Assembly: GCF_933509905.1 (NCBI RefSeq)
Contig: NZ_OW150024.1
Span: 2,778,001-2,842,000 of the forward strand
Source: Trichlorobacter ammonificans
GTDB taxonomy: Bacteria > Desulfobacterota > Desulfuromonadia > Geobacterales > Pseudopelobacteraceae
DNA length: 64,000 nt
Direction of reading: 5' to 3'
Below, piece by piece: positions 1 through 64,000 of the stretch (positions within the stretch are counted from its first letter, which is position 1; every line of letters begins with the position of its first letter). The notes beneath the pieces are model-generated. The model was not told the DNA's origin, ran no database searches, and was given only the letters and a program-made list of their open reading frames with translations. The position numbers were made by a program, and so were the translations under genes.

Positions 1-619
1 GGAACGACCTGCTGATAATGGCTCGCGAACCGCTCTCCGTCACCCGGGCCAGCTGCAGCGAACCCAACGGCACCACCCGTCTGCCCAGCTTTTCCCCGGT
101 TGTAGGATGATAGACTTCGCTGGAACTGCGCAGGATCGTGTAACGCTCCCCCTCGGTGCCCTGACGGTTGGTACCGATATCGGTGAAAACCGTATCTTCT
201 TCACCAATCAGTACCCGGCCGTGCTGCCCGGCAATGATCACCCCGCTGTGCTGTACTTCCGCTTCCAGCAGTCCCCCTTCGTTGCCCAGCACCGTAAAGG
301 TCCGCTCCTCGACCGCCTCGAGAGGCTGTTCCACAGTCGGCTTCGCTGCAACTGCCTTGGGGGCAACCGCTTCCGTCACCGTTTCCAGCCGGCCGTCCAC
401 CACGCGTACCCGCTGACCGGGATAGATCAGGTGGGGGTTGGTGATCTGCCGGTTCTTCGACCAGAGGTCGGGCCAAAACTTGGGATCTTTGAGGAATTGC
501 TCCGACAGCCCCCAGAGGGTATCACCCTTCCTGATGACATAAATTGTGGTGTCATCCGCAGCAGCATGGCCCCCCAGCCCGCAGACCAGCAGCAGCAACA
601 GCAACATGTAACGGGCCAT
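1..619 (-). CDS. LysM-domain secreted protein, 3' part missing
   Basis: The minus strand is open from an ATG at 619 to the left edge, so the C-terminus is missing and about 206 codons are visible. The product opens with a signal peptide (a run of leucines, then a probable cleavage after GGHAAA). A LysM domain follows at about residues 25-75, containing GDTLWGLSEQFLKDP and ending in IYPGQRV. LysM domains bind peptidoglycan or chitin-like glycans, so this is probably a periplasmic or wall-associated protein. The remainder is a less conserved beta-rich region with no domain I recognise. A GAGGTG ribosome site precedes the ATG. The gene starts 20 bases after the cpoB-like gene and is probably co-transcribed with it. 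Confidence 0.85.
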   Translation of the reverse strand, partial: MARYMLLLLLLVCGLGGHAAADDTTIYVIRKGDTLWGLSEQFLKDPKFWPDLWSKNRQITNPHLIYPGQRVRVVDGRLETVTEAVAPKAVAAKPTVEQPLEAVEERTFTVLGNEGGLLEAEVQHSGVIIAGQHGRVLIGEEDTVFTDIGTNRQGTEGERYTILRSSSEVYHPTTGEKLGRRVVPLGSLQLARVTESGSRAIISRSF

Positions 620-639
620 ACGCACCTCGCCTGCGCCGG

Positions 640-1356
640 CTACTTCGCCGGAAAGTCTGCGGCCATCATCCGTTCTCTGGCCTTGCTGGCAGCGGGACTG
701 CCGGGGTAACTTCTGATCACGTGCTCAAACGCACTGCGCGCGTCCTCGAACCGTTTCGCGGCCACATGGCTGTACCCGATTTTCAGCAGGGCATCAGCAG
801 CTTTGGGGTGGCGCGGCCAACCGTCAACAACCTTCCTGAATGCGACCAGCGCCTTGGGAATATCGGAGCTGCTGTAGTGACACTCGCCGATCCAGTACCA
901 GGCGTTGGGCACGAACTCACTGGCAGGGGACTCCTGGATGAATTGCTCGAACGCGGGAATGGCGGCGGCGAAACTGTTGGCGCTATAGAGCCCGAATGCC
1001 TTGAGATAAGCGGGCGGCGGCCCCCCGTCCCGCGGCTTGACCGCCGGCTCGGGATTCACCAGCTCCACGCGCGGAACCACCGCTGCGCCATCCGCCTGAA
1101 TCCGCGGCTGCTGTGACGGGCCGGCCTCTCGCAGTGCACGCAGTTCGGCGTCGCGGGCAGCTTCTCGCTGCTCAAGGGATGCCAGACGTCCGGCCAGTTC
1201 GCCCAGTCGCCCTTCCACCCCCCCCAGGACCTGAAAAAGGTGCTCGACCCGCGCCTCCGTCTCGCTCTGACGTTTGACTACCAGGTCATTTGCTCCGCAG
1301 CCCCCCAGCAGCACTCCCCCTGCCAGCAGCAGCCCCAACATCGTCGGACACCGCAT
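640..1356 (-). CDS. ybgF: Tol-Pal system protein CpoB/YbgF-like lipoprotein
   Basis: The 238-residue product has an N-terminal signal with a lipobox (LLGGC), a short coiled coil at about residues 25-65, a proline-rich linker, and a C-terminal TPR-like domain at about 120-235 with the repeated pattern seen in YbgF (for example AFGLYSANSFAAAIPAFEQF and WYWIGECHYSSSD). In enterobacteria CpoB/YbgF coordinates outer-membrane constriction by Tol-Pal with peptidoglycan synthesis. No tol or pal genes are visible here, but they could lie off-window. I chose the ATG at 1356 because GGAG sits five bases ahead of it; a GTG at 1362 is also in frame. A lipidated form differs from the soluble E. coli protein. 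Confidence 0.85.
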   Translation of the reverse strand: MRCPTMLGLLLAGGVLLGGCGANDLVVKRQSETEARVEHLFQVLGGVEGRLGELAGRLASLEQREAARDAELRALREAGPSQQPRIQADGAAVVPRVELVNPEPAVKPRDGGPPPAYLKAFGLYSANSFAAAIPAFEQFIQESPASEFVPNAWYWIGECHYSSSDIPKALVAFRKVVDGWPRHPKAADALLKIGYSHVAAKRFEDARSAFEHVIRSYPGSPAASKARERMMAADFPAK

Positions 1357-1385
1357 AATCACTCCATTTTTTGCGTTCTTTCGTG

Positions 1386-1415
1386 TTATTAACGCCAGAA
1401 AATCCGCTTTGTCAA
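1386..1415 (-). promoter_or_regulatory. candidate sigma-70 promoter for ybgF/LysM operon
   Basis: On the minus strand TTGACA (1410-1415) is followed about 18 bases later by TAATAA. The -35 box is perfect and the -10 box is weak. It lies about 30 bases upstream of the ybgF start in a divergent intergenic region. Confidence 0.4.
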
Positions 1416-1518
1416 GCGAAAGTCAGGGAATTACACTCCGCGTTTGCATGGGGGGCTCCCCCTGTGGTAGCATGCCCCATTTAACCACTGCCCCCTGACG
1501 GACGGAGCTTGCGACCCC

Positions 1519-2751
1519 GTGAAAAAGCCCGAGCTGCTGGCCCCGGCCGGCACCATGGAAAAACTGGACTATGCCATCAGGTACGGCGCCGACGCCGTCT
1601 ACCTGGGGGGGCCGGCCTTCGGTCTGCGCACCAGTGCCGGCAATTTTTCCCTGCCGGAACTGGCACGAGCGCTGCGCAGGTGCCACGACAGCGGGGTCCG
1701 CTGTTACCTGACCGTCAACAGCTATGCTCCAGACAGCTCCCTGGCGCAGCTTGAGCAGTACCTGCAGTACCTGGCCGACCTCCCGTTCGATGCTTACATC
1801 ATCAGTGATCCCGGCGTGCTGCGCATGGTGCGTCGCATTTCTCCGGAACGGGAGCTGCACCTTTCCACCCAGGCCAACACCATCAACCACGAAGCGGCCC
1901 TGTTCTGGCAGGACCAAGGGATAAGCCGCATCAACCTCGCCCGGGAGATGACCCTTGCGGACATCAGTACCACCGCCGCAGCACTGACCATTCCCTGCGA
2001 GGTATTCGTACACGGCGCCCTCTGCATCGCTTACTCCGGCCGCTGCCTGCTCTCCAGCGCCATGACCGGCCGTAGCGCCAACCAGGGGGCCTGCACTCAG
2101 CCCTGTCGCTGGAAATACGCCCTGGTTGAGGAGACCCGGCCGGGAGAATATTACCCGGTCGTGGAAGAGAACAATACCACCCTTGTTTTCAACTCCCGCG
2201 ACCTCTGCCTGCTGGAGCAGCTGCCGGAGCTGCTCCGGGCCGGCGTCGGCGCCCTCAAGATCGAAGGGCGCATGAAGGGGATTCACTACCTGGCCGGCGT
2301 GCTGCGGGTCTATCGTGCCGCCCTTGATGCACTTTGCGCCGATCCGGACACCTGGCATCCCGACCCGGCCTGGCTGGAGGAGCTGAACTCCCTGAGCCAC
2401 CGGGGCTATACCACTGGCTTTCTGTTCGGTGACCCCCGCGCGGTGGGGCAGTCCTACCAGGGCGGTTACCAGCGCAGCCACCAACTGGTCGCTTCGGTCG
2501 AAGGCAGAAATGACAGCGGGGATGGTGTTGTACTGGTCAGAAACCGTTTCCATGCCGGAGATCGCCTGGAGCTGATCGGTCCGGCAATGAAGCGGGCGAC
2601 GGTGACCGCAGCCCCGCTTCGTGCGCTTGATCCGGAGACCGCCGTCCAGGTGCTCGACACCGTCCATCCCAACATGCGGGTGCTGATACCGCTGCCGCCG
2701 GAGGCCGCGGCCGGTGACCTGCTCCGCCTGGCGGCAGGTAGTTCTTTTTGA
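1519..2751 (+). CDS. U32 family protein, probable tRNA hydroxylation protein (TrhP/RlhA type)
   Basis: The 410-residue protein begins KPELLAPAGTMEKLDYA with GADAVYLGG, the N-terminal signature of the U32 'peptidase' family. The family motif CEVFVHGALC...YSGRCLLS occurs at about residues 165-185, followed by a Cys cluster (GACTQPC) suited to binding an iron-sulfur cluster. The C-terminal 80 residues look like the small beta-barrel domain of long U32 proteins. Family members TrhP (YegQ) and RlhA carry out prephenate-dependent hydroxylation of tRNA or rRNA, so RNA modification is more likely than proteolysis. The start is a GTG with GGAG upstream. Which RNA is modified cannot be decided from sequence alone. 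Confidence 0.85.
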   Translation: MKKPELLAPAGTMEKLDYAIRYGADAVYLGGPAFGLRTSAGNFSLPELARALRRCHDSGVRCYLTVNSYAPDSSLAQLEQYLQYLADLPFDAYIISDPGVLRMVRRISPERELHLSTQANTINHEAALFWQDQGISRINLAREMTLADISTTAAALTIPCEVFVHGALCIAYSGRCLLSSAMTGRSANQGACTQPCRWKYALVEETRPGEYYPVVEENNTTLVFNSRDLCLLEQLPELLRAGVGALKIEGRMKGIHYLAGVLRVYRAALDALCADPDTWHPDPAWLEELNSLSHRGYTTGFLFGDPRAVGQSYQGGYQRSHQLVASVEGRNDSGDGVVLVRNRFHAGDRLELIGPAMKRATVTAAPLRALDPETAVQVLDTVHPNMRVLIPLPPEAAAGDLLRLAAGSSF

Positions 2752-2764
2752 GGAGCGGCAACCC

Positions 2765-4492
2765 ATGGCACCACTATCCTCCGCACATTCACTGCAATCC
2801 ACCGCCCCCTGGCTCCGAGATCTGCTGATCCTGGCCGTTCTGTTCGGATTTCTGTTTTGCTTCAGTCTGGGCGCCGCTCCCTTGATCGATCCCGATGAGG
2901 GACGGTATGCGGAAATCCCTCGTGAAATGCTCGAACGGGGCGATCTGATCACCCCCATGCTCAACTATGTCAAGTATTTCGAGAAACCTCCCCTGCTCTA
3001 CTGGCTGAATGCCGGCTCCCTGAAGCTGTTCGGACAGAACGAATTCGCCGCCCGGCTGCCTTCGGCTTTGTCCGGACTGTTGACCGTGCTGCTCACCTAT
3101 TGGGCCGGCTGCCGCCTTCTCGGTCGCCAGACCGGCCTGCTGGCCGCCTTTATACTCGGCTCAACTGCCGGCTTTCTGTTCCAGTCCCGCATCATTCTCA
3201 CCGACATGTTGCTAACCCTGTGCCTGTCCTCGGCCCTCTTCTGCTTTGCCTTGGGGGTCTACGGTCGGGAGCAGCGCCGGAAGCTCTTTTTCCGGTTGTT
3301 TTTCGTCTGCTGCGGCCTGGCGGTACTTGCCAAAGGGTTGATCGGCATCGTGCTGCCGGCAGGCATCATCTTCTGGTACCTGCTCTTGGGACGGCGCTGG
3401 CATCTTCTGGCCGAAATTCCCTGGTTTTCTGGGCTACTGCTCTTCCTGCTCGTTACCGCTCCCTGGTTCGTGCTCGTTTCCCTGCAAAACCCCGAGTTTC
3501 CCCACTTTTTTTTCATCAGGGAGCATTTCCAGCGTTTCACCTCCACCATTCACCGGCGCAGCCAGCCGGTGTGGTTCTTTCTGCCGATGCTGCTCCTGAC
3601 CATGCTTCCCTGGTCCTTCTTGCTGCCCGGGAGCTTGGCAAAGGCCTGGCGGGACCGCCACGCCACCCGGGACAGTACGCTCTTTCTCCTGCTTTGGCCG
3701 CTGGTGATCATACTGTTCTTTTCGCTCTCCAGCTCAAAATTGATTCCGTATATCCTGCCGGTCTTTCCGCCGCTGGCACTGCTGGTGTCCCACCGCATCA
3801 GCGCGGCCTGGAACTCCCGCCGTCCCGACCATACGCCGGCGGTGCTGTTCTTGGGCTCTCTGCTGCTGTGCGTCGGCGGGGCCCTCGCCATCATGCCGCT
3901 GCTGGAGTGGCTGCCGCCGTTTCTTCACTCCACCGGGCAGCTTGGCCGCGAACTGGCGACAATGCTCTCCGGCCCCGCTCCGGTGATTACGCTCAGCAAG
4001 ACCATCGTGCCGGGAGGGCTGTTGGCCGGCACGGGGCTGCTACTCCTTATCGCCGTACGCACCCGTTCCACGGTGGTGGTGGTGGCGCTGCTCTGCTGCT
4101 TCGGCATCCTGCTCGAACTGCTGCTCCCCTGGGCCTTTGCCCGCTACGGCGCCGAACGTCTCTCCGCCCGCCCCCTGGCTGCCGCGGCCCTGCGTCATGC
4201 CGGACCGGAAACAGTGCTGGCCCAGATCGGTCCGCGCCAGGGAATGAACTTCTACACCGGTCGTCGTCTCGTTACCGTTGGTGATTACGACGAACTGACC
4301 TTTGGCAGTCAGCAGGGCGATCACCGCGACTGGTTCATGGATCAGGACCAGTTCCAGCGGCTCTGGCAATCGAACCGTCACGCCCTGATTGTCGTTCCGC
4401 GCCACCAGCAGTCGGCCTATCGTCTGGCAAACGGTGCCGATGCGCCCATACTTGCGGATAACGGCTCATTGTTGCTGCTTTCCAACCGCTGA
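2765..4492 (+). CDS. ArnT-like membrane glycosyltransferase (GT-C, PMT_2 superfamily)
   Basis: This 575-residue polytopic protein has roughly 11-12 hydrophobic segments. The first periplasmic loop carries LIDPDEGRYAEIPREM and FEKPPLLYWL, the acidic catalytic loop of ArnT/GT83 enzymes. These transfer a sugar from undecaprenyl phosphate to lipid A or another acceptor on the outer face of the inner membrane. The C-terminal third is a soluble-looking domain. I chose the ATG at 2765, with GAGGAG nine bases ahead, over an in-frame ATG at 2714 lying inside the U32 gene. The next gene is an ArnB-like aminotransferase, so the transferred sugar may be an amino sugar. Other arn genes are absent here, so 4-amino-4-deoxyarabinose as substrate is only an inference. 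Confidence 0.8.
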   Translation: MAPLSSAHSLQSTAPWLRDLLILAVLFGFLFCFSLGAAPLIDPDEGRYAEIPREMLERGDLITPMLNYVKYFEKPPLLYWLNAGSLKLFGQNEFAARLPSALSGLLTVLLTYWAGCRLLGRQTGLLAAFILGSTAGFLFQSRIILTDMLLTLCLSSALFCFALGVYGREQRRKLFFRLFFVCCGLAVLAKGLIGIVLPAGIIFWYLLLGRRWHLLAEIPWFSGLLLFLLVTAPWFVLVSLQNPEFPHFFFIREHFQRFTSTIHRRSQPVWFFLPMLLLTMLPWSFLLPGSLAKAWRDRHATRDSTLFLLLWPLVIILFFSLSSSKLIPYILPVFPPLALLVSHRISAAWNSRRPDHTPAVLFLGSLLLCVGGALAIMPLLEWLPPFLHSTGQLGRELATMLSGPAPVITLSKTIVPGGLLAGTGLLLLIAVRTRSTVVVVALLCCFGILLELLLPWAFARYGAERLSARPLAAAALRHAGPETVLAQIGPRQGMNFYTGRRLVTVGDYDELTFGSQQGDHRDWFMDQDQFQRLWQSNRHALIVVPRHQQSAYRLANGADAPILADNGSLLLLSNR

Positions 4493-4512
4493 ATCCAAAG
4501 GAGTCCTGTGCC

Positions 4513-5676
4513 ATGCGTACCACGTTTCTTCCCTTTTCTGCCCCGCTGCTGGGTGAAGAGGAAATTGCCGAAGTAGTCGATTCGCTTCGTTCCGGCTGGC
4601 TTACCACCGGCCCCAAGGTGAAGCGGTTTGAAGAGGAGTTCAAGGCATACATCGGTGCCCCCCATGCCGTGCCGCTCAGTTCCGCAACCGCCGGCCTGCA
4701 CCTGACGCTTCTGGCCCTGAAGATCGGCGCGGGAGATGAAGTCATCACCACCCCCATGACCTTTGCCTCCACCGTGAGCATGATCATGCTCGCAGGGGCC
4801 ACCCCAGTCCTGGCCGATATCGAGCCCGGTACCCTCAACATTGATGTCGAGCAGGTGCGCAAAAAAATTACCCCTGCGACCCGCGCCATCATTCCCGTCC
4901 ACTTTGCCGGCCAGCCTTGCGACATGGACCCGCTCTTCAAGCTGGCCAGGGAGCATGGCCTCACGATCATCGAAGATGCTGCCCACGCCGTGGGCACGGA
5001 GTACAATGGCCGCAAGGTCGGCACCTTTGACTCGGTTTCCATCTTTTCTTTTCATCCGAACAAGAATATCACCACCGGTGAGGGGGGCATGGTCTGCACG
5101 CCGGACGAGGCCCTGGCCGAAGAAATCTCCCTGCTCAAGTTTCACGGCATGAGCCGTGAGGCATGGAAGCGCTTTTCAGCCAGCGGTACCCCCGGCTATG
5201 ACATCATGCTGCCCGGTTTCAAGTACAACATGATGGATATCCAGGCGGCCATCGGCATTCATCAGCTGCCCCGCCTCGACGGTTTCATCGAGCGGCGGCG
5301 GCAGATCGCCGAACAGTACAATCATGCCTTCGGCAGCCTGCCGGAACTGGTACTGCCCCGCTATGCTCCCTATCAGCAGCGTCACGCCTGGCATCTCTAT
5401 ACGCCCCTGGTGAAGACCGAACGACTCTCCATCGACCGTGACGGTTTCATGGCAGAACTGAAGCAGCGTAATATCGGCACCGGTCTGCATTACCGGGCGA
5501 TCCACCATCACACCTGCTATCGTACCGCCCTGGGGATTGCCGACAGCGAGCTTCCCGTGGCCAGTTATGCCTCGGACCGCATTCTCTCCCTGCCACTCTT
5601 CCCCGCCATGACCGATCAGGACGTGCACGACGTGATCGCTGCCGTCACCGAAGTTGTCACCGCTTTCCGGAGCTAG
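4513..5676 (+). CDS. DegT/DnrJ/EryC1/StrS family sugar aminotransferase (ArnB-like)
   Basis: The 387-residue protein is a PLP-dependent nucleotide-sugar aminotransferase. SGWLTTGPKVKRFEEEF near the N-terminus, LSSATAGLHL, EDAAHAVGT, and the Schiff-base lysine (about K184) in SFHPNKNITTGEGGM are all present. The C-terminal HYRAIHHHTCYR segment matches ArnB/PglE-type enzymes. Such enzymes put an amino group on a keto sugar (UDP-4-keto-arabinose in ArnB) in the cytoplasm. The gene begins 20 bases after the ArnT-like gene, and both probably act in one lipid A or glycan modification route. It ends two bases before dnaB, so the helicase may be co-transcribed. Confidence 0.85.
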   Translation: MRTTFLPFSAPLLGEEEIAEVVDSLRSGWLTTGPKVKRFEEEFKAYIGAPHAVPLSSATAGLHLTLLALKIGAGDEVITTPMTFASTVSMIMLAGATPVLADIEPGTLNIDVEQVRKKITPATRAIIPVHFAGQPCDMDPLFKLAREHGLTIIEDAAHAVGTEYNGRKVGTFDSVSIFSFHPNKNITTGEGGMVCTPDEALAEEISLLKFHGMSREAWKRFSASGTPGYDIMLPGFKYNMMDIQAAIGIHQLPRLDGFIERRRQIAEQYNHAFGSLPELVLPRYAPYQQRHAWHLYTPLVKTERLSIDRDGFMAELKQRNIGTGLHYRAIHHHTCYRTALGIADSELPVASYASDRILSLPLFPAMTDQDVHDVIAAVTEVVTAFRS

Positions 5677-5678
5677 CC

Positions 5679-7052
5679 ATGGCGACGGATACCGTTCACA
5701 AGCTGCCCCCGCAGAGTATTGAAGCCGAGATGTCGATCCTGGGCGGCATCCTCATCGACAACGACGCCATCAACCGGGTGCTGGAAATTCTGGAGCCCTC
5801 CGACTTTTACCGTGAGGCGCACCGTAAAATATTCGCCGCCATGCTGGAACTTTCCGATCGGCGGGAGCCCTGCGACCTGATCACGCTGACCGACGCCCTC
5901 AAGCGGCGGAGCGATCTCGACGCCTGTGGCGGAGCCGGTTACCTGACCACCCTGGTCGATTATGTGCCGACCGCAGCCAACATCGCCTATTATTGCAAGA
6001 TTGTGAAAGAAAAAGCCCTTTCACGTCGCCTGATTACCGTTGCCACCGACATCGTTACCGCCGGTTACGACGAGCAGGGCGATGTGAACGAAATGCTGGA
6101 CGGTGCCCAAAAGGCGCTGTTCGAGCTGTCGGAGAACAAGCTGCGTCCCCAGTATTACCCGGTCAAGGCGGTTATCAAGGACGCTTTCCGGATGCTGCAG
6201 ACGCTGTACGAGAAAAAGGAGCCGATCACCGGCGTGGCAACCGGCTACGTGGACTTGGACCATATGACCGCCGGCTTCCAGCCCGGTGACTTGATCATCA
6301 TCGCCGCCCGCCCCTCCATGGGAAAGACGACTCTGGCGCTGAATATTGCCAGCCATGCCAGCACCGAGGCACGGGAGCGCACTCCTTCGGTAATATTCTC
6401 GCTGGAAATGGGCAAGGAGCAGTTGGTCATGCGGTTCCTCTCCTCCCTGGCCAAGGTCGATGCCGGCAGGATGCGGACCGGCAACTTTCTGGACACCGAC
6501 TGGCCCCGGATGCAGAAGGCAGCCGACATGCTCTACAAGTCTGACATTTTCATTGACGACACGCCGGCCATCAGCGTGCTGGAACTACGCTCCAAGGCCC
6601 GGCGCCTGAAAAGTGAGCACAACATCGGCCTGATTATCGTGGACTACCTGCAGCTGATGCGGGGCGGTCCCAATCCGGAGTCCCGTCAGCAGGAGATTTC
6701 CGAGATATCCCGATCACTCAAGGCACTGGCAAAGGAGCTGAACGTGCCGGTGGTGGCCCTGTCCCAGTTGAACCGCAGCCTTGAAAATCGTGGCGACAAA
6801 CGGCCGATGATGAGCGACCTGCGGGAATCGGGTGCCATTGAACAGGATGCCGACGTGATCATGTTCGTCTACCGCGAGGCGGTGTACTGCGAGCACTGCC
6901 GGAAGAAAGACGGCAGTTGCACGGCCGACCACGAGCGTTCGGCGGAGATTATCATCGGTAAACAGCGGAACGGTCCCATCGGCACCGTTGAACTGGCCTT
7001 TTTCGGTGAGCACACGCGCTTCGAAAATCTGGCGCGCGGACAACAGCAGTAA
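5679..7052 (+). CDS. dnaB: Replicative DNA helicase DnaB
   Basis: A 457-residue hexameric replicative helicase. The N-terminal DnaG-interaction domain starts PPQSIEAEMSILGGILID. The RecA-like domain has Walker A ARPSMGKTTLALN (about 208-220), SLEMGKEQL, Walker B IIVDYLQLM, and the C-terminal ESGAIEQDADVIMFVYRE and GKQRNGPIGT motifs. A cysteine-bearing insertion (CEHCRKKDGSC followed by a His) interrupts the usual loop just after FVYRE, where many DnaB proteins have a short acidic stretch. Length and motifs indicate a complete, functional gene. It abuts the aminotransferase gene with a two-base gap. Confidence 0.97.
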   Translation: MATDTVHKLPPQSIEAEMSILGGILIDNDAINRVLEILEPSDFYREAHRKIFAAMLELSDRREPCDLITLTDALKRRSDLDACGGAGYLTTLVDYVPTAANIAYYCKIVKEKALSRRLITVATDIVTAGYDEQGDVNEMLDGAQKALFELSENKLRPQYYPVKAVIKDAFRMLQTLYEKKEPITGVATGYVDLDHMTAGFQPGDLIIIAARPSMGKTTLALNIASHASTEARERTPSVIFSLEMGKEQLVMRFLSSLAKVDAGRMRTGNFLDTDWPRMQKAADMLYKSDIFIDDTPAISVLELRSKARRLKSEHNIGLIIVDYLQLMRGGPNPESRQQEISEISRSLKALAKELNVPVVALSQLNRSLENRGDKRPMMSDLRESGAIEQDADVIMFVYREAVYCEHCRKKDGSCTADHERSAEIIIGKQRNGPIGTVELAFFGEHTRFENLARGQQQ

Positions 7053-7086
7053 CCTGCTGGCGTACAAACCGGTTCTGCTTGCTTTT

Positions 7087-7116
7087 TTGCACTGCCCAGT
7101 GCAGTATTCATAAAAT
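7087..7116 (+). promoter_or_regulatory. candidate sigma-70 promoter for tatA
   Basis: TTGCAC (7087-7092) and TAAAAT (7111-7116) are separated by 18 bases in an AT-rich gap between dnaB and tatA. Confidence 0.4.
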
Positions 7117-7177
7117 ATATTTATTAATATGCGTTTAGCGATGATAACGAATGAGCTTTTCAGGGAGGAAAAACCGT

Positions 7178-7363
7178 ATGTTCGGATTTGGTATGCCGGA
7201 GCTGATTGTGATTCTGGTGATCGTGCTGGTGGTGTTCGGGGCGGGCCGCCTGCCGGAGATTGGTGCCGCGTTGGGTAAAAGCATTAAAAACTTTAAAAAT
7301 GCTTCCGATGGGAAGGACGAAATCGAAATCAAGCCCAAGAAGGACGGCGACAAGCAGGCCTGA
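7178..7363 (+). CDS. tatA: Twin-arginine translocase subunit TatA/TatE
   Basis: A 61-residue protein with one N-terminal membrane helix ([15 protein letters not shown]), the hinge [15 protein letters not shown], an amphipathic helix and a charged tail. This is the standard TatA/E arrangement that forms the protein-conducting element for folded Tat substrates. I chose the ATG at 7178 because GGAGGAA precedes it by a normal distance; an upstream in-frame ATG at 7151 has no such site. No tatB or tatC is next to it, so it probably works with components encoded elsewhere. Confidence 0.93.
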
Positions 7364-7368
7364 TCGCA

Positions 7369-7404
7369 CGAGGTGCGGCGTCTCTGCAAGGCTGCCGCAC
7401 CTCG
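7369..7404 (+). terminator. hairpin between convergent tatA and radical SAM gene
   Basis: An 11-bp inverted repeat (CGAGGTGCGGC and its complement, 7369-7379 and 7394-7404) lies just after the tatA stop. The following T-tract is poor, so it may be a weak or bidirectional terminator. Confidence 0.5.
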
Positions 7405-7418
7405 TCGCTTCACTCCTC

Positions 7419-8330
7419 TCACCCTTCACCCCGTCGGCTGCCCTGCACGCTGTCCCGTCGCGTCATTTCCCGGTCAATCCGGTTCAGGACATCCAGCTTG
7501 CGACGCGACCACTCCGGAGCCACCAGTTCGGTACGGCCATCTCCCATCAGCCGATGAATTATGACCTGCGGATCAAGCAACTCCAGGGCATCGCACACCA
7601 ACCCAATATATTCGTCCCGTTCCAGCAGTGAAACCTTCCCGGCCCGATAGTCGACTTCCAGCTGACTTCCCTTGAGAATGTGGAGATGGTGAAACTTAGC
7701 CCCTGAAAACCCCAAGCGGTCGACTTCTCGTACCGATGCCAGCATCTCCTCCCTGCTCTCTCCCGGCAGCCCCAGCACCAAGTGGGCGCAGGTCTGGATA
7801 CCCCGCTCCCGGCAGCTCTGTACGGCCGATTCCAGGCAGGCGTGGTCATGACCGCGGTTGATGGCTGAAAGTGTCCGATCATGCATGGTCTGCATCCCCA
7901 GCTCCAGCCAGAGGTAGGTCCGGGCGTGCAGTTCCGTCAGCAGGTCGAGGGTAGCCGGCGGCAGGCAGTCCGGTCGGGTACCGATGATGAGCCCCACAAC
8001 CGTCGGGTCGGCCAATGCCTCCTCGTACAGACGCCTGAGTCGATCAGGGTTCTCATAGGTGTTGCTGTAAGCCTGAAAGTACGCGAGAAATTTGGCTGCG
8101 CCGTACTTTTGCTGCATTTTCCGCTTGCCGTCAGCCAGCTGCTCTGCGATGGACAGTGCAACCGGCACACCGACAGCAGCAGCCCCCCGGTCGCCGCAGA
8201 AAGTGCAGCCGCCGTGGCCTACGCTGCCATCGCGGTTGGGGCAGGTGAAGCCGGCATCCAGGGAGACCCGCTGGATTCGCTGGCCGAACTGTCGCAGCAG
8301 TTCGTTATTGAAAGTGGTATAGCGTTTCAT
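7419..8330 (-). CDS. YhcC-like radical SAM protein (TIGR01212 family)
   Basis: The 303-residue protein starts MKRYTTFNNELL and carries the unusually spaced cysteine motif of the YhcC family (CPNRDGSVGHGGCTFC), which ligates the 4Fe-4S cluster and SAM. GLIIGTRPDCLP, LELGMQT and HLVLGLPGESREEM follow as in the Elp3-related radical SAM fold. The reaction is unknown; relatives are linked to redox or translation-related functions. It lies downstream of the atp operon but behind a strong terminator that ends four bases before the chosen ATG, leaving no visible ribosome site. A TTG at 8399 would give a longer, non-conserved N-terminus translated through the terminator. Confidence 0.85.
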   Translation of the reverse strand: MKRYTTFNNELLRQFGQRIQRVSLDAGFTCPNRDGSVGHGGCTFCGDRGAAAVGVPVALSIAEQLADGKRKMQQKYGAAKFLAYFQAYSNTYENPDRLRRLYEEALADPTVVGLIIGTRPDCLPPATLDLLTELHARTYLWLELGMQTMHDRTLSAINRGHDHACLESAVQSCRERGIQTCAHLVLGLPGESREEMLASVREVDRLGFSGAKFHHLHILKGSQLEVDYRAGKVSLLERDEYIGLVCDALELLDPQVIIHRLMGDGRTELVAPEWSRRKLDVLNRIDREMTRRDSVQGSRRGEG

Positions 8331-8334
8331 GGGC

Positions 8335-8366
8335 AAAAAAAAGGGAGCGGCATTGCTGCCGCTCCC
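8335..8366 (-). terminator. rho-independent terminator of the atp operon
   Basis: Read on the minus strand, a 10-bp GC-rich stem (GGGAGCGGCA and complement, loop of four) is followed by eight T. It is positioned just after atpC. Confidence 0.9.
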
Positions 8367-8407
8367 GGTATCGTGCTCGAATCGTGGGAGCACCGTCAAG
8401 GGGAAAC

Positions 8408-8824
8408 TTACCTGCGTACACCCTTGCCGGCAACCTGCATACGGATCAGTGCCCGCTCCAGCGCTGCCTCGTAAATCTTGAAGTTCTTGTCCTCGGGGGA
8501 CAGTTCCTTCAGCTTTGCCTCGGCGCGCCCCAGGGCAGCCTTGGCCCGCTCCAGGTCAATCTCGTCGGACCGCTCGGCGGTCTCGACCAGAACGATGATC
8601 CGATCGTCGCGCACCTCGAAATAGCCCCAGTTCAGTGCCATGCAGGCGGCAACGCCATCTTTCTTGAAGCACAGCTCACCGATTTTCAGCGAGGTCAGGA
8701 ACGGGGCGTGGCCCGGCAGCACGGAGAACTCTCCGAGTTTGCCGCTGGCGGTAACTTCATCCACCAGTTCGTCCAGCACCTTGCTGTACGGGGTAACGAT
8801 CTCAAGCTTCAACTTTTCAGCCAT
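8408..8824 (-). CDS. atpC: ATP synthase epsilon subunit
   Basis: 138 residues. The N-terminal beta-sandwich (EIVTPYSKVLDELVDEVTASGKLGEFSVLPGHAPFLTSL) and the C-terminal helical hairpin with alanine-rich helices are typical of F1 epsilon, which couples rotation of the c-ring to F1 and can inhibit ATP hydrolysis. Last gene of the atp operon, 39 bases after atpD and followed by the terminator at 8335-8366. Confidence 0.97.
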   Translation of the reverse strand: MAEKLKLEIVTPYSKVLDELVDEVTASGKLGEFSVLPGHAPFLTSLKIGELCFKKDGVAACMALNWGYFEVRDDRIIVLVETAERSDEIDLERAKAALGRAEAKLKELSPEDKNFKIYEAALERALIRMQVAGKGVRR

Positions 8825-8863
8825 GATTGTTCCTCATGCCGGGTCGTGACCGGCAGTGATTGA

Positions 8864-10342
<1,479 letters not shown>

Positions 10343-11215
10343 TTAGCCCTTGATGGACTCGGCGCCGGAAATGATCTCCATCAGCTCCTTGGTGATGGCG
10401 GCCTGCCGTGCCCGGTTGTACTGCAGGGTCAGCTTGCCGATCATTTCCGAAGCGTTCTTGCTGGCGCTGTCCATGGCGGTCATCCGGGCACCGTGCTCGG
10501 CAGCCACCGACTCCAGCATCGCCTTGAAGATCTGCACTTCGATATTTTTGGGCAGGATCTCGTTCATCAATTCCTGCACCGACGGCTCGTAAATGTACTC
10601 AACCGGTGTCTCGTCCAAGGTCGGCGTTTCCGCCGCAGGAGGTATCACCGGCAGCAGTTGCTGGAAGGTGATGTCCTGGGACATGACGGTCTTGAAGGCG
10701 TTGTACAGGATGATGACCTGGTCGTACTGCCCTTCAAGATAGCCCTCGATCACCTCCTGCCCCAGCAGGGCGGCAGTCTGGTAATTGGGCTTGGAGATCA
10801 GGTTGGGATAGTTTTTGGCGACAGTGTGACGGTTCTTGAGGTACTCGTACCCCTTCCGCCCCAAGGTCATCACGGTGATCTGCTCGTAGGTCGCTTTGTG
10901 CTCACGGATGAACCGGTCGGCCGACTTGCAGAGGTTGGCGTTGAAGCCGCCGCACAGACCGCGGTCGGAGGTTACGACCAGCAGCAGCAGTTTCTTGGCT
11001 TCACGTACTTCCAGCAGCGGATGCTGATCCCCCTCGGCGCAACCGGCAAGGGACTGCAGAACCTCCTCAAGCTTGCGGGCATAGGGACGGGCAGCAATGA
11101 TGCTTTCCTGCGCCCGGCGCAGCTTGGCCGCCGAAACCATTTTCATGGCCTTGGTGATCTGGCGGGTGTTCTTGACGGAACCGATCCGCTTTTTTATGGC
11201 TTTCAGGCTTGGCAT
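10343..11215 (-). CDS. atpG: ATP synthase gamma subunit
   Basis: 290 residues. The central-stalk subunit begins [36 protein letters not shown] (family signature split over residues 1-36) and ends in the long helix [31 protein letters not shown], which rotates inside the alpha/beta hexamer. It sits between atpA and atpD as usual. Confidence 0.98.
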
Positions 11216-11234
11216 GGTTCAGACCGTCCTTGTC

Positions 11235-12743
<1,509 letters not shown>

Positions 12744-12751
12744 AGAAGCAC

Positions 12752-13294
12752 TTACCCCTTCTGTAGTATATCGTGAATCCGTGTTAATTGAGTCTTGACG
12801 CTGCAGTCATAGACGATATCGCCAATCTGGGCCACCACACCGCCAACCAGCGACTGGTCGACCGATACGTGGGGCACAACTTTTTTGCCGGTTTTCTGCT
12901 CAAGGGCAACCCTGATGGCCGCCACCTGCTCCTCATCCAGAGCAAAGGCCGTGGTAATCAGCGGGCGAAGCACGCCGGACTGCTCATCGGCCAGCTGTTC
13001 ATAGGTTCCAACGATCTGGGCCAGACAGGCAATCCGGTTCTTGTCCACCAGCAACAGCAGAAAATTGGAAACCAGCTCGCAACACCCCAGCCGGGAAACC
13101 AGCTCCTTTACAACCTGCTTCTTCTGCTCGGCGGTAAAGGCCGGATTACCCAGCACAGCAGCAAGTTCAGCCGAACCGGCGATCAGTTCATTGACCACCT
13201 TCAGCTCACGGCTGAACTGTTCGACCAAACCATTCTCAGAGCCAAGCTGGACGAGCGCCTTGGCATAGCGTCTGGCAATTGCGTTCGAGATCAC
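12752..13294 (-). CDS. atpH: ATP synthase delta subunit
   Basis: 180 residues, F1 delta/OSCP. It begins [17 protein letters not shown], the conserved first helix that binds the top of F1, and ends with the family motif [21 protein letters not shown]. The start codon is GTG, overlapping the atpF stop as GTGA. It links F1 to the peripheral stalk made by the b and b' subunits encoded upstream. Confidence 0.96.
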
Positions 13295-13893
13295 AGTTGT
13301 CCCACCTTCCCGAGATAATCCTGTACAAAGCGGTCATGATCAGCCTTCTGCACGGCACCGGACAACCTGCCAGCAGCCAGCTCAACCGCAAGCTGGGCAG
13401 CCTCGGCCCGCAGCGCAGCACGGGCCTTTACCACTTCCTGCTCAGCCGACTGGGCAGCCTGAGCAGCAATCTTGGCAGCAGCCTCACGCGCCTCGGCAAC
13501 GATCCGCTGCTTTTCAGCCTCGGCATCCTGCAACATGGCGGCACGCAGCTGCTCAATTTCCTGATTGGCCTTATCGAGCTTACCAGTGTACTCCACCAGC
13601 TTGGCCTCCGCGGCATCACGCGCGGCACGCGCCTCCCGGAGATTCTTCTCGATTGCAGCCTGGCGCTCCGCCAGCGACCCCTTCAGGTTGGCCTTCTTCA
13701 GCGCCCAGACCACGATTCCCACCAGGATGACAAAGTTTACCACCCGCCAGATGAAGTCCTTGATCAGGGCCCCGGAATCGGCATGATGATCTCCGCCACC
13801 GGCGGCAAAGGCAACCGAAGCGAGCAGGAGCGGCGACAGGGCGACCAGCGCGGCGCAGAACTTCTGGATACGGCGACCATTCAGCATCAGCAT
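13291..13893 (-). CDS. atpF: ATP synthase b subunit
   Basis: 200 residues. An N-terminal signal-like hydrophobic stretch ending SVAFAAG is followed by a membrane segment (RVVNFVILVGIVVWAL) and a long charged, alanine-rich coiled coil, the peripheral stalk. A second hydrophobic segment ahead of the usual one suggests a cleaved presequence, as in related species. I chose the ATG at 13893 (MLML) because GGAGGAG lies 11 bases ahead; the ATG six bases later is possible. It starts five bases after the atpX stop. Confidence 0.93.
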   Translation of the reverse strand: MLMLNGRRIQKFCAALVALSPLLLASVAFAAGGGDHHADSGALIKDFIWRVVNFVILVGIVVWALKKANLKGSLAERQAAIEKNLREARAARDAAEAKLVEYTGKLDKANQEIEQLRAAMLQDAEAEKQRIVAEAREAAAKIAAQAAQSAEQEVVKARAALRAEAAQLAVELAAGRLSGAVQKADHDRFVQDYLGKVGQL

Positions 13894-13897
13894 GGGC

Positions 13898-14323
13898 TTA
13901 CAGACTCCTCCCCAGAATTTTCTCGCAGATTTCGCCGGAAAGCGCATCCACCTGCTTGCGCAGCAGCTGCCGCGCCTCGTCGGACTCACGGGCAACCTTT
14001 TCACGAATGACATCAAGCGCGGTCGCAGCTTCCTTGCGCGCCTTTTCGATCAGCGAGGTCTCTTCGGCCTGCGCCTCCTTGACCAGCTCGGCTCGCCGTG
14101 CGGCAACCTCGGCCTTTGCGGCACGCAGGGCGGCCTCATACTGCTCGACCTTTTCCTGCACAAGCCGGTCAACCGACACGGCCCGCTCACGAGCCGACTC
14201 GATTTCCAGACGACGCTTTTCCAGCACGGCCCTGAGCGGCTTGTACAGCAACACATTCAGCACCAGCACCAGAATTCCAAAATTTATGATCTGAATAAAA
14301 AATGCGAGATCGAGATTGATCAC
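13898..14323 (-). CDS. atpX: ATP synthase b' subunit (second b-type subunit)
   Basis: A 141-residue second peripheral-stalk subunit: one membrane segment (AFFIQIINFGILVLVLNVLLYKPL), then a long coiled coil with ERAVSVDRLVQEKVEQYEAALRAAKAE. A b/b' heterodimer is known from photosynthetic bacteria and from Geobacter-type operons. The start is GTG. It is the first gene of the F1/stalk operon; the a and c subunit genes are not in this window, which fits a split ATP synthase locus. Confidence 0.92.
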   Translation of the reverse strand: MINLDLAFFIQIINFGILVLVLNVLLYKPLRAVLEKRRLEIESARERAVSVDRLVQEKVEQYEAALRAAKAEVAARRAELVKEAQAEETSLIEKARKEAATALDVIREKVARESDEARQLLRKQVDALSGEICEKILGRSL

Positions 14324-14367
14324 GGCCTACCCCTTGTACTGCAGCCTGTTTGTATACTGTATCCCAC

Positions 14368-14392
14368 AAAAAAGTGCCTGAAATTCACAGGC
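14368..14392 (-). terminator. candidate terminator between parB and the atp operon
   Basis: On the minus strand a 5-bp stem (GCCTG/CAGGC, 7-base loop) is followed after two bases by six T. The stem is short, so termination may be partial. Confidence 0.5.
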
Positions 14393-14445
14393 GTAAAACG
14401 CTGTGTAGCTACCACAAACGTATACGGACTGTCAACGAAAAAGTG

Positions 14446-15297
14446 TCAGCGCTGCAACAGGTCTACCACGCGAGTAAGGTCGTCGGCGGTGGCAAAATGG
14501 ATCTCCAGCACACCTTTGCCACTGCCGCTGCGACGAATGGCGATCCGGGTTTGAAACTGCCGCTGCAGCTGCTCTTCAAGGGCCGTCATCAGCAGATCGG
14601 GCTGTCGTGCCGGCTTCGCGGGCGTGGTACGGCGCTGCTGCTTGAGACGGTTCACCAGCTCCTCGGTGGCTCGCACGCTCAACTGACGCTGCAGAATGTC
14701 GTGCCGCACCTTCTGGATCAATTCCTCACTGTCCAGCCCGAGCAGTGCCCGGGCATGCCCCATGCTGAGTCGCTCCTCGACGACATCTTGCTGGATCTGG
14801 ACCGGCAGCTTCAATAACCGCAGAGCGTTGGTGACCGTGGTGCGGTTCTTGCCCACCCGCCGAGCCACTTCGTCCTGCGAGATACCGAACTGATCCACCA
14901 GTGAGCGGTAGGCCTGGGCTTCCTCGATGGCGTTGAGGTCCTCCCGCTGGATATTTTCGATCAGAGCCAGCTCCATGACCGTATCGTCGCTGGCCTCGCG
15001 GATCACCACCGGCACCTCGCGCAGCCCCGCCTTCTGGGAGGCCCGCCAGCGCCGTTCACCGGCAATGATCTCGTACTCGCCCCCCTTCTGTGTCACCACC
15101 AGCGGCTGAATAATTCCCTTTTCGCGAATGGAGGCCGCCAGCTCCTCCAGCTTTTCCGGGTCAAACTGCTTGCGGGGCTGATTGCGGTTGGGACGGATCA
15201 GTTCAATGGGACAAAGGAAATACTGCTTGTCGCCGCCGGCTTCAATCACCGGCAGCAACGCCGCCATCCCCTTGCCAAGGCCGGACTTCTTAAGCAT
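14446..15297 (-). CDS. parB: Chromosome-partitioning protein ParB
   Basis: 283 residues. The N-terminal CTPase/ParB domain has [16 protein letters not shown] and [13 protein letters not shown] (the GERRxRA motif). A helix-turn-helix follows ([21 protein letters not shown]) and then a C-terminal dimerisation domain. ParB spreads from parS sites as a CTP-dependent clamp and recruits SMC. Its start overlaps the end of parA by eight bases. No 16-bp parS consensus is visible in the window. Confidence 0.97.
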
Positions 15298-16063
15298 GCT
15301 CTCCTCCCCGCCGGATCAGCTCCCGGGCCAACTGCAGATAGGATGCGGCACCGCGGGATGCAATATCGTAATAGATCACCGGCTTGCCATGACTCGGTGC
15401 TTCGGACAATCGAACGTTGCGCGGAATAACCGTTTCAAACACTTCGGCGGGGAAGTGGGCCCTGACTTCGTCCTCAACTTCCTTGGAAAGCCGGTTGCGG
15501 GCATCGAACATGGTGAGCAGGATACCCTCGATCTTCAGCAGTGGGTTCAGCCCGCGCTGCACCAGACGGATGGTCTGCAGTATCTGGGAAAGCCCTTCCA
15601 TGGCGTAAAATTCGCACTGCAGGGGGATCAGGATACCGGCCGCCGCGGTCATGGCGTTGATGGTCAGCAGATTCAGCGAAGGAGGGCAGTCGATCAGCAC
15701 GTACCGATAGCGGGCAAGCACGGGGGCAAGGGCGTACTTCAGGCGCTGCTCGCGGCCGCTTTCGGTGGCCAGTTCCAGCTCGGCACCGGCTAGGTCGGCC
15801 GTTGCCGGCAGCACGTGCAGAAAACGATGACCACTGTCCACAACCAGGGAGTCGGCGGAAACGTCGTTGATCAGCAGATCGTAGACCGACTGACGCAACC
15901 GGGTTTTGTCCACTCCCACGCCACTGGAGGCGTTTCCTTGCGGATCCATGTCAACGAGCAGGGTCGGGCATTCGGCAGCAGCCAATGCCGCAGCCAGATT
16001 AACGGCCGTGGTGGTTTTACCCACCCCCCCCTTCTGGTTGGCTATGCAGATGATTTTTGACAT
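15290..16063 (-). CDS. parA: Chromosome-partitioning ATPase ParA (Soj)
   Basis: 257 residues. The deviant Walker A motif ANQKGGVGKTTTAVNLA is at the N-terminus, followed by LLVDMDPQGNASSGVG and DCPPSLNLLTINAM. This is the chromosomal Soj/ParA type, without the extra N-terminal DNA-binding domain of plasmid ParA. It forms an operon with parB, and the pair sits directly upstream of the atp genes, an arrangement seen in other Geobacter-type genomes. Confidence 0.97.
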   Translation of the reverse strand: MSKIICIANQKGGVGKTTTAVNLAAALAAAECPTLLVDMDPQGNASSGVGVDKTRLRQSVYDLLINDVSADSLVVDSGHRFLHVLPATADLAGAELELATESGREQRLKYALAPVLARYRYVLIDCPPSLNLLTINAMTAAAGILIPLQCEFYAMEGLSQILQTIRLVQRGLNPLLKIEGILLTMFDARNRLSKEVEDEVRAHFPAEVFETVIPRNVRLSEAPSHGKPVIYYDIASRGAASYLQLARELIRRGGEHA

Positions 16064-16160
16064 AAGGTGTTGTCAGACCTGTGGAATTCCAAAACGGAGC
16101 GTACCAGGACGCGGCAAGGTCGGAACGGTAGCATAAAGCAGGGGCCCTGCAAAGCACTTT

Positions 16161-17048
16161 TTAGGAACCGGCCGCGGCACTCCAGCATCGTCCGCAGCGC
16201 TCACGATACGCCTCGTCCGGCGGCGCCGCGAGCCGCAGGAGCGTGCCATCGCGCCGGCGCCACGAAAGCTCGGCACAGTGGAGCATCAGCCTGTTGCAGG
16301 GCGTACCGCCGTAGGTGGCATCTCCCACGATCGGCAGACCGTCGGCAGCGAGATGCACTCGAATCTGATGGGTACGGCCGGTATGCGGCAGCGCCTCGAC
16401 CAGCGCAGTGCCCTCTTCGGTTGCCAGCAGCCGGAATTCGGTCCGGGCAGGCCGCCCCCCCGGCACGATCCCCCAGCGGGCGCTGGCCACCTTGCCGATG
16501 GGCCCCTCGGCTTGCCAGCACTCGGCGGGTGGGGCACCGGCAATCAGCGCCAGATACCGCTTGCCCATCTCGCCGCGCCTGAACAGCTCCGACAGCCAGG
16601 CAGCCTCCTGGCGGTGCTTGGGAAACAGCATCAGTCCAGAGGTGCCGCGATCCAGACGATGGACGATCCGCACCGGCTCACGGACACCCTGCCGGGCGAA
16701 CTCCTCGGCCACCCAGTATTCAAGCGTACCTTTCAGCTGGTACGGCGTCCGCTGACTGGCTACCCCCGGCGGCTTGTTCACTGCCAGCAGATGCTTGTCC
16801 TGGTAGATGATCGCTTCGGGAGACAGCTCCAGCTCCTGGAAACGTCCCGGCTCCATCACCCCCACGGTCAGCAGATCGCCGCTTCTGACGCTGCGGGAGG
16901 CCACCCGCACCATGGCTCCGTTGAGTACGCAGCCCCCCCGGTCGATGATTCGGCGGGCCTCCCCTTTGCTGATGGCCGCCAGGAGCGCCAACACTTCATC
17001 CAGTCGGCGTCCTGCCTGCTCGTCCGTTGTCCGCAGCTCAATAATCAT
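16161..17048 (-). CDS. RluA-family 23S rRNA pseudouridine synthase
   Basis: 295 residues. An N-terminal S4-type RNA-binding domain (DEQAGRRLDEVLALLAAIS...VLNGAMVRV, about residues 8-70) precedes the catalytic domain, where the aspartate of VHRLDRGTSGLMLF attacks the uridine. GRTHQIRVHLA and MLHCAEL complete the family pattern. The S4-plus-catalytic layout resembles RluC/RluD, but which uridine is modified cannot be read from the sequence. The ATG at 17048 was chosen because homology begins there; the ribosome site is weak and the open frame continues far upstream without conserved sequence. It is divergent from the mnmM-like gene. Confidence 0.92.
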   Translation of the reverse strand: MIIELRTTDEQAGRRLDEVLALLAAISKGEARRIIDRGGCVLNGAMVRVASRSVRSGDLLTVGVMEPGRFQELELSPEAIIYQDKHLLAVNKPPGVASQRTPYQLKGTLEYWVAEEFARQGVREPVRIVHRLDRGTSGLMLFPKHRQEAAWLSELFRRGEMGKRYLALIAGAPPAECWQAEGPIGKVASARWGIVPGGRPARTEFRLLATEEGTALVEALPHTGRTHQIRVHLAADGLPIVGDATYGGTPCNRLMLHCAELSWRRRDGTLLRLAAPPDEAYRERCGRCWSAAAGS

Positions 17049-17129
17049 CGTTTGTATGTAGCACGACCGCCGCCTGCGTGGCAAACAAAGCTGTTGCCGG
17101 TTTGCGCCGCCATCTGCTAGGTTTCGGAC

Positions 17130-17723
17130 ATGTCCCGTTCGTCCCATAGCCTGCGCGGTCCCGTTGCCTTGAGCCACCTGTTGCTGCGCACCCTCGTCCC
17201 GCCCGCCGGCCGGGTCGTGGATGCAACCTGCGGCAACGGCAAGGATACGCTGCTGCTCGCCGAGTTGGTGGGGCCCCATGGCCATGTCTTTGCCTTCGAC
17301 ATCCAGCCGGCTGCCTGCGAACGGACCATGACGCGACTGCGGGAAGCAGAGCTGCACGAGCGCGTCACTGTCCACACTATCGGCCACGAGCGGATGGGCA
17401 CCGTCGTGTCTGCACCGCTGGCGGCCGTTGTTTTCAACTTGGGCTGGCTGCCCGGCGGAGATCGAGCGGTGACCACCCGCCCCGAAACCACCTGTGCCGC
17501 TCTGGAGGCCAGTCTGAACCTGCTGCAGCCCGGTGGCTGCCTGCTGATCACCTGCTACCCCGGCCATGAAGGAGGCGACCGGGAAACTGCCGCCGTCTGC
17601 GCCTGGGCGGCAGCACTCTGCGCCGGGCGGTGGCATGTCTGGCGGATGGGCCAGATGAACGTTTCCGCAGCGGCTCCCTTCTGCGTCCTGATCCAACAAG
17701 GAAGGAGCGCCGATGTACCGTAA
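17130..17723 (+). CDS. MnmM/YtqB-like SAM-dependent methyltransferase
   Basis: 197 residues. Class I methyltransferase: motif I is VVDATCGNGKDTLLLAEL, motif II FAFDIQP, and the family-specific FNLGWLPGGDRAVTTRPETT follows. This combination marks the PF06962 'rRNA methylase' family, whose characterised member MnmM methylates the wobble uridine nm5s2U of tRNAs. Its 3' end overlaps the hpnI-like gene by 11 bases, so the two are transcribed together although their functions seem unrelated. Confidence 0.82.
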   Translation: MSRSSHSLRGPVALSHLLLRTLVPPAGRVVDATCGNGKDTLLLAELVGPHGHVFAFDIQPAACERTMTRLREAELHERVTVHTIGHERMGTVVSAPLAAVVFNLGWLPGGDRAVTTRPETTCAALEASLNLLQPGGCLLITCYPGHEGGDRETAAVCAWAAALCAGRWHVWRMGQMNVSAAAPFCVLIQQGRSADVP

Positions 17724-18867
17724 TCTTCTCCCCTTCTTCATCGTGCTGCCTGCGGCGCTCTACAGCCTCCTCTCCCTCTGGTGCGGCTGGCGCTTCTTCC
17801 GCGGCCGTGCCGCCGGGGAGACGGATACCGAGAGGGCCGTCCAGCCGCCGGTTACGATCCTGAAGCCGGTCAAGGGGATGGACGAGGGCAGCTACGACAA
17901 CTTTGCCTCCTTCTGCCGGCAGCACTATGGCGGGGCCGTGCAACTGCTCTTTGCCGTGGCCGCGGCGGACGACCCCGCGATTGCGGTGATCCATCGACTG
18001 CAACAGGACTTTCCGGACCGGGAAATCACCCTCACCGTCGACCCGACCATCCACGGCCCCAACCTGAAGATTTCCAACCTGATGAACGCCTTCCCCCGGG
18101 CTCGCCACGACCTGTTGATCATCTGCGACAGCGATATCCGGGTCGAGCCGACCTTTCTGACCTCGGTCACCGGCCATTTCCGCAATCCCCGGGTCGGCCT
18201 GGTCACGTCCCCCTACCGCACCCGTCACGTGCATGGCGCGGCAACCGTCCTCGAGTCCCTGGGATTCAGCACCGAGATGCTCCCCAACGTGACCGTGGCG
18301 CGCCAACTGGAAGGGCTTTCCTTTGCACTGGGTGCCGCCATGACCTTCCGGCGGGAGGCGCTGGAAACCATCGGGGGCCTGCCGGCACTGGTGAACTACC
18401 TGGCCGACGACTACCAACTGGGCAACAAGATTCGCCGTGCCGGCTGGGAGCTGGTCCTCGACCGCCAGTTCGTCGAAAGCATGATCCGCAGCGAATCCCT
18501 GGGCTCCATCCTTTCCCGGCAACTGCGCTGGGCCCGCACCATGCGGGTCAGCCGGCCGGGAGGGTACCTGGCCTCCGGCATCACGCTTCCCGGCCTGGCA
18601 GTGGTTGCCGCTCTGGCGGCCGCCCCCCCTCTCACCTCCCTGTCGGCACTCCTGCTGCTTTATGCAATCCGGCTGACCGTCGCCACTGTTTTCAGCCGCA
18701 GCCTGGTGCAGGATCGCCTGCTACCGGCCTGGTGCTGGCTGCTGCCGCTCCGCGACCTGCTGGCCACGGCAACCTGGCTGGGCTCCTTCCTCGGCAACCG
18801 GGTGCAGTGGCGTGGTCATCACTTCCGCATCTTGCCCGGCGGCAGGCTGGAAACCATCAAACAATAG
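17713..18867 (+). CDS. hpnI: HpnI-like GT21 glycosyltransferase (hopanoid side-chain synthesis)
   Basis: 384 residues. An N-terminal membrane helix is followed by a GT-A glycosyltransferase domain: VTILKPVKGMDEGSYDNF, ICDSDIRVEP (DxD-like metal site), a third conserved aspartate in YLADDYQLGNKIR, and SRQLRWARTMRVSRP (the Q/RxxRW motif). Three or four membrane helices end the protein. This is the ceramide-glucosyltransferase fold (GT21) used by HpnI, which adds N-acetylglucosamine to bacteriohopanetetrol. It lies immediately before an Mla-type lipid transport operon. A ceramide or other lipid glucosyltransferase cannot be fully excluded. Confidence 0.8.
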   Translation: MYRNLLPFFIVLPAALYSLLSLWCGWRFFRGRAAGETDTERAVQPPVTILKPVKGMDEGSYDNFASFCRQHYGGAVQLLFAVAAADDPAIAVIHRLQQDFPDREITLTVDPTIHGPNLKISNLMNAFPRARHDLLIICDSDIRVEPTFLTSVTGHFRNPRVGLVTSPYRTRHVHGAATVLESLGFSTEMLPNVTVARQLEGLSFALGAAMTFRREALETIGGLPALVNYLADDYQLGNKIRRAGWELVLDRQFVESMIRSESLGSILSRQLRWARTMRVSRPGGYLASGITLPGLAVVAALAAAPPLTSLSALLLLYAIRLTVATVFSRSLVQDRLLPAWCWLLPLRDLLATATWLGSFLGNRVQWRGHHFRILPGGRLETIKQ

Positions 18868-18881
18868 TTTGGCATTAACGC

Positions 18882-18910
18882 TTTACAGCTCATCCGCGCG
18901 GGATTATAGT
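18882..18910 (+). promoter_or_regulatory. sigma-70-type promoter for the mla operon
   Basis: TTTACA (18882-18887), a 17-base spacer and TATAGT (18905-18910) match the consensus at five of six positions in each box. The mlaE start lies 31 bases downstream. Confidence 0.7.
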
Positions 18911-18941
18911 ATTTAGTCCATTATTTTCGGAGCCACGAAAC

Positions 18942-19715
18942 GTGACGGGTTACTATCTACGCATACTGGGCCGTACCGGCTTGGCCGGCCTGACATCTCT
19001 GGGCCGCATGGGCAGCTTTCTCGGCGCTGCCACCTACTCGCTGGTGCGCCACCCCGGCCGGCCGGTGCATGTCCTGAAGCAGATCCGTTTCATCGGGGCA
19101 AAATCGCTGTTCGTGATCGTGCTGACCGCCGCCTTCACCGGCATGGTGCTGGGCCTGCAGGGCTACTACACCCTGGCGAAATTCGGCTCGGAAGGGCTGC
19201 TGGGGGCTGCCGTTTCCCTCTCGCTGATTCGCGAGTTGGGCCCCGTGTTGACGGCCCTGATGGTGACCGGACGCGCAGGCTCCGCCATTACCGCCGAAAT
19301 TGGCATCATGCGGATCAGTGAGCAGATTGATGCCCTGGAAACCATGGCGCTTGACCCGTTCAAGTATTTGATTTCGCCCAAATTCATCGCCGCCATGCTC
19401 TCGCTGCCGCTGCTCTGCGCCATCTTCGACCTGGTGGGCATTTACGGCGGCTGGCTGGTGGGCGTCAAGTTGCTGGGCGTCAATCCCGGCGCCTATTTTA
19501 CGGAAATGTACCGCGCCGTCGAGTGGAAGGATGTCTACTCCGGCTTCATCAAGTCGTTCTGCTTCGGCATCATCATCGCCTGGGTCGGCTGCTACAAGGG
19601 CTACTACGCCGGCCGCGGCGCGGAAGGGGTCTCCCGCGCCACCACCGAGGCCGTCGTGCTTACCTCGGTTCTGGTACTGGTCTGGGACTACTTTCTCACC
19701 TCGGTGCTGCTATGA
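18942..19715 (+). CDS. mlaE: MlaE-type lipid ABC transporter permease
   Basis: 257 residues. Five or six membrane segments; the MlaE/Ttg2B family core SLIRELGPVLTALMVTGRAGSAITAEIG... (about residues 88-115) and the adjoining EQIDALETMALDPFKYLI are clear. It forms the inner-membrane channel of a phospholipid (or sterol/hopanoid) transport system. The start is GTG with CGGAG upstream. Its stop overlaps the mlaF start (ATGA), so translation is coupled. Confidence 0.95.
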   Translation: MTGYYLRILGRTGLAGLTSLGRMGSFLGAATYSLVRHPGRPVHVLKQIRFIGAKSLFVIVLTAAFTGMVLGLQGYYTLAKFGSEGLLGAAVSLSLIRELGPVLTALMVTGRAGSAITAEIGIMRISEQIDALETMALDPFKYLISPKFIAAMLSLPLLCAIFDLVGIYGGWLVGVKLLGVNPGAYFTEMYRAVEWKDVYSGFIKSFCFGIIIAWVGCYKGYYAGRGAEGVSRATTEAVVLTSVLVLVWDYFLTSVLL

Positions 19716-20464
19716 TCCGCCTGGTTGACGTTCACAAATCCTTTGGTTCCCAGCAGGTCCTGCAGGGACTCACCCTGACCGTTCCCCGGGGAGCGATCAC
19801 CGCCATCATCGGCCCCAGCGGCGAGGGGAAAAGCGTTACGCTCAAGCAGATGATCGGCTTGCAGCAGCCGGATCGCGGCGATGTACAGATCGAGGGACGC
19901 AGCATCATCGGCCTGCAGCGCGCGGAGCTGAATACGGTCCGCGAAAAATTCGCCATGGTCTTTCAGAACTCGGCCCTCTTCGACTCCATGACTGTTTACG
20001 AAAACGTGGCCTTTCCTCTGGAGGAAAAAACCAACCTGTCGAAAGACGTCATTGCCGAACGGGTCAGGAATGCCCTTCTGGATGTCGGCCTGCGCAACGT
20101 GGACCACAAATATCCCGATGAGTTGTCCGGCGGCATGAAAAAACGGGTGGGCCTGGCCCGCGCCCTGCTGCTCAACCCGGAGATCGTACTGTTCGACGAA
20201 CCGACCACCGGCCTTGACCCGGTGATTCGCCGGGCGATCCACCAGCTCATCCAGGAGACCCAGGCAAAATTCGGCTTTACCGCCGTGCTGGTCTCCCACG
20301 ACATTCCGGACATTTTCGAGGTGGCCCACTACGTGGCCATGCTCTACCGGGGCACCATCCTGCAGTTCGGTACCCCCGACGAAATCAGGGCATCGGACAA
20401 CCCGGTGGTCCGTCAGTTCATCAGCGGCAGCCTTGACGGCCCCATCAATATTGGAGTGGCATAA
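19712..20464 (+). CDS. mlaF: MlaF-type lipid ABC transporter ATPase
   Basis: 250 residues. ABC ATPase: Walker A IGPSGEGKSVTLKQM, Q-loop FQNSALFDSMTVYENVAFPL, signature LSGGMKKRVGLARAL, Walker B EIVLFDEPTTGLDPV and H-loop VSHD. The GEGKS Walker A and the KKRVGLARAL signature are characteristic of MlaF. It powers lipid movement by MlaE across the inner membrane. Confidence 0.95.
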   Translation: MIRLVDVHKSFGSQQVLQGLTLTVPRGAITAIIGPSGEGKSVTLKQMIGLQQPDRGDVQIEGRSIIGLQRAELNTVREKFAMVFQNSALFDSMTVYENVAFPLEEKTNLSKDVIAERVRNALLDVGLRNVDHKYPDELSGGMKKRVGLARALLLNPEIVLFDEPTTGLDPVIRRAIHQLIQETQAKFGFTAVLVSHDIPDIFEVAHYVAMLYRGTILQFGTPDEIRASDNPVVRQFISGSLDGPINIGVA

Positions 20465-20466
20465 CC

Positions 20467-20919
20467 ATGAACACGACGAAACTCGAACTTACCGTCGGTC
20501 TTTTCATGCTGGTCGGCATCCTCTGCCTGGTCTATATTTCGGTCAAGCTGGGCAAGATGGAACTGATCGGGGGGAACTATTACCGGGTGGTGGCCCAATT
20601 CGACTCCGCCTCGGGGCTGAAGAACGGTGCCCGGGTCGAGGTTGCCGGCGTCGAAGTGGGCAGCGTGGCCAACATAGCCCTTGACCGCGAAACCGGCGAC
20701 CGCGCCGAAGTGACCCTCAAAATCAGGGACGGCGTCAAACTGGGCGACGACGTCATCGCCTCGGTGCGCACCAGCGGCATCATCGGCGACAAATTCATCA
20801 AGCTCAAGCCGGGCGGGTCCGACCGCCTGCTCAAGGATGGCAGCAAGATCCGCGAGACCGAATCGGCCATCGATATCGAGGAACTGGTCAGCAAGTTTAT
20901 TCACGGCAAGGTTGATTAG
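20467..20919 (+). CDS. mlaD: MlaD-like MCE-domain protein
   Basis: 150 residues. One N-terminal membrane anchor (LTVGLFMLVGILCLVYISV) and a single MCE domain (YYRVVAQFDSASGLKNGARVEVAGVEVG...). The MCE domain forms a periplasmic hexameric ring that accepts lipids. It begins two bases after mlaF. At 150 residues it is a minimal MlaD. Confidence 0.95.
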   Translation: MNTTKLELTVGLFMLVGILCLVYISVKLGKMELIGGNYYRVVAQFDSASGLKNGARVEVAGVEVGSVANIALDRETGDRAEVTLKIRDGVKLGDDVIASVRTSGIIGDKFIKLKPGGSDRLLKDGSKIRETESAIDIEELVSKFIHGKVD

Positions 20920-20930
20920 GAGGCAAAGCG

Positions 20931-22322
20931 ATGAACGGACGCATCCGCCCGCTGGCACTCGCACTGGCATGTACCGCCTGCATACTGACCGCCGTCGGCA
21001 CGGCAGGGGCCGGCAGCCCGTCGCAAGCCACGCTGGTGCTCGACCTGAACGAATGTATCCGCACCGCCCTGCAGGCCGCCCCCGAACTGGGAGAGGCGGA
21101 AGCGGACATCCGCCTTACCAGCAGCAAGCTGAAGGAAGCCCAATCCTACCGCTACCCCCAGATCGAGGTACTGTCGCTGTTCGGCCCCGCCCCTTCGGCA
21201 CGGCGCAGTGATATCGAACCGACCGTCAAGACCGACATCGCCTTCAGCGTCAAGAACCTGACCTGGTTCACCAGCGCCGACTTGCTGGTCACCCAGCCCC
21301 TGTGGACCTTCGGCAAGATCAGCGAAAACATGAAGGCCGCCACCCACGGCATTGAAGTGGACAAGGCCAAGAAACAGCAGAAGGCCAACGAAGTGACCCT
21401 TGAGGTCAAGAAGTACTACTATGGCGTGCTGCTGGCCCGTGAACTGCAGAACGTTCTCTCCGAGCTGCAGCAGTACATGAGGCAGGGCAAGGAGAAGATA
21501 CAGCAGCTGATCGATAATGAGAGCCCCGCCGGCGACGAGATGGACCTTTTCAAAATCGACGCTTATTCCGGCGAGATCAATAACTACATGGAGGCGGCAC
21601 TGAAAGGCGAGCGCCTCGCCCTGGCGGCGCTCAAGGCGCGACTGGGACTGAACGGCACGTTGGACGTCACCGTTGCCGACACCCAGCTGCTGATGGAATC
21701 GCGGACCATCCCCGATCTCACGGGTTCCGTCGAACAGGCACGCCTGCAGCGCCCCGAGTTCAAACAGCTCTCCGAAGGCCTCCGGGCACGGACCGCCCTG
21801 GTGGATGCCGCCAAAGCCAACTACTATCCCGATCTGTTTCTTGCCGGCATGCTTTCCTGGGCCTACGCCAACGACCGCGACCGGATCAAGAATCCTTACC
21901 TGAGCGACCGTTTTCAACACACCTACGGCGGTGTTGCCCTGGGACTGAAATGGCACCTCGATTTCGGCATTACCGGTGCCAAGGTCGCCGCCGAACAGGC
22001 ACAGCTGAACCGCCTGGAAAGTACCAAGGCCTATGCCGACACCTTTATCCCGCTGCAGATTCAGAAGGCCTGGCTGGAGATGAAGGAGGCGGAAAAGGTC
22101 GTCGAGTCGAGCTTCATCGCCTATCGCAGCGCTAAAAAGTGGGGGGCTGCAGCCCTGGCTAACTTCGATTTCGGCATCGGCAATCCCCGGGACATCTTCG
22201 ATGCCGTTGCCGTCTACGGCAAGATGAAAGCCGCCCACTATCAGGCGATCTATGATTACAACATCGCCAAGGCAAACCTGGAATACGCCGTGGGATCGCT
22301 GCCTCCTGCCGCCGCGCCCTGA
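20931..22322 (+). CDS. TolC-family outer membrane protein within the mla operon
   Basis: 463 residues. Signal peptide (ALALACTACILTAVGTAGAG), then two OEP repeats with the amphipathic helices and coiled coils of TolC-type channels (LNECIRTALQAAPELGEAEADIRL; later AEQAQLNRLESTKAYADTF). Such proteins form trimeric outer-membrane channels with periplasmic tunnels. E. coli mla operons lack this gene and use MlaA at the outer membrane instead. Its position between mlaD and mlaC suggests it serves as the outer-membrane partner here, but that is an inference. It starts 11 bases after mlaD with GGAGGC upstream. Confidence 0.88.
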   Translation: MNGRIRPLALALACTACILTAVGTAGAGSPSQATLVLDLNECIRTALQAAPELGEAEADIRLTSSKLKEAQSYRYPQIEVLSLFGPAPSARRSDIEPTVKTDIAFSVKNLTWFTSADLLVTQPLWTFGKISENMKAATHGIEVDKAKKQQKANEVTLEVKKYYYGVLLARELQNVLSELQQYMRQGKEKIQQLIDNESPAGDEMDLFKIDAYSGEINNYMEAALKGERLALAALKARLGLNGTLDVTVADTQLLMESRTIPDLTGSVEQARLQRPEFKQLSEGLRARTALVDAAKANYYPDLFLAGMLSWAYANDRDRIKNPYLSDRFQHTYGGVALGLKWHLDFGITGAKVAAEQAQLNRLESTKAYADTFIPLQIQKAWLEMKEAEKVVESSFIAYRSAKKWGAAALANFDFGIGNPRDIFDAVAVYGKMKAAHYQAIYDYNIAKANLEYAVGSLPPAAAP

Positions 22323-22354
22323 TTTCAGCTTTCGCACACAAGGAGTTCGCAACC

Positions 22355-22954
22355 ATGATTAAAAAACTGATACTGCTGTCCCTGGCCGGACTCATGCTGG
22401 CAGCCCCGGCACAGGCCTCCGTTACGGACGATGTTCGCAAAACCGTGAATGAGGTTATCCGCATCGTCTCCGACAAAGAGATGAAGAAACCGTCGCAGGA
22501 GCAGAAACGACGTGCCGCCATCAAGCAGGCCATCGGCACGGTCTTCGATCAGCAGGAAATGGCGCGCCGTTCCCTGGGTAAGCACTGGAATCAGCGGACG
22601 CCGGACGAACGCCGCCAGTTCGTCGAACTTTTTTCGGGCCTGCTGGAAAACTCCTACGCCGACAAAATCGAATCCTACAACAACGAACGGATCGTCTACG
22701 TCAAGGAAGTAGTGGATGGCGACTTCGCCGAGGTGAAGTCCAAGGTGATCACGGCAAAGAACGAGGAATACACCCTCGACTACCGGGCGCTCAAGCAGAG
22801 TAGCGGCAAATGGGTCGTTTACGATGTCGTTATCGAGGGAGTCAGTCTGGTTTCCAACTACCGCACCCAGTTCAACAAAATCATCAGTGCAAACGGCTAC
22901 GCCGAACTGGTAAAAAAACTGCAGTCAAAAAGCAACGAATTGAAGGCGCGCTAA
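22355..22954 (+). CDS. mlaC: MlaC/Ttg2D/HpnM-type periplasmic lipid-binding protein
   Basis: 199 residues. Cleavable signal peptide (ending AAPAQAS), then the MlaC fold: QEMARRSLGKHWNQRTPDERRQFVELFSGLLENSYADKIESY (across about residues 67-108) and YDVVIEGVSLVSNYRTQFN near the end. MlaC carries phospholipid between the outer membrane complex and the MCE ring. The related HpnM appears in hopanoid clusters, and hpnI lies at the head of this region, so the cargo could be hopanoid. RBS is AAGGAG. Confidence 0.92.
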   Translation: MIKKLILLSLAGLMLAAPAQASVTDDVRKTVNEVIRIVSDKEMKKPSQEQKRRAAIKQAIGTVFDQQEMARRSLGKHWNQRTPDERRQFVELFSGLLENSYADKIESYNNERIVYVKEVVDGDFAEVKSKVITAKNEEYTLDYRALKQSSGKWVVYDVVIEGVSLVSNYRTQFNKIISANGYAELVKKLQSKSNELKAR

Positions 22955-22966
22955 CGGTTAATTTTC

Positions 22967-22995
22967 TTGACAGCCATCAAACACCGTGCTAAAGG
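22967..22995 (+). promoter_or_regulatory. promoter and long leader of the cold-shock gene
   Basis: TTGACA (22967-22972) is followed after 17 bases by TAAAGG. The leader from there to the csp start is about 150 bases and contains short inverted repeats, as in cold-shock mRNAs whose 5' leader folds differently at low temperature. The -10 box is weak. Confidence 0.5.
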
Positions 22996-23148
22996 GACGC
23001 TGCGATAAGTTTCGGATATGCGCGCAGTGCCATGAAGCTCCCGCAGTATCTGCCTCTGCTTGTGGAAACGCCCGAACCAGTTCCGGAAACTTCGTTCGAT
23101 GTTACTCATCCGGCAAGGTCCGGGAACCCATGAAGGAGGAAGCACGTA

Positions 23149-23352
23149 ATGGCACAAGGCAAGGTCAAGTGGTTCAACGACACCAAGGGGTTCGGATTCA
23201 TTGAGCAGGACGGGGGCGAAGACGTATTCGTCCACTTCTCAGCAATTCAGTCCGAAGGTTTCAAGACTCTGGCAGAAGGCGAGCAGGTGAGCTTTGACAT
23301 CGTGCAGGGCCCCAAAGGTCTGCAGGCTGCCAACGTGCAGAAGCAGAAATAG
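23149..23352 (+). CDS. Cold-shock protein, CspA family
   Basis: 67 residues, one cold-shock domain (OB fold): [14 protein letters not shown] contains RNP1 and DVFVHFSAI contains RNP2. These small proteins bind single-stranded RNA and DNA and act as RNA chaperones. AAGGAGGA precedes the ATG. The gene is monocistronic, between its own promoter and a strong terminator. Confidence 0.97.
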
Positions 23353-23376
23353 GACGTTCCTCGACGCACCAGTACC

Positions 23377-23406
23377 AAAGGCCCGCTGAAAACAGCGGGC
23401 CTTTTT
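23377..23406 (+). terminator. rho-independent terminator of the cold-shock gene
   Basis: AAAGGCCCGCTG, a four-base loop, CAGCGGGCC and five T. The A and T tracts also make it usable from the minus strand, where it would end mgsA transcription. Confidence 0.9.
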
Positions 23407-23430
23407 CATGCCGGCTTCCCACCCTCTCAC

Positions 23431-23901
23431 CTAGGCGCTGTGTTTGAGCCGCTCCCGGTACTCCTCGTAGTCGGGCATCAGGCGGTCGTAACTGTCGTGC
23501 ATCAGGGTCGAGGATATCATGAAGTCGGCGGTGGCCCGGTTGCACGCCACCGGGATGTTCCAGACCACGGCGATGCGCAGCAGCGCCTTGACGTCGGGGT
23601 CATGGGGCTGGGGCTCCAGCGGGTCCCAGAAGAAGATTACCAGGTCGATCTCCCCCTCGGCAATCTTGGCGCCGATCTGCTGGTCTCCTCCCAGAGGGCC
23701 ACTCTGCAAACGGGTCACCGTGAGGCCGAGGCTTTCCTGGAGGAGGCCGCCGGTGGTGCCGGTGGCGCAGAGGTCGTGCTCCACCAGGATGGCCCGGTTG
23801 TAGCGCGCCCATTCGATCAGGTCTCGTTTCTTGTGATCGTGAGCCACCAGGGCGATCCGTTTGCGGGGCTGCATCTCGATTGTCCTGTAGTTCATCGTCA
23901 T
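23431..23901 (-). CDS. mgsA: Methylglyoxal synthase
   Basis: 156 residues. Converts dihydroxyacetone phosphate to methylglyoxal and phosphate, a bypass of lower glycolysis when phosphate is limiting. Family motifs: ALVAHDHKK, the phosphate-binding [11 protein letters not shown], the catalytic-aspartate segment [17 protein letters not shown], and [20 protein letters not shown]. The length matches the E. coli enzyme (152). The start at 23901 has GGGGGAAA just ahead; the ATG at 23895 is equally plausible. Confidence 0.96.
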
Positions 23902-23978
23902 TTTCCCCCAGCCGGATTTTCAGACAGCTTATCCTCGATGACGGTCCGGTGCAACCCCGATTCCTCCGAGAGCCCCTT

Positions 23979-26900
23979 TCATGCGGCCAGGTCGAGCTGT
24001 TCGGCTTCAGAGGGCGACAGGATACCGGCCGCCGTGCCGTTCACCCCTCTCACCACCACCGACGACCCCTTGATCGCTTTGGCCGACTTCTTGACCTCGG
24101 TGGCCAGCGAGGCCAACTGGGCGTAGGACTCAACCGGCTGGCGGGCCGTGCTGACAATGGCGACGGAAAGCGAGAGCAGACTGAAGCTCTCCTGCTCACC
24201 CCGACGGTTGAGCGAGACGTACTGACCCGCTGCATGGTCCTGGGCCCCGTGCAGGATCGGCAGCCGCAGTTCGAATTCGGCGATCAGCCGCCGGGCCAGG
24301 ACCGCGCCGCTTTCCGCCGTCGAGATGACGATGAAGTCGTCGCCGCCGATATGGCCGCAGAAGATCCGTTGTCCCTCCCGCAGGGCCGATTCCTCTTCCA
24401 TCTGGCGCAGGATATCCCCCACCACCCTGATGGCCATGTCACCCCGTTCAAAGCCGTAAAAATCGTTGTACGGCTTGAAGTGATCGATATCGACGTAGGC
24501 GATGTCGAAGGCGCTGCCCTGGGCCAGGCAGCGGGTGATCTCCCGCTGGATGCTTTCGTTGCCCGGCAAGCCCGTCAGGGGATTGGCCCCTTTGGCCAGC
24601 TTCAGGTTCAGGGCGGTCATGGCATCCACCAAGGTGCGCAGATCCAGCATGCCCAGGTAGCTGCCGCGGCGGGCTACGCAGATATTGTTCAGCCGCAGGT
24701 CCGCCGACAGTCCCTGGATGAGGCGGGCCGCCTCCTCGATACCGGTATCCGCCTCGATGACCAGCGGAACCGGATGCATCAGGTCGCGCACCTTCTTGGC
24801 GTGGTTGATATGAAAAGCATAGCCGATCCGCCCCAGAATCTGTTCCTCGATAAATTCGGTGCGGTTCATGATCCCGACCACCTGCCCCCCGTCCACCACC
24901 GGCAGGGCCTGCAACACCTTGTCGCTCTGAAACCGCTCCAGTACCGTGGTCAGCCGGTCGCCGGGATGCACCGGCGGAATCTGCAGCACAACCTCCCCGA
25001 CCGCTTCCAGCATCCGCCCGTTGCCGTTTTCCACCGGCAGGCCGAACGGCATCGCCAGAGGCGGGGGACGCTGCGGCGTCGGCTCGGGCGGCTCAGCCTC
25101 AGCCGCATCCGGCGATGCCGCCACGTATTCCTGGGTCAAAAACCGTTCGAACTCGTCGCGCTCCATCGGCTTGCCGAACAGGTACCCCTGCATCAGATCG
25201 CATCCCAGATCACGCAGCAGGCGGTGCTGTGCCGCCTTTTCCACCCCCTCCGCCACGATCCGCAGGTTCAGCGACTTAGCCAGTGCCACGATGGCGCTGA
25301 CAATGGCCAGGTCGTCGTCGTGCTCCACCAGGTCGCGAACGAACGAGCGGTCGATCTTGATAATGTCCACCGGCAGGTGCTTCAGATAGATCAGGGATGA
25401 GTAGCCGGTACCGAAGTCATCAATGGCCAGCCTGACCCCCAGCTCCTTGAGGCGGAAGATTCGCTCGGTCAGCTCGTTACTGTGCTCCATCAGCACCGAT
25501 TCGGTCAGCTCACAACAGAGCGCCTGCGGCGGCAGGCCGGTCCGCTGCAGAATAGCGGCCACCCGCTCCACGAAGCGGGGATCCTTCAGTTGCCGGGCTG
25601 AAACGTTGACGGCAACCGTCAGGTCGCGATATCCCTGCTCCCGCCAGTGACGGCAATTACCGGCAGCCAGCTCCATGACCAGCTCCCCCAGCGGCACGAT
25701 GGCGCCGTTCTGTTCGGCGATGGAGATGAAACGGTCCGGCCCCACCAACCCCAGCACCGGATGCCGCCAGCGTACCAGCGCCTCGATGCTGATCAGGCGC
25801 TTTCCCTCCCGGTCGAAGAGGGGCTGATAGTTGAGAAAAAACTCTCCGCGCCGGATTCCCTGCAGGATGCCGGCCTCAAGCTGCACCTGTTCGGACACGG
25901 CACGGTTCATTGCCTCCGAATAAAACTGAAAACAGCCGTCCTCGCCGCACTCCCGCGCCTGGATCATGGCCAGCCGGGCGTTGTGGAGCAGCGCCTCTCC
26001 CACCCGCCCGTCGCCGGGGAACACCGCGATACCGATATGCCCCTGCACCTGATACTCCCCGTCCGCCAGCACCACCGGTTCGCGGATGCACTCCAGCAGC
26101 TTGGTAAGCACCGGAATCAATTCCTGTTCCGTGGCGGTACGGGGCAGCAGCACCGCAAACTCGCCGTAGTGGGATACCGCCAGGGTATCGGTTTCACGCA
26201 GCGCCATGCGCATGCGCGCCGCCGCGGTCCGCAGCAGTTCATTGAAACTTTCATGTCCCGCCGCCACTCCCCGCGCCAAGGCGAGGGATATGACGGCAAA
26301 GGGCCGTTCCTCCCGGCTGTTGATGGCGATCAGGTGCTGCAGGCGATCCAGCAGCAGGTTGCGGTTGGGCAGGCCGGTCAGGGGATCGAAGCGGGTCAGC
26401 TCCTCCACCTGCAGGCTGATCTGTTTGTGCTGGGTGATGTCCTGGACAAACACAATGGTGCAGGGTTCCTCTCCGAAAACGAGCTGCCGGGCGCTGACCA
26501 GCCCGTAACGCAGCGCCCCGTCGCGGTGCACGAAGGTGGCTTCGAACTCGCGCACCACACCATCGCTGCGAAGGTACTGCAGCAGTGCGGCACGCTCCTC
26601 CCGGCTGTGCCAGAAGTTCAGTTCAGCTTCCCGCTGCCCCCTGATCTCGGCACCGTCGTAACCGGACATGGCGCAGAACGCCCGATTCACCAGCAGACAG
26701 CAGCCGTCCCGGTCCCTGACCACGACGATGCCGTTGCTGGAGGCTTCGAACACTCCGCTGAGCAGCTCCCGTGAGCGGGCCAGCCGCACGGCGAGCCGCG
26801 CAACCAGCACATAGATGATCAGGGCTGAGGTTGCCACGAAGAGCAGTCCCTTGCCGCTGGTAAGTTTTGCCAGCACGTGTGTGTCGGAGACGGCACGGGA

Positions 26901-27062
26901 GAGCGTACTGTCGCTCCAGAGCACCCAGAGCGATCCGATCAGGGCATACAGCAGGCTGATACGTAGCGGTGTCAGCAGAACGCCACTCCTGCGCAGCGGC
27001 GACAGCCCCTCGCGGGGAGCCTCTGTTGCGCCGGCGGCTGGCGATTTCCTTTCAACGGTCAT
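23979..27062 (-). CDS. Membrane PAS-GGDEF-EAL-CBS-GGDEF cyclic-di-GMP protein
   Basis: 1027 residues. Order: two membrane segments (about 32-50 and 70-92), PAS (about 100-215), a degenerate GGDEF domain whose signature reads SHYGEF (about 220-375), a complete EAL phosphodiesterase domain (EALVRW, VNVSARQL, CELTESVL, IDDFGTGYSS, KIDRSFV, AEGVE), a pair of CBS-like segments (about 690-830), and a second GGDEF domain with GHIGGDDFIVIS that keeps the metal-binding DIDHFKPYND segment. It can therefore probably both make and break c-di-GMP, with the first GGDEF domain serving as a regulatory module. CBS domains usually bind adenine nucleotides. The aspartate of the helix after NDFYG (ERGD) is retained, so this is not the cGAMP-making 'Hypr' variant. 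Confidence 0.9.
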   Translation of the reverse strand: MTVERKSPAAGATEAPREGLSPLRRSGVLLTPLRISLLYALIGSLWVLWSDSTLSRAVSDTHVLAKLTSGKGLLFVATSALIIYVLVARLAVRLARSRELLSGVFEASSNGIVVVRDRDGCCLLVNRAFCAMSGYDGAEIRGQREAELNFWHSREERAALLQYLRSDGVVREFEATFVHRDGALRYGLVSARQLVFGEEPCTIVFVQDITQHKQISLQVEELTRFDPLTGLPNRNLLLDRLQHLIAINSREERPFAVISLALARGVAAGHESFNELLRTAAARMRMALRETDTLAVSHYGEFAVLLPRTATEQELIPVLTKLLECIREPVVLADGEYQVQGHIGIAVFPGDGRVGEALLHNARLAMIQARECGEDGCFQFYSEAMNRAVSEQVQLEAGILQGIRRGEFFLNYQPLFDREGKRLISIEALVRWRHPVLGLVGPDRFISIAEQNGAIVPLGELVMELAAGNCRHWREQGYRDLTVAVNVSARQLKDPRFVERVAAILQRTGLPPQALCCELTESVLMEHSNELTERIFRLKELGVRLAIDDFGTGYSSLIYLKHLPVDIIKIDRSFVRDLVEHDDDLAIVSAIVALAKSLNLRIVAEGVEKAAQHRLLRDLGCDLMQGYLFGKPMERDEFERFLTQEYVAASPDAAEAEPPEPTPQRPPPLAMPFGLPVENGNGRMLEAVGEVVLQIPPVHPGDRLTTVLERFQSDKVLQALPVVDGGQVVGIMNRTEFIEEQILGRIGYAFHINHAKKVRDLMHPVPLVIEADTGIEEAARLIQGLSADLRLNNICVARRGSYLGMLDLRTLVDAMTALNLKLAKGANPLTGLPGNESIQREITRCLAQGSAFDIAYVDIDHFKPYNDFYGFERGDMAIRVVGDILRQMEEESALREGQRIFCGHIGGDDFIVISTAESGAVLARRLIAEFELRLPILHGAQDHAAGQYVSLNRRGEQESFSLLSLSVAIVSTARQPVESYAQLASLATEVKKSAKAIKGSSVVVRGVNGTAAGILSPSEAEQLDLAA

Positions 27063-27254
27063 GACGCGGTCTCCTTCACTGACAACCTATAGCGCCGACA
27101 GGTCACAGCCACGTGACGATCCTGCAAATCTTCGATGGAAATCCCCCTCCAATTTGTTGCCCAGACTTTGTCCGTCCGACACCTGATCGTCACGGGAGCG
27201 GCGTAGGCTTGCCCCGTACACTGACGACCAACGGAAACAATGGAGGAGATGACC

Positions 27255-27446
27255 ATGAAATTTGAATCCCTTGACGACTACTACCTCTGGACCTGCGACT
27301 GGTGCGATTCCGAAAACCGGACCCTGTGGGTGAAGGTTGCCCAGGGAGATGTGGCCTGCGGGGCCTGCCACCTGAGCGCCAGCCATCCCACATCGGGCAG
27401 GGGGACTGAACATCGCAACGGCCGTATCATGGCAGGACTGTGCTAG
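27255..27446 (+). CDS. Small zinc-ribbon-like protein
   Basis: 63 residues, start ATG at 27255 with GGAGGAG seven bases upstream. Two CxxC pairs (CDWC and CGAC, about 20 residues apart) with aromatic residues between them suggest a single zinc ribbon. I do not recognise the family. It is followed 24 bases later by a 38-residue ORF and then the hydrolase and GH3 genes on the same strand, so it may be the first gene of that operon. Confidence 0.65.
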   Translation: MKFESLDDYYLWTCDWCDSENRTLWVKVAQGDVACGACHLSASHPTSGRGTEHRNGRIMAGLC

Positions 27447-27470
27447 ACAGCTGCCGCGGGAGAGAAGGCA

Positions 27471-27587
27471 ATGTGGATTATCCGTGCGCTGACCATGCAA
27501 ACGCAGCTTGCAGAGCTTGACCGGCAGATGGACAAACTGCGCAAGCTGGTTGACCGTAACTCTCAGGCCACCGGAGGCAGATCATGA
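27471..27587 (+). CDS. 38-residue peptide coupled to the hydrolase/GH3 operon
   Basis: MWIIRALTMQTQLAELD... is a short, highly charged sequence that should form one amphipathic helix, with heptad-like leucines (LAELDRQMDKLRKLVD). AGAGAAGG precedes the ATG, and the TGA overlaps the ATG of the next gene as ATGA, which argues for real translation. No known family; a coiled-coil partner or a translational coupler for the downstream gene are both possible. Confidence 0.55.
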   Translation: MWIIRALTMQTQLAELDRQMDKLRKLVDRNSQATGGRS

Positions 27588-28666
27588 AGCAGATGCTTGA
27601 GCGACACATCCCCCCCTTGGCTGCGCGCCATCCCGCGTTGATGACGGTGGCATCGGCAACGGCAGGGCTTTTGCGCAGCATGGCCATCAAGCTCTACCGT
27701 CCCCGCCACCGCCCCCGTGAGCAGGCGCTGTGGGAACGATATCCCAGCCTCCCGGCGGTCCGCTGTCAACTGTACCGGGAGAAGTCGGCAGGCTCCAACC
27801 CCACCATCGTCATTGGCGGGTTTGTGCCGGATGCCACGGAAGCGGTGGAATTCCAGCGTCCAACTCTGCGCCGTCATGGTTCCATCTATTACCTGAACTT
27901 TCCCCGTAACGGTTTCAGTCAGGAACTGTTTGAGGGGCAGCTGGCCGACCTGATCGACGATCTGGCACTGAACGGGGAGCGTCCGGCACTTATGGCTGTC
28001 AGCTTTGGTGCCGGTCTGCTGGTGGAGTTCCTGCGTCGCGCACCTGAGAGTATTCATGAAAAGATACGTGGTCTGGTGCTGGTCAGTCCGGTGCTCTGCA
28101 CTGCCGACCTGATCCGTGCCGCTGGGGAGCGCAGCGGCGGGGTACGCATGCTGGAGTCCAACCTGCGCAAGATCATGGGCGCCGACCCGGCCAACGAGTA
28201 TGACCTGAACCGCCAGCTGGAGCGGGCCCGGCGTTGCTTCCAGGCCCTTTTCGAAGCAGGGGCGGAGAACCGGCCGCTCACCACCCGGCACCTTACCATC
28301 CGCAGCAGGATTTTTGAGGTGCTGGAACAAACCTCCAATCTGGGAGGATACGAACGGGTGCTGGCCCTGAAACGCTTTGCCGTCCCCTGTGGGCAGCGCA
28401 GCATTTACAGCGGCCCCAGCCTGCTGCTAGTGGCCGAGGATGAAGAAAGCGTACTGGTACCATCCTCCCCGACGCTCTGCCTGGTGCGTGACCACGAGCG
28501 GTTACGGGTGATGCTGCCGGATGTGCGGCTGCGCAAGGTCTCGTCGCCGGATGCCGCGGACCCGGTGGCCCATGCCTCACTGATCTTCCACCATCATGCC
28601 TTCAACCCGCTGCTGGAGGATTGGCTGGAACGGTTGCACCGTCATCCCCTCTGGGCAGTTGTCTGA
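27584..28666 (+). CDS. Alpha/beta-hydrolase-like protein linked to GH3
   Basis: 360 residues. The middle portion has the serine-hydrolase layout: a strand and loop at TIVIGGFVPDATEA (about residues 66-80), LADLIDDLAL, then the nucleophile elbow VSFGAGLLVEF with serine in the xSxGxG context (about 140), followed by RGLVLVSPVL. A histidine pair near the C-terminus (IFHHHAFN) could supply the catalytic base. The N-terminal 60 residues are basic and not assigned. The reaction is unknown; an acyl or ester hydrolase acting with the adjacent acyl-adenylating GH3 enzyme is a reasonable guess. Start overlaps the peptide gene upstream, and the stop overlaps the GH3 start (TGATG). Confidence 0.7.
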   Translation: MKQMLERHIPPLAARHPALMTVASATAGLLRSMAIKLYRPRHRPREQALWERYPSLPAVRCQLYREKSAGSNPTIVIGGFVPDATEAVEFQRPTLRRHGSIYYLNFPRNGFSQELFEGQLADLIDDLALNGERPALMAVSFGAGLLVEFLRRAPESIHEKIRGLVLVSPVLCTADLIRAAGERSGGVRMLESNLRKIMGADPANEYDLNRQLERARRCFQALFEAGAENRPLTTRHLTIRSRIFEVLEQTSNLGGYERVLALKRFAVPCGQRSIYSGPSLLLVAEDEESVLVPSSPTLCLVRDHERLRVMLPDVRLRKVSSPDAADPVAHASLIFHHHAFNPLLEDWLERLHRHPLWAVV

Positions 28667-30240
28667 TGTTTGCGGCGCTCACCCCTCTGCTTCGTCTGCC
28701 GGTACGGATGGCAGCTCTCCGCCGCGCCCGCAGTTTTCATAGTCGCGATCCCCGTGGAGCACAGCGGGCACTGCTGCCCTGGCTGGTGTCTCGTGCAACT
28801 GTCACGGCTTTCGGGCAACAGCACGGTTTTCCGGCCCTTGCCGGCCTGTCGCCGGAACGCTTGTACCGGCAGTATTGCCGTCAGGTGCCGATCCGTACCT
28901 ACCGCCAGTTCTGGGACAGCTATTTCGGCCCCTGCCTGCAGAACCGGCATGACGGGAAAAAGCTCGAGTTGCGTGACCTGACCTGGCCGGGCCTGATTCC
29001 CTGGTTGTGTGAAACCTCCGGCACCACGGCCCCCACAAAATACATCCCTTTCAGCAACGACATGTTTGCCGCCAACAGACGGGCAGCGCTGGATATGATG
29101 GCCTGTTATCTGGCCGCCAAACCGGAGAGCAGACTGATCGGCAACACGATGCTCTACATGGCCGGCCCCACCAGCCTGACCAGGATGGGCGACGGTGTAC
29201 AGTCCGGCGATATGAGTGCCATAACCCTGCAACAACGTCCCTTCTGGCTTGAACCGTTTGTGGAGCCGAAGGAGCCGCTCTCGTCAGCCACCTGGGAGCA
29301 GCGGCTGGGCGGCATGGCCCGCCTGCTGATTGAAGACCGGCGTATCAGGGCGATTTCCGGGGTTCCGCCCTGGATACTCCTGCTGCTGAAACAGGTTGAA
29401 CTGCTGTCAGGCCGGTCAGTGAGCAACGTATTGCCGCATCTTGAGCTGATCATCCACGGCGGTGCCAGTCTCGCTCCTTATCGGGATGAGTTTCTGACGT
29501 TGTTCGGAGAGCGGATGCCCGACCTCCTTGAACTGCTTCCATCCTCTGAAGCGTTCATGGGCTTTCAGGCGCAGGGAGAGCAGGGGATGCGTCTGACCCC
29601 TTTTTACGGCTGCTTTTTTGAATTTGTGCCAATGGAGCAGCTGGATGAAAGCGGCGCTCCACAGGCGGATGCCGTTGCGGTGCCGTTGTGGGAGGTGGTG
29701 CCGGGGCAGCGCTATGCCGTGATCCTCTCCACCTGCGCCGGACTCTGGCGCTACCATATCGGTGACACGCTGCGCTTTCTGGATACCGAACAGTACCGGA
29801 TCGAGTTCACCGGACGGGATAAGTTTCTTGACCGCTTTGAGGAAAAGGTGACCCAGGGAGAGGCTGAGGCGGCGGTGGCGGCGGCCAATGAGCAGTTGGG
29901 TATTGCTGTGCGGGAGTTCATGGTGGGGCCGGATATCGGCGCCCGGCGGCATTGCTGGGTGCTGGCCTGCCGCTCCAGGGCTGTTTCTGCGGCACAGGTA
30001 TCCGCTTTTCTTGATCGCGCGCTGATGACGGCAAATGCCGATTATGCAACATTCCGCAGCCAGGGGCGGATTCATGCGCCGCTAACGCTGCTGGCTGATG
30101 AAGATCTGATCTATCGCTGGTCACAAGAAGCGCGGGGCAAGCTGGGGGGGCAAAGCAAGATACCCCATATCGATCCCACCCCGACCGGCGGGATGGTGGC
30201 TGACCTGCGCACGTATATTCAACAGCACAGCAGCCGATAG
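28666..30240 (+). CDS. Bacterial GH3-family acyl-acid amido synthetase-like protein
   Basis: 524 residues. GH3 enzymes belong to the ANL adenylating superfamily and in plants conjugate auxin or jasmonate to amino acids. ATP-binding motif 1 reads ETSGTTAPTKYIP (about 122-134). The strand VSNVLPHLELIIHGGASLAPY, the SSEAFMGFQ segment (motif 2-like) and STCAGLWRYHIGDTLRF (motif 3, YRYxxGD-like) are all present, as is FDRFEEKVTQGEAEAAV matching the GH3 hinge. Bacterial members are mostly uncharacterised. Start ATG at 28666 shares one base with the preceding stop, giving tight translational coupling to the hydrolase. Confidence 0.88.
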   Translation: MFAALTPLLRLPVRMAALRRARSFHSRDPRGAQRALLPWLVSRATVTAFGQQHGFPALAGLSPERLYRQYCRQVPIRTYRQFWDSYFGPCLQNRHDGKKLELRDLTWPGLIPWLCETSGTTAPTKYIPFSNDMFAANRRAALDMMACYLAAKPESRLIGNTMLYMAGPTSLTRMGDGVQSGDMSAITLQQRPFWLEPFVEPKEPLSSATWEQRLGGMARLLIEDRRIRAISGVPPWILLLLKQVELLSGRSVSNVLPHLELIIHGGASLAPYRDEFLTLFGERMPDLLELLPSSEAFMGFQAQGEQGMRLTPFYGCFFEFVPMEQLDESGAPQADAVAVPLWEVVPGQRYAVILSTCAGLWRYHIGDTLRFLDTEQYRIEFTGRDKFLDRFEEKVTQGEAEAAVAAANEQLGIAVREFMVGPDIGARRHCWVLACRSRAVSAAQVSAFLDRALMTANADYATFRSQGRIHAPLTLLADEDLIYRWSQEARGKLGGQSKIPHIDPTPTGGMVADLRTYIQQHSSR

Positions 30241-30267
30241 CCGGCTGAATGTCTCGGAGGAGGAATT

Positions 30268-30750
30268 ATGCAGATTTATTTTGTACGACATGCTGAGACT
30301 GTAGAGAGTGCGGAAAACCTTCCGGACGAAATGCGGTATCTGAGTAAACGAGGACGCAAACAGATCTGTAAACAGGCTAAAAACCTGAAGGGTCACAAGG
30401 TAAAGCCCACTCTGATACTGACCAGTCCGCTGGCACGGGCAGTTCAGACAGCAGAACTGCTGGCTGCGGAGTTGAAAACTGCGCAGATTGTCGTGCACCC
30501 CAGCCTGCTGCCCGACACGGAACCGGATGTAATAGCGGAGATGATTACGGAAATAGGGCCGCTCAAGGCTCTGATGGTGGTTGGTCACGATCCGCAACTG
30601 TCTGCCGTGGCAGCGCAGCTTCTAGGCTACGAACATGTCTCCAGGTTCCAGAAGGGGAGTTGCCTTGCCCTTTCCTGGAAGCCGGGTGAACATGCCGCTT
30701 TCATGTGGTCCGCTACCAGCAACGGTAAGATCCGAAGGCATAACAGGTAG
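30268..30750 (+). CDS. sixA: SixA-like phosphohistidine phosphatase
   Basis: 160 residues. Histidine-phosphatase fold: the catalytic RHAE follows MQIYFV at the N-terminus, SPLARAVQTAELL carries the second arginine and VVGHDPQLSAVA the second histidine. SixA removes phosphate from histidine in phosphotransfer proteins such as ArcB Hpt or PTS NPr. GGAGGAGG precedes the ATG. The base composition is close to 50% GC, lower than most of the window. Confidence 0.88.
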   Translation: MQIYFVRHAETVESAENLPDEMRYLSKRGRKQICKQAKNLKGHKVKPTLILTSPLARAVQTAELLAAELKTAQIVVHPSLLPDTEPDVIAEMITEIGPLKALMVVGHDPQLSAVAAQLLGYEHVSRFQKGSCLALSWKPGEHAAFMWSATSNGKIRRHNR

Positions 30751-30774
30751 ACCGGAACGAAAGGCTTGATTGTC

Positions 30775-30972
30775 ATGACCAGCTTATCAACCGCTTATGC
30801 AGGCATTGCAAGATTGCTCAGAGAGCAGGAACTCCCGAATGCGCCGGTTGACCATCAATGGGAAGAACTGCTCTACCGACTTACCAAAATGGATGATCCC
30901 GAAATGCGGGAATACGGTATGTGTGAGCTGAACACTATCCATGAGCAGGAATCACAAACAGCCCCTTCTTAA
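30775..30972 (+). CDS. Hypothetical small protein
   Basis: 65 residues from the ATG at 30775 (a TTG nine bases earlier is in frame). It is acidic, lacks cysteine motifs or membrane segments, and has the look of a short helical protein (IARLLREQEL, HQWEELLYRL). I do not recognise it. It lies 24 bases after sixA in the AT-richer patch and may be co-transcribed. Coding status is plausible rather than certain. Confidence 0.45.
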   Translation: MTSLSTAYAGIARLLREQELPNAPVDHQWEELLYRLTKMDDPEMREYGMCELNTIHEQESQTAPS

Positions 30973-31213
30973 AAGGGGGAGCTTGACTGTCTCTGACTTC
31001 AGTCCATCGATGTACTACTGACCTGGGATGCCTTGTGGATACCTCCCATGGAATGAACTCGACCATAAAAAGTATCCGCTTTCTTCAGCATACCTCATTC
31101 TGCTGCAGGGCGTATTTATCACCAATTTGACACATGGCAGAAGCAGAACGGCAGTTATTATGTGCCACAACCTGTCAATAGGAATCTTACGATGTACAGG
31201 GAGACAAGACATC

Positions 31214-32950
31214 ATGCTGTCGTCAATTGCAATGCGCCTGAGTATTAAGACAAAGCTGCTGATATTAATTGTGTTTATTTGCCTTGGTATAGGTAGCCTT
31301 GGAGGACTTCTCTGGAAGACCTCCAGTGTGATGGGGGGATATCTTGAGGAGCTGGGCATGAAAAACTTTCCCTCTGCACGCACAGCTCAGGAACTGCAAA
31401 CCGTTAAAGCTCGCCAGGCCGCAAATCTGGCCTACTTCGTTGCTTCAAGAGATGAACGCTATCTGAAGGAGTACGAAAAAGGGAGAGAGCGATTTGATTT
31501 GCTGCTGGCGGAACTCGGCAAACATGAACAGACTGCTGAAGGCAAATCGGTCTTAGCCGAGATAGGCACGCTGAACGTAGAGTATTCTTACAAAGCAGAC
31601 GATGTCATTTCCTTGTCCCGTGGTCGCTATGGTGAAGAGGCATTCAAGACACTGGAAGAGACGCTCGGGGCGCTGGACGAGAGTATTCTTCTGTTGTCAC
31701 TGAAGATAGCAGACCGCAATACATCCTACATGGAACGCCAAAGCTCCACCGCAATGGCATCGGCTGAATGGTACAAAATCATTGCCATTGCTACTCCCTG
31801 CCTATTGATGCTCTCCCTGCTCTGGTGCTCGTTTTTGCTGGTGCGTTCAATTACCTCGTCCCTGGCAGGCGCTGTGGCAATGGCCCATGAAATTCGGAAA
31901 GGCAACCTGTCGGCCCGGGCAGCTGTGCTGAACCATGATGAAGTTGGCGAAATGGTTGCCGCCATGAACCAAATGGCTGAGCATCTTGGTCTGGCAATGA
32001 CAAGAATTTCACAAAACAGCAACAGTATTACCGGGGCCGCAGATCAGTTGCATGTCATAGCCGTGCAGACTGCGCGATCCGCCGGCCAGGCTTCCAGCCA
32101 AGCAAACACCATAGCAACCGCTGCTGAAGAGATGGCGGCCACCTCTCGTGAAATAGCCCAAAGCTGCGAAAATGCAGCTGAACAATCCAGTCAGGTTGGC
32201 ATGGCTGCAAAAAATGGTGCGGAGGTTGTGCACTCCTCCATTGCTTCCCTTGAAAAAATTGCAGAGCTGGTCAGGCAGGCAGCTGTCTCCATTGATGGGC
32301 TGGGTAAACAGAGTGAGCAGATCGGCAGCATAATACTGACCATCGGTGACATTGCTGACCAGACAAATCTGTTGGCCTTGAATGCCGCCATTGAAGCGGC
32401 GCGTGCGGGTGACCAGGGACGCGGATTTGCGGTGGTGGCTGATGAAGTTCGTGCGCTTGCGGAGCGGACGAGCACGGCGACCGGGGAGATCGAGCAGATG
32501 ATAAACGCCATACAGGATGAAACCCGTCATGCAGTGCAATACATGGAAAAAGGAGTACATGAGGTGGAACAGGGAGCATCTGACGCCGCCTGCTCAAGGG
32601 AAGCGCTGCAACATATACTTTCCCAGATAGATGCCTTGACGGAACAGGTCAACCGGATTGCCTGCGCTGCGGAAGAACAGACCAGTACCACAAGCCAGAT
32701 CAGCCAGAACATACTTGGTATCACTGAGGCGGTCGGCAGCACTGCCCATGGCGCCGAAGAGTCGGCGAATGTAATTAGACAACTGGTTGGCATGGCCAAC
32801 GGTCTTCGTGAGCAGGTTGAATACTTCAGGATGATTCCGGAGGTTGCGACCCATGATCATGGTGTCAGTCACGAAGTCGGTGACGTTAAACACCAGGGAC
32901 TTTCCATCAGAAACCTTGGTTCTGCTGCTCCCCGGCTTGTGGCGACCTGA
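31214..32950 (+). CDS. Methyl-accepting chemotaxis protein
   Basis: 578 residues from the ATG at 31214. TM1 ([20 protein letters not shown]) is followed by a periplasmic helical-bundle sensor of about 180 residues, TM2 ([22 protein letters not shown]), a HAMP domain ([17 protein letters not shown]...) and the cytoplasmic signalling domain with the invariant tip [19 protein letters not shown] and [15 protein letters not shown]. It would signal through a CheA/CheW pair encoded elsewhere; the ligand is unknown. Base composition is roughly 45-50% GC by eye against more than 60% for its neighbours, and codon use differs accordingly. The open frame extends 62 codons upstream, but GGGAG precedes the chosen ATG. 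Confidence 0.93.
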
Positions 32951-33023
32951 TTCCGCCATACGGCTCTACGTCAGCGGATCGTCCGGGCCTCTGGAGGCAA
33001 AACCGGACCGGGTCTGGAGAGGA

Positions 33024-34115
33024 TTAAATATATTCGTGGTGAATATCCTGGAACTGTTCCTCAAGTGAGAGGAACGCCTTGACCAGCTCCGGGTCAAAGT
33101 GGGTTCCGTCTCCTTCCAGCAGCATCATCCGCACTTTTTCGTGTCCGTATCCCTTGCGGTAGCAGCGGTCGGAGCGCAATGCATCGTAAAAATCAGCCAC
33201 CGCCATGATCCGGGCCGGTAACGGGATGTTCCGTCCCACCAGGCCGTCGGGATACCCGGTGCCGTTCCAGCGCTCGTGATGGTACAGGGCGATCTCGATA
33301 CCCATGCCGATGAAGGTATTGCCGCAGTAGAGGTTGTACACCTGCTGCAGGTTTTCGGCCCCCAGCACGGTGTGGCTTTTCATGATCTCGAATTCGTCCT
33401 GCGTCAGGGGACCGGGTTTCAACAGGATGCGGTCCGGAATGGCTACTTTGCCGATATCGTGCAGCGGTGAGGCATGCTGGATGCAGTCCACGAACTCGGG
33501 GGTGATGTAGTGGCTGTAGGGGGAGCCGTCCCCCAGGCGGATCGCCAGCAGGCGGCAAAACTCCCGCACCCGCTCCAGATGGGCGCCGGTATCCTCGTCC
33601 CGTTGCTCGGCCAGCTTTGCCAGGGCAAAAATGGTGGCCTGTTGGGCATCGGAGATTTCCCGCACCTTCTTCTCCACCATCTGCTGAAACTTCAACTTCC
33701 CTTCCAGCATGCAGAGATTGAGGAACACCGCGATCCTGGCCCGCAGCTCCTCGAAGTGAAACGGCTTGGTGATGAAATCAACCGCCCCCAGATGGAAGGC
33801 ACGCATCTTGTTCGCCGGGTCCGGGTCATCACTGAGCATGATGACCGGAATGTCGCGCAGCCTGATATCCTGTTTCAACTGGCGGCAGAACAGGTAGGCA
33901 TCGGTATCGACAATGTTGGTGGCCAACAGGATCAGGTCGGGCAGGTAGTTACGCAAGGCGGACAGGGCAATGGAGCCGGTGGGGAAGACCACCACCTCGT
34001 TGCCGTGCACCACCAGCAGTGTATTCAGCAGGGCAAGGGTGGTGGGATCGTCATCAACCACCATAATCTTTGCCTTCTGCAACTGTTGCGACGCTTGAAG
34101 CCGCTCAACATCCAT
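33024..34115 (-). CDS. HD-GYP phosphodiesterase with an atypical receiver domain
   Basis: 363 residues. An N-terminal CheY-like receiver (about 15-135) keeps the acidic triplet VVDDDP and the lysine of FITKPF, but the phosphoacceptor position reads LILLATN, with alanine (about A65) instead of aspartate. A helical linker leads to a complete HD-GYP domain (about 165-350): HLERVREFC, LHDIGKVAIPD, SHTVLGAENL, HHERWNGTGYPDGL and ARIMAVADFYDAL. HD-GYP enzymes hydrolyse c-di-GMP, and some hydrolyse 3',3'-cGAMP. Transcription is probably set by the GEMM riboswitch and terminator immediately upstream rather than by phosphorylation. The start at 34115 lies 25 bases after the terminator U-run. Confidence 0.93.
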   Translation of the reverse strand: MDVERLQASQQLQKAKIMVVDDDPTTLALLNTLLVVHGNEVVVFPTGSIALSALRNYLPDLILLATNIVDTDAYLFCRQLKQDIRLRDIPVIMLSDDPDPANKMRAFHLGAVDFITKPFHFEELRARIAVFLNLCMLEGKLKFQQMVEKKVREISDAQQATIFALAKLAEQRDEDTGAHLERVREFCRLLAIRLGDGSPYSHYITPEFVDCIQHASPLHDIGKVAIPDRILLKPGPLTQDEFEIMKSHTVLGAENLQQVYNLYCGNTFIGMGIEIALYHHERWNGTGYPDGLVGRNIPLPARIMAVADFYDALRSDRCYRKGYGHEKVRMMLLEGDGTHFDPELVKAFLSLEEQFQDIHHEYI

Positions 34116-34140
34116 TGCCTATATCCTTGCAACCACGAAC

Positions 34141-34169
34141 AAAAAAACCCTTCCGGCTGCGGGGAAGGG
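34141..34169 (-). terminator. riboswitch-controlled intrinsic terminator
   Basis: Minus strand: CCCTTCC (34169-34163), an eight-base loop, GGAAGGG and seven T, between the GEMM aptamer and the HD-GYP start codon. The 5' arm shares its CCC (34167-34169) with an alternative upstream hairpin, as expected of an expression platform. Confidence 0.85.
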
Positions 34170-34195
34170 CGAAAAAGCGTTGTGCGTTTTTGCCC
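34167..34195 (-). promoter_or_regulatory. candidate antiterminator hairpin
   Basis: Minus strand: GGGCAAAAACGC (34195-34184) can pair with GCTTTTTCGCCC (34178-34167), with small bulges. This uses the CCC of the terminator's 5' arm, so the two structures exclude each other. It also reaches the 3' end of the aptamer P1 stem, which would let ligand binding decide between them. Confidence 0.5.
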
Positions 34196-34282
34196 TCTCT
34201 TCGGCAACCCGGCGGTCCTTACCTGAAGGATCCGTGGCTTTGCGTCCCTCGATTACTCAAGGTTTGCTCGTGAACGGAGAGG
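34194..34282 (-). ncRNA. GEMM-I cyclic dinucleotide riboswitch, A20 (cGAMP-type) variant
   Basis: The minus strand carries GAGCAAACC, a P2-type stem CCTTGA/TCGAGG closed by the GNRA loop GTAA, the invariant GGGACGCAAAGCC, a second stem CGG-A-TCC/GGA-CCG-CCG with an internal tetraloop-receptor-like loop, and CGGGTTGCCGA. P1 can form between CCTCT and AGAGG at the two ends. This matches the GEMM-I (c-di-GMP-I) consensus. Aligned with the V. cholerae Vc2 aptamer (GGGCAAACC), the base equivalent to G20 is A; this is the substitution known from Geobacter GEMM-Ib riboswitches that respond to 3',3'-cGAMP. It controls the HD-GYP gene. Confidence 0.9.
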
Positions 34283-34301
34283 TAACTGTCTTGTATTGCT
34301 G

Positions 34302-34330
34302 TTAATACTCTGCTTCCTCCCCCCTGTCAA
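34302..34330 (-). promoter_or_regulatory. sigma-70 promoter of the riboswitch/HD-GYP transcript
   Basis: Minus strand: TTGACA (34330-34325), 17-base spacer, TATTAA (34307-34302). The expected start, about seven bases on, is a dozen bases before the aptamer P1 stem. Confidence 0.75.
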
Positions 34331-34477
34331 ACGTTTATTGCGCCGCTGTCGGCGCCGTCTCAGCCACAGTTCACCAACCTTTTTCCGACCCGTAACACAG
34401 TTGTCACAATCCAGGAGTAGCGTGAACAGCGTTGCAACAGTGCATGCAGAGCACACATTCCAAAGGAGACCATACCC

Positions 34478-35467
34478 ATGCTCAAGAAAGCGATTCTGGC
34501 AGCCTGCCTCACCCTGAGCTGCGCCGCCGCGGCCCAGGCCAACACCCTGGTCAAGATCGACGGCTCCAGCACCGTCTACCCCCTTACCGAAGCAGTGGCC
34601 GAGGAGTTCCAGAAAGGAAAGAAAGGAGCTGTCAGGGTAACGGTCGGCATCTCCGGCACCGGCGGCGGGTTCAAGAAGTTCTGCCGCGGCGAGATCGACA
34701 TTTCCGACGCTTCGCGTCCGATCCTGAAGAAGGAGATGGAAGCCTGCGCGGCGGCCGGCATCAAGTACATCGAACTGCCGGTGGCCTACGACGCTCTGAC
34801 CGTGGTGGTGAACCCCCAGAACAGCTTCATCAAGACCATGACCGTGGAGGAACTGAAAAAAATCTGGGAGCCGACTGCCCAGGGCAAGATCACCAAGTGG
34901 AACCAGGTCAATCCGTCCTGGCCCGATCTGCCGATCAAGCTGTTCGGCGCCGGTGCCGACTCCGGTACCTTCGATTACTTCACCGAGGCGATCGTGGGCA
35001 AGTCCAAGTCCAGCCGCGGCGACTTCACCGCCAGCGAGGACGACAACGTGCTGGTACAGGGCGTTTCTCGCGACAAGGGGGCCCTGGGCTTCTTCGGCTA
35101 CTCCTACTACGCCGAGAACACCAAGAAGCTGAAGGCGGTTGCCATCGCCGAGAAGGCCGGCAAGTCGGGAGTGCTGCCCTCCTTTGATACGGTCAAGAAC
35201 GGCACCTACCAGCCCCTCTCCCGCCCGGTCTTCATCTACGTGAGTGCCAAGTCCCTGGAGAAACCCGAAGTAAGAGAATTCGTTGATTTCTACCTGGCCA
35301 ACGCCGCCAAGTACGCCAAGGCGGTCAAGATGGTGGGGCTGCCCGACAAGGCGTACAAGCAGACCCAGTCCAACTTCAAGGCCAAGAAGACCGGCACCGG
35401 TTTCGGCGGTGTCCCCGAAGTGGGCGTCTCCGTCGAGGAGCTGCTGCAGCGGGAAGGCAAGCACTGA
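34478..35467 (+). CDS. pstS: Phosphate ABC transporter substrate-binding protein PstS
   Basis: 329 residues. Signal peptide (cleavage near AAAAQA), then the PstS/SphX fold: [45 protein letters not shown] and [16 protein letters not shown] supply the phosphate-binding loops. It is the periplasmic phosphate receptor for PstC-PstA-PstB. AAGGAGA precedes the ATG. A large hairpin follows the gene, suited to keeping pstS transcript in excess. Only one half-site resembling a Pho box was seen upstream. Confidence 0.95.
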
Positions 35468-35489
35468 CAGCTCAGGAGCAGGCTGGACG

Positions 35490-35525
35490 CGGCGGAGGGG
35501 CGGTGCACATGGCGCCCCTCCGCCG
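35490..35525 (+). promoter_or_regulatory. stable intercistronic hairpin between pstS and pstC
   Basis: A 13-bp perfect stem, CGGCGGAGGGGCG (35490-35502) paired with CGCCCCTCCGCCG (35513-35525), loop of ten. Only a short T stretch follows, so it probably attenuates transcription or protects the pstS 3' end from exonucleases rather than stopping all transcription. Confidence 0.75.
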
Positions 35526-35551
35526 GCTATTTTCACACCCCGGAGTATCCT

Positions 35552-36463
35552 GTGGACACCAACACAAACCGACTGGCCCATAAACCGCTGCGCCATATCA
35601 AAGAGCGGATCATCGAACTGGGGCTGTTTCTCGCCGCCTCCATCTCCGTGGCCACCACCTTCGCCATCGTCGCCATCCTGGTGTACGAATCGATCCCCCT
35701 GTTCAAGGTGGTTTCCCTCTGGACGTTTCTCACCGACACCCAGTGGACCCCGCTGTTCGATGATGCCCACTACGGCATCATGACCCTGGTGGCCGGCACC
35801 CTGGTCACCACCCTGGTGGCGCTGGCGGTGGCGATTCCCATGGGAACCGTCATCGCCATCTACCTGAGCGAGTTCGCTCCCCACCGGGTGCGGGAAAGCG
35901 TCAAACCGTTCCTGGAACTGCTGGGAGCCGTCCCCACGGTGGTGTACGGCTACTTCGCCCTGATCTTCGTCACCCCCCTGCTGCAGAAACTGATGCCGGA
36001 ACTTCCCGGCTTCAACATGCTTTCCGCCGGCCTGGTGATGGGAATCATGATCATTCCCTACGTCAGCTCGGTCAGCGAGGATGCCATGCGGGCGGTGCCG
36101 ATGCATATCCGCGAAGGTTCCTACGCCATGGGGGCCACCCGCTTCCAGACCGCCACCCGGGTGGTGGTACCCGGCGCCTTTTCCGGCATCGCCGCCGCCT
36201 ACATCCTGGGAATTTCCCGGGCCGTGGGGGAAACCATGATCGTGGCCGTGGCCGCCGGCATGCAGCCCAACCTGACCCTGAACCCCCTGGAGCCGGCCGC
36301 CACCATCAGCTCCTACATCGTACAGGTGGCCCTGGGGGATCTGCCCCACGGCAGCATCGGCTACCAGACCATCTTCGCCGCCGGTCTGACCCTGATGCTG
36401 ATTACACTGGTCTTCAACGTACTGGGCTACTGGCTGTCACGCAAATTCCGGGAGGTGTACTGA
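35552..36463 (+). CDS. pstC: Phosphate ABC transporter permease PstC
   Basis: 303 residues, six membrane helices, with the permease EAA loop around EDAMRAVPMHIREGSYAMGATRFQTATRVVVPGAFSGI (about 170-210) and ISRAVGETMIVAVAAG. It starts at a GTG with CGGAG upstream. Its stop overlaps the pstA start (TGATG). Confidence 0.95.
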   Translation: MDTNTNRLAHKPLRHIKERIIELGLFLAASISVATTFAIVAILVYESIPLFKVVSLWTFLTDTQWTPLFDDAHYGIMTLVAGTLVTTLVALAVAIPMGTVIAIYLSEFAPHRVRESVKPFLELLGAVPTVVYGYFALIFVTPLLQKLMPELPGFNMLSAGLVMGIMIIPYVSSVSEDAMRAVPMHIREGSYAMGATRFQTATRVVVPGAFSGIAAAYILGISRAVGETMIVAVAAGMQPNLTLNPLEPAATISSYIVQVALGDLPHGSIGYQTIFAAGLTLMLITLVFNVLGYWLSRKFREVY

Positions 36464-37383
36464 TGCGTTTCACCCTTGACGAGATGCGGGGCATCATCGC
36501 CCGCCACAAGCGATGGGATCATCTGTTCGCCCTGTTCGGCATCTGTTGCCTGCTGGTGGGAATCCTGACCCTGGTGGTACTGTTCGCCCAACTGTTCCTG
36601 CAGGGTATGGAACGGCTCACCCCCCAGTTCTTCACTTCCTTCCCCTCCCGGTTGCCGGAAAACGCCGGCATCCTCTCCGCCTGGGTGGGAACCATGGCGG
36701 TGATGCTGGTCACCGCCGTCACCGCCGTTCCCCTGGGGGTGGCCGCCGCCGTCTACCTGGAAGAATACGCACCCCGCAACTGGATGACCGCCATCATCGA
36801 GATCAACGTCACCAATCTGGCCGGCGTCCCTTCCATTGTCTATGGCTTGCTGGCCCTGGGCCTGTTCGTCTATCAGTTCGGTTTCGGCCAGAGCATCCTC
36901 TCCGCCGGCCTCACCCTGGCGCTGCTGATCCTGCCGGTGGTGATCGTGGCCACCCGGGAGGCGCTGCGGGCAGTACCGGGCAGCATCCGTGAGGCGGCCT
37001 ACGCCCTGGGTGCCACCCGTTGGCAGATGGTCTCCGGTCACCTGTTGCCCTATTCGTCGGCAGGGATTCTCACCGGCATGATCATCGGCCTTTCCCGGGC
37101 CATCGGCGAGACAGCGCCGATCATCACCATCGGGGCGCTCACCTTCATCGCCTTTCTACCCAGTTCACCCGTTACCGCCGAATTTCCCTTCATCTCCTTT
37201 GCCTGGCTGAAGGACCCGTTCACGGTGATGCCGATCCAGATGTTCAACTGGACCTCGCGGCCGGAGGAGGCGTTCCAGCTGAACGCCGCCGCAGCCGGGG
37301 TGGTGCTGCTGGTCATGACCCTGGCCATGAACGGCCTGGCCATCTGGCTGCGCTACCGTATCCGCAGGAGAATAAAGTGGTAA
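36463..37383 (+). CDS. pstA: Phosphate ABC transporter permease PstA
   Basis: 306 residues, six membrane helices. The EAA-type loop is REALRAVPGSIREAAYALGATRWQMV, and LSRAIGETAPIITIGAL follows, both standard for PstA. It pairs with PstC to form the phosphate channel. One-base overlap with pstC. Confidence 0.95.
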   Translation: MRFTLDEMRGIIARHKRWDHLFALFGICCLLVGILTLVVLFAQLFLQGMERLTPQFFTSFPSRLPENAGILSAWVGTMAVMLVTAVTAVPLGVAAAVYLEEYAPRNWMTAIIEINVTNLAGVPSIVYGLLALGLFVYQFGFGQSILSAGLTLALLILPVVIVATREALRAVPGSIREAAYALGATRWQMVSGHLLPYSSAGILTGMIIGLSRAIGETAPIITIGALTFIAFLPSSPVTAEFPFISFAWLKDPFTVMPIQMFNWTSRPEEAFQLNAAAAGVVLLVMTLAMNGLAIWLRYRIRRRIKW

Positions 37384-37413
37384 CATTCCATACTGCCCGT
37401 CAGGAGCAACCGC

Positions 37414-38190
37414 ATGACTGAATCAATACAAACATTGAAAGCCGAAGCACGGGATCTGAGCTTTTACTACGGCACCGTCAAGGCATTGAAAAATATCTCC
37501 CTGCCGCTGTACGACAGGAAGGTGACCGCCCTGATCGGCCCCTCCGGCTGTGGCAAATCGACCTTTCTGCGCTGCTTCAACCGGATGCACGATCTCTATC
37601 CCGGCAATCGCTACGACGGCGAGATCGTCCTGCACCCGGACAACGTCAACGTCCTTTCCGGCGATGTTGACCCGATCGAGGTCCGGATGCGGATCAGCAT
37701 GGTCTTTCAGAAGCCGAACCCCTTCCCCAAGTCGATTTTCGAGAATGTGGCCTACGGCCTGAAAGTGCGGGGGGTCAGCAAAAAATCAATTCTTGAGGAA
37801 AAGGTGGAAGAGGCCCTGACCAACGCCGCCCTCTGGAACGAGGTGAAGGATCGCCTGCATGACCTGGCCTTCAACCTCTCCGGTGGTCAGCAGCAGCGGC
37901 TCTGCATCGCCCGGGCCCTGGCCATTGATCCGGAGATCATGCTGTTCGACGAGCCGACCTCCGCCCTGGACCCGATCGCCACCGCCAGCATCGAGGAGTT
38001 GATGGAGGAGCTGAAGGCGCGCTTCTCGATCCTGATCGTCACCCACAACATGCAGCAGGCGGCCCGGGTCTCCGACTACACCGCCTTCCTCTACATGGGC
38101 GAGCTGATCGAGTACAATGAAACCAAGAAAATTTTCACCAATCCGGATCGGAAAGAGACGGAAGACTACATCACGGGGAGATTCGGATAA
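37414..38190 (+). CDS. pstB: Phosphate ABC transporter ATPase PstB
   Basis: 258 residues. ABC ATPase with Walker [20 protein letters not shown]-loop [21 protein letters not shown], signature [15 protein letters not shown] and Walker [16 protein letters not shown]. The FNRMHDL...GEI and KPNPFP segments are PstB-specific. Its stop overlaps the phoU start. Confidence 0.97.
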
Positions 38191-38861
38191 TGGAACGAGA
38201 ACATTTCAGCGCAGCCTACGACCAGGAGCTGAACGACCTGCGGCAGCGGCTTCTGACCATGGGGGGGCTGGTGGAGGTGATGATCGCCGACTCCATCAAG
38301 GCACTGGTGGAGCGGGATACCGCCCTGGCGGAGCGGATCATCGCCATGGACCACGAGGTGAACACCCACGAGGTGGCCATTGACGAAAAATGCCTGGAAC
38401 TGCTGGCCCGTCGTCAGCCGGCGGCGCGGGATCTGCGCTTCATCACCCTGGCGCTCAAGATCGTCACCGACCTGGAGCGGATCGGCGACCAGTGCGCCAA
38501 CGTGGCCAAACGGGCCCGCGAGCTGAACCAGGAGCCTCCGCTGAAGCCGTACATCGACATCCCGCGTATGGCGAACCGGGCCTCCACCATGGTCCGGGAA
38601 GCCCTGGACTCCTTTGTCCGCTACGACGACACCCTGGCCATCAAGGTCTGCAAGGACGACCAGCTGGTGGACGAGCTGAACCAGCAGATCCAGCGGGAAC
38701 TCTACACCTACATGATCGAGGACCCCAGCACCATCAGCCGGGCCATGAAACTGACCTACATCTCCAAATCGCTGGAGCGGATATCCGACCATGCCACTAA
38801 CATCGCGGAAATGGTCATCTTCATGGTGAAGGGAAAAGATATCCGCCACACCATCGCCTGA
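38190..38861 (+). CDS. phoU: Phosphate signalling protein PhoU
   Basis: 223 residues, all-helical, two PhoU repeats each with the metal-binding E/DxxxD-type motif (LKIVTDLERIGDQCANVAKRA and TYISKSLERISDHATNIAEMV). PhoU links the Pst transporter to the PhoR/PhoB two-component system and restrains phosphate uptake. It overlaps pstB by one base and ends seven bases before the convergent mfd stop. Confidence 0.97.
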   Translation: MEREHFSAAYDQELNDLRQRLLTMGGLVEVMIADSIKALVERDTALAERIIAMDHEVNTHEVAIDEKCLELLARRQPAARDLRFITLALKIVTDLERIGDQCANVAKRARELNQEPPLKPYIDIPRMANRASTMVREALDSFVRYDDTLAIKVCKDDQLVDELNQQIQRELYTYMIEDPSTISRAMKLTYISKSLERISDHATNIAEMVIFMVKGKDIRHTIA

Positions 38862-38868
38862 AAACCGA

Positions 38869-41800
38869 CTACGGGGCGGCCAGCCGCTGCAGCAGGCCGG
38901 CTGCCGCCTCGATCACCTGGCTGCCGACCACACTATCCGCCAGCTGCATCACCAGGCGGTGATCGGGAGTGAATTGGTAGGCGGCCGGCTCCTTTCGGAT
39001 GAGGGTAATGAGGAGATCGGGCTGTACCGTGGTCCGGGGATGGAACGTCAGCACCAGCTTTCTGCCGTCGGCGTCGATTTTCTGTATCTTCAGCCGCTTG
39101 AGCTGAATGCGCAGCCCCATGATCCGCACCAGGGTTTCCACGGCCGCCGGCAGGTGGCCGTAGCGGTCTTCCATCTCCCCCCGCAGCTCCGTCACTTCCT
39201 GCTCTGTTTCGGCCTGCACCAGCCGCTTGTACAGCACCAGCCGCTGGCTGGTGTCCGGCACGTAGCTTTCCGGAATGAAGCCGGAAACCGCCAGGTTGAT
39301 CTCCGGTTCGCAGCGTTCCTCCCGCTGCTCCCCCTTCAGATTGGCGATGGCCTCCTCCAGCAACTGGGTATAGTACTCGAAGCCGATATCGGCCACCGTG
39401 CCGGACTGACGGGGTCCCAGCAGGTCGCCGGCACCGCGCAGCTCCAGATCATGGGTGGCGATACGAAAGCCGGCCCCCAGCTCGGTCAGCTCCTGGATCA
39501 CCTTGAGCCGCTCACGGGCATCCTGGGTGATGCTTCCCTCGCCGGGGATCAGCAGGAAGGCGTGCCCCTGCACGGTGGAGCGGCCGATCCGCCCCCGCAA
39601 CTGGTAGAGCTGGGAGAGGCCGAAGGTGTCGGCCCGGTCCACCAGCATGGTGTTGGCCCGGGGGATGTCCAGGCCGGACTCGATGATGGTGGTGGAGAGC
39701 AGCAGGTTGGTGTCGCCCCGCATGAAGCCCAGCATCACCTTTTCCAGCTCTTTCTCCTCCATCTGGCCGTGGGCCACGGCGATGCGGGCCTCCGGCACCA
39801 GGCGGCGCAGCCGCTCCGCCACCAGGCCGATACTCTGTACCCGGTTATGCACGTAGAAGACCTGGCCGCCCCGTTCCAGCTCCCGCATGACGGCATCCCG
39901 CACCAGCTCGTCCCGGTCCCGGGCCACCACGGTGCGGATCGCCTGCCGGTCCACCGGCGGGGTGTCGATGATGGAGAGATCGCGGATGCCCATCATGGAG
40001 AGGTGGAGGGTACGGGGGATCGGCGTGGCGGTGAGGGTGAGGATATCCACGCTGGCCCGGTACTGTTTCAGCCGTTCCTTGTCCTTGACCCCGAAGCGCT
40101 GTTCTTCGTCCACGATCAACAGCCCCAGGTCCTTGAACGCCACATCCTTCTGCAGCAGCCGGTGGGTGCCCACCACGATGTCCACCTTCCCCGCCTTCAG
40201 CCGCTCCAGAATCTCCTTCTGTTCCTTGGCGGAACGGAAGCGGGACAACGCCTCAACGGTCAGCGGATACTCCTTCAGTCGCTCCCTGAAGGTCTCGAAG
40301 TGCTGCTGCGCCAGGATGGTGGTGGGGACCAGCACCGCCACCTGCTTGCCGTCCAGCACCGCCTTGAAGGCGGCCCGCAGCGCCACCTCGGTCTTGCCGT
40401 AGCCCACGTCGCCGCAGACCAGCCGGTCCATGGGGCGGGTATGCTGCATGTCCCCCAGCACATCCTGAATGGCGTTCAGCTGGTCCGGGGTTTCCTCCCA
40501 GGGGAAGGTGGCCTCGAACTCCCGGAACAGCTCGTCCGGGGGCGAGAAGCCGAAGCCCTGGGCCGCCTGCCGCCGGGCATAGATCTCCAGCAGCTCGCCG
40601 GCCAGCTCCTCCACCGCCTTGCGGGCCTTGCTGCGGGTCTTTTCCCAGCCGCTCCCCCCCAGCCTGGCCACCTGAGGAACCGCCCCTTCGCCCCCCACGT
40701 AGCGCTGCACCAGCCCCAGGCGGTCGATCGGCAGGTAAAGTTTGTCGCTGCCGGCGTACTCCAGCAGCAGGAAATCCCCCTCCACCGTACCGGTTTTCAG
40801 GTGGTGCAGACCACGGTAGATGCCGATGCCGTGGTCCACATGCACCATGGGATCGCCGGGCTTCAGCTCCGCCAGAGACGCCAGGATCTGTTTGGTGCGC
40901 AGCGCCGACACCCCGCTTTTGCGCCGCGTCCGCTTGCCGAACAGCTCTTCCTCGGCAATCACGGCGCAGCGCTGCCGGGGCAGCCGCACCCCCCGCGAAA
41001 GCTGGCCCAGGGCGATCCCCACGGCCCGGTGCCCCTGCGTTGCCGCCAGCGCCGTCGCCAGCCCGCTGCCGGGGGGAATGTCGACACAGGGGATACGGTA
41101 CCCCTCCAGCAGTGTCCGCATCCGCTCCGCCTGGGTGCTCTGGTGACAGACCAGCAGCAGCTGCCACTCCTGCTCCAGCCAGCCGCGCAGCCGTGCCGCC
41201 AGCGGTTCCAGGGCGTGCTGCCGCTCCGGGGCCACGCTGACCTTCAGGTCGCGGTTCTCCTCGCTGGCAAGCGCCACCACCCGGGCGGCATGCAGTTCGT
41301 CCTCCACCGCCACCACCGGGATTTCCAGCCGCTGACACCCCTCAAAAAGCACGCGCATCTGCTCGGAGTTCAGGAAAAGATCCGCCGGCTCGGGATAGAG
41401 CCGTCCCTCCTCACGGGCCTTCTGCTCTCCCAGGGAAATATCCCGGGCAAACAGGGCCGCCTGCTCGCGAACCCGTTCCGGCTCCACCAGCACCAGCAGG
41501 GGTGCGGCCAGGTAGGCGGTGAACGGGACAAGGTCGGGCTGAAAAAGGGGCTGCAGGTACTCGATACCGCCGGGCCAGCCGGCCTCTTGGAGCTCGGCGG
41601 TCAGCGTGCGTCGCCGGTCCGCCGGAATGTCCAGGGCGTCAGCCCGCTCCTTCAAACGCGGCAGGAACCGCTCCAGGGTAACTGTATCCAGGATCAGTTC
41701 CCGGGAGGGCAACAGCAGCAGTTCCTGCAGCGGCTCGTGGGAACGCTGGCTCAAGGGATCGAACTGACGCAGGGTTTCCACCTGGTCACCGAAGAATTCA

Positions 41801-42375
41801 ATCCGCACCGGGCGGGCCATGCTGGGGGGAAACAGGTCCAGAATGCCGCCGCGGACGGCAAAGGTACCCCGTTCCTCCACCAGGGGAACATTGACATATC
41901 CCATCCGCACCAGGCGTTCCAGCAGCTCCTCCCGGTCCGGCTCGTCCCCCGGCGCAAGACGACAGGAGGCGGTTGCGAGCACGCCGGGGGGCAGGACCCG
42001 CTGCAGCAGTGCCGCCACCGGCGCAACCACGGTTGCCTGCGCTTCCTGTCCCAGGCGAACCAAGGTCGAAAGCCGGGCACCGCTGATGTCGGGATGCGGG
42101 GAAACGGAGTCGAAGGGAGCGGTTTCCCAGGCCGGAAAGGAACAGATCCCGGCCGCATCGAAAAAGTCCAGTTCCCGGACCAGTTCGTCCGCGGTCGCCT
42201 GGTCCGGCGTTACCACCAGCAGATGGCGCCGGACCTGCTGCGACAGCAACGCGATGGCCAGAGCAGTGCCGGCTCCGGCGGCGCCGGTCAGGATGATCGG
42301 ATTCCCGCCGGCGGCTACGGCATCTGTCAGTGATCCGGTGAAGTGGTGCAGCGTGGTATGCTCGTGATGATCCAT
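38869..42375 (-). CDS. mfd: Transcription-repair coupling factor Mfd
   Basis: 1168 residues. N-terminal UvrB-homology module (about 1-330; GAAGAGTALAIALLS, SFPAWETAPFDSVSPHPDI), then the RNA polymerase-interacting domain (GDPMVHVDHGIGIYRGL), the RecG-like translocase with Walker A CGDVGYGKTEVALRAAF, DEEQRFGVKDKE and the TRG region SGLDIPRANTMLVDRADTFG, and the C-terminal TRCF domain. Mfd removes stalled RNA polymerase and recruits UvrA. The chosen start (ATG at 42375) lies seven bases after the upstream gene's stop; its ribosome site is weak, and an in-frame start at 42459 lies within the upstream gene. Confidence 0.97.
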   Translation of the reverse strand: MDHHEHTTLHHFTGSLTDAVAAGGNPIILTGAAGAGTALAIALLSQQVRRHLLVVTPDQATADELVRELDFFDAAGICSFPAWETAPFDSVSPHPDISGARLSTLVRLGQEAQATVVAPVAALLQRVLPPGVLATASCRLAPGDEPDREELLERLVRMGYVNVPLVEERGTFAVRGGILDLFPPSMARPVRIEFFGDQVETLRQFDPLSQRSHEPLQELLLLPSRELILDTVTLERFLPRLKERADALDIPADRRRTLTAELQEAGWPGGIEYLQPLFQPDLVPFTAYLAAPLLVLVEPERVREQAALFARDISLGEQKAREEGRLYPEPADLFLNSEQMRVLFEGCQRLEIPVVAVEDELHAARVVALASEENRDLKVSVAPERQHALEPLAARLRGWLEQEWQLLLVCHQSTQAERMRTLLEGYRIPCVDIPPGSGLATALAATQGHRAVGIALGQLSRGVRLPRQRCAVIAEEELFGKRTRRKSGVSALRTKQILASLAELKPGDPMVHVDHGIGIYRGLHHLKTGTVEGDFLLLEYAGSDKLYLPIDRLGLVQRYVGGEGAVPQVARLGGSGWEKTRSKARKAVEELAGELLEIYARRQAAQGFGFSPPDELFREFEATFPWEETPDQLNAIQDVLGDMQHTRPMDRLVCGDVGYGKTEVALRAAFKAVLDGKQVAVLVPTTILAQQHFETFRERLKEYPLTVEALSRFRSAKEQKEILERLKAGKVDIVVGTHRLLQKDVAFKDLGLLIVDEEQRFGVKDKERLKQYRASVDILTLTATPIPRTLHLSMMGIRDLSIIDTPPVDRQAIRTVVARDRDELVRDAVMRELERGGQVFYVHNRVQSIGLVAERLRRLVPEARIAVAHGQMEEKELEKVMLGFMRGDTNLLLSTTIIESGLDIPRANTMLVDRADTFGLSQLYQLRGRIGRSTVQGHAFLLIPGEGSITQDARERLKVIQELTELGAGFRIATHDLELRGAGDLLGPRQSGTVADIGFEYYTQLLEEAIANLKGEQREERCEPEINLAVSGFIPESYVPDTSQRLVLYKRLVQAETEQEVTELRGEMEDRYGHLPAAVETLVRIMGLRIQLKRLKIQKIDADGRKLVLTFHPRTTVQPDLLITLIRKEPAAYQFTPDHRLVMQLADSVVGSQVIEAAAGLLQRLAAP

Positions 42376-42382
42376 GGTGGTA

Positions 42383-42952
42383 TCAGGTGTGGGTATCTGT
42401 TTTGCCTGCCTTGATTCTCGGTTTGCCGTTTTCGACGACCACCCGGAAGCGGATGTCATCGGTGCCCAGCCTGCGGCTCAGCTCCGGACGCTGTTTGGCC
42501 AGAGTGGCGGCAAGCTGCTCGCGGGTGACGCCGCCGGGCGGCAGGTTGCAGGCGCTGCGGGCTTCCTGCAGTTCGCGGTAGACCCGCTCCAGATCGGGGT
42601 CCACCGGCGGCAGGATATCCCGACGGCGCTCCATCCCCTCTCCCTGCTCCCGTCGTTCTTCGTTGAGCCGTGCCCGGAAGCGGTCGCGGGCATAGCGCCC
42701 CTCCTCGATCTCCCGCACGGTCTTGTTCCAGAGCTGTCGATAGCTGGAGAGGCGGGCCACCAGGCTGGTGTAGCGGTGTTTGTACATCGTGTTGGTGATC
42801 GGTGCGGTGGCGTAGCGACGGACCAGTTGGTCCACCTCGGCCAACAGACGTAACGGCTCGCGTTTTTCAACCCCAATGAAGTACTGCTCGTAGCGGGTAA
42901 TCAACTCGGTCAGACGGGACTCAAGTATGGGAAGGTCTTCGGCAATGCCCAT
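42383..42952 (-). CDS. Conserved hypothetical coiled-coil protein (MXAN_5187-like)
   Basis: 189 residues, rich in Arg and Glu, mostly predicted helix. The first 85 residues (LESRLTELITRYEQYFIGVEKREPLRLL...) resemble the conserved C-terminal domain of the myxobacterial MXAN_5187 family, which also occurs as a stand-alone protein in deltaproteobacteria. The middle is a charged coiled coil, and the end (RRLGTDDIRFRVVVENGKPRIKAG) looks like a small beta element. No enzyme motif. It sits seven bases ahead of mfd, so it is probably co-transcribed with it; function unknown. Confidence 0.75.
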   Translation of the reverse strand: MGIAEDLPILESRLTELITRYEQYFIGVEKREPLRLLAEVDQLVRRYATAPITNTMYKHRYTSLVARLSSYRQLWNKTVREIEEGRYARDRFRARLNEERREQGEGMERRRDILPPVDPDLERVYRELQEARSACNLPPGGVTREQLAATLAKQRPELSRRLGTDDIRFRVVVENGKPRIKAGKTDTHT

Positions 42953-43010
42953 GGGCGGTAACTATAGGGGGAAAAATCCGTTCTGTAAAGGAGTTAGGGG
43001 CATAAGAGGC

Positions 43011-43039
43011 TTGACGGCACAGGGTGGGGTGGCTATATA
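43011..43039 (+). promoter_or_regulatory. sigma-70-type promoter for glmU
   Basis: TTGACG (43011-43016), 17-base spacer, TATATA (43034-43039); the glmU start follows 34 bases later. Confidence 0.7.
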
Positions 43040-43073
43040 ACACTGTCTATCCTATATGCTCAGGAGTTACCAG

Positions 43074-44456
43074 ATGTCGCTCGCAAGCGCACTGATCCTT
43101 GCCGCCGGCAAGGGGACCAGAATGAAGTCCACCGTTGCGAAGGTGCTGCACGAAGCCGCGGGCCGCCCCCTGCTGGCCTGGTCGCTGGCCGCGGCCCGCG
43201 AGGCGGGTGCCGCAGAGATCACCATCGTGGCGGGACATCAGGCGGAGCAGGTACGGCAGCGTTTTGCCGCCGAAACCGGCGTCAGCATCGCCCTGCAGGA
43301 GGAGCAGCTCGGCACCGGTCACGCCGTGGCGTGCGCCCTCCCCTCCCTGCGCAGCCAAAGCGGGTCGGTACTGATTCTCTGCGGCGACACGCCGCTCCTG
43401 ACCGGTGCCACCCTGCAGCGCCTGGCTGCCAGCCACGCAGCATCCGGGGCGGCGGTGACGATTCTCACCGCCCGCATGCCCGACCCCTACGGTTATGGAC
43501 GGATCGTGCGGGACAGCCGGGACCAGGTGCTGCGCATCGTGGAACAGAAAGACGCCAGTCCCGCTGAGCAGGCTCTCGACGAGGTGAACAGCGGCATCTA
43601 CTGCATGGATCTTGCCTTCCTGCGCAGCCACATCGACCGCCTGGGCAGCAACAATGCCCAGAATGAATACTATCTGACCGATCTGGTGGCCATGGCCGTT
43701 GCGGAGGGGCTCCCCTGCCACGGCATCGTTGCCGACGACCACCGGGAAATCATGGGCGTCAACGACCGGGCCCAGTTGGCCGAGGCCGCCACCCTGTTGC
43801 GCGAACGGATCAACCGGCGCCTGATGCTGGCCGGGGTGACCCTGATCGACCCGCTGCAGACCTACGTCGACGCCGGGGTCACCGTGGGGAACGACACCGT
43901 GATCTGGCCCGGCTGCGTGCTGCGCGGCAGAACGATCATTGGTCAGGGCTGCCTGCTGGAGAGCAATGTGCAGGTGACCGACTGCCGGATCGGCGACCGG
44001 GTACACCTGAAAAACGGCAGTATCCTGGAAGACTCCTCGCTGGCGGCCGACGTTGCCGTGGGTCCCATGGCCCACCTGCGTCCCGGCACGGTGCTGGCCG
44101 AGCGGGTGAAGATCGGTAATTTCGTGGAGACGAAAAAAGCGGTACTGGGGGAAGGCAGCAAGGCATCGCACCTGACCTACCTGGGGGATGCGGAGATCGG
44201 CAGCGAGGTGAATATCGGCTGCGGCACCATCACCTGCAACTACGACGGGACCAGGAAGCACCGCACCGTCATCGGCGACCGGGTGTTCGTCGGCAGCGAT
44301 GTCCAGCTGGTGGCGCCGGTGACGGTGGGCAGCGGCGCCCTGATCGCAGCCGGCACCACCGTAACCCGCGACGTACCGCCGGACTCCCTGGCCATTTCCC
44401 GCACCCCGCAGACCAACAAAGAGGGTTGGTGCCTGAAAAAACGGACCGATGACTGA
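43074..44456 (+). CDS. glmU: Bifunctional UDP-GlcNAc pyrophosphorylase / GlcN-1-P acetyltransferase
   Basis: 460 residues. The N-terminal uridyltransferase has LILAAGKGTRMKS, QLGTGHAV and NSGIYCMD. The C-terminal left-handed beta-helix acetyltransferase has GNFVETKKAVLGEGSKASHLTYLGDAEIG and NIGCGTITCNYDG. It makes UDP-GlcNAc for peptidoglycan and lipopolysaccharide. The ATG at 43074 was chosen because AGGAG lies eight bases ahead; an ATG at 43056 lacks a site. Its end overlaps the next gene by eight bases. Confidence 0.97.
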   Translation: MSLASALILAAGKGTRMKSTVAKVLHEAAGRPLLAWSLAAAREAGAAEITIVAGHQAEQVRQRFAAETGVSIALQEEQLGTGHAVACALPSLRSQSGSVLILCGDTPLLTGATLQRLAASHAASGAAVTILTARMPDPYGYGRIVRDSRDQVLRIVEQKDASPAEQALDEVNSGIYCMDLAFLRSHIDRLGSNNAQNEYYLTDLVAMAVAEGLPCHGIVADDHREIMGVNDRAQLAEAATLLRERINRRLMLAGVTLIDPLQTYVDAGVTVGNDTVIWPGCVLRGRTIIGQGCLLESNVQVTDCRIGDRVHLKNGSILEDSSLAADVAVGPMAHLRPGTVLAERVKIGNFVETKKAVLGEGSKASHLTYLGDAEIGSEVNIGCGTITCNYDGTRKHRTVIGDRVFVGSDVQLVAPVTVGSGALIAAGTTVTRDVPPDSLAISRTPQTNKEGWCLKKRTDD

Positions 44457-46560
44457 AGCGATCAGGCCGGAACATACCGGAACGATTCTGGTGGTTGAAG
44501 GAAACGTTCCGTTCGGTGAATTGATCGCCGGCGTTCTGCGCAGCGAGGGGTATCGCTGCGAAACCGTGGTCAGCGGCGGCTGCGCCCTGACCAGCCTGGG
44601 CAGCGGCAGTATCGCCCTGATGGTGCTGGACTACACCATGCCCGACATGTCGGTGGAGGACTTTGTCGCCACCATGACCACCACCGGCAGCAGGGTTCCC
44701 TTCATCATCATGACCGGCCGGGACGATTCGCTGCTGGCGGTGCGGATGATGAAGATCGGTGCCGGCGACTTTCTGATCAAGGACACCACCCTGCTGGACC
44801 GCCTGCCGCTGGCTGTCTCGAAAACCTTGCAGGAGGCGGAAACCGCCCGCCGCCTGCAGCGGGCCATGGAGGCGCTGCAGCAAAGTGAAGCGCGCCTGGC
44901 ACGGGTTCATCGCATCGCCCGCATTGGCAGCTGGGAGTGGAACATCACCAGTAACGGCTTCGTCTTTTCCAACGAGCTGTATCACCTGCTGGGCTTCGAC
45001 CCGGCTCACCATCCGCCTATCACCCTGGAGTGGCTGTACAGCCGGATCAACCCGATTGACCAGCCCGCCATCCGCAAGGCGTTTGCCGATGCGGTGGCCG
45101 AGTGCCGCCCCCTTGATGTGGTCTACCGGATCAGGACCGCCAGCGACGAGGAGCTGATCGTGAACAGCCAGGGGGAACTGATCGCCGACGACAACGGCAG
45201 ACCCTGCCGGATGATCGGCAGCACCCTGGACATCACCGCCCGGATACGGGCAGAGGAGGAGATCCGCAATCTCTCCAACTACGACCACCTGACCGGTCTG
45301 CCCAACCGCAATCTGCTGCAGGACCGTCTGCACCAGGCCATCATCCACGCTTCCCGGACCCAGTCGGTGGCCGGCGTGCTGTTCCTCGACCTGGACCGTT
45401 TCAAGGGGATAAACGACTCCCTGGGCCACCGGGCCGGCGACCTGTTGCTGCGCCAGGTGGCGGAACGCCTCTCGGCCTGCGTACGGGAAAGCGATACCCT
45501 GGCCCGCCTGGGCGGGGATGAATTCGTCGTGGTGCTGACCATGGTGACCGGCGAAGAGGGGATCAGCGCAGCCGCGTCGAAACTGCTGGGGGTGATCGCC
45601 GAGCCGTTCATCGTGGAAGGGCATGAACTGTACATCACCGCCAGTATCGGCATCTCGGTCTATCCCGCCGACGGCCCGGATGCCCTGACCCTGATGAAAC
45701 ACGCCGACCTGGCCATGTACCGGGCCAAGGAGCTGGATCGCAACAACTTCCAGTTCTACTCCAGCGACCTGAACGTGCGGGTGATGGAGCGGATGATCCT
45801 GGAGAGCGCCCTGCGTCGTGCCCTGGAGCGACAGGAGTTCAAGTTGTACTACCAGCCCCAGGTCGATGTTCTCTCCCGCTCCATCGTCGGCTTCGAGGCG
45901 CTGCTACGCTGGTACCATCCCGATCTGGGCCTGATCTCCCCGGACAAGTTCGTGCCGCTGGCGGAAGAAAGCGGTCTGATCATCGCCATCGGCGAATGGG
46001 TGTTGCAGACCGCCTGCCGACAGACAAAGGCATGGCATGACGCCGGCCTCCCTCCGGTCAGGATGGCGGTCAACCTGTCGACCCGCCAGTTTCGTCCCAA
46101 TCTGGACCAGTCCATCGCGGCCATCCTGCTGGAGACCGGTCTTGAACCCTGTTTTCTCGAGCTGGAAATGACCGAAAGCATCCTGATGCGCAACGTCAGC
46201 GAAAACATGGCCCTGCTGCGCGCACTGACCGACATGGGCTGTCACCTGGCCATCGACGACTTCGGTACCGGCTACTCCTCCCTGGCCTATCTGAAAAACT
46301 TTCCCCTGGGCCGACTCAAGATCGACCGTTCCTTTGTCCGCGACATTACCTCCAACCCTGACGATCTGGCCATCGCCAAGATCATCATCGACATGGCCCG
46401 CACCCTGCGCATGCAGGTCACTGCTGAAGGGGTGGAAGCCTACGAGCAGCTTGAACTGCTGGCCGGCCACGGTTGCGCTGAAATGCAGGGATTCCTGTTC
46501 AGCCGGCCGCTACCGGCCGACAAGGCACAGCAGCTCCTGCGCAACGGCCTGACCTTCTGA
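44449..46560 (+). CDS. Receiver-PAS-GGDEF-EAL cyclic-di-GMP regulator
   Basis: 703 residues. Receiver domain (about 10-125) with the phosphoacceptor in LMVLDYTMPDM, but the usual acidic pair after the first strand reads VVEGN, and the KP motif reads KD. PAS (about 150-265) follows, then GGDEF (about 280-435) with the full RLGGDEFVVV signature and an RxxD inhibitory site (RESD five residues before it), then EAL (about 455-695) with FEALLRW, VNLSTRQF, EMTESIL, IDDFGTGYSS, KIDRSFV and AEGVE. Both catalytic halves look intact. Its start overlaps the end of glmU by eight bases, an unusual coupling of a cell-wall gene to a signalling gene. Confidence 0.93.
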   Translation: MTEAIRPEHTGTILVVEGNVPFGELIAGVLRSEGYRCETVVSGGCALTSLGSGSIALMVLDYTMPDMSVEDFVATMTTTGSRVPFIIMTGRDDSLLAVRMMKIGAGDFLIKDTTLLDRLPLAVSKTLQEAETARRLQRAMEALQQSEARLARVHRIARIGSWEWNITSNGFVFSNELYHLLGFDPAHHPPITLEWLYSRINPIDQPAIRKAFADAVAECRPLDVVYRIRTASDEELIVNSQGELIADDNGRPCRMIGSTLDITARIRAEEEIRNLSNYDHLTGLPNRNLLQDRLHQAIIHASRTQSVAGVLFLDLDRFKGINDSLGHRAGDLLLRQVAERLSACVRESDTLARLGGDEFVVVLTMVTGEEGISAAASKLLGVIAEPFIVEGHELYITASIGISVYPADGPDALTLMKHADLAMYRAKELDRNNFQFYSSDLNVRVMERMILESALRRALERQEFKLYYQPQVDVLSRSIVGFEALLRWYHPDLGLISPDKFVPLAEESGLIIAIGEWVLQTACRQTKAWHDAGLPPVRMAVNLSTRQFRPNLDQSIAAILLETGLEPCFLELEMTESILMRNVSENMALLRALTDMGCHLAIDDFGTGYSSLAYLKNFPLGRLKIDRSFVRDITSNPDDLAIAKIIIDMARTLRMQVTAEGVEAYEQLELLAGHGCAEMQGFLFSRPLPADKAQQLLRNGLTF

Positions 46561-46665
46561 AAAACTGGCCACTGACCTTCACTTCCCCGACATGCGACAC
46601 CCGCTTCCCGCTGTCCCGGTCGCCCTGTCCCCCGCGTCTGTCGCTGCACCATACCATACGTGATC

Positions 46666-46693
46666 TTGTGTCCCGGCGCCTGCGTGGTACACT
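46666..46693 (+). promoter_or_regulatory. candidate promoter for the haem-sensor kinase operon
   Basis: TTGTGT (46666-46671), 16-base spacer, TACACT (46688-46693), about 55 bases before the kinase start. Moderate match. Confidence 0.4.
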
Positions 46694-46746
46694 GGAGTGG
46701 CACGGCAACCAACCAGCTGCCGGACACCGGTGAATGGATTACGCGC

Positions 46747-48240
46747 ATGACCACACGACAGCATCTGGCACGCATCAGCCTCTGGACGGTTATCGCCGCC
46801 ATTGCCTGGACCCTGGTACTGGCAGCGTTCGTTGCCTGGTATTTTGAGACCACGCGCACGGTGGTGCTAGACATCGTCCGGGCTCAGGCGCGCATGGCCC
46901 TGGAAAAGGACGTGCTGTACCGCCGCTGGGTTACCGCCAAAGGGGGACTCTATGTGGAGATTTCTCCGGAAACACCCCCCAATCCGAACCTCGCCCATGT
47001 GCCGGAGCGGGATATCACCACCCCCTCCGGCCGCCGCCTGACCCTGATCAATCCTGCCTACATGACTCGTCAGGTCTTCGACTTCGCCCGCCAGGTCGAC
47101 GGTCCCCAAGGGCATATCACCAGCCTGCATCCCCGTCATCCCGAAAACGTTCCCGATGCTTGGGAACGTGCCGCCCTGGCCGCCTTCCGTCATGACAGTG
47201 CGGAGCACGGCGAGGTGCAGGTCATGAACAACCGGCGTTTTTACCGCCTGATCCGCCCCTTTGCGGTGGACGAAAAATGTATCCGCTGCCACGCCGCCGA
47301 AGGCTATCAACCGGGGGATATCCGTGGCGCGATCAGTGTGGCCATCCCGATGGATGAGTTCGAGAAAAGTATGCGGCACCAGGATATGCTGATGTGGATC
47401 GTTGCCGCACTGCTCTGGTTGACGGGGGTGGGAGTGATCGCTGCTGCCGGCAGGCAGCTGCTCATTGGCCGACGCGCTTTTGAGGACGCCAACCGCCAAC
47501 TGACGGCACGCGTCGAGGAGGAACTGGCCAAGAGCCGCACCAAGGATGCCCTGCTGCTCCAGCAGGCCCGTTACCAGACCCTGGGGGAACTGCTGGTGAA
47601 CATCGCCCACCAGTGGCGGCAGCCGCTGAACAGCATCGGTGCCCGCATCCAGGAATCGGCCTGGCTGATTGCCAGCGGGGAGATTCCCCGGGAGGAGGCG
47701 ACCCGCCGCGCCGAAGAGATCATGCTTTCCCTGAAGGAGCTTTCCGGTTCAATCGAAACGCTGCGCCGCCTGTGCGAACCGGTCAGCAGCAGTGAACGGT
47801 TTCTTCCCTCGGAGGCGGTGCGACAGGCGATCTCCGTCATGACGGACGCCTGCGCCGTCCAGGGCATCCGTCTGTCCTGCTCTCTGCAGGAGGAAAAATC
47901 TCTTGTCGGCATACAGGCCGACCTTGTACAGTGTCTACTCAACATCTTCACCAATGCCCGCGATGCGATTACCGCACGGGGCTGCCGGGAAGGCGCCATC
48001 GTCGTTGAACTGCGCCTGACCGCGGAACAGCGCCAGGAGATTCGCGTTCGCGACAACGGCGGCGGCATTGATGACGAGGTACTGCCCATCGTCTTTGACC
48101 CCTACGTCACGACCAAGTTCCGTGCCCAGGGGGTCGGGCTCGGCCTGTTCGTGGCCCGCCAGATCATCGAGCAGCGTTTTGGCGGTGCCATCGCCGCAGG
48201 CAACCGGGGAGACGGCGCAGAAATCGTCATTACCATCTGA
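46747..48240 (+). CDS. Sensor histidine kinase with a c-type haem sensor domain
   Basis: 497 residues. TM1 (about 10-35), then a periplasmic DUF3365/Tll0287-like domain (about 40-215) containing one haem c site, KCIRCH, followed by a TM2 (MLMWIVAALLWLTGVGVIAAAG). The kinase core has an H-box reading NIAHQWRQPLNSIG, N-box LLNIFTNARDAI, G1 VRDNGGGIDDEV and G2 GVGLGLFVARQI. HQWRQPL kinases are a recognised subfamily. The haem would let the protein sense redox state or a gas such as NO or CO. The cognate regulator is probably the CheY-like gene 15 bases downstream. The ribosome site is poor, so the exact start is uncertain. Confidence 0.9.
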   Translation: MTTRQHLARISLWTVIAAIAWTLVLAAFVAWYFETTRTVVLDIVRAQARMALEKDVLYRRWVTAKGGLYVEISPETPPNPNLAHVPERDITTPSGRRLTLINPAYMTRQVFDFARQVDGPQGHITSLHPRHPENVPDAWERAALAAFRHDSAEHGEVQVMNNRRFYRLIRPFAVDEKCIRCHAAEGYQPGDIRGAISVAIPMDEFEKSMRHQDMLMWIVAALLWLTGVGVIAAAGRQLLIGRRAFEDANRQLTARVEEELAKSRTKDALLLQQARYQTLGELLVNIAHQWRQPLNSIGARIQESAWLIASGEIPREEATRRAEEIMLSLKELSGSIETLRRLCEPVSSSERFLPSEAVRQAISVMTDACAVQGIRLSCSLQEEKSLVGIQADLVQCLLNIFTNARDAITARGCREGAIVVELRLTAEQRQEIRVRDNGGGIDDEVLPIVFDPYVTTKFRAQGVGLGLFVARQIIEQRFGGAIAAGNRGDGAEIVITI

Positions 48241-48255
48241 AGGAGAGCCTCTGCC

Positions 48256-48645
48256 ATGGAAAGCAGTCTTGACCTTTCCGAGCTTGCGGTACTGTACGTC
48301 GAGGATGAGCCGGTGGCGCGCATGTCGATCGGCGCCTTTCTGAAGCGGCAGGTCGCGACCCTGTATACGGGGGAAAACGGTAAGGAAGGATTCGAACTGT
48401 TCACCACCCACCGTCCGCAGGTGGTCATCACCGACCTTGAAATGCCGGTGATGAACGGCATGGAAATGATCCGGCGCATCCGGGAGGTGGACAACGGCAC
48501 GCCGATCATCATCACCACCGCCTACGACGACGAGGCGCACCGGTGTGATCTGGCCAACCGGGTCATTCTGAAGCCGATCATTTTCAACGACCTGCTCCAG
48601 CAGATCACGGAGTGTCTGAAAGTACGCGAAAACAACGGGCCGTAA
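48256..48645 (+). CDS. CheY-like single-domain response regulator
   Basis: 129 residues, a stand-alone receiver: acidic pair in LYVEDEPV, phosphoacceptor in VVITDLEMPVMNG, and the conserved lysine in VILKPI. There is no output domain, so it must act by protein contact or phosphotransfer. GGAG precedes the start, and it forms an operon with the haem-sensor kinase. Confidence 0.92.
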   Translation: MESSLDLSELAVLYVEDEPVARMSIGAFLKRQVATLYTGENGKEGFELFTTHRPQVVITDLEMPVMNGMEMIRRIREVDNGTPIIITTAYDDEAHRCDLANRVILKPIIFNDLLQQITECLKVRENNGP

Positions 48646-48687
48646 TGCTGCCGGCGGACCAGCCCGGCTCGGCATGCACCGGCATGC

Positions 48688-49773
48688 CTAGGTTTCCCTG
48701 AAACGTTGCAGCTCCGCAAAAGGACGGTTGTCGAAGCATCGCCGCGTATCCCTGCCGTGCTCCGTCGTCACCGCTTCGACCGCCGGTTCTTCGGCACCGC
48801 CCCTCCGTTCCTCCCCGCTCTCCAGGCCGTTCCCACTGAAAAAGTAGAGATTATACAGACGGTGATGGCCGCTCCAGCGGCTCCCCTGGGCCGTATCCCT
48901 GGCCACGTGGGAACGGATGCCGTTGATCTTCGAATCCATGTCGTCCAGGTAGTGCAGGATGGTGGCTTCAACGGTCTTGGGACGTTTGGGGGAACCGTAC
49001 TCGTACTGCCCGTGGTGCGACAGCAGCATATGCTTGAGCAGCAGCGCCAGTTCGCGGGGAAATTCGGGAATCCGGGCGAGGCGTTCCTGCACCATCTCCA
49101 CCCCGATGCTGATGTGACCGAGCAAACGCCCTTCATCGGTATAGTCGAATGCCCGGTCGTAGGACAACTCGACCACCTTGCCCAGATCGTGCAGCAGCGC
49201 CCCAACCACCAGCAGGTCCCGGTTCAGGCCGGGATAAAGCGGCACCACCGCATCCACCAGCCGCACCACCGCCAGGGAGTGTTCCAGCAGGCCGCCGCGA
49301 TACACGTGATGCATCCCCTTGGCCGCCGGCGCCCGACAGTAGTCGGCCACGAACCGCTCGTCGGCCATGAACAACTCCATCAGACGAGCCAGATGGGGGT
49401 CCTGCAGCGACTGCACCACCTGTCGCAGCTCCCGCTGCATCTGGTCGAGGGGCACGGGTGAAACCGGCATGAAATCGGCCATCTCCACCCCGTCTTCCTC
49501 CAGGCGACTGATCTCTTTCACCACCAGTTGCATCTTGCCCATGTACAGCGAGGCGGTACCGCGAACCTGCACGAAATCCCCCCGCTGAAACAGCCTGTCC
49601 CGTTCATCCACCTGGTCCCAGAGCTTGCCGTCCATGTCGCCGCTTTTGTCCATGAACTTCAGGTTCATGTACGGCTTGCCGTTGCGGGCAACGGCCAGGG
49701 TCTTCTCCTTGACCATGAACGCCGCATCGACGGCGTCACGGTCCTTCAGGTCGGCGATATACTGTTTCGGCAT
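48688..49773 (-). CDS. YhaM-like 3'-5' exoribonuclease (OB fold plus HD domain)
   Basis: 361 residues. An N-terminal OB-fold nucleic-acid-binding domain (about 10-95; YMNLKFMDKSGDMDGKLWD) precedes an HD phosphohydrolase domain (about 155-320) with GGLLEHSLAVVRL, GALLHDLGKV, LLSHHGQYEYGSPKRPKTVEA and LHYLDDMDSKI. This layout is that of YhaM, a 3'-5' exoribonuclease/exonuclease. The C-terminal tail is variable. Whether it degrades RNA or DNA cannot be read from the sequence. Confidence 0.85.
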   Translation of the reverse strand: MPKQYIADLKDRDAVDAAFMVKEKTLAVARNGKPYMNLKFMDKSGDMDGKLWDQVDERDRLFQRGDFVQVRGTASLYMGKMQLVVKEISRLEEDGVEMADFMPVSPVPLDQMQRELRQVVQSLQDPHLARLMELFMADERFVADYCRAPAAKGMHHVYRGGLLEHSLAVVRLVDAVVPLYPGLNRDLLVVGALLHDLGKVVELSYDRAFDYTDEGRLLGHISIGVEMVQERLARIPEFPRELALLLKHMLLSHHGQYEYGSPKRPKTVEATILHYLDDMDSKINGIRSHVARDTAQGSRWSGHHRLYNLYFFSGNGLESGEERRGGAEEPAVEAVTTEHGRDTRRCFDNRPFAELQRFRET

Positions 49774-49831
49774 GAAGAGTTCTTTCTGTTCGCGCCCCAG
49801 TCTCCGTACGGAGCGCGACCGCTTGGTACGG

Positions 49832-51289
49832 CTACGGTGCCTGTTCGAGAATCTGCAGCCTGATCCTGCCGATCAGACTGACCAGTGGCGCCAGATCGGC
49901 GGGGCGGTCCCCTTCGAACAGCGCCAGGTGGGAGGGGTCCGCCGGCGTCTGGTTGAAGGTGGGATCCACGGCCAGCCAGCGGCCGTCGATCCAGCTTTCG
50001 GCCCAACTGTGATAAAGAAACCCTTTCCCGTCCTGGGTCACCAGCCCCGAAACGAAGCGGGTGGGAATGCCGGCGGCCCGGGCCAGGGCAGTGTACAAGC
50101 GGGCATGGCTCTGGCAGTTGCCGCTTTTTTTCTCCAACGCCGCCAAGGCGCTGCCGCTGTCGTCGATGCTGTCCTCAAGCCAGCGGGCAGTCCAGTCGGC
50201 CAAGCGGGCAGCTTTTTCCGACGCGGTGGAAACGGCGCCGGCCACTTCCGCGGCCCGGCTCATGATCTGTGGTGCGGCGGATTCGATCCGCTCCGCAGGT
50301 TGCAGGTAGTGCGCGGGGGGAAGTGCCTGCGTTGCCGCCCGCTCCTGCCGCAAACTGCCGGTCCTGATCGTCAGGTTCCCGTTCTGCCGCTCCACGTTCT
50401 GGAAGCTGTCGTTCAGCAGGGGCAGCGTCTCGCCATACCCCTCGATACGTACCGCCAGTCCCTTCAGCTCCGCCACGGGCCGGGAGAGCGACGGCGTTGC
50501 CCGCACCATGCTGAAGTCGTAGATCAGATCCTTCTGGGAAAGCGCCAGGCCGCTGATCAGCGGGGCCAAAATCTCCGGCGACTCGGCCTTGGTCACCACG
50601 AGCCCGTCCCGCACCGATTCCAGCAGCGTATTGCCCTGGCGGTCAACCCAGATATCGTTGCTGACAAAGGGGTACAGGTCGTTGCGCATCCGGATGGCCG
50701 GCTGGCCGTCGGGGGTCCGCTCCTCCCCTATCAGGGAGATTTTCACCTCCTTGATCCGTACATCCTCCGGATCAAAGAACTGGACCCGATACTGCCGCCC
50801 GCTGCTGCCGCCCCGCATCAGGGGCAGCAGGTTCAGCACCGACGCCGGGAACACCTCGCCACGGGATTTGAGAAACCGCTCCGTCACTTTGCCGTCGGCC
50901 TCCCGTCGCACCTGCACACCACCACCGATCATTTTTCCGGACAACTGGGCGTGTTTACCGCTCAGGCTCTGCTCTACCTCGAAGCTTCGCAGCGTCAGTG
51001 CCGGGGTAACCAGATACTGTTCACGAAAGGTGGCCTCACGGGTGAAGCCCATGATCTGCATCCTGACGCTGCCGTCGCCGTCGATCCGGTAGCCGCCGTC
51101 CGGCAGCCGGCTGATCCGCAGACGACTGAACCCCATATATTCGTCGTTGACCTTGATACCGAACCAGCGTTCCCCCAGAGGAGGAGCAGCGATAGGGGAA
51201 GCAGCCCAAGCCGGCGCTACCACCAGCAGAAAAAGAAAAAAGGCGGCCAGGGCCGCCCTGCCGAAACGCAGGAAATTCGTGTACCTCAT
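49832..51289 (-). CDS. Secreted transglutaminase-like cysteine protease-fold protein
   Basis: 485 residues from the ATG at 51289 (AAAGGA ten bases ahead). A signal peptide or anchor (AALAAFFLFLLVVAPAWAAS) is followed by a long beta-rich region of about 320 residues, and then a transglutaminase-like core in which Cys, His and Asp appear in order: KKSGNCQSHARLYTALARAAGIPTRFVSG, FLYHSWAESWIDGRWLAVDPTF (the catalytic triad). The substrate is unknown; such periplasmic proteins can be peptidases, amidases or cross-linkers. It lies between the GGDEF regulator and the YhaM-like gene. Confidence 0.85.
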   Translation of the reverse strand: MRYTNFLRFGRAALAAFFLFLLVVAPAWAASPIAAPPLGERWFGIKVNDEYMGFSRLRISRLPDGGYRIDGDGSVRMQIMGFTREATFREQYLVTPALTLRSFEVEQSLSGKHAQLSGKMIGGGVQVRREADGKVTERFLKSRGEVFPASVLNLLPLMRGGSSGRQYRVQFFDPEDVRIKEVKISLIGEERTPDGQPAIRMRNDLYPFVSNDIWVDRQGNTLLESVRDGLVVTKAESPEILAPLISGLALSQKDLIYDFSMVRATPSLSRPVAELKGLAVRIEGYGETLPLLNDSFQNVERQNGNLTIRTGSLRQERAATQALPPAHYLQPAERIESAAPQIMSRAAEVAGAVSTASEKAARLADWTARWLEDSIDDSGSALAALEKKSGNCQSHARLYTALARAAGIPTRFVSGLVTQDGKGFLYHSWAESWIDGRWLAVDPTFNQTPADPSHLALFEGDRPADLAPLVSLIGRIRLQILEQAP

Positions 51290-51354
51290 GATGCAGCATC
51301 CTTTTCGACACATGGTTAAATGCAGCGGCGGCAACCGATCTGGCGCGCAGTCGG

Positions 51355-52287
51355 TCAGGCGGCACTGCCCGGATCGTTGACGATCACGCAGTTGCGCCCC
51401 GACTCCTTTGCCCGGTAGAGGGCGTCATCGGCAGTGCGCAGCAGATCGTCGATATCGTCGGAGGTGGGCGGAGCCAGCGCTGCGATGCCGAAACTGGCGG
51501 TGATCCGTTCTCCGGCCAGCGATCCGGCAAAGCGGATCCCCTGGATCGACAGCCTCACCCGGTCGGCAACGTTGAACGCCTCTTTCAGACTGGTGTCTGG
51601 CAGTACAGCCACGAACTCCTCGCCGCCGTACCGGGCGGCGATATCGTAGGTACGCAGCTCCCTCTGCAGCAGCATGGCCACCTTCTGCAGCACCACATCC
51701 CCCTGCAGATGGCCGTGGGTATCGTTGATCTTCTTGAAGTGGTCAATATCCATCATGATCAACGAGACCGTTCCGTTATGGCGCTGCGCCCGTTGCACCT
51801 CCCGCTCCAGGGCTTCCATCAGGTAGCGACGGTTGAACAGGCCAGTCAGGTGATCGGTATTGGAGAGCTCCAGCAACAGTTCATTGGAGCGTTTCAGGTC
51901 ATCCTGCAGATGCTTGATCTTCAGGTGCACCTTCATGCGGGCGACCAGTTCTTCGGGATCGAACGGCTTGGTCAGGAAGTCGCAGGCTCCCTGGTCAAGC
52001 CCCTTCAGCTTCATTTCCCGCTCGTTGTTGCCGGTCAGGATGATCACCGGCGTGTCCGAAACCTCCGGCCGTCCCTTCAGCATCCCCAAAAACTTGAAGC
52101 CGTCCATCCGGGGCATTTCAAGGTCGCAGAGTACGATATCCACCGGCGAGGCCAGCAGTTTCTTGAACCCCTCCAAACCGTCCTCGGCTTCGTAGTAACG
52201 CGAGAAAAGATCGTGGGCCTCCAGAATGCTGATGATCTTCTCGCGGACAGCAACCGAATCATCAATGATCAATACGCTGTCTGCCAT
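51355..52287 (-). CDS. Response regulator with GGDEF output (diguanylate cyclase)
   Basis: 310 residues. Receiver domain (about 1-125) with LIIDDSVAVREK, phosphoacceptor in IVLCDLEMPRMDG and lysine in LTKPFDPEEL. The GGDEF domain (about 145-305) has DHLTGLFNRRYL, MDIDHFKKINDTHGHLQGD and RYGGEEFVAVLP, with an RxxD inhibitory site (RTYD) five residues upstream. An active, phosphorylation-controlled cyclase making c-di-GMP is expected. It follows rpe by 31 bases and is probably in that operon. Confidence 0.93.
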   Translation of the reverse strand: MADSVLIIDDSVAVREKIISILEAHDLFSRYYEAEDGLEGFKKLLASPVDIVLCDLEMPRMDGFKFLGMLKGRPEVSDTPVIILTGNNEREMKLKGLDQGACDFLTKPFDPEELVARMKVHLKIKHLQDDLKRSNELLLELSNTDHLTGLFNRRYLMEALEREVQRAQRHNGTVSLIMMDIDHFKKINDTHGHLQGDVVLQKVAMLLQRELRTYDIAARYGGEEFVAVLPDTSLKEAFNVADRVRLSIQGIRFAGSLAGERITASFGIAALAPPTSDDIDDLLRTADDALYRAKESGRNCVIVNDPGSAA

Positions 52288-52318
52288 GACTCGTCCGCCC
52301 CTTCCCGTGAACCGGATG

Positions 52319-52984
52319 TTACAGCAACGGCTCGCGGCTCAGCCGCTTCAACTCGTTGATGGTTGCCGCATAGTTGTCGCTGCCGAACACGGCGCTGCCG
52401 GCCACCAGCACATCGGCACCGGCATGGGCGATACGGGCGACGTTGGCCGCCTTGACGCCGCCGTCGACCTCCAGCTCCGCACTGCAGCCACGGCTGTCCA
52501 GCATCTCCCGCAGACGCCTGATTTTGGGAATACAGGACTCGATGAAGCTCTGGCCGCCGAAGCCGGGGTTGACCGTCATCAGCATCGCCATGTCCAGGTC
52601 CTCCAGCAGATGGTCCAGCAGGCAGAGCGGCGTGGCGGGGTTGAGAGAAACGCCAGCCTTCTTGCCCAGCCCCTTGATCATCTGGATCAGACGGTGCAGA
52701 TGGGGGGTCGCCTCGGCATGCACCACGATAATATCGGCACCGGCGGCGGCAAAGTCGGCAACGTACCGTTCCGGTTCCTCGATCATCAGGTGTACATCCA
52801 GCGGCAGCGAGGTAGCCCGACGAGCCGCCTCCACGATCAGGGGACCGATGGTTATGTTGGGCACGAAACGGCCATCCATGACATCGATATGGATGTAATC
52901 GGCACCGGCCGCCTCCACGGCACGAATTTCTTCGCCAAGCCGCGCGAAATCGGCGGAAAGTATTGAAGGAGCGATCTTTTTCAT
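52319..52984 (-). CDS. rpe: Ribulose-phosphate 3-epimerase
   Basis: 221 residues, a TIM-barrel enzyme of the pentose phosphate pathway interconverting ribulose-5-P and xylulose-5-P. Motifs: [32 protein letters not shown] (metal site), [23 protein letters not shown] and [11 protein letters not shown]. The start is the ATG at 52984, overlapping the rsmB stop (ATGA), so translation is coupled to rsmB. Confidence 0.97.
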
Positions 52985-54351
52985 GGATGCCTCGTTAGGA
53001 GCACGGCAAAAAACCCATCGGTGCCGTGACGATGGGGCCACAGCCGTAACGCCCCGTCCGTGGTCAGTAGCGATGAGGCGGCCCCTGAAAAAAACAGCCC
53101 TTTTTCTATCACAAACTGCCGATGGTGGGAAAGAAAATCCGCAACAACTTGCTCATCCTCTTCCGGGGCAGTGGAGCAGGTTGCATAGACCAGGCTGCCC
53201 CCCGGTGCCAGCAGGTTCGCCACCCGCGACAGCAGCAGACGCTGACGCCGGGCGCAGCGTTCGATATCGGCGGGGGTCAGGCGCCATTTTGCTTCGGGAT
53301 TGCGCCGGATCACCCCAAGTCCCGAACAGGGCGCATCCAGCAGGATCCGGTCGAACAGCTCACCGTGCAGGTACTCCGGCCGGGAAACGTCAGCCGCCAG
53401 GGTACGTACGCAGGAAATGCCGAGACGTTGTGCCGATTCCAGCACCCGGGCCAGCTTGCGATCGGTCAGGTCCGTGGCCAGAATACTACCGCTGTCCCCC
53501 ATCAGCTGGGCCAGGTGCAGGGTTTTTCCCCCAGGGGCGGCGCAGGCATCCAGCACCCGCTGGCCGGGTTGCGGAGCCAGCAGATGGGCAACCAGCTGCG
53601 ACGCCTCATCCTGCACGGCAAACAACCCTTCGGCGAACCCCGGAAGCGAGGGTATGAAAAAATGACCCTCCAGGCGAATCCCTTCCGGGGCATACCGACA
53701 TGGCTCGCACGAAATGCCGGCATCCCCGAAACGGGCCATCAGATCGTCACGACCGATCCGCAGCGTGTTGGCCCTGAGCGTCAGCGGCGGTTCAGCGGAG
53801 GTGGCTGCCGCCAGACGCTCGACCTCCTCCTCCGGCATCTGACCACGCCACTGCTCGATCAGCCAGCGGGGCACGGAGTGAGTTGCCGCCAGCCAGCCCC
53901 CCGGGTCACAGGCGCGATCCGGCAGGCAGAGCTGTTCCCGGCTTCGCAAAAAGGACCGCAGCACGCCGTTGACCAGACCGCTGGCCCGGGGGAGTACCCG
54001 CTTGGCCAGCTCCACGGTAGCGTGAACCGCGGCATGGGGCGGCACCCGGTCAAGGTAGAGCAGCTGAAACAGCCCCAGCCGCAGCAGGTGGCGCAGTGGT
54101 TCTTCCAGCTTCTGCAACGGCTGGGTGACCAGCAGCGCCAGGTAATGATCCAGGGTTCCCTGCCGACGCAGCACGCCGAAGACCAGGTGACGGTACAGTC
54201 CCCGGTCCGGACCGGCAAGCTCCTCACGGGCCAGCTCCCGGTCGATCAGGGTATCGGCGTGCTCAGTCCCCGCGGCAAGCGCCCGCAAGGTGTTCAGGGC
54301 GGCATGCCGGGGGTCGGCCCTATGGCTTGGGGATACATTCTTTTGTGACAT
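52981..54351 (-). CDS. rsmB: 16S rRNA (cytosine-967-C5)-methyltransferase RsmB
   Basis: 456 residues. An N-terminal NusB-like RNA-binding domain (about 10-150; [50 protein letters not shown]) precedes the SAM-dependent methyltransferase: [18 protein letters not shown] (motif I), [19 protein letters not shown] (motif IV) and [16 protein letters not shown] (motif VI, catalytic cysteine). Start ATG at 54351, chosen by homology; the open frame continues upstream without conserved residues. Forms an operon with rpe. Confidence 0.96.
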
Positions 54352-54483
54352 CTTGCTACCATAATCCCGAAGTACCCGCTTGGCAACGGTTGATCCGCTG
54401 CGTGCTTGCGGAGCGGGCCGGAAACGGCTATTGTCCGGAGCACCGCCGGCATGAACCGGCATACGTCCGGCCAAGGACTTCCC

Positions 54484-55740
54484 ATGAACCATCCAGCGAC
54501 ATCATCCCGTCCCGCGCCATCCGGCAATCAGCGCTGGCGGCTTTTTGCCGTCCTGGCGCTCATGTACATTCTGGTTTACTTCTACCGGGTTTCTCTGGCG
54601 GTGGTGGCCGGCGACCTTTCCCGCGATCTTGCCCTGAGCGCCGAGCAGCTGGGCACCTTGGCCGGCATTCTTTTCTACGTTTACGCCGTGGCCCAGATTC
54701 CCCTCGGCCCCCTGATCGACCGATTCGGCGGACGCTTGGTCATTTCCTTCTGCGGCCTGCTCACCGCAATCGGCGGTTTCCTGTTCGCCCAGGCCCATAC
54801 CCTGGCCATGGCCATGGCAGGGCGTATCCTGATCGGCATCGGCACCGCCGCGGTGCTGATGGCCACGTTTGCCATTTTCAGCCACTGGTATGACACCCGG
54901 GAGTTCGGCAGGATATCCGGCCTGATGGTTGCCGCCGGCAATCTGGGTAACCTGGCCGGTACCGCACCCCTGGCTCTCATGGTGGGGATAACCGGCTGGC
55001 GCGGCGCCTTCCTGGGGATAGCCGGGCTGCAGCTGCTGGTGACGATGCTGGTCTTTTTCCTGGTGCAGGACCGGCCGCCGGGACACAACGCCGACACGCA
55101 CCACGACAGCTCGTCGCGTCCCGGCATGCTGGAAGCATGGCGGATCATCCTACGGGATCGCTCCTTCTGGCTGCTGGCGGCGGTGGCCTTCAGTTGGTAC
55201 GGCAACTACCTGGCGGTGCAGGGGCTTTGGGGGGGACCCTATCTGACCGAACTGCACGGCATGACGCGGGAGGAAGCCGGCCGGATGCTGATGTGGACCT
55301 CCGTCGGCTTCATCGCCGGGTCGGTCCTGATGGACCGGATCGCCCGTCGGCTGTTCCGCTCCTACAAGTGGGCGCTGGTGGCGGGGCAGTGCTGCCTGCT
55401 GTTGCTCATGTCCGGATTCCTGGGGTGGTTGGAGGGTCTGTCCTCCCTGCAACTCGGCCTCTACTTCTTTGCACTGGGCTGTGCCGTTTCCAGCGGCATC
55501 ATGATCTATCCGATCATCCGGGCCGCCTTCCCGATCTCCATTGTGGGTACGGCATTGACATCGATCAACTTCTTCGTCCTGATGGGGGCTGCTACGGCAC
55601 AGCAGGGGATGGGGTTGGTGGTGGAACGGATGGGAGGATATTCGCCAGCGGCGCTGCACGCTGCCTTTGCTCTGCCGCTGGCGGCACTGCTGGTTGCGCT
55701 TCTGCTCTACCTGGGCGCCCGCAACTATCCTGCAGGGTGA
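54484..55740 (+). CDS. MFS transporter
   Basis: 418 residues with about 12 membrane segments. The opening MYILVYFYRVSLAVVAGDL, PLGPLIDRFGGRLVI (loop 2-3 motif) and MATFAIFSHWYDTREFGRISGL fit the organophosphate/anion-cation symporter-like MFS branch. The substrate is not predictable. Start ATG at 54484 with AAGGA upstream; an in-frame ATG at 54451 has no site. It is divergent from rsmB and followed by a strong terminator. Confidence 0.85.
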   Translation: MNHPATSSRPAPSGNQRWRLFAVLALMYILVYFYRVSLAVVAGDLSRDLALSAEQLGTLAGILFYVYAVAQIPLGPLIDRFGGRLVISFCGLLTAIGGFLFAQAHTLAMAMAGRILIGIGTAAVLMATFAIFSHWYDTREFGRISGLMVAAGNLGNLAGTAPLALMVGITGWRGAFLGIAGLQLLVTMLVFFLVQDRPPGHNADTHHDSSSRPGMLEAWRIILRDRSFWLLAAVAFSWYGNYLAVQGLWGGPYLTELHGMTREEAGRMLMWTSVGFIAGSVLMDRIARRLFRSYKWALVAGQCCLLLLMSGFLGWLEGLSSLQLGLYFFALGCAVSSGIMIYPIIRAAFPISIVGTALTSINFFVLMGAATAQQGMGLVVERMGGYSPAALHAAFALPLAALLVALLLYLGARNYPAG

Positions 55741-55814
55741 TCCCGGCAGCCTACCCAAATCGTCGACTGCTCGCCGCCAGGCGTCCGGAAGCCGGAAAAC
55801 ATGGCAAAAAACGC

Positions 55815-55842
55815 AAAAAGGTCGGCTGTGGCCGACCTTTTT
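55815..55842. terminator. bidirectional rho-independent terminator
   Basis: AAAAAGGTCGGC, loop TGTG, GCCGACCTTTTT. A-tract and T-tract flank the stem, so it can end the MFS transcript on the plus strand and the tRNA transcript on the minus strand. Confidence 0.9.
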
Positions 55843-55848
55843 GCTGTA

Positions 55849-55925
55849 TGGCGCGCTCGAAGAGATTCGAACTCCTGACCCCCAGATTCGTAGTCTGGTG
55901 CTCTATCCAGCTGAGCTACGAGCGC
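55849..55925 (-). tRNA. tRNA-Arg (ACG)
   Basis: On the minus strand the acceptor arms GCGCTCG/CGAGCGC, D arm GCTCAGCTGGATAGAGC, anticodon stem-loop CCAGA-CTACGAA-TCTGG with anticodon ACG, and T arm with GTTCGAATC fold as a complete cloverleaf with a genome-encoded CCA end. The anticodon first base is presumably deaminated to inosine. Confidence 0.97.
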
Positions 55926-55944
55926 AAAAAACACGTATGAGCAG

Positions 55945-56038
55945 TGGCGGAGAGAGAGGGATTCGAACCCTCGATACCGGTTGTCCCAGTATACTCGCTT
56001 AGCAGGCGAGCGCCTTCGACCTACTCGGCCATCTCTCC
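55945..56038 (-). tRNA. tRNA-Ser (GCT)
   Basis: On the minus strand the acceptor arms GGAGAGA/TCTCTCC, anticodon stem-loop CTCGC-CTGCTAA-GCGAG (anticodon GCT), a long variable arm, T arm GAGGGTTCGAATCCCTC and an encoded CCA. The long variable arm is typical of serine tRNAs. It is 19 bases upstream of tRNA-Arg and shares its promoter. Confidence 0.97.
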
Positions 56039-56054
56039 CAAATTACAAAGCTGC

Positions 56055-56083
56055 AAAATAGAGCAAAGCAGACCATTTTGCAA
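56055..56083 (-). promoter_or_regulatory. promoter of the tRNA-Ser/tRNA-Arg transcript
   Basis: Minus strand: TTGCAA (56083-56078), 17-base spacer, TATTTT (56060-56055), about 16 bases before the tRNA-Ser 5' end. Confidence 0.6.
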
Positions 56084-56115
56084 GACAAATATTCGCTCTT
56101 GTCGAGCGGCGGTAC

Positions 56116-56703
56116 TTAGCGGGACTTCTTCAGATCGTTCAGCACCAGCTTGGCCACCGCCTTCAACGTCTCGAACACTCCGTCGCCGGTGGCGGCACAC
56201 GCTTCAAAATCGGGAACAGCGGTGGTATTGAGCTGGCTGCGCAGTATTTCAACCGGCAGCGCGTTGGGCAGATCCCGCTTGTTGTACTGAATCACGAACG
56301 GCAGCCTGTCCAAGTCGTACCCTTGCTCCGCAAGGTTGTCCCGCAGATTTTCCAGCGACTCGATATTGGCATCCATCCGTTCTTCCTGGGAGTCGGCAAC
56401 AAAAATGATCCCGTCAACCCCCTTCAGGATCAGCTTACGGGAGGCATCATAGAAGACCTGGCCGGGCACGGTGTAGAGATGGAAGCGGGTCTTGAATCCC
56501 TTGATCTCCCCCAGGGCCAGGGGAAGGAAATCAAAAAACAGCGTCCGCTCCGTCTCGGTGGCGAGACTGATCATCTTGCCCTTGGCGTCGGGAGCGGTTG
56601 AGGCGTAAATATGCTGCAGGTTGGTCGTCTTGCCGCAGAGCCCCGGGCCGTAATAGACGATCTTGCAGTTTATTTCGCGGGAGGCGTAGTTAATGAAGGA
56701 CAT
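56116..56703 (-). CDS. mglA: MglA-family small GTPase
   Basis: 195 residues. Ras-like GTPase of the MglA type: P-loop [17 protein letters not shown], a hydrophobic switch region with [16 protein letters not shown], a Walker B-like [15 protein letters not shown] (PG in place of DxxG, as usual in MglA) and the guanine-specificity motif NKRDLP. In Myxococcus MglA sets cell polarity for motility. It starts 23 bases after mglB, its predicted GAP partner, so they are co-transcribed. Confidence 0.95.
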
Positions 56704-56726
56704 GCGGATGCACCCCGGAGCAGGGA

Positions 56727-57218
56727 CTAGCTGAACAGATTGTCGATATCGTCATCCGTGATTTCGGCGAAGGGGAACGCGGCGGAACCGCTTTTCGACT
56801 GTTCGTCGGCCTTGGCGGTCAGTCGGTCGAAGATGACCGACAGTTCTTCGGATGCCTTCTTGACCCGCAGCCGCACCAGCCCCAGCGATGAACGGCTGTC
56901 GAACAGCACCACCAGGATGACCCGGCCACCAACGATGGAGATATGGAGGTTGTCATTCTCCCCTTCATGAAAGAGAATGGAGAATTCCTTCTCGCCGATC
57001 AGCTTGGCCAGACCGCCGGTTGCCGCAATGTTGCCGGCCGTGAGCGAGGCAAGGGAGGTGGTATCAAAGCGGTCGGTCTCGCCAACACCGGAAATGAGCT
57101 GCCCGTTCTTATCCACCAGAAAGATGACTTTCGAGTTGGAGTCCCGCAGAAGCCGTTCGATGACTTCGTTGATCTCCTTAAACTCTTCATCATACATGAC
57201 CATCTGGGCGTTGGACAT
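56727..57218 (-). CDS. mglB: MglB-like roadblock/LC7 GTPase-activating protein
   Basis: 163 residues from the ATG at 57218 (AGGAGATCG ahead). A roadblock/LC7 fold: [33 protein letters not shown], then [26 protein letters not shown] and the strand [10 protein letters not shown]. MglB dimers stimulate GTP hydrolysis by MglA. The pair is divergent from the radical SAM gene. Confidence 0.93.
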
Positions 57219-57462
57219 GCGATCTCCTCTTCGGGGCCGTGAAACATACCGTGACACGAGGCACAGAGCGGCGGACAGAGCGTGAATTCCGTCGGTTTCC
57301 TGTGTCTATAGCAGAAGAAAATCAGGGATACAAGCGCATTTCTCGTGACTGATGCCGGCAAGCTCGGGTACAATGATGGCGTCGGATCAGCCTGGGACAC
57401 CAGACTACGGGTCCCTTAAATCCGGCACTGCCAGATGCCGTTACTTTCACCGGAGGAACTGA

Positions 57463-58521
57463 ATGGAAGCGTTTGTACCCAAGTGGATCGCCTGGGAAAC
57501 CACCCAGCAATGCAACCTCAAATGTGTTCACTGTCGCTGTTCGTCGGAGATGACCTCGTCCCAAGGGGACTTTACCACTGAGGAAGGGAAAAGGCTGCTT
57601 GCCGATATCGCCGCCTTTTCGAAACCGGTGGTCGTACTGTCCGGTGGCGAGCCGCTGCTGCGTTCCGATATTTTCGAACTGGCCGAATATGGCACCTCCC
57701 TGGGTCTGCGGATGTGCATGGCCAGCAACGGCTCGCTGATTACCGATGAGGTCTGTGCCCGACTGAAACAGGCGGATATCAAGATGGTCTCCCTCTCCCT
57801 CGATGGTTCCACCGCCGCCATTCATGACGACTTTCGCCAGTCGCCCGGCGCTTTCGACGGCGTGGTTCGTGCTGCGGAAACGATGCGCAGAAACGGCCTC
57901 AAATTCCTGATCAACTCATCCTTCACCAAGCGGAACCAGCACGACATCGCCCCGACCTTTCAACTGGCCAAGAAACTGGGGGCCACCGCCTGGTACATGT
58001 TCATGATCGTTCCCACCGGCCGTGGCGAGGAGATCATGAACGAGTTGATTTCCAAGGAAGATTACGAAGAGATTTTGGAATGGCACTACCAGCAGGAAAA
58101 GCTGGAGAATGATCTGCTGATGCGTCCCACCTGCGCGCCGCACTACTACCGGATCGCGCCGCAGCGGGCCAAGGAGGAGGGGGTCTCCTTCCAGCGTCGC
58201 TCCCTGAGTTTTTCCACCGGCGGCGGCAAGGGGTGCATCGCTGCCCAGAGTATCTGCCTGATCGACTGTTTCGGCAATGTCAAGCCGTGCTCTTATTTTC
58301 ATCGGGTTGCCGGCAACGTCAAGGAAACCCCTTTCCGGGAAATCTGGGAGCAGTCGGAAATATTCCGGGACTTGCGGAGTTTCAAGGAGTACAAGGGAAA
58401 GTGCGGCCAGTGCGAATTCCTGAATGTCTGCGGCGGTTGCCGGGCGCGGGCTGATGCAGTATACGGCGACTACATGGCGGAAGAACCGTTCTGCAACTAT
58501 GTTCCGCTTCGCTGCCGTTAA
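57463..58521 (+). CDS. Radical SAM/SPASM protein, AhbD/NirJ-like
   Basis: 352 residues. The radical SAM cluster motif CNLKCVHC is near residue 20, with [11 protein letters not shown] and [14 protein letters not shown] following as in the NirJ/AhbC/AhbD/MoaA-like branch. The C-terminal SPASM-type region holds further cysteines (KPCSYFH and [19 protein letters not shown]...FCNY) for a second iron-sulfur cluster. AhbD converts Fe-coproporphyrin to haem b in the alternative haem pathway, and the [12 protein letters not shown] context resembles that group. No other ahb genes are beside it, so a different peptide- or porphyrin-modifying role is possible. RBS is CGGAGGA. Confidence 0.75.
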
Positions 58522-58545
58522 GGAACACGGGGCGGGATGGAATGA

Positions 58546-58582
58546 GAACGGCCGATGCGATCAGCATCGGCCGTTCTCGTTT
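58546..58582 (+). terminator. terminator after the SPASM radical SAM gene
   Basis: A 13-bp perfect inverted repeat GAACGGCCGATGC / GCATCGGCCGTTC with a five-base loop, followed by a short T-containing tail. It also lies just beyond the convergent FmdB-type gene and may serve both. Confidence 0.8.
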
Positions 58583-58608
58583 CGGGGTATGCCGGATGAC
58601 CGGAAGCG

Positions 58609-58845
58609 CTAGCCAGCGGCGCAGCAACCGCCGGCAGCACAACCGGCCGGCTTGGGCGCCTCGGTTTTAGGGCAGTAGCCGGAGTTGAACCAGCCGTCAC
58701 CCTTCAGGCTGAAAGCGGCCTGGGAGATCATCTTTTCAACCGCTCCGCCACAGGCGGGGCACTCGCTGGCCGGGGCATCGGAAAACTTCTGGCGCAACTC
58801 AAACTGATTGCTGCAGGAGGTACAACGATATTCATACACTGGCAT
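58609..58845 (-). CDS. FmdB-family zinc-ribbon protein
   Basis: 78 residues. Begins PVYEYRCTSCSNQFEL and has a second pair, SECPACGG, giving the CxxC...CxxC zinc ribbon of the FmdB regulatory family. The tail (PAGCAAGGCCAAG) is glycine/cysteine-rich, a feature of many Geobacter members. Function unproven; the name comes from a regulator of formamidase genes. ATG at 58845, nine bases after AAGGAGG; a TTG at 58851 is in frame. Confidence 0.88.
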   Translation of the reverse strand: MPVYEYRCTSCSNQFELRQKFSDAPASECPACGGAVEKMISQAAFSLKGDGWFNSGYCPKTEAPKPAGCAAGGCCAAG

Positions 58846-58888
58846 GGGCAACAGCCTCCTTTTGAATATTCATATGGGTGAATCATAG

Positions 58889-59620
58889 TTACCGCGGGTC
58901 CGGTTTGTCAAGGGGACGGAGAAAGACCACGAACGCGCCGCTTCCGCCCAATTCCCGCGGCGCCGGCGCAAATTCGATCACCAGTCCCCGCCCCTGCTCC
59001 CGCAACCAGGCTGCCACCGCCTGGTTCAATACCGGCCCGTCACTGGAGTGGGTACCTTTACCGGTAATGACCAGCACCGCCTTCTCCCCCGCCGCCCGGG
59101 CCGAACGCAGAAAACGGTCCAGGGAGCCAACTGCTTCGTCGCGAGTCAGGCCGTGCAGATCCAGCTGCCGGTCCAGGCGGATCACCCCCCGTTTGAGCAT
59201 CCGCAGCCGGTTACCGCCCAGCGGCTTCAGCTCTTCCTCCGCCGGCAACGCATCCTCGAACCTGACATCCAGCTTCAGCCGTTCGATTTCCTTCAAAAAA
59301 TCCGATCGTCCGCCCGGAGCCACGGTCAAGGACGCGACCGGCGGCTCCGTCGGACGACGCACCGCTTCGGCGCGAACCGTCGTACCACCCGCTTTCGGGG
59401 GCTCAAGCGGCACCACACCGGCCATGGCCTGACGGAACAGGTCGGCTTCGTCGCTGCCCGGCCGGGCCTGCGCCGTGGTCGACACCGTCTTCGCCCGCAC
59501 TGCTTCCTCTTCGGAAGCTGGCGGCGCGGCAACGATCACGCCCTTCAACCGCTCGAAGGAGCTGGTGCGGAACTCCGCCGGGCGCTGGACCGGAGATGAT
59601 GGTTTTTTCTTGCGACTCAT
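58889..59620 (-). CDS. Smr-domain protein
   Basis: 243 residues. The first 150 residues are proline/alanine-rich and low in complexity, with SRKKK at the start. The C-terminal 90 residues are a stand-alone Smr (MutS2-related) domain: RQLDLHGLTRDEAVGSLDRFL, AVLVITGKGTHSSDG and GGSGAFVVFLR. Smr domains act as nucleases on RNA or nicking endonucleases on DNA; recent work ties them to ribosome rescue. The upstream 226 bases (59621-59846) hold no convincing gene or promoter. Confidence 0.92.
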   Translation of the reverse strand: MSRKKKPSSPVQRPAEFRTSSFERLKGVIVAAPPASEEEAVRAKTVSTTAQARPGSDEADLFRQAMAGVVPLEPPKAGGTTVRAEAVRRPTEPPVASLTVAPGGRSDFLKEIERLKLDVRFEDALPAEEELKPLGGNRLRMLKRGVIRLDRQLDLHGLTRDEAVGSLDRFLRSARAAGEKAVLVITGKGTHSSDGPVLNQAVAAWLREQGRGLVIEFAPAPRELGGSGAFVVFLRPLDKPDPR

Positions 59621-59846
59621 CGCGGATCGCCTCTAACGATAGAACAGCCAGGGAGCCACTGCTGCACAGTACACCAAGGCGGATGGCACGAGCAGCCGGT
59701 GGCAGACACGCCGTATCGGCTTTGCACTGGGCAGAGGGCAGTACACAGCAAAAAACTCCGGCAATGAACAGCGGCAGTGCCCGACGGCAAAGCAACCGAA
59801 GATGGGGGCAACGGGGCCAGTTGTATTCAAGGCCCGGGAGGGCTGC

Positions 59847-60257
59847 TCATTCGGCGGCAGGGGTAGCAGCACCCTGGGCCGCTTTTTCACTCAGGGAGTT
59901 GAAGATCATGTCCAGCACCGCCTTCTGCCGCACCTCAAACTTGTTCAGCACGGCAAGGCAGCTCCCCATGGGGCATTGGGCGTGCAGGAAGTCGGCATCA
60001 CGGCTGGAGAGAATGACGATCCGGTTCTTGTTGATCCCTGCCTGCACGGCAAAGCTCATCAGCTTGCGCCCGTCCAGGGTGGGCATTTCGAAGTCAATCA
60101 GCAGCAGATCGTAGGGGGAACGACGGATATAGGAAAGAGCCTCCAGCGGGTTGTTGCAGACATCCACCGTCAGGCGGGGGAAATGTTCCGCGATATAGTC
60201 GCTCAGCAGGCGGGTAAAGGCCGGATCGTCGTCTATCAGCAGAATGTTTCCCATCAT
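59847..60257 (-). CDS. Single-domain response regulator
   Basis: 136 residues from the ATG at 60257 (MMGNILLIDDDPAF). A CheY-like receiver with the acidic triplet, phosphoacceptor in LLLIDFEMPTLDG and a lysine in the LNKFEVR position. No output domain. It follows the 32-residue membrane peptide ORF and the TPR gene on the same strand, 33 bases after the peptide, and probably shares their transcript. Confidence 0.85.
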   Translation of the reverse strand: MMGNILLIDDDPAFTRLLSDYIAEHFPRLTVDVCNNPLEALSYIRRSPYDLLLIDFEMPTLDGRKLMSFAVQAGINKNRIVILSSRDADFLHAQCPMGSCLAVLNKFEVRQKAVLDMIFNSLSEKAAQGAATPAAE

Positions 60258-60290
60258 ATCCCCATCCCGGCGCACCGCATCAGGCACGGT

Positions 60291-60389
60291 TCAGCGTTTG
60301 CTCCGCATATCGCTGAGCCCGACTGCCGCAAAGATCACCAGCAGAATAAAGCCGATGAACAGCCAATCCGCCGCACTGAATCCGAACAT
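60291..60389 (-). CDS. 32-residue single-pass membrane peptide
   Basis: MFGFSAADWLFIGFILL... continues as one hydrophobic helix of about 18 residues (through VIFAAVGL) and ends in a basic tail (SDMRSKR). The ATG is adjacent to the stop of the TPR gene, with GGGGCGG upstream. The TM-plus-positive-tail layout predicts Nout-Cin insertion. It is too short for homology to be judged; a regulatory small membrane protein is the guess. Confidence 0.5.
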   Translation of the reverse strand: MFGFSAADWLFIGFILLVIFAAVGLSDMRSKR

Positions 60390-61277
60390 TCAGCACCGCC
60401 CCTGCAACATGCCGCTCTGCTCCAGAGAGCGATGACACTGTTCAAGAAACCGGTGCATTTCAACCAAGGGAAACTGGGCGCAGAATACCGGGTCCGCCAG
60501 CACATCTTCCACGATGGCCGCCGCTTCGTGAATATCCCCGGCCTGATGCTGTTCGAAGGCAACCGACAGGGCCGTCAGATAGTCCACCGGCGGTACCAGG
60601 GGGCGTTCACCGGCACGAATGGCGGCGATACGGCCCTCGAGATTACGACGCTCCGCCCCGCTGCAGCGCTCAAGCAGCCCTTCCCACTGGGCCAGCGCCT
60701 CTTCATAGCGCCCCAGGATGTAGCTGACCTCGCCGTACTGATAGCAGGTGTGCAGATCATCGGGGTCCAGCGCCAACGCTCTGGCCAGGTATTTTTCGGC
60801 ACCGTACCAGGATTGCACCGCCAAGTGCGTGGCCTCGAGGCGCCCGCCCCGCTCCATCAGGGTGCGGCCGATTTCCCGCCACAGGCCGGCATTGTCGGGG
60901 GTAATCAGGGTCATGATCCGGAGCAGGGAAACCTTGCGATCGAGATAGGGCAGATCGACTTCGCGGGCGTCAAGCATGATCGCCTCGCCGCCGATCTCGG
61001 CAATGATGTGGGGATAGGCCTGCTGCAGCACGTCGGCATAGCGGGCGGCATTGGCACAATCGGGGTTGCGGCGCAGGGCATGGTACAGTCCCCGCCCCAC
61101 CTGGTCGTAGTCCGGTGTCCCGTTTGCGAGGGCCGCCACGTAGTCGGCTTCCTGCAGCGGAATGGGCAGGTCGCCCCAGGCCAGATCCACCAAACCGTCA
61201 CGACCGGCAAGACGAAAGCCTTCAGCAGGCTGAAAATATCGAACCCCCTCGATGGGGGTAGGCGGCTGTTGCTGCAT
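60390..61277 (-). CDS. TPR-repeat protein
   Basis: 295 residues. An N-terminal segment (PIEGVRYFQPAEGFRLAGRDGLVDLAWGD) of unknown fold, then helical repeats; the clearest TPR units are at about 155-205 (AEKYLARALALDPDDLHTCYQYGEVSYILGRYEEALAQWEGLL). No signal peptide, so a cytoplasmic scaffold is likely. It precedes the membrane peptide and receiver genes. Confidence 0.75.
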   Translation of the reverse strand: MQQQPPTPIEGVRYFQPAEGFRLAGRDGLVDLAWGDLPIPLQEADYVAALANGTPDYDQVGRGLYHALRRNPDCANAARYADVLQQAYPHIIAEIGGEAIMLDAREVDLPYLDRKVSLLRIMTLITPDNAGLWREIGRTLMERGGRLEATHLAVQSWYGAEKYLARALALDPDDLHTCYQYGEVSYILGRYEEALAQWEGLLERCSGAERRNLEGRIAAIRAGERPLVPPVDYLTALSVAFEQHQAGDIHEAAAIVEDVLADPVFCAQFPLVEMHRFLEQCHRSLEQSGMLQGRC

Positions 61278-61378
61278 ACCTTCCGTTCCTTACTCCGTTC
61301 TCACGATACCTTGCGAAGCATTACACTCTACCGTCGGCGCTTTCCGTTCGTCAACCGCAAAGCGGTACTTTCGCCGGA

Positions 61379-62176
61379 TCAGGCAATAATGGAAAAAGGC
61401 CTGCCCTCCCGGCTGACCCCCCGTTTCATTCGCCCCGCCGAAACCTCGGAAACGGCTGAAAATGACGTCGTTTGGCTCCACTCACGTCCCCGCACGGCAG
61501 GATCACCATAGGCCCGCTGAACCCTGCCATCTCCCGTCGGCCGCAATGCCTCGCCGCTGCCGGTTGACGTCGCGTTGCTTCCGGCATCGGCACCGGACAG
61601 GCTTTCCGGCTGCCGCTTTTCCTGTTGGGCCTGGGCCATCTGATTGGCGGCCTGGGCGGCTACGGCCCGGTCCTGGCCGGATGGGTCCGCGGGAGCCAGG
61701 GCCGCACGAATCACCTGCTGCATCCGGGCAATAGTCTCCTCCGGCGTGCGGCCACCGGAGACATCGATCTGCACCTCGCCACCGGTAATGTAACTGCGTC
61801 CGTCCGGCCCCTGGGTGTAACTGTAGGAAGCGCTGCCGGCCAGGTTGCCCCCTGCCGCCTTGTGCGCCGCCTCGTGGGCCTTAACCTTTTCCTCGGTGCG
61901 CTTCAGTCGCTCGACCGTCTGCTTGACCTGGGGATCTTCAACGCTTCTGCCGTCGGCAGTGGTCCGCTCACCCGGCTTCGGCTCCCGCTGCCCGGTCTCC
62001 AGCGCCTGCCCCGGCTGTTGCGCGGAAAGCGTTACCCGGTCTTCTACCGGCTCCCGACTCCGACCACCAACGGAACGACGCTTTTCCGCTTCCGTACCGT
62101 CTGCCGCCGGTATACCGGAAAACTGCCGGACGGGAACCGTCCCGGCTCCCCTGTCTGCAACAGCGGAGAACTCCAT
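61379..62176 (-). CDS. SprA-related putative metalloprotease
   Basis: 265 residues. The conserved core at about 85-195 carries KVKAHEAAHKAAGGNLAGSASYSYTQGPDGRSYITGGEVQIDVS (described here by its HEAAH motif and the GGEVQID strand), TPEETIARMQQVIRAALAPADPS and DRAVAAQAANQMAQAQQ. This is the SprA-related family (PF12118), in which HExxH-like histidines suggest a zinc peptidase, although activity is unproven. The flanks are low-complexity and hydrophilic. Confidence 0.82.
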   Translation of the reverse strand: MEFSAVADRGAGTVPVRQFSGIPAADGTEAEKRRSVGGRSREPVEDRVTLSAQQPGQALETGQREPKPGERTTADGRSVEDPQVKQTVERLKRTEEKVKAHEAAHKAAGGNLAGSASYSYTQGPDGRSYITGGEVQIDVSGGRTPEETIARMQQVIRAALAPADPSGQDRAVAAQAANQMAQAQQEKRQPESLSGADAGSNATSTGSGEALRPTGDGRVQRAYGDPAVRGREWSQTTSFSAVSEVSAGRMKRGVSREGRPFSIIA

Positions 62177-62255
62177 TGAAGAATCACCTCTGGGACCAGA
62201 CTATCCTGTTCCTGCAAGCAGTGTACACGGCATCCGGGTACAACGGCCTACGACA

Positions 62256-63158
62256 TTACAGACCGGCCCTGGCCATTTCCTCCACCAGCTTTTTCTGACT
62301 ACTGTTCAGCCCTTCCGGTACATGGACGTTGATCTTGACGTACAGGTCCCCTTTGGCGTTGGAACCGGGCGTCTTGATACCGCATCCCTTCAGGCGGAGC
62401 TTCGTACCGGGCTGGATACCGGGCGGCACCTTGATCCGCCGGGTTTCCTCCAGGGTCGGCACCTCCAGGCTGACTCCCAGACAGGCCTCACTGAAGCGGA
62501 TGGTCCGCTCCACGAACAAATCTCCGCCGTCACGGCTAAACACCGGGTCATGGGCAACCCGTACGATCAAGAACAGATCGCCGCTGGGACCGCCGTTTTC
62601 CCCGTCGCTCCCCTTGCCGGCGATTCTGACCCGACTGCCGTTATCGACACCGGCGGGAATCCGGACCTTCAACTCCTCCCGCACGCCGTTGCGCCGGAAA
62701 GCCACCAGCTTTTCGCCGCCCAGCGCCGCCTCGCGAAAGCCCACGTCCAGCTCCAGGGTCAGATCGGCACCCCGTTGCGGCCCCCTGCGGAATCCGCCGC
62801 CACCGCTACTCCGGCGGAAGGCGCCGCCGAACAGCCGGGAGAAAATATCATCTCCGCCGTCCCCCATCCCCATATCCCGGAAGGTGCCGGAGAAATCAAA
62901 CCCCTTGAAGATATCCTCCTGAGAATACTGACGATGGAAGTCAGACGACCCGAACGTATCGTACTGCTTGCGTTTTTCCGGGTCGGAGAGTACGGCGTAG
63001 GCTTCGTTGATCTCCTTGAACTTCTCCTCGGCGGCGCTATCTCCCTGGTTGCGGTCCGGATGGTACTTCACCGCCAGCTTGCGGAACGCCTTCTTGATGT
63101 CGTCGGCGGTTGCCGTCTTTTCGACTCCCAGCGACTTGTAGTAATCCGTCTGCGCCAT
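62256..63158 (-). CDS. DnaJ/CbpA-type co-chaperone
   Basis: 300 residues from the ATG at 63158 (AAGG nine bases ahead). J domain (about 1-70) with KYHPDRN (HPD motif that triggers DnaK ATPase), a Gly/Phe-rich linker (GFDFSGTFRDMGMGDGG...), no zinc-finger region, then two DnaJ C-terminal beta domains (LTLELDVGFREAALGGEKLV and IRFSEACLGVSLEVPTL). That layout is CbpA-like (type II). It probably acts with DnaK in protein folding. Confidence 0.93.
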   Translation of the reverse strand: MAQTDYYKSLGVEKTATADDIKKAFRKLAVKYHPDRNQGDSAAEEKFKEINEAYAVLSDPEKRKQYDTFGSSDFHRQYSQEDIFKGFDFSGTFRDMGMGDGGDDIFSRLFGGAFRRSSGGGGFRRGPQRGADLTLELDVGFREAALGGEKLVAFRRNGVREELKVRIPAGVDNGSRVRIAGKGSDGENGGPSGDLFLIVRVAHDPVFSRDGGDLFVERTIRFSEACLGVSLEVPTLEETRRIKVPPGIQPGTKLRLKGCGIKTPGSNAKGDLYVKINVHVPEGLNSSQKKLVEEMARAGL

Positions 63159-63204
63159 AATCGATAACCTTGTATGATTCCGTGGAATTACCTCTTTGAA
63201 TCGT

Positions 63205-63233
63205 AAAGTAGGCAGCTTTCGGCCGGCTGTCAA
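63205..63233 (-). promoter_or_regulatory. candidate promoter of the dnaJ-like gene
   Basis: Minus strand: TTGACA (63233-63228), 17-base spacer, TACTTT (63210-63205). No heat-shock-type promoter was recognised. Confidence 0.45.
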
Positions 63234-63285
63234 CACCGTTCCCGCCGGAACGATACCCCGTGCCGCACGGATGTTGCACGGCAAC

Positions 63286-63311
63286 GGGCGACCGGCATAT
63301 CCCGGTCGCCC
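63286..63311 (-). terminator. hairpin downstream of the lipoprotein gene
   Basis: A 10-bp perfect stem GGGCGACCGG / CCGGTCGCCC with a six-base loop but no T-tract. It separates the lipoprotein gene from the dnaJ-like gene. Confidence 0.4.
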
Positions 63312-63410
63312 GCCACAGGTAGCATGACACCGGCAGCGGTCGGTTCGTTCAGAGCTGATCCTGCCCGCAAACCGTGCCCTGGAGTTCCCTCGTCCGGGAG
63401 AGCGATCAGC

Positions 63411-63857
63411 CTAGCGGGCGTACCCCACTGCCTGTGCCTCGGCAAGCGTGAGAACGACTTGGTCTTTCGATACCGCCGTCCGCTCCAGCTTACTCCAGTC
63501 AACGGCCTCGGGCAGCGCCATTTCCCGGCTGACAATCCGGCGAACCGCTTCCGGGTCGCGCAGCACCTCAGGGTCCAGTCGTATGGCGGCCACAGCCCCG
63601 TTTTCCAGCGACACCCTGTTCTTCTGACCGGCAGGCAGGTAGATCGCGCCGGTGTCGAAATCGACGATATAGGCGACTACTCCCGGAATGATACAGAAGA
63701 GCAGCCCCAGGCCGTCAAGGATGGCAACCTTGATATCGATTTCTCCGGCCTTCTGTCCCCGCCGCTCCGGATACATCAGCGTGCCGCAGGCGGCAAGCTG
63801 CAGCATGAGCACAACAGTCACGCCGGCAGCAACGGCCTTGATCATTATCTTTTGCAT
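63411..63857 (-). CDS. Predicted lipoprotein of unknown function
   Basis: 148 residues. Signal peptide with a lipobox LQLAAC, then a short region with a second hydrophobic stretch (VAILDGLGLLFCIIPGVVAYIVDF) and the motif DTGAIYLP, as found in small YceK/'polyribonucleotide nucleotidyltransferase'-misannotated lipoproteins. The C-terminal half has no hallmark residues. Likely an outer-membrane lipoprotein; role unknown. GAGGAGG precedes the ATG. Confidence 0.8.
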   Translation of the reverse strand: MQKIMIKAVAAGVTVVLMLQLAACGTLMYPERRGQKAGEIDIKVAILDGLGLLFCIIPGVVAYIVDFDTGAIYLPAGQKNRVSLENGAVAAIRLDPEVLRDPEAVRRIVSREMALPEAVDWSKLERTAVSKDQVVLTLAEAQAVGYAR

Positions 63858-63882
63858 GGGACACCTCCTCGGATACGTGATA

Positions 63883-64000
63883 TTACAGGCGCAGCTCCCG
63901 CCAACGGAAGCAGTCCGTGGTGTGATCGTTGACCATCCCCACCGCCTGCATGTGGGCGTAGCAGATGGTGCTGCCCACGAAACGGAATCCCCGTTGCTTG
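63883..64000 (-). CDS. tag: DNA-3-methyladenine glycosylase I, C-terminal fragment
   Basis: Only the last 38 codons are present; the gene runs off the right edge. The frame reads RGFRFVGSTICYAHMQAVG, then MVNDH...CFRW and a stop at 63883-63885. This is the invariant C-terminal segment of Tag, with the Cys/His pair that completes the enzyme's zinc site. Tag excises 3-methyladenine from alkylated DNA. Confidence 0.93.
   Translation of the reverse strand, partial: KQRGFRFVGSTICYAHMQAVGMVNDHTTDCFRWRELRL

Follow-up and report, generated by a model that had tools for sequence, protein, structure and literature searches.

In Geobacter sulfurreducens, expression of every gene located behind a GEMM-Ib riboswitch fell when gacA was deleted, and these riboswitches are therefore ON switches (PMC6456294). 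GacA, the known cGAMP synthase, is itself inhibited by c-di-GMP (PMC6456294). Two platform anatomies have been described, as the pilM riboswitch is an ON switch in which the terminator includes the 3′ strand of the aptamer, and Cd1 is an OFF switch with a separate terminator (PMC9262584). The A20G exchange in the Gmet_0970 riboswitch changed its selectivity from cGAMP to c-di-GMP (PMC6456294), a G20A mutant of a c-di-GMP-I aptamer binds cGAMP (PMC7288161), and, by one report, the omcST riboswitch responds to both messengers (PMC6456294). In the literature searched, which excluded two PNAS 2015 surveys so that a prior listing is possible, no account was found of either an A20 riboswitch of OFF type or an HD-GYP gene with a cGAMP riboswitch ahead of it. 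The window analysed here, a stretch of 64,000 nucleotides, contains a riboswitch of the GEMM-I class with A20 upstream of an HD-GYP gene.

The leader, its aptamer and the gene behind it

The features of the locus, from the putative promoter to the gene, are:

34325..34330, minus strand, putative −35 element TTGACA, perfect (sequence; also in the relative G012)
34302..34307, minus strand, −10-like element TATTAA, spacer 17, 4/6 of consensus (sequence)
34277..34282, minus strand, P1 5′ strand CCUCUC (sequence and fold)
34200..34278, minus strand, GEMM-I/c-di-GMP-I aptamer (cmscan, RF01051)
34268, minus strand, A at Vc2 position 20, the ligand-selectivity base, followed by G21 and C22 (cmscan model column 11 and alignments)
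34247..34262, minus strand, P2 hairpin CCUUGA-GUAA-UCGAGG, GUAA being a GNRA loop (sequence and cmscan)
34194..34199, minus strand, P1 3′ strand GAGAGG (sequence and fold)
34165..34197, minus strand, antiterminator hairpin GAGGGC...GCCCUU (RNAfold; conserved in G012, L031 and L019)
34148..34169, minus strand, intrinsic terminator stem CCCUUCC/GGAAGGG (fold and terminator scan)
34141..34147, minus strand, terminator U-run of 7 U (sequence)
34124..34128, minus strand, ribosome-binding site AAGGA (sequence)
33024..34115, minus strand, REC-HD-GYP gene, 363 aa (Pfam HD_5 100.5 bits, Response_reg 70.6 bits)

The initial annotation had called a GEMM-I aptamer with a GNRA-capped P2 and an A in the Vc2 G20 column, and all three calls stand. 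When the 64-kb window was searched with cmscan against 4227 families, RF01051 (GEMM-I, c-di-GMP-I) matched at 34278-34200 (minus strand) over the full model length, with 59.6 bits against a gathering threshold of 35 and an E value of 3.9e-9; A34268 occupies model column 11. Against a covariance model built here, R1, the training set of which included the window itself, the aptamer scored 80.3 bits. The conserved elements GGGACGCAAAGCC and CGGGUUGCCG are read directly in the sequence, and the pocket and P2 loop features that mark membership of GEMM-I are present (the GUAA loop, GACGCAAAGCC, A47 and C92). G21-C46, A47 and C92 are the bases of Vc2, the model columns being converted to Vc2 numbering (G20, A47, C92). 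Two other families were tried and rejected: RF03167 (c-di-GMP-I-GGC) scored 53.2 bits against a cut-off of 59, with A47 where G47 is expected, and RF03168 (c-di-GMP-I-UAU), scored on the G012 copy, reached 58.9 against 65.9 bits.

The promoter is plausible and is the weakest part of the leader. TTGACA is perfect and spaced by 17 bases, whereas TATTAA was not picked up by a strict consensus promoter scan of the leader, so that the promoter first annotated here stands for its −35 element and is weak at its −10. In the close relative G012, TTGACA occurs again together with TATTTA. The remainder of the platform is as first annotated, with a terminator and U-run, an antiterminator sharing a strand with the terminator, and an ORF that starts at 34115, 25 bases past the U-run.

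The ORF had been named as an HD-GYP gene and its Pfam matches agree. In an alignment of homologues the catalytic and metal-binding motifs are intact (H219 D220, H248, H279 H280, GYP and D308), and the product is a predicted HD-GYP phosphodiesterase that is likely to degrade a signal. The closest PDB chains by sequence are 4r8z, named as a cyclic di-GMP phosphodiesterase (165 bits), and 4mcw; the third is 5z7c, a cGAMP-specific phosphodiesterase. The phospho-acceptor Asp of the receiver is replaced by Ala (PDLILLATN, against PDLLLLD in other homologues). Ala is also present in G012, Gly in L036 (from G022) and L135 (from STB_154), and Asp in the other homologues. As the receiver domain has no phosphorylation site, the protein may be controlled at the level of its synthesis. 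We note that L036 and L135, the relatives with a Gly receiver, have no riboswitch. Elsewhere in the window, pstS-pstC-pstA-pstB-phoU-like genes, named by eye from their translations, lie at 34478-38861 (plus strand), divergent from the HD-GYP leader, and 23979-27062 (minus strand) encodes a protein that has an EAL region and two GGDEF regions, the first of which carries a degenerate motif (SHYGEF).

Direction of the switch

The antiterminator overlaps the 5′ arm of the terminator, with which it shares GCCCUU, and 4 nt of the 3′ strand of P1, and is thus mutually exclusive with both helices. The terminator, which begins 29 nt downstream of the aptamer, can form together with P1. Because the antiterminator uses strands of P1 and of the terminator, while these two can coexist, ligand should favour termination. 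Without ligand, P1 plus terminator was calculated at −46.3 and the antiterminator fold at −47.5 kcal/mol, a gap of 1.2, and with two states so nearly isoenergetic the energy of ligand binding could decide between them. In RNAfold the antiterminator is the minimum free energy fold once its own 3′ arm has been transcribed, and before completion of the terminator it has 8 pairs in the window, 8 in G012, 9 in L031 and 6 in L019. The equilibrium fold of G012 without ligand is P1 plus terminator, and any switching there would therefore have to be kinetic.

Two tests of the antiterminator were applied, the hairpin dinucleotide-shuffle test being adopted after the duplex-energy test. Duplex energy was uninformative, since complementarity between antiterminator and terminator arms (A:T) was no better in the window than with shuffled terminator arms (p 0.55), and across leaders natural pairs averaged −11.06 against −11.15 for chimeras with swapped arms (permutation p 0.59). 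By dinucleotide shuffling, the window hairpin gave z −2.79 (p 0.01), which strengthens what had been put forward as a candidate antiterminator, and the 25 A20-G21 leaders, including that of the window, gave a mean z of −1.68, with p<0.05 in 14/25. The entire 186-nt leader was only mildly better than its shuffles (z −1.88).

The platform was compared with those of 172 distinct leaders from loci around listed GEMM-I matches in the order, all aligned to one model. ON and OFF are anatomical labels here, for a terminator that overlaps the P1 3′ strand or is separate from P1, respectively. The sample was drawn from the best-scoring listed matches, so low-scoring A20-C21 aptamers are under-represented, and the leaders are related by descent, so the counts are not independent events. 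Leaders with a terminator, by bases 20-21, were:

AC: 11 ON, 0 OFF
GC: 33 ON, 1 OFF
AG: 0 ON, 25 OFF
GG: 11 ON, 44 OFF
CG: 3 OFF
UG: 1 ON

No terminator was found in the remaining leaders among the 172. In this score-biased sample, C21 aptamers with a terminator were ON-type in 44/45 cases and A20-G21 aptamers OFF-type in 25/25, the terminator lying downstream of P1 in every one of the latter and over the aptamer 3′ strand in 11/11 A20-C21 leaders. A20-G21 leaders of OFF type occur in 19 genomes belonging to about 10 genera of the sample, a spread more suggestive of selection than of drift. Both A20 types are present together in five genomes (G000, G012, G023, G035 and G047). Among the 172 leaders, base 21 (C or G) tracks the platform largely independently of base 20, and in Geobacterales the 21/46 pair is a simple marker by which to read platform direction from sequence. 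As a separate observation, position 20 is C (six) or U (one) in the Geobacterales GEMM-I aptamers L192, L021, L279, L271, L028, L269 and L282. The initial annotation had left the direction of the switch open; the anatomy of the platform and the 25 comparable A20-G21 leaders indicate that it is probably an OFF switch.

Conservation of the leader and gene

The orthologous gene of G012 has the same leader, with 84% identity over 175 bases, and the HD-GYP proteins are 93% identical; a near relative is the MAG Geobacter sp. UBA6151. The core of the aptamer is retained in G012, as are P1, the antiterminator and the terminator, and the roughly 16% divergence of the leader falls mostly in loops and spacer. 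Among the orthologues examined only that of G012 has a GEMM-I aptamer, which is absent ahead of the more distant ones (G014, G022, G005 and STB_154). In another genus (G024), L031 has an A20-G21 leader of the same layout ahead of a different HD-GYP gene. Similar HD-GYP genes also follow a G20 GEMM-I aptamer with a separate terminator in L255, where the aptamer directly precedes the gene, and in L260, where it lies further upstream. The HD-GYP gene near L265 is preceded by another ORF. EAL genes were rejected as direct targets of L217, L232 and L252, where they are second genes behind a CheW-like gene.

Ligand and signalling capacity of the genome

The locus had been annotated as cGAMP-type. 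A20 is present and the genome carries signatures of a cGAMP synthase, but the assignment rests on one base in a G21-C46 background that is Vc2-like. The aptamer thus differs from the A20-C21...GGAAAG type found in this genome's tandem aptamer and in leaders of the genus Geobacter, which have C21-G46, and for this reason A20 may here give mixed specificity. A20 on G21-C46 would be a natural counterpart of Vc2 G20A, with dual specificity possible. Selectivity for cGAMP is plausible, and 3′,3′-cGAMP is the most likely ligand as judged from sequence, with c-di-GMP or both as possible ligands.

The genome (3.06 Mb, one contig) contains three GEMM-I aptamers, that of the window and a tandem pair at G000:C1:1681643-1681917 (L004:5644-5918, plus strand). 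The first of the pair is A20-C21 with an ON-type terminator, the second (1681831) is G20, and they precede a gene for an 876-aa secreted Ig-repeat protein; such an A20/G20 pair could possibly act as a two-messenger gate. Ser348 and loss of the cross-dimer Arg are features of cGAMP-producing Hypr enzymes (PMC6456294, PMC8835794). One GGDEF protein of the genome, a GAF-GGDEF encoded at G000:C1:2096784-2097869 (minus strand), has Ser at 348, the Hypr position, with GGDEY and with Ala at 304, a position occupied by Arg in canonical enzymes. Its closest PDB chain is 6d9m (143 bits, the next 114), and the Ser is also found in orthologues across the genus and further out. The A20 tandem aptamer with its ON-type platform, taken with a GGDEF that has both Hypr signature residues, makes cGAMP signalling plausible, and on these signatures the genome may be able to make cGAMP. 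We also note that, alongside the Ser Hypr type, many Geobacterales genomes have a GGDEF-like match in which the guanine-selectivity position is occupied by Thr (GHxAGT; for example G047:C11:1374402, G040:C1:36932 and G012:C65:100720).

Model and alternatives

We propose, at about even chances, that the A20/G21-C46 riboswitch controls the REC-HD-GYP gene transcriptionally as an OFF switch, the ligand being most likely 3′,3′-cGAMP and possibly also c-di-GMP. Without ligand, the nascent antiterminator would capture the P1 3′ strand and occupy the terminator 5′ arm, and RNA polymerase would read into the gene. A bound cyclic dinucleotide would lock P1 and block the antiterminator, allowing CCCUUCC/GGAAGGG to fold and transcription to stop ahead of the gene. 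Control of the HD-GYP protein would lie in its synthesis, its receiver having lost the phosphorylation site. The feedback loop first suggested for this locus would then be a positive one if the ligand is what the enzyme degrades; with c-di-GMP as the substrate it would be a loop of cross-talk.

A reading to which we give clearly lower odds keeps the OFF switch and makes c-di-GMP, alone or with cGAMP, the physiological ligand; A20 on G21-C46 would relax selectivity, and c-di-GMP would repress its own phosphodiesterase in a positive feedback. G21-C46 does occur in G20 leaders with OFF platforms (44 in the survey), 8/30 A20-G21 aptamers have as nearest aptamer one with G or C at position 20, the G20 leaders of L255 (directly) and L260 precede HD-GYP genes, and 4r8z and 4mcw are the closest solved relatives of the enzyme. 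Set against this are the retention of A20-G21 with OFF anatomy in 19 genomes, the shifts of selectivity caused by A20G and G20A in the aptamers tested, and the Hypr GGDEF in the genome. That ligand instead raises HD-GYP expression, as in the known Geobacter cGAMP riboswitches, is improbable, even though the GEMM-Ib genes of G. sulfurreducens all fall without GacA and a phosphodiesterase under negative feedback makes for simpler homeostasis, since the terminators of A20 ON-type leaders in the sample start 12-15 nt inside the aptamer, while the one here starts 29 nt after it and is P1-compatible, and no anti-antiterminator was seen in the window leader. We consider it least probable of all that the riboswitch has decayed, leaving an aptamer remnant and a terminator that merely attenuates an unresponsive gene. 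The arrangement is found in one relative only, four orthologues being without it, and the receiver of the protein is also degenerate; selective retention of the working parts of the leader in G012 argues against decay.

We tentatively suggest, while regarding this wider claim as somewhat doubtful, that A20-G21 aptamers form a second natural cGAMP subclass in Geobacterales, apart from the C21 ON class and wired OFF, with cGAMP inducing one set of genes and repressing another that includes HD-GYP phosphodiesterases, here in a bistable double-negative loop or a coupling of cGAMP to c-di-GMP. The characterized cGAMP riboswitches in the papers cited activate genes; with a conserved A20 OFF group, one messenger would both induce and repress by riboswitch in one cell, and a phosphodiesterase would be repressed by a cyclic dinucleotide. 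As c-di-GMP inhibits GacA (PMC6456294), the two messengers would be joined in a loop if cGAMP represses a phosphodiesterase that acts on c-di-GMP.

Comparison with known systems

The window aptamer shares with the c-di-GMP-I aptamers Vc2 and C. difficile Cd1 its secondary structure, A47, C92 and the G21-C46 pair, and differs from both in having A rather than G at position 20. Its platform resembles that of Cd1, an OFF switch whose terminator stands apart and whose antiterminator captures the 3′ strand of the aptamer (PMC9262584). With the Geobacter GEMM-Ib riboswitches (Gs1761/pgcA and Gmet_0970/pilM), from the same order of bacteria, it has A20 in common; those are ON switches, whereas the platform here, with its terminator separate from P1, is predicted from anatomy not to be of ON type. 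The A20-C21 leaders of the sample have C21 and GACGGAAAG where the window has G21-C22 and GACGCAAAG, and Gs1761 presumably resembles the tandem aptamer of this genome. The product has the domain order of REC-HD-GYP phosphodiesterases of the PA4781/RpfG type and keeps their HD, GYP and metal-ligand motifs, but differs from them in a receiver that has no phospho-acceptor Asp.
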